Of a DNA stretch of 14,634 nucleotides, positions 1 to 14,634 are shown piece after piece; position 1 is the stretch's first letter; every line of letters begins with the position of its first letter. A model generated the notes under the pieces. It did no database searches, was not told where the DNA came from, and saw only the letters and a program-made list of their open reading frames with translations. Where the stretch lies: NCBI GenBank assembly GCA_025936205.1, contig JAICTU010000214.1, positions 1-14,634 on the forward strand, read 5' to 3'. The stretch is from Polyangiaceae bacterium. GTDB taxonomy: Bacteria; Myxococcota; Polyangia; Polyangiales; Polyangiaceae. The position numbers and the translations under genes are program-made.

Positions 1-30
1 CACCTATCGGCTATCGCTCCACGAGTGAGC

Positions 31-1299
31 TCAGCGCTCGAGCAGCATATACCGCGCGCGCAGAGTGTGCACGACCGGGCTCACCCGCTGCTCGCGATCC
101 ATTGCCGCGAGCGCTTCGTTCAGATCATTGGAAAATGACGTCGGGACCAGACCGGATTGTGCGAGGACCAGGCGGCCCGAGCGCCACAGGGCTTGCTTCT
201 TCGCTTGCCCAGCATCCTCGACGCGCACGTCGAGCCGGGCCGGGATCGAGGTCTTGGAGCGACCGACCGCGGCTTGCCCCTCGAGCGACCCGATGGACTC
301 GAGCAGACGACGTGCGCCGGCCTCGTTCTTGGCGCCCAGCGGCAACGGAAACGTGTTGCAAGCGAATACAAACACCGCCTCCGTTCCAGGGAAGGCCGCC
401 TCGCGATACCGCGCCTCGATCTCCGGCCCTTCGAAGAGCGTTCGGGCCCAGTCGCCCATCACCGTCATGGCAGCCCGCCCATCGAATACCATTCGAGCGG
501 CCTCGTCCCAGCGCAGGTTCTCGCGGTCGGCGTTGGCATAGTGGAGCAAGCGCAGCGCCGTGGCCAACGTTTGTTGCAGCCGTGGATCGTCCGGCTTCAG
601 GCGGCCTTCAAAGTAGCTTTCGTAGAACTCGGGCCCGTGCTGCGCGATGAGGAGCGACTCGATGATGATGAGGCACAGGGTCCATGGGTCCTTGCTGCCC
701 ACTGCGAGCAGCGGGATTCCACGGCGCGCGAGCGCCTCGCCGAGCACGAACAAATCCTCGACCCGCTCGGGCGGCAGAGCACCGACCTCGCGCAACACGG
801 CGGGGTTGAAAAACACGGTATTCAGGCGATGCACGTTCGCCGGCACCGCATAGACGTGACCGTTATGACTGATCGCGTTGCGCAGCGCATCGGGCCAGGT
901 GGCGTTCCACTCCGCCACGCCCGGCAGGTCGTCGAGCGGGCGGAGGCGCGACTCGCGCGCATCGATTTGGTTGACGAGCACCCACTGCATCAGATCAGCG
1001 CCAGCGTTTGCTTGAAAGGAATCCGGCGGGTCGCCCTCCATCAGCCGCTTGCGCAAGACTCTGCGCGCGGTGTCAGAGAGCTGGGCATTGGCATGGATGA
1101 TACTGTCCTGCGGATACCGTTTTTCATGTTCCGCGACCAGCGAGTCCTGCAGACCTCCCCAGCTGAAGACCTCGACCGGAGCGCGCTCGGGGAGCGACGC
1201 CGTCGATGTTCTCGATCCGGCGTCACAACCCAGCGTCCCGGCGCTCAGAGGCGCTTGCATCAGCGCGAGAATGCCCAGCGCGCGGAGCCACGTCTTCAT
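31..1299 (-). CDS. Sugar ABC-type extracellular solute-binding lipoprotein (family 1, GtsA-like)
   Basis: A 422-residue periplasmic or membrane-anchored sugar-binding protein. The start at 1299 is chosen because its ATG overlaps the kinase stop codon (ATGA at 1296-1299); a reading frame 20 codons longer would run into the kinase. Residues 1-24 form a basic and hydrophobic signal peptide ending in TLGC, so Cys25 is a plausible lipidated cysteine, although the lipobox (Thr at -3, Leu at -2) is imperfect. The mature part has family 1 binding-protein features: the early VEVFSWGG strand, a GDPPDSFQ segment, an YAVPANVHR segment, an MGDWAR segment, FPGTE, and SIPARLD near the end. These match the order in Pseudomonas GtsA-type glucose-binding proteins, as I recall them. 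No permease follows in the window on this strand; instead the gene is coupled to the kinase. Inference: it presents sugar to, or senses sugar for, the kinase, or it feeds the divergent importer. Family call is firm; ligand and role are not. Confidence 0.88.
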   Translation of the reverse strand: MKTWLRALGILALMQAPLSAGTLGCDAGSRTSTASLPERAPVEVFSWGGLQDSLVAEHEKRYPQDSIIHANAQLSDTARRVLRKRLMEGDPPDSFQANAGADLMQWVLVNQIDARESRLRPLDDLPGVAEWNATWPDALRNAISHNGHVYAVPANVHRLNTVFFNPAVLREVGALPPERVEDLFVLGEALARRGIPLLAVGSKDPWTLCLIIIESLLIAQHGPEFYESYFEGRLKPDDPRLQQTLATALRLLHYANADRENLRWDEAARMVFDGRAAMTVMGDWARTLFEGPEIEARYREAAFPGTEAVFVFACNTFPLPLGAKNEAGARRLLESIGSLEGQAAVGRSKTSIPARLDVRVEDAGQAKKQALWRSGRLVLAQSGLVPTSFSNDLNEALAAMDREQRVSPVVHTLRARYMLLER

Positions 1300-2978
1300 G
1301 GGACGCACCGCCCGCCCTGGCAGCGCTCTTCGGCGCAGGCATTTCCGCACGATCCACAATGGCGCGCGTCGCTGTCGGTCGAGGTTTCACAGCCGTCATC
1401 CGTGCTGCCGTTGCAGTCCTCGTAGCCCGGATCGCAGCGGTAAATACGGCACGTGTCGCCACAGCCCACCTGTGCATGCGGCAGCGAGAGGCAGGCCGCC
1501 CCGCAGGAGCCACAGTGCTTGGGGTCCGTTCGAAGGGACGTTTCGCACCCGTTTTCCGCGATGCCGTCGCAATCATCATACCCGCGGTAACATACCGCGA
1601 TCTCGCAACTGCCGTCAGGACCGCAGCGCGGCGTCGCGTTGGTGCGCAGGCACGGCGCACACGAACTCGAGCTGCAGCCGTGCTCCGGCCGGTCACTGGA
1701 CACGCACTGACCTGCGCAGCTCTTGAAGCCAGGCTCGCATTGGCCCTGCGGTAATGCGCTCGCGGATCGCTCCGTTTGATGTCGGGCGATGGCCCGTGCG
1801 CCCAGCAGGGCAAAGAACGCCGTCATTGCGAGCAACAGCGCGCCGATCGTAGCCAAGCGGGCCGGCGTCGCGAACCAGTAGGCGGAGGCCATCTGCAGCG
1901 TAGGGTCCGAATGCCAGGCGCCTCGCTTCGCAGACGGTGGCGCGGAGCTCGCGCAGCGAATACGATCCGCGATGCGGGCGCGCATCTCGTCGCGGCGCGC
2001 GCCGAAATTTTGCACCATGAACTTGCTGAGGGCCTCATCGAGGAACTCCCCCGATTGCGACTCCAGGCAGGCTTGCAGTGCTGCGCGGAACTCGGCAGCG
2101 GTCTGATACCGTTCATCGGCGCTGACCGCCAGAGCCTGTTCGCAGACTCGTTGCAGCCGTGGATCGACGTTCTCGTGCGGCAGTGGGGGGATATTTCCGC
2201 ACAGCAAGTCGCGCAGGACCCGTACGTCGTCAGCATCCGCCCAAAGTCGCTGCCCGGCGAGCGCCTCCCAGAGCATGACGCCCACGCTAAAAAGGTCTGA
2301 GCGCCGGTCGAGCGGGCCGCCCCCGACTTGCTCGGGCGCCATGTAGCGTAGCTTGCCCTTCAACACTCCCGTTCGGGTCGCGCCCTCGTCCGAGTCGGTG
2401 ATCTTCGCGATGCCGAAGTCGAGCACCTTGACCACACCGTCGTAACCGACGAACACGTTATGCGGCGACATGTCCCGGTGCACGAGCCCGAGCGGCCTCC
2501 CCTCGTAGTCGACCAGCTCGTGGGCGGCATCCAGGCCCTTCAGTACCTGGATCAAGACCACCAAATGAAGCGAGAGCGGCAGCGGGGCAGGTCCCCGGGT
2601 GAGCTCCAAAAGCGGCAGCCCCTCCAGGTACTCCATGACGATCGTCGGCGCGCCCCGATACTGCGTCGCCTCGTAGACCTGCACGACGTTCGGGTGAGAG
2701 ATGCTCGCCGAGATCCGCGCCTCCTCGAGGAGCAAATGCACCGAATCTGGATCGCCGAGCAGGTGCACGTGCAGGCGCTTGAGGACGACGAGCTTCGCGA
2801 AGGATTCCGGGCCCCGAGCGAGTGCGAGGGTCACCACCCCCATCCCACCATGGCCAATCGGAAGCAGTGATTGATAGGGCTCGCCGTCGCCTGATTCAGC
2901 CTCCGTCGCAGGCCCTGGGGTGGTCCAGCTTCGAGGACGCCGCCGTGGGGAAAGGCGCGATATCAGCTTCCTCCCCAT
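1296..2978 (-). CDS. Transmembrane Ser/Thr protein kinase with Cys-rich exported domain
   Basis: A 560-residue Hanks-type kinase. The start at 2978 is set by GGAGG seven bases upstream; the frame is open a further 195 codons but that stretch crosses the divergent permease gene and has no kinase features. Residues 35-300 are the kinase domain: Gly loop GHGGMG (42-47), Lys67, helix C Glu86, HRD 167-169 with Asn174, DFG 187-189 and APE 214-216, so it should be catalytically active. One membrane span lies at about 374-395. The exported C-terminal part (414-560) contains 24 cysteines and two matched units at 463-496 and 515-548, each of the pattern C..GY.DC.G...GCET......HCGSCG.AC. Such repeats are frequent in myxobacterial surface proteins; the even cysteine number fits disulphide bonding. 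The stop codon overlaps the start of the binding-protein gene, so the two are translationally coupled. Inference: a sensor kinase whose outside domain may read the ligand state of the coupled binding protein. Confidence 0.93.
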   Translation of the reverse strand: MGRKLISRLSPRRRPRSWTTPGPATEAESGDGEPYQSLLPIGHGGMGVVTLALARGPESFAKLVVLKRLHVHLLGDPDSVHLLLEEARISASISHPNVVQVYEATQYRGAPTIVMEYLEGLPLLELTRGPAPLPLSLHLVVLIQVLKGLDAAHELVDYEGRPLGLVHRDMSPHNVFVGYDGVVKVLDFGIAKITDSDEGATRTGVLKGKLRYMAPEQVGGGPLDRRSDLFSVGVMLWEALAGQRLWADADDVRVLRDLLCGNIPPLPHENVDPRLQRVCEQALAVSADERYQTAAEFRAALQACLESQSGEFLDEALSKFMVQNFGARRDEMRARIADRIRCASSAPPSAKRGAWHSDPTLQMASAYWFATPARLATIGALLLAMTAFFALLGARAIARHQTERSASALPQGQCEPGFKSCAGQCVSSDRPEHGCSSSSCAPCLRTNATPRCGPDGSCEIAVCYRGYDDCDGIAENGCETSLRTDPKHCGSCGAACLSLPHAQVGCGDTCRIYRCDPGYEDCNGSTDDGCETSTDSDARHCGSCGNACAEERCQGGRCVP

Positions 2979-2985
2979 AGACGCG

Positions 2986-2990
2986 CCTCC
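2986..2990 (-). promoter_or_regulatory. Ribosome binding site deciding the kinase start
   Basis: Read on the minus strand this is GGAGG, separated by seven bases from the ATG at 2978. It is the only good Shine-Dalgarno match near a possible start in the long open frame and therefore fixes the N-terminus of the kinase. Confidence 0.7.
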
Positions 2991-3090
2991 GCATGAGACG
3001 GCAGTGCAGCTCCGCTTGTTAACGAGCCTGCTCGCATCCGGACGGGGCTTTCCGGGCTGCTGCCCGTGCCGGAATGCGGGTATTCCTGGA

Positions 3091-3117
3091 GGGCTCGGTG
3101 CCGAGCGGACCGAGCCC
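3091..3117. promoter_or_regulatory. Inverted repeat in the kinase/importer divergent gap (candidate operator)
   Basis: Perfect 9-bp arms GGGCTCGGT (3091-3099) and ACCGAGCCC (3109-3117) flank a 9-base spacer. A second, smaller palindrome, GCTCGG-TG-CCGAGC (3093-3106), is nested in it, so the element has three overlapping CTCGG/CCGAG half-sites. It sits 113 bp from the kinase start and 130 bp from the first permease start, in a 268-bp gap that must contain both promoters. There is no T-run on either side, so a terminator is unlikely. Nearby lesser symmetries are GGAAT-6-ATTCC (3071-3086) and the near-palindrome CTTGTTAACGAG (3017-3028). The regulator is not in the window. I saw no convincing -35/-10 pair for either direction. 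Confidence 0.45.
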
Positions 3118-3246
3118 AACCCCAGGACTGCCCGCTGGGACACTCGTTCGACGGGAGGCCGAAGCATTCGCTGCCACCAGAAAATTCGCCGCGCTCGCCG
3201 AGGAACCTGGCCGTTGGCATCGCGGCTGAGTTTGGTAGGACGAACC

Positions 3247-4140
3247 ATGGCGTTCCGACGGACGAAGCTGGCCCCACTCGTGGCGCTCACGCCCGCAGTG
3301 TTGATCACCGCCGTCGCGTTTCTCGGTGCGATCGTCTGGACGGTATACCTGTCCTTTACCGACTCGCGGATCTTTCCAAAGTACGCGCTCGCCGCGAATT
3401 GGTCCCGCCAGTACGAGAGGTTGCTGTACGACAAGGCGTGGGCGGGCGCGCTCGGGAATGTGCTCACCCTGTCCGCCGGTGGCGCTCTCGCGATCGCGTT
3501 CGGCTTCGTGGTGGCCGCGCTGGTGGAACGGGAATCGCGCAGGGAGAGCTGGTTTCGAACCATCTTCCTCTATCCTCTGGCGCTGTCCTTCATCGTCACG
3601 GGCATCGTCTGGCGCTGGATGTTCAATCCGGATCTCGGGGCGGAGCGCCTGCTGCGCCAGTGGGGGTTTGCCCATGCCACGTTCAACTGGCTCGCGGATC
3701 CGCGCACGGCGATGTACGGCATCATCCTGGCTTCCATCTGGCACAGCGTGGGGTTCTACATCGCGCTCCTGCTGGCGGGCTTGAAGTCCATCGACAAGGA
3801 GCTGTGGCACGTGGCCCGGATCGACGGTGTGGGCGTCTGGCGGCTGTACGTGGAGGTCATCATCCCGATGCTCCGCTGGACGTTCCTGACGTGTGGGATC
3901 TTGCTGTCGCTCGGCGTGGTCAAGGCCTACGACATCGTCGTCGCCATGACCAATGGGGGCCCCGGCACCGCGACCTGGACGCCGGCTTACTTCGTGCTCA
4001 ACGCCTACGCGACCCGCGGCAACGTGGGCTACGCGTGCGCCGCGGCGGTGGTCATGCTGGGCATGACGGCGGTCGTTTTCTTGCCGCTGGTGCTGACCAC
4101 CACGTGGCAGCTGAAACGAAACACGGCGAGGAAGGCATGA
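3247..4140 (+). CDS. Carbohydrate ABC transporter permease 1 (MalF/UgpA family, GtsB-like)
   Basis: A 297-residue inner-membrane subunit of a CUT1-type sugar importer. The start at 3247 follows AGGA with six bases spacing; the frame is open upstream, but the first membrane helix begins directly after this Met and the upstream codons fall in the divergent promoter gap. Hydrophobic helices can be seen at about 10-36, 70-93, 104-125, 155-179, 208-232 and 260-286. The EAA loop that contacts the ATPase is at about 185-207 (HVARIDGVGVWRLY...IIP), with the usual Asp193-Gly194 and Pro207. Segments such as RTIFLYPLALSFIVTG and MTNGGPG closely follow GtsB of Pseudomonas as I recall it. The stop codon overlaps the start of the next permease gene (ATGA), indicating an operon and a heteromeric channel. 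Confidence 0.92.
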   Translation: MAFRRTKLAPLVALTPAVLITAVAFLGAIVWTVYLSFTDSRIFPKYALAANWSRQYERLLYDKAWAGALGNVLTLSAGGALAIAFGFVVAALVERESRRESWFRTIFLYPLALSFIVTGIVWRWMFNPDLGAERLLRQWGFAHATFNWLADPRTAMYGIILASIWHSVGFYIALLLAGLKSIDKELWHVARIDGVGVWRLYVEVIIPMLRWTFLTCGILLSLGVVKAYDIVVAMTNGGPGTATWTPAYFVLNAYATRGNVGYACAAAVVMLGMTAVVFLPLVLTTTWQLKRNTARKA

Positions 4141-5006
4141 CGAGGCGCCGAAAGCGGCGGCTCCGCGCGTCTTCGCTCGCGGTGTGGGCGTTCCTCCTCA
4201 TGTGCGCCGCCTTCATCGCCCTGCCTCTCTACGTGGTCGTCCTCACGTCGTTCAAGACGATGGATCAAATCGCGTTGGGCGAGATCTTCTCCTGGCCGAC
4301 GACGTGGACCGTGGCGCCGTGGCGTGAGGCTTGGTCGGAGCTCTGCGCCGGAATGACCTGCAAGGGGATCCGCATCGGATTCTCGACGTCGTTCAAGATC
4401 CTCCTACCCAGCCTCGGCCTCTCCATCGGGATCTCAGCGCTGACCGGCTACGCCCTCGCGCTCTGGAACGTGCGCTGGGCGGGCACGTTTCTATTCGTGC
4501 TCTTCTTGTGCGCTTTCGTGCCCTTTCAGATCGTCATGATCCCGCTGGTGGTGCTGGTCGCGCAGCTCGGAGTCTATGGCACCGTGTGGGGCACGGCTCT
4601 GGTTCACGCCGTGCTCTCCATGCCCTTGCTGACGCTGATGTTTCGCAATTTCTACAAGAACATTCCTCGCGAATTGATCCATGCCGCGCTGCTGGATTCG
4701 GGGAGCTTCTGGCGAATCTTCTGGGAGATCGTGCTACCCATGTCGAAGAACATTCTGATCGTGGTCGCCATTCTGATGGTCACCACGGTGTGGAACGACT
4801 TCATCGTGGGGCTCACCTTTGGCGGAATCAGTGCGCAACCGATGACGGTCATCCTGGCGAACACCGTGCTCAGCCAGTTTGGTGAAGTGAAGTACAACGT
4901 CACGATGGCGGCGGCGCTGCTCACGGCCATCCCTCCCTTGATCGTGTACTTCGCGCTGGGGAAGTTCTTCGTTCAAGGGATTACCTCGGGGGCCATCAAA
5001 GGTTAG
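4137..5006 (+). CDS. Carbohydrate ABC transporter permease 2 (MalG/UgpE family, GtsC-like)
   Basis: A 289-residue second channel subunit. The ATG at 4137 overlaps the previous stop and has GAGG four bases upstream. A basic N-terminus (RRRKRRLR) precedes helix 1 (about 14-38), which runs into TSFKT, a common MalG-family position. Further helices lie at about 86-110, 117-142, 150-168, 203-224 and 255-277. The EAA loop is at about 179-201 (ELIHAALLDSGSFWRI...VLP); the usual Asp-Gly-Ala is here Asp-Ser-Gly, a small deviation. The C-terminus KFFVQGITSGAIKG is the classical end of CUT1 MalG-type permeases. Residues 60-80 carry an insertion with two cysteines (LCAGMTCKG) in a loop expected to face the periplasm; these could form a disulphide. 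Three bases separate this gene from the ATPase gene. Confidence 0.92.
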   Translation: MTRRRKRRLRASSLAVWAFLLMCAAFIALPLYVVVLTSFKTMDQIALGEIFSWPTTWTVAPWREAWSELCAGMTCKGIRIGFSTSFKILLPSLGLSIGISALTGYALALWNVRWAGTFLFVLFLCAFVPFQIVMIPLVVLVAQLGVYGTVWGTALVHAVLSMPLLTLMFRNFYKNIPRELIHAALLDSGSFWRIFWEIVLPMSKNILIVVAILMVTTVWNDFIVGLTFGGISAQPMTVILANTVLSQFGEVKYNVTMAAALLTAIPPLIVYFALGKFFVQGITSGAIKG

Positions 5007-5009
5007 CGA

Positions 5010-6113
5010 ATGCCTGCAGTCGCCTTCTCCAATGTCACGCACGAGTACGGCCAGCATCGTGTGCTCCAGGACCTCAACCTCGAGGTGCAGGACGGCGAGT
5101 TCCTGGTGCTGCTCGGGCCTTCCGGCTGCGGGAAAACCACCCTGCTCCATTTGCTCGCGGGCTTGCAGGAGGTCACAGCGGGCTCAATCCACATCGGCGG
5201 CCGAGACGTCACGGAGCTGGAGCCGAAGGATCGCGGGCTGGCCATGGTGTTTCAGTCCTACGCTCTCTATCCAACCAAATCGGTCGAGGGAAATCTGAAG
5301 TTCGGGCTCGCAGCCCAGCGGCTCACCCGAGCCGAGATCGACTCGCGCGTCCGTTGGGCGGCCCAGCTGCTGCGCCTGGAAGGCCTGCTCGGGCGCAAGC
5401 CGGCAGAGCTGTCCGGCGGGCAGCGCCAACGCGTGGCCATCGGCCGGGCGCTGGTGAAGCGGGTGGGGCTCTTTCTGTTCGATGAACCGCTGTCCAACCT
5501 GGACGCCAAGCTGCGCACGGAAATGCGGCTCGAGATCAAGCGCATCCACGCGGAGCTCGGCAACACGGTGGTGTACGTGACACACGATCAAGTGGAAGCC
5601 ATGACAATGGCGACGAGAATTGCCGTGATGAATGCGGGCGTCATCCAGCAAGTCGCGACCCCCGATGAGATTTACGCCGCGCCCGCCAATACCTTCGTGG
5701 CGGCCTTCATCGGTTCACCGCCGATGAACCTCTTGGACGCGGAGATCTCCCTCGTTGGAGAGAAGGTCACGGCGGTTCACCGAGCGACGGAGCCCCGCAT
5801 CGATCTGAGCCACTACGCCTTTGCGCGCCGCCCACAGCCTGGCCAGCGCATCCAGATCGGCATGAGGCCCGAGCACTTTGTCATGAGCCAGGCACCGGGC
5901 TTCCAGGCGGCGGCGAGCTTCGCCCTGCCTCTGGCCTACGTGGAGAAAATCGGGGACCGCGGGGTCGCCTTCTTGAAGCTGGGCGACGGTTTGCTCGCCG
6001 CCGGAGTGGACTTCTCGACGTTCCGCTCGCCCGCCGCCGGGCAGACGGTGGAGGTGCACTTTCCCGGCGATCGGTTCAGCATCTTCGACTCCGAAACCGG
6101 GGCGAGGATGTAG
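5010..6113 (+). CDS. Sugar ABC transporter ATP-binding protein (MalK/UgpC family)
   Basis: A 367-residue cytoplasmic ATPase powering the importer. In order: Walker A GPSGCGKT (36-43), Q-loop Gln82 in VFQSYALYP, signature LSGGQRQR (134-141), Walker B LFLFDEP (154-160), D-loop SNLDAK, and switch His192 in VTHDQ. Thus all catalytic residues are present. The C-terminal third (about 235-367) is the OB/TOBE regulatory domain of the MalK type, including the MRPEHF segment. Length is standard for the family. It starts three bases after the second permease stop and ends two bases before the binding-protein start, so it is an internal operon gene. MalK-like ATPases often serve several CUT1 importers, so this subunit might also serve other transporters in the genome; that is inference. 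Confidence 0.95.
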   Translation: MPAVAFSNVTHEYGQHRVLQDLNLEVQDGEFLVLLGPSGCGKTTLLHLLAGLQEVTAGSIHIGGRDVTELEPKDRGLAMVFQSYALYPTKSVEGNLKFGLAAQRLTRAEIDSRVRWAAQLLRLEGLLGRKPAELSGGQRQRVAIGRALVKRVGLFLFDEPLSNLDAKLRTEMRLEIKRIHAELGNTVVYVTHDQVEAMTMATRIAVMNAGVIQQVATPDEIYAAPANTFVAAFIGSPPMNLLDAEISLVGEKVTAVHRATEPRIDLSHYAFARRPQPGQRIQIGMRPEHFVMSQAPGFQAAASFALPLAYVEKIGDRGVAFLKLGDGLLAAGVDFSTFRSPAAGQTVEVHFPGDRFSIFDSETGARM

Positions 6114-6115
6114 CG

Positions 6116-7378
6116 ATGGCTCTGTCGCTCTTCAGCAAGGCGGCGGCCGCCGCCACGTTGGTCGTGGGAAGTCTGCTGGCGGCGCCGGCAGGGGCCGACG
6201 AGCTGACGCTGCTCCATTCCTGGTCCAACGAGAGTGAGATCGCCGCGCTTCAGGTGTACGTCAAAGAGTTCGCTGCGCGCGGGCACCAGCTCGTGGAGCT
6301 GTCGGCTCCTCATGAGCAGGCAGGGCTCAGCCCCCTCGTCAGCCTCATTCTGGCCGGAAAGCCCCCCAACGTGTTCGTCGCGAGCCAGACGAACATGTAT
6401 CGAGAAATCCGAGACCGAGGTCTGGGGCAGACGCTCGGCGAGCATTTCCGGCGCATTGGCGCCTGGGACAAGTTTCCTCCCATCGTGCGCGAGGTGATCT
6501 CGATCGATGGTGAGGTCCGCAAGATCCCGACCGGGATTCACGTGGACGGCATGCTCTACTACAACACCCGGGTCGCAGCGGCCGCTGGGGTCAACCCGCT
6601 CGCCTGGCGCACTCTCGATGAGATGTTCGCGGACATGGCCAAGGTCCAGCAGGCTGGGTACCACTTCATGGCCGTCGGCGGGAACACCTTTCAGGCCGGA
6701 TACCTCTTTCATGCCTTGCTGGCGGCGATCGGGGGGCGCCGTGTGTTCTACGATTTCTATCGAGACACGCCGGACGTGTCCGTGTTCGAGTCCCCCGAGC
6801 TCCGGCGCACGATCGAGATATTTCGCCGCATCACCTCGCAGGCGGATGCCGGCTGGAGCAATCGCTCGTGGGCGGAGTCGACGAACACCGTGATCAGCGG
6901 GAAGACGCTGATGCACTATCACGGCGACTGGATGAAAGGTCAGTGGAGGGCCAACGGCAAGCGCCTGGGCGAGGACTTCAATTGCATCAACTTGCCGGGA
7001 GCCAAGGCGCTGTCGGTGACGGTGGACGCGCTGGGCATTCTGGGCGGCAAAGGCGTGACGGCGGAGACCCTCGCATCCGAGCTGGAGTTCGCGAGCGTCG
7101 TGGTGGACCCGGCTCAAAACGGCAAGTTTGCGCGGCTGAAAGGTGCCACTCCGATTCGCACGGACGCTCCAGCCAGCGATATGGATCAATGCAATCAGCT
7201 GGTGCTGAGCTCACTCACTGCAGGGGACGTGGCCGTGCAGAACCCGTTCTACGTGGGGGATAGCGACTGGATCAACTCGGTCTGGAACACGATGTATACC
7301 TTCCAGTGCGACGAGCGAATGTCGACGGAAGACGTGATCCGACGGCTGAGCAGCGAGCACCGCGCGATCTTTCGCTAG
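6116..7378 (+). CDS. Periplasmic sugar-binding protein of the importer (family 1, GtsA-like)
   Basis: A 420-residue binding protein, last gene of the importer operon. The ATG at 6116 lies two bases after the ATPase stop and has GAGG at 6104-6107, eight bases upstream. Residues 1-27 form a Sec signal peptide with a probable cleavage after Ala-Gly-Ala (27/28); unlike the binding protein at 31-1299 there is no lipidation cysteine, so this one is probably soluble. Family features are the ELTLLHSWS first strand, GKPPNVFVAS, IPTGIHVDGMLYYN, HYHGDWMKG, NLPGAK and GATPIRTDAP. Three cysteines (in FNCINLP, DQCNQL and FQCDER) are in the mature C-terminal half. Placement of the binding protein last rather than first is less common but seen. 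The substrate is likely a hexose or small oligosaccharide by family resemblance; no catabolic gene is nearby to narrow it. Confidence 0.92.
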   Translation: MALSLFSKAAAAATLVVGSLLAAPAGADELTLLHSWSNESEIAALQVYVKEFAARGHQLVELSAPHEQAGLSPLVSLILAGKPPNVFVASQTNMYREIRDRGLGQTLGEHFRRIGAWDKFPPIVREVISIDGEVRKIPTGIHVDGMLYYNTRVAAAAGVNPLAWRTLDEMFADMAKVQQAGYHFMAVGGNTFQAGYLFHALLAAIGGRRVFYDFYRDTPDVSVFESPELRRTIEIFRRITSQADAGWSNRSWAESTNTVISGKTLMHYHGDWMKGQWRANGKRLGEDFNCINLPGAKALSVTVDALGILGGKGVTAETLASELEFASVVVDPAQNGKFARLKGATPIRTDAPASDMDQCNQLVLSSLTAGDVAVQNPFYVGDSDWINSVWNTMYTFQCDERMSTEDVIRRLSSEHRAIFR

Positions 7379-7394
7379 TCATACCCGAGCGGGG

Positions 7395-7922
7395 CTAGAG
7401 CCCAGAGTCCGGCGGAGCGCAGCCACAACAGTCATTGGTGCGCGGTGGCTCGATCCAGACGGGGCACCCGTAGCTATCGGTGCCGAGCTGCCAGCCAGCG
7501 TTGGGTAGAGGCATGCCGTCACAGACGACGCCGCAGCTGTCGGAGGTGCTGCGCCTGCCTCCGTAGACCATGCAGCACTCGGGCTCTGACGAAGGTTCAC
7601 AGCAGAGCGACGACGCGTCTGACGCATCGGTCGAGGCATCTGTCGACGCATCCCGCTCATCCCCGGTGCTCCCGCTGGCGCCGCTCGCGCCCGCCGCCGC
7701 AGCGCCACTGCCCGCAGCGCCACTGCCCGCAGCGCCACTGCCCGCAGCGCCACTGCCCGCAGCGCCACTGCCGGGGCTTCCGCTGCCGGAGACGCCGCCG
7801 CTACTCGCGCTCGGGGGCGTCAAGATAGTCTTGTCCTCACTGCAGGCCAGCACGGCGCTACAGAGCAGCACCCACAGCGCCGCACGCCGGACCTCGGTCA
7901 CCTTTTGCATGGCCGCGAACAT
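7395..7922 (-). CDS. Hypothetical Cys-rich lipoprotein with Gly-Ser-Ala repeat linker
   Basis: Function not recognised. The protein is 175 residues from the ATG at 7922 (171 from the alternative ATG at 7910; neither has a clear Shine-Dalgarno). It begins with a short basic and hydrophobic signal ending in AVLAC, so Cys27 is the likely lipidated residue. Next comes a low-complexity linker: tandem GSGAA units, then an Asp-Ala-Ser-Thr run. The C-terminal half is compact and Cys-rich (CCEPSSEPECC, CGVVC, a GCPVW segment and a final CCGC), suggesting a small disulphide-bonded or metal-binding exported domain. The design of lipid anchor, flexible linker and small Cys-rich head is typical of myxobacterial surface proteins. 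It converges with the sugar-binding-protein gene across only 16 bases and lies 109 bases downstream of the cytochrome gene on the same strand. Confidence 0.72.
   Translation of the reverse strand: MFAAMQKVTEVRRAALWVLLCSAVLACSEDKTILTPPSASSGGVSGSGSPGSGAAGSGAAGSGAAGSGAAGSGAAAAGASGASGSTGDERDASTDASTDASDASSLCCEPSSEPECCMVYGGRRSTSDSCGVVCDGMPLPNAGWQLGTDSYGCPVWIEPPRTNDCCGCAPPDSGL
7701..7772. repeat. 15-bp tandem repeat (coding minisatellite), about 4.8 copies
   Basis: Four identical copies of AGCGCCACTGCCCGC occupy 7701-7760, followed by the first 12 bases of a fifth. The unit is a multiple of three and encodes the GSGAA linker of the lipoprotein on the minus strand, so copy-number change would alter linker length without breaking the frame. 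Confidence 0.95.
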
Positions 7923-8031
7923 TGGTTCGCAGTGTGACACGCGCGGCGCCCGGGCTCCAGTCGCGACGATGCGGTTTGTCTGGCAGCGGCCACTCTCGAG
8001 CAGATCGGAAGCCCGGGTGGGCACAGACGCA

Positions 8032-8367
8032 TCATGGCTCGTTCGGAACTCGCGGCGGGCGTGGGTACAGGCTCGGAGGGAAGCGACTTTCGATGCCGCC
8101 AGACTGGTATTCCAGGAAGTAGAGCAGCGCCCAGATCATTTCCCGCGAGAGGACGGGGCCCCAGCTGGGCATGCGCGCGCGGCCGTTCTTTGTCGGCGGG
8201 CCGCCGTGTTCGACGACCTCGAACATGTGCTCGTAGCGGCGGCGGTTGCCGAAGAAGAGTCCTTCGCCTTGGCCCCACTCGGCGCCCGGCGGCGGCATCG
8301 CCGCTGCATCCTCGAGCGTGCGGCGGCCGCCGTGACACTCGTTGCAGAGCACCGTCCACACCGACAC
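8032..8367 (-). CDS. c-type cytochrome domain protein, probably N-terminally truncated
   Basis: A 111-residue mono-heme cytochrome c domain if started at the GTG at 8365-8367. The heme site is CNECH (residues 8-12; DNA 8332-8346), followed by MPPPGAEWGQGEG and then RMPSWGPVLSREMIWALLYFLEY, where Met66 is the expected distal ligand and the final helix is characteristic of class I cytochromes. A working c-type cytochrome must be exported, yet no signal peptide or Met start precedes the heme site; the frame stays open upstream without a start codon of quality and enters sequence that on the plus strand encodes a peroxidase fragment. So the 5' end seems lost, or the real start lies in a rearranged segment. 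It may be a remnant. Domain identity is firm; integrity is doubtful. Confidence 0.65.
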   Translation of the reverse strand: MSVWTVLCNECHGGRRTLEDAAAMPPPGAEWGQGEGLFFGNRRRYEHMFEVVEHGGPPTKNGRARMPSWGPVLSREMIWALLYFLEYQSGGIESRFPPSLYPRPPRVPNEP

Positions 8368-8394
8368 GGCCTCGAGCGAGGTCTGGGCGTCCCA

Positions 8395-9167
8395 GAAAAG
8401 GACCAGTACGAAGCGATCTTCGGTGCGCTCGACCCCGGGCTGGCCCCGGCAGCGCCGGACGCGGATCGATTCCCACCGAGCGGGAGCTGATGAGCGCCGA
8501 CGATCGGCAGGTGGTCAACCAGATCATGGCCAACATCGGCAAATCCTTCGAGGCCTACGAGCGCAACCTGGTCAGCGGCAGCTCGCCCTTCTCGCGCTAC
8601 CTGCAAGCTCAGGACACCAGGGACTTCTCGCCCGCGGCGCGCCGAGGTCTCGCCTTGTTCATCGGCAAGGCAGCGTGCAATGAATGCCACCGTGGCCCCA
8701 CGCTGAGCGACAACAAATTTCACAACGTGGGCGTGCTGCAGGCGGCCGACGAGCACACACCGCTCGTGGACGAGGGCCGCTTCGAAGACATCCCGTCGCT
8801 GCTGCGCAGCCAATGGAACTCCGCCGGCAAGTACAGCGCCGATCCGGCCGCCGGCGAGGCCAAGCTCGCCGGGCTCGATGCGGCCGACGAGCGCCCGAAA
8901 GGCCAGTTCCGCACCGCCAGCCTGCTCAACGTGGCGAAGCCGGCGCCCTACTTCCACAATGGCAGCGCCGCCACGCTCGACGACGTGCTCTGGCACTACA
9001 AGATGGGCGGCGACGATCCCGGCAGCTACTCCGGCACGCTCGACCCTAAGGCGCGGCAGCTGAATCTGAATGAGACAGAGGTGACCGATCTGATCGCGTT
9101 CCTGAACAGCCTCACGGGTGAGCCGGTGGCCGAGCAGTGGCGAGAAGGTGCTACGTTCTCGCGTTAA
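8395..9167 (+). pseudogene. Di-heme cytochrome c peroxidase (MauG/CcpA family), 5'-truncated and frameshifted
   Basis: Peroxidase-like sequence starts at about 8395 in one frame (EKDQYEAIFGALDP...DADRFPPSG), which hits a stop at 8488-8490, and continues in another frame from about 8470 (ELMSADDRQVVNQIMANIGKS). The second frame then gives the normal C-terminal half: FEAYERNLVSGSSPF, the heme site CNECH (8676-8690), DNKFHNVGV, FRTASLLNVAKPAPYFHNG, TLDDVLWHYKMGG, and LIAFLNSLTGEP at the end. In this family the N-terminal half carries the signal peptide, the other heme site and an FWDGR segment; none is found upstream in any plus frame. An ATG at 8490 with GGGAG close upstream could still give a 225-residue product, but without export signal or first heme. 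I therefore call it a decayed gene. A single sequencing error could explain the frameshift but not the missing half. Confidence 0.75.
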
Positions 9168-9474
9168 CAGTGGTTAAGCGCCACAAAGATGAGACGTGAA
9201 GCTCGCCCCCTCGTCGCGGTACGGGACCGCAATGGACGCCCCCGGAAAACGATTGCAGGTCATTGGCGCGCGACAGGCGCGTGCGATGTGCGTGTGGTCT
9301 GATTCCTCAGGCAGCGTTTCGAAGGCGTCGAACGGAAGGATTCGTCTGCTTCACTTTCTCTAGACGCGCCATGCGCTACGCTGTCGCCGGGTGGCGGCGC
9401 CGTTTGTTTCATCGCTGGAACACATGGCACGGTCCGAGCCTGGTGCCGGCACGCCCGGCGCCAGGCGGCAAGCG
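9168..9474. other. Non-coding gap between convergent genes
   Basis: Apart from the hairpin at 9440-9464, which has its own entry, I see no gene here. Open frames crossing the region lack recognisable protein features and start codons with ribosome sites. A weak imperfect palindrome around the peroxidase stop (about 9160-9181, GTTAAC...GGTTAA) is too poor to call a terminator. Confidence 0.5.
9440..9464 (-). terminator. GC-rich hairpin after the methyltransferase gene
   Basis: CTGGTGCCGG (9440-9449) and CCGGCGCCAG (9455-9464) pair over ten positions with one G-T wobble around a 5-base loop. It begins ten bases beyond the methyltransferase stop on the minus strand. No U-run follows in that direction, so it may only assist termination or protect the 3' end of the transcript. 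Confidence 0.35.
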
Positions 9475-10311
9475 TCAGCGCAGCTCGGCGCTCACGAGGC
9501 GAACGTCCTTGAACAAGCGCGATGCATCGGCAGCCAGGCGCGTGGCGATGGTGGCAAGGTCGTCATCGCGAGCGACGGAAAAGCCGAAGTCCGCGAGCAG
9601 GCTGCGCATCTGCGTGGCGCTGAATGCCGAATGAAAGGGTTCACCGATCAGGCCGAGGACGAGCCCTGCTGCCTTGCGCAGGAGTGAGGGGGAGATATAC
9701 AGAATGGCGAGCTGGCTGCCCGGCACCGAGCGCGCATGCACGACCCGAAGCGTCGCCTCGATGTCGGCACGCTCGAGGTACATGACGACGCCCTCCCAGA
9801 GCCAGGTCGTCGGCTGCGCCGGGTCGTGACCGGCGGCGGCGAGCGCGTCTTCGAGCCGGTCGCGCGTGAAGTCGACCGGCACGAAGCGCAGGTCCCGCGC
9901 GGCGAGCTTCAGCGATCCGGCGCGTTCGCGCTTGCGGCGCTGCGAGTCGGGATGGTCGACCTCGAACACGATCGTGTCGGCGAGCTCCGGCATTCGCCAG
10001 GCACGGCCGTCCAGACCGGCGCCGAGAATGACGAGCTGCCGTGAAGCAGCGGCTCGAATTGCCTCGTCGATGGCGACGGTACGAGGCACCATCATCTTGA
10101 CTCGCCCCTCGAGCAGGCGGCGCTGCAGGCGTTCGCGCAGCCCCTTCGGCGGCACGCCCTCGAGGTGCTGCTCGACCTGCTGCCGGGCGCGCGCCGGAAG
10201 CAAATGGAGCGCCGTCGGGTCGGCAAACGCGGCGACCCTGGTTCTTCCGTGGGCAGCCGCCCGGGCTGCGGCGACCATCACGGCAGTCTGACTCTCGGTT
10301 CCGGGCTTCAC
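9475..10311 (-). CDS. Class I SAM-dependent methyltransferase (LCM/TIGR00027-like)
   Basis: A 278-residue cytoplasmic methyltransferase. The GTG start at 10309-10311 is chosen because it overlaps the regulator stop (GTGA) and has AGGAGG five bases upstream; a longer open frame exists only as an overlap with the regulator gene. The SAM-binding part shows VILGAGLDGRAWRM (motif I, GAGLDGR at 97-103), FEVDHP (116-121) with the acidic residue expected to bind the ribose, FVPVDF (143-148) and WLWEGVVMYL (170-179). This series is typical of the leucine carboxyl methyltransferase-like family common in mycobacteria and myxobacteria, whose members O-methylate small molecules or proteins; the substrate here is unknown. 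It is co-transcribed with the TetR regulator, so its expression probably responds to that regulator's ligand. Confidence 0.9.
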   Translation of the reverse strand: MKPGTESQTAVMVAAARAAAHGRTRVAAFADPTALHLLPARARQQVEQHLEGVPPKGLRERLQRRLLEGRVKMMVPRTVAIDEAIRAAASRQLVILGAGLDGRAWRMPELADTIVFEVDHPDSQRRKRERAGSLKLAARDLRFVPVDFTRDRLEDALAAAGHDPAQPTTWLWEGVVMYLERADIEATLRVVHARSVPGSQLAILYISPSLLRKAAGLVLGLIGEPFHSAFSATQMRSLLADFGFSVARDDDLATIATRLAADASRLFKDVRLVSAELR

Positions 10312-10979
10312 TTGGACCTCCTCGATAACTTGGATCGCTCGCGCGGCGCGGGCTCGGGCAGGCCCCGCTCGATCAGCTCCAGGGCCTCGCGAATCATCGG
10401 CAGCAGCGGCGGTGGCCTCTTCAGCCGCAACCATCGCTCCAGGACGGTCATGACCGCGGCGACGGCGGTCGCTGCGACCAGCGAGGGGTAGAGCTCGCGC
10501 TCGGCGTCGAGGCCCGTGCGCTCGGCGATCGCCTGCGCGAGGGCCTGCTGCGCGGCGAAGTTTCCCTTCCACAGCTCCGCCCGCAACGCAGGGTCTTCCA
10601 GCACGAGGCGAGACGCCTCCCGATTTTCGGCAGAGTCATTGAAGACCAGCTGCTCGTACGGCGCGATCAGTGCCGCTGTGAGCGCCTGCCACAGCGTCTC
10701 GCCGCGAGGCCGCGCGCGGAACACGTTCGCCGACTGCTCGGCGCGCTCCACGAGACGGTCCGCGAGCGCCTCGTGCTTGCTGGCGAAGTAGTTGCTGAAC
10801 GTCCGCCGTGAGACCCCGACTTCGGCCACGATGTCTTCGATTCGAACCTGCTCCAGGCCGCGCTGCTTGGCCAGACGCAGCGCTGCCAGGCTCAGCTCCC
10901 CGCGCAGAGCGCTCTTCTTTCGCTCGCGAAGGCCGACCGCTGCCGTGGGCTGTGGCTGCGCGCGGAGAGTCCTGCTCAT
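10308..10979 (-). CDS. TetR/AcrR family transcriptional regulator
   Basis: A 223-residue DNA-binding regulator. The helix-turn-helix is at about 47-66 (RIEDIVAEVGVSRRTFSNYF), followed by the usual Lys-His start of helix 4 (ASKHEAL). The C-terminal part is the helical ligand-binding and dimerisation domain; its ligand cannot be read from sequence. The protein ends in a basic tail (ERSKLSRRSK), perhaps an added DNA contact. The stop codon overlaps the methyltransferase start. Upstream of the gene a promoter-like pair is overlapped by perfect palindromes at 11000-11048, which fits autorepression. The start at 10979 has no good ribosome site, but the promoter -10 lies so close that a leaderless mRNA is possible. 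Confidence 0.93.
   Translation of the reverse strand: MSRTLRAQPQPTAAVGLRERKKSALRGELSLAALRLAKQRGLEQVRIEDIVAEVGVSRRTFSNYFASKHEALADRLVERAEQSANVFRARPRGETLWQALTAALIAPYEQLVFNDSAENREASRLVLEDPALRAELWKGNFAAQQALAQAIAERTGLDAERELYPSLVAATAVAAVMTVLERWLRLKRPPPLLPMIREALELIERGLPEPAPRERSKLSRRSK
10317..10322 (-). promoter_or_regulatory. Ribosome binding site deciding the methyltransferase GTG start
   Basis: AGGAGG on the minus strand, five bases before the GTG at 10311 and inside the regulator coding end. It supports translation initiation at the GTGA overlap rather than at any upstream start. Confidence 0.75.
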
Positions 10980-10986
10980 CGGTCCC

Positions 10987-11014
10987 AGTCTAGCGCAACT
11001 TGCTCACTGAGCAA
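10987..11014 (-). promoter_or_regulatory. Candidate promoter of the tetR-methyltransferase operon
   Basis: On the minus strand TTGCTC (-35; 11014-11009) is followed after 16 bases by TAGACT (-10; 10992-10987). The -10 ends seven bases before the ATG at 10979, so transcription may begin at or next to the start codon. The -35 lies within the palindromic operator candidate. Confidence 0.45.
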
Positions 11015-11048
11015 TATTTCTCAACCGGAAATATTGCTCGATGTGCAA
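11000..11048. promoter_or_regulatory. Nested palindromes upstream of tetR (candidate TetR operators)
   Basis: Three symmetric elements overlap in an AT-rich island. TTGCTCA-C-TGAGCAA (11000-11014) is a perfect 15-bp palindrome. GAGCAATATTTC (11009-11020) and GAAATATTGCTC (11028-11039) are perfect 12-bp inverted arms with a 7-base spacer. TTGCTCGATGTGCAA (11034-11048) resembles the first site with imperfect symmetry, 34 bp away, about three helical turns. The first palindrome overlaps the -35 and spacer of the tetR promoter, the usual position for a TetR autorepressor. The 12-bp arms could also form an RNA hairpin if transcribed. Confidence 0.65.
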
Positions 11049-11288
11049 CATTTGGCGAGGCCGCAGGGATCCGGTTCTCGGGACTGCCCGCATCGCCACC
11101 ACGAGCGCCGCCCCGGCCGAGTGAGCCCCGGCGCGGTGCAAGGGCCGATCGGACTGGCTCGATTTTTCCGCTCTCACGCATCGCCCGCCCGCTTCAGTAT
11201 TGTTTCGCGAACCAGTGGCTCCCGGCCTCCACGCCTCGCTCACGAGTTGTCGCTAGGCACCCACGGCGCCTCGGTCTAGGCTCGGCGC
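11049..11288. other. Non-coding gap upstream of the repeat-bearing membrane protein
   Basis: No gene is supported. An AT-richer stretch around 11197-11211 contains TTCGCGAA (11204-11211), an 8-bp palindrome. TAGGCT at 11277-11282, six bases before the ATG at 11289, resembles a -10 element, but no -35 partner is at the right distance. Confidence 0.4.
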
Positions 11289-11987
11289 ATGGACACCGTC
11301 TTCAGCGCTGGGAGCCCGATGCAAGGCAGTCTGGACGAGACCTCGCCGCTACCGTTCGAGTTCGAGATCCTCGCCGGCCGCAAGCGCGTCCTGCGTCGCG
11401 AGGGCCAGCGCCAGGACGAGACGGCGCCCTTTCCGTTCGAGTTCGAGGTGGTCGCTCGCAGGTCGCGCCAGAGCCAGGACGAGACGTCACCGTTCTTGCT
11501 GGAGTTCGGGGTCGTCCTGCCGAATGGCACGGAGGGATTCGTGCGCACGGCCCGCCCGCCCCGCAGCACCCCGCGTAGGTCTCTCGGCGGGCTGCCCCGC
11601 CTGAAATGGCACGGCGTCGACGCCTCCATCGAGCTGCGGAGATACGCGGCCCGCATCGCAGCAGGCGAATCGCTGCCAGCGTATCGCGGTCCGATCCTCG
11701 CCAACGGTCAGCTGCCGCAGGTCCGCGCCTCAGCGCCGCAGTCGCCCCGCAGCGCGCCGGACGCGCTCAGCACGGCGACAGACGAATCGAAGGGGCTCCC
11801 GAGGCTCGCGCTCACCCTGCTGGTGATGTCGGCGCTGGTCGTCGCATCGCTGGTCCTCGGGGATGACGCGCAGCTGCGCCAGCTCGGGCAGTCCATCAGC
11901 GGCTGGTTTACGGGCAAAGACAACTCAGCAGAGACCCTGCGCGCGATCGAGCCAGCCCCGCCCGCGGCGCCTGCTGCGCAGCGCTAG
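11289..11987 (+). CDS. Hypothetical single-span membrane protein with three DET-P-FEFE repeats
   Basis: Function not recognised. The protein has 232 residues from the ATG at 11289; an alternative ATG at 11319 has GGGAG four bases upstream and keeps all repeats. The N-terminal third carries three copies of one motif: DETSPLPFEFEIL (16-28), DETAPFPFEFEVV (43-55) and DETSPFLLEFGVV (64-76), separated by basic Arg/Gln-rich links. A central stretch (about 98-140) has the mixed character of a small folded or amphipathic segment (RLKWHGVDASIELRRYAARIAAG). One hydrophobic span lies at about 173-191, then a short tail ending in Pro/Ala. There is no signal peptide; Arg172 before and Asp192-Asp193 after the span predict N-terminus inside. 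The repeats would thus face the cytoplasm and could be docking motifs for a partner. Codon bias is like that of neighbours, supporting a real gene. Confidence 0.68.
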   Translation: MDTVFSAGSPMQGSLDETSPLPFEFEILAGRKRVLRREGQRQDETAPFPFEFEVVARRSRQSQDETSPFLLEFGVVLPNGTEGFVRTARPPRSTPRRSLGGLPRLKWHGVDASIELRRYAARIAAGESLPAYRGPILANGQLPQVRASAPQSPRSAPDALSTATDESKGLPRLALTLLVMSALVVASLVLGDDAQLRQLGQSISGWFTGKDNSAETLRAIEPAPPAAPAAQR

Positions 11988-12024
11988 TCCAGGCGTCGTC
12001 AGCGCCACAGTGGGCATATCCTGA

Positions 12025-12054
12025 TGGGCTCGGAGCCGTACAGTGCCGAGCCCA
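12025..12054. repeat. Inverted repeat between the repeat protein and the hydrolase genes
   Basis: TGGGCTCGG (12025-12033) and CCGAGCCCA (12046-12054) form perfect 9-bp arms with a 12-base spacer, starting 37 bases after the stop at 11987. It may act as a terminator hairpin, although no T-run follows, or as a protein site upstream of the hydrolase. Its 8-bp core arms GGGCTCGG/CCGAGCCC are the same as in the element at 3091-3117. Confidence 0.5.
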
Positions 12055-12111
12055 CTAGCATGTGCCAACCGCTCGGCGCCGTGCGAGCCTGCTAGGCTCA
12101 ACTGGGCGAGC

Positions 12112-13068
12112 ATGGCAGGGCAGCAGTCTTCCTCGGGGCGATTTCGGTTCGTCAATCTGGACGGCTCGGAGCCGCAGACGTTCGGGGCAGTTTTCAAGTG
12201 GGCAGTGGTCGATCGTTTGCTCGGCAGGCGCACGCGAGGCTCGGTGGCCTCGCCCGCGCCGCGGGTCGAGCCCAATCTCGCTGAGCTGCAACGCCCGCCC
12301 GCACCAGGCGAGCCGGCGCGCCTGACGTGGATCGGCCACGCCAGTTGGTTGGTTCAGCTCGACGGAGTTTCGCTGCTCATCGATCCGATCCTGTTCGACA
12401 GCATCGGCCCCGGCATCCGGCGCTTTGTGCCGCCGGGGGTCCCGCTCGCGGCGTTGCCGGCGATCGACGCCACCCTGATCACACACAACCACCGCGATCA
12501 CCTGGACTTGTCGTCGGTCAAAGCCATCGGGCGACCGCTCGTGGCGGGTCTCGGACTCCAGGCGTTCTTCGCGCGCGAGAAGCTATCCTGCACCGAGCTC
12601 GGCTGGTGGAGCGAAACCCGCGTCGGCGAAGTCACGATCCGCTTCGTGCCCTCACAGCACTGGAGCCGTCGCGGCCTCAGCGACATGAACGAGACCTTGT
12701 GGGGAGGCTTCGTGATCGAGGGCTCCCGTGCGCGCATCTACCATTCGGGCGACACTGCCTACTTCGACGGCTTCAGCGAAATCGGGCGCCGCGCGGGCGC
12801 CATCGACGCAGCGATCTTGCCCATCGGCGCGTACGACCCGGCCTGGTTCATGAGCAAACAACACCTGAATCCCGAGCAGGCCGTGCGCGCCTTCCTGGAT
12901 CTGGGCGCGCGCCACTTCATCGCCATGCACTGGGGCACCTTCCAGCTCACCGACGAAGCGCTCGACGAACCTCCGCTGCGCCTGAAGGCGGAGTGGCAAC
13001 GAAGAGGGCTGGATCCAGGTGTTTGCCACGTACCTCCGGTGGGGGGCACGCTGCGGATGGCACGCTGA
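12112..13068 (+). CDS. Metallo-beta-lactamase-fold hydrolase, NAPE-PLD-like
   Basis: A 318-residue probable cytoplasmic metal-dependent hydrolase. The ATG at 12112 is preferred to a GTG at 12043, which would lie in the inverted repeat; the ribosome site is weak (GGGCGAG). The metal site reads H125-N-H127-R-D129-H130 (THNHRDHLD), then His183 (SQHWSRRG), Asp214 (HSGDTAYFDGF) and His273 (MHWGTFQ). PSQHWSRRG, SGDTAYF and HLNPEQA together are the signature of the N-acyl-phosphatidylethanolamine phospholipase D-like and UlaG-like branch. Bacterial members are widespread and their substrates are mostly unproven, so lipid phosphodiesterase activity is only one possibility. No signal peptide or membrane span is seen. 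It stands alone: 124 bases from the gene before and 314 from the one after. Confidence 0.9.
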   Translation: MAGQQSSSGRFRFVNLDGSEPQTFGAVFKWAVVDRLLGRRTRGSVASPAPRVEPNLAELQRPPAPGEPARLTWIGHASWLVQLDGVSLLIDPILFDSIGPGIRRFVPPGVPLAALPAIDATLITHNHRDHLDLSSVKAIGRPLVAGLGLQAFFAREKLSCTELGWWSETRVGEVTIRFVPSQHWSRRGLSDMNETLWGGFVIEGSRARIYHSGDTAYFDGFSEIGRRAGAIDAAILPIGAYDPAWFMSKQHLNPEQAVRAFLDLGARHFIAMHWGTFQLTDEALDEPPLRLKAEWQRRGLDPGVCHVPPVGGTLRMAR

Positions 13069-13382
13069 TCCAGCACAGGGTGCAAACGTCGCAAGAGGCT
13101 CCCAGCGTTGACTTGGATGCGCCGAGTGCCCGGAAACGCCCACCAGAATGGGATGTCGCGCCCTCCGGCGAGTCGGGCGACGGCCAATTCCGTCGTCATT
13201 CACGGCACTTACCCGTCCGCGCGCCGAACATGGGGCGCCTCTGCGGCCGTGCTATGAATGAAGCTGCGAACTCGCGGTGAAGGGCCGTTTCGACTCAACC
13301 CTTCAGCGCGCCGGCCGATTCCCCGTCGGAGGCTGCATCCGCCGCGCCGCGGCTCGGATTTTCCCCCTTCCACTGCTCCGTC
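13069..13382. other. Intergenic region upstream of jetA
   Basis: No gene is supported. An extended -10-like motif TG-C-TATGAA lies at 13250-13258, about 125 bases before the jetA ATG, without a good -35. A TTGACT at 13108-13113 has no matching -10. No terminator-like hairpin with T-run was seen after the hydrolase gene. This is the natural place for the boundary of a defence island. Confidence 0.4.
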
Positions 13383-14634
13383 ATGACTCCACTGCGTGCC
13401 GTCGCCGCCCTGCGCGAGCTGCGCGGGCAGCCGCTGTGGCGCTTGCTCGCTGCAGACAAGAGCGTGCTGACGATCGCGTTGTTGCAGCAGGTGCTGCTCA
13501 CGAACGAGAAGGTGCTGCCCGCGTCGATCCTCTACGAGCGGCTCAGTCGAGCGATCGATGAGCTGCGCGGCGCGGGTGAAGATGTGCCGCAATCTGCTCG
13601 AGCGTATGCGAGCGATTGGCTGAATCAGGGCTGGCTGGTGCGGCGCCTGGCGCCCGGCGAGCATGAGGAAGACTATGAGCTGAGCACGGAGGCGACCGCA
13701 GCGGTGCGCTTCGTGACGAGCCTGCTCCAGCGCCGCACGCTGGCAACCGAAAGCCGTCTGGCGCTGGTGCAGCAGCTGGTGCTCGACCTGGCGGAGAAGA
13801 CCGACGGCAATCCCGAGACGCGTGTGGATGCGCTGCTCGCCGAGCGCGACCGCATCGATCGCGAGATCGAGGGCGTGCGCGGCGGGCTGGTGCTGGCGCT
13901 GCCCGAAGATCGCTCGCTCGAGCGAGCGCGTGAGATCATCGGGTTGACGGATGAGCTCGCGGCCGACTTTCGCCGGGTGCGCGATGATTTTGATCAGCTC
14001 AATCGGGGACTGCGGCAGAGCCTGGTGGAGCACGAGGGCAGCCGCGGCGAGGTGCTGGAGGCGCTGTTCGCGGGCGTGGACGTGATCGGGCAGAGCGAGG
14101 CGGGGCGCACGTTCGCGGCCTTCTGGCGCCTGCTGACGGATCCCGAGCAGTCGACGGCGCTGCGCGAGGCGCTCGACGTGCTGGTACGACGCCCCTTCGC
14201 CAGACGGCTGGAAGCGCGGGAGCGAAAGTTCTTGCTGAATCTGACGCACCTGCTCGGTGAGGAAGGGAGCAGCGTGCACGACGTGCTGCAGAACTTCGCG
14301 CGCAGCCTGAAGAGCTTCGTGCAGAGTCGGGAGTTTCTGGAGCAGCGCCGGCTGCACTCGCTCTTGAAGCGGGCGACGCAGGCGGCGATCGCGGCGCGCG
14401 ACGCGCTGCGCCCGACGGAAGACATCGGCTACGAGCTGACGCTGACGAGCAGCCGCATTCGCTCCGTGGCGCAGTGGTCTCTGTATGATCCGGCGCAGCG
14501 CATGGCGGACGGCTCGATGCGCGAGGCCGAGGTGTCGACCATCGATCTGGAGTGGGTGGGCGAGCTGGTGCGGCAGTCGGAGATCGACTTTCGGACGCTG
14601 CGGCGGCACGTGCACGAGCTGCTCGGGGAGCAGC
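13383..14634 (+). CDS. jetA: JetA (DUF3375), kleisin-like subunit of a Wadjet anti-plasmid system, 3' end outside window
   Basis: Open from the ATG at 13383 to the window edge (417 complete codons, no stop). DUF3375 proteins are usually about 480-500 residues, so roughly the last 60-80 are missing. Family features are the start LRGQPLWRLLAADKSVLTIALLQQVLL (about 13-39, given here only for position), DWLNQGWLVRRL (78-89), YELSTEA (98-104), then TESRLALVQQLVLDL (122-136), NPETRVDALLAERDRIDREI (143-162), a long helical stretch DFRRVRDDFDQLNRGLRQSL (195-214), GRTFAAFWRLL (241-251) and FARSLKSFV...FLEQRRL (305-324). JetA is the MukF/MksF-like kleisin that joins an SMC ATPase (JetC), a MukE-like protein (JetB, DUF4194) and a topoisomerase-VI-like nuclease (JetD) to cleave small circular plasmids. 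It is typically the first gene of the operon, which fits the 314-bp gap before it. No clear ribosome site precedes the ATG. Confidence 0.88.
   Translation, partial: MTPLRAVAALRELRGQPLWRLLAADKSVLTIALLQQVLLTNEKVLPASILYERLSRAIDELRGAGEDVPQSARAYASDWLNQGWLVRRLAPGEHEEDYELSTEATAAVRFVTSLLQRRTLATESRLALVQQLVLDLAEKTDGNPETRVDALLAERDRIDREIEGVRGGLVLALPEDRSLERAREIIGLTDELAADFRRVRDDFDQLNRGLRQSLVEHEGSRGEVLEALFAGVDVIGQSEAGRTFAAFWRLLTDPEQSTALREALDVLVRRPFARRLEARERKFLLNLTHLLGEEGSSVHDVLQNFARSLKSFVQSREFLEQRRLHSLLKRATQAAIAARDALRPTEDIGYELTLTSSRIRSVAQWSLYDPAQRMADGSMREAEVSTIDLEWVGELVRQSEIDFRTLRRHVHELLGEQ

Follow-up and report, generated by a model that had tools for sequence, protein, structure and literature searches.

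The question raised by this locus is whether a reading frame that runs off the right-hand end of a stretch of bacterial DNA opens a type I Wadjet (JetABCD) operon, and whether such an operon would include the nuclease gene jetD. The DNA analyzed here, called the window throughout, is a stretch of 14,634 nucleotides from a Polyangiaceae bacterium (contig JAICTU010000214.1 of assembly GCA_025936205.1). The window stops inside the gene in question, so any partner genes lie outside it, and the answer had to be sought in the visible part of the frame, in its left flank and in the loci of its relatives.

A JetA kleisin gene at the right end of the window

The frame occupies positions 13383..14633 on the plus strand, begins with an ATG codon and continues for 417 codons without a stop codon until the window ends. 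Judged by its homologues, these are the first 417 of about 487 codons, i.e., roughly 86% of the gene, with the last 70 or so lying beyond the window edge. The initial annotation had proposed that the frame follows DUF3375 along its visible length, and the profile search bore this out decisively: PF11855 (DUF3375) matched with an E-value of 7.7e-123 and 411 bits against a cut-off of 28.6, the alignment covers residues 11-416 of 417 and profile positions 1-409 of 474, and no other Pfam family was found at E<=0.001. The best PADLOC model is JetA1 (PDLC00460, E 2.9e-157, 522 bits), and all 11 PADLOC matches of the frame are JetA1 models. Among 7999 protein candidates scored, at least 1693 are homologous at E<=1e-20, the nearest being a complete protein of 487 aa (P0001) that is 94% identical across the whole query; a further homologue, P0002, is 88% identical. 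The longest contig behind P0001 has 11,891 bases, and that behind P0002 has 32,276. Among the nearest JetA proteins, one carries the label Polyangiaceae (83% identity) and another Deltaproteobacteria (78%). The start codon is well placed, since M1 is invariant in an alignment of 19 sequences. The frame at 13383-14633 is thus the 5' part of a gene (jetA, also called mksF) for a JetA-family kleisin.

A long open frame also lies over the same bases on the opposite strand (13209..14615, minus strand), where 468 codons are open from a GTG. One alternative is that this is the real gene; a Pfam search of this frame returned no match at E<=0.01, and the plus-strand frame is the one with the homologues counted above (at least 1693 among 7999). 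The GC content at the three codon positions is 0.75/0.44/0.86 for the jetA frame and 0.84/0.47/0.73 for the antisense frame. The third position is the GC-richest in jetA and also in eight of nine other genes measured in the window, all but the methyltransferase; the antisense frame differs from its neighbors in this respect. We therefore take the antisense frame for a shadow, as had been suggested initially, and give its being a gene essentially no chance.

The structural comparisons point to the same family. A profile built from 19 sequences matched four different solved sequences (E 5e-36 to 2e-33), each of which is named JetA; the best stretch runs from position 12 or 14 to position 338 of 487. 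An AlphaFold2 model of the window JetA reached a mean pLDDT of 63.5 and a pTM of 0.42, with residues 324-417 below 50; its first 100 residues form helices and short strands, which we read as a winged-helix part, and long helices follow. When this model was compared to the PDB with Foldseek, eight matches were obtained at E<=0.001, these being ranks 1-8 and all JetABC entries from E. coli or P. aeruginosa, and four chains among them are ones named JetA in the profile search. MukBEF entries come next in the list, at E-values of 0.006 and above. The TM-scores are low (0.31-0.35 by query length), as might be anticipated when the model is of modest confidence and the kleisin long and flexible. The solved JetA proteins of E. 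coli and P. aeruginosa PA14 (8q72, 8as8, 9qxt, 8dk1) belong to the same family as the window JetA; they are only 22-26% identical to it in the Foldseek alignments, and the profile match ends at position 338 of 487.

To the left of jetA, the intergenic stretch 13069..13382 is the likely left border of the operon; no sigma-70-like promoter or terminator was found between positions 13000 and 13450. The gene before it, at 12043..13068 on the plus strand, encodes an MBL-fold hydrolase (Lactamase_B_2, PF12706, E 2.7e-40) that we place outside the system. The PADLOC search returned no match for this protein, and 156 of 195 genomes from the phylum of Citreicoccus inhibens (see below) contain relatives of it at E<=1e-20, the ten best being 62-67% identical. 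The other left-hand genes with Pfam matches above cut-off encode two solute-binding proteins, two permeases, a MalK-like ATPase, a Ser/Thr kinase, a carboxyl methyltransferase and a TetR regulator; a frame at 8034-9167 has cytochrome-like matches below the curated cut-off, and one at 11289-11987 has no Pfam family.

Of 12 in-frame left-hand proteins, ten had no PADLOC match. One of the other two is the MalK-like ATPase, which matched mad3 (7e-29), a match that we read as the generic ABC domain. The other is the Ser/Thr kinase (1296-3563, minus strand), which has a Cys-rich C-terminal part and matched the PD-T4-6 kinase models (E 2.8e-60); this probably reflects the generic kinase domain. Neither was retained as a defence gene.

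Gene order after jetA in relatives

Genome contigs were scanned for relatives of the locus; the best 80 of 98 confirmed stretches were kept and, together with one plasmid locus, gave 81 loci, which were searched with profiles grown from the window jetA and from jetB, jetC and jetD of one of them, L001. L001 belongs to Citreicoccus inhibens, the nearest named genome found. Its JetA is 66% identical to that of the window and a full-length match to the same PADLOC model (PDLC00460), and right after its jetA come genes matching JetB1 (E 3.4e-84), JetC1 (E 0) and JetD1 (E 2.2e-123). Its type I Wadjet is thus seen in the order jetA-B-C-D, whereas the window copy is known from jetA alone. Among the 195 genomes of the same phylum, a JetA match at E<=1e-20 was found in 26, and none beyond L001 is a close relative, the others being 30-34% identical. 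Three stretches of viral contigs matched a search pattern, none of which was confirmed as a relative. Of 72,556 plasmid records, ten match; in three the match covers 80% of the query or more, and in none does identity reach 60%.

The jetB match begins no more than 600 bases from the end of the jetA match in 79 of the 81 loci. Seven loci end too early for a gene-content call, which leaves 74 assessable loci. All four genes are present in 54 of these, contiguously in 52 and with a wider gap in two; jetABC without jetD is found in 19, all of which leave 1.5 kb or more of space for it; and one has a shortened jetC. The last (L010:6377-7015) has a jetC frame of only 212 codons, after which come oppositely oriented flagellin and FlgK genes, and is either a truncated Wadjet or an assembly error. 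It illustrates how the window jetA could be a broken or orphan remnant whose later genes were lost or interrupted. We regard this as highly improbable for the window, where the visible frame has no interruption and its product shares 94% identity with a complete homologue.

An IFDR motif at the JetB N-terminus is described as contacting JetD (PMC10586767). We looked for the literal motif at the beginning of JetB in 18 loci, some having jetD and some lacking it, and read as far as 30 residues into the matched domain; it occurs in none of them and was discarded as a marker separating the two kinds of locus.

Three further arrangements were observed. In a Peptococcaceae MAG (L015:3501-7703), jetB and jetC are separated by four genes, all on the same strand, through either insertion or assembly error; they encode a response regulator, a histidine kinase and two proteins of 325 aa that have no Pfam match. 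On a 59.8 kb plasmid of Sphaerotilus sulfidivorans (L107, NZ_CP035707.1), jetABCD has parAB-type genes and a gene for replication initiation as neighbors. Finally, an identical JetA is present in records from Dyella, Pseudomonas, Halieaceae, Burkholderiales and Stutzerimonas (L019-L023). When the DNA around jetA was compared with that of L019, L022 and L023 showed 95-98% identity over 21 kb, L021 showed 98% over 16 kb and L020 showed 91% over 8 kb. Upstream of the L019 jetA lie genes for BrxA, a BrxC-like protein and a WYL regulator; this is probably a recently spread BREX and Wadjet island.

JetABC without JetD in Stenotrophomonas and Dyella

The 19 loci without jetD (L042, L043, L045, L048, L050-L059, L061, L063, L064, L069 and L072) come from Stenotrophomonas and Dyella tabacisoli. 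When ten genomes carrying such loci were searched for JetD_C at E<=1e-5, none gave a match, as against three of three jetD-bearing genomes in the same search. The gene after the L042 jetC encodes a SEC-C/YchJ-like protein and not a nuclease of known family. In all 19 loci, jetA, jetB and jetC are open and of near-constant length, and JetC of the five loci inspected keeps what we take to be the Walker A, signature and Walker B-like motifs. The dN/dS of the three genes ranges from about 0 to 0.25 (15 pairwise comparisons covering six of the 19 loci, L042 and five others), so that in the six loci compared jetABC look maintained, apparently by purifying selection.

A Wadjet I without jetD has been described in S. 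maltophilia as conserved beside RecBCD and called probably inactive, and the same source gives four strains in which a complete Wadjet variant adjoins BREX I (PMC11680222). The selection signal on jetABC suggests instead that the complex is kept for some purpose, as a maintained MksBEF-like one. In the excerpts of the literature on Stenotrophomonas together with MksB, nothing was judged related. These loci are not set apart from the window by their profile matches: their JetA shares its best PADLOC model with the window JetA, and JetB and JetC of L042 share theirs with JetB and JetC of L001. They lack jetD and form a clade of the JetA tree separate from that of the window.

Such loci raise an alternative for the window itself, namely that its operon consists of jetABC alone and encodes an MksBEF-like condensin, which has lost its nuclease and organizes the chromosome rather than cutting plasmids. 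The 19 of 74 assessable relatives with this gene content, the contrast in JetD_C between their genomes and the jetD-bearing ones, and the low dN/dS all lend it weight, and P. aeruginosa MksBEF is given in a review as a likely example of a system that lost jetD (PMC10586767). We nevertheless consider it unlikely, on account of the placement of the window in the JetA tree.

Placement of the window and its predicted operon

The tree comprises 116 rows, with branch support given as SH-aLRT. The window groups with P0001 (support 98) within a 50-row clade (support 100), and jetD is present in all seven assessable loci of that clade. The rows without jetD (eight of the 19 loci were included) fall, together with Dyella silvatica, whose jetD status was not assessable, into a separate Stenotrophomonas/Dyella clade (support 99) outside that of the window. 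Since the clade of the window has jetD and the rows without it belong to another clade, jetD would be expected downstream of the window. Some features temper this expectation: one of the seven loci is the plasmid row L107, which sits on a long branch and has its jetA annotated as two overlapping pieces; the narrower clade of 33 rows that encloses the window (support 100) has gene context from L001 only; and the relatives closest to the window are represented by proteins only.

We thus consider it probable, at about 0.88, that the window frame opens a standard type I JetABCD operon continuing to the right. The matches to PF11855 and JetA1 over the whole visible length of an uninterrupted frame, the four genes of L001, the 54 of 74 loci with complete gene content, the seven of seven in the clade of the window and the eight Foldseek matches to JetABC entries all argue for this reading; the position of the window end, the 19 loci without jetD, the single shortened jetC and the modest structural model (pLDDT 63.5, TM-scores 0.31-0.35) weigh on the other side. 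The start of a Wadjet operon at the window edge, which the initial annotation had called probable, is supported by the PF11855 and JetA1 matches, and a complete operon with jetD is a strong inference from the relatives, as is the presence of jetB, jetC and jetD on this molecule.

The predicted order to the right would be jetA, jetB (KITE, DUF4194), jetC (SMC ATPase) and jetD (Toprim nuclease, PF09983/PF11795). By analogy with other type I systems (PMC10586767), the JetA kleisin and JetB would complete the JetC motor, and the JetA N-terminus would link a pair of motors, giving a dimer of dimers. Loop extrusion is the proposed way in which the complex reels in DNA; where the DNA is a small circle, the motors would collide, upon which JetD would cut. 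In the MksBEFG system of C. glutamicum, the nuclease MksG was found to be bound by the kleisin, MksF, which forms the link to it (PMC10123090).

The window copy is an ordinary member of the already known Wadjet type I. It adds one type I kleisin, 22-26% identical to the solved JetA proteins, from a myxobacterium-like lineage. Should its operon lack JetD, this would represent a further, independent conversion of Wadjet to MksBEF-like chromosome handling, in a myxobacterium-like host, which we hold to be very unlikely. Nevertheless, because the Stenotrophomonas/Dyella clade keeps JetABC without JetD, apparently under purifying selection, jetA alone is no proof of plasmid cutting. For annotation, a jetA match indicates an SMC complex, and the label of plasmid defence should be applied only once the nuclease has been seen as well.
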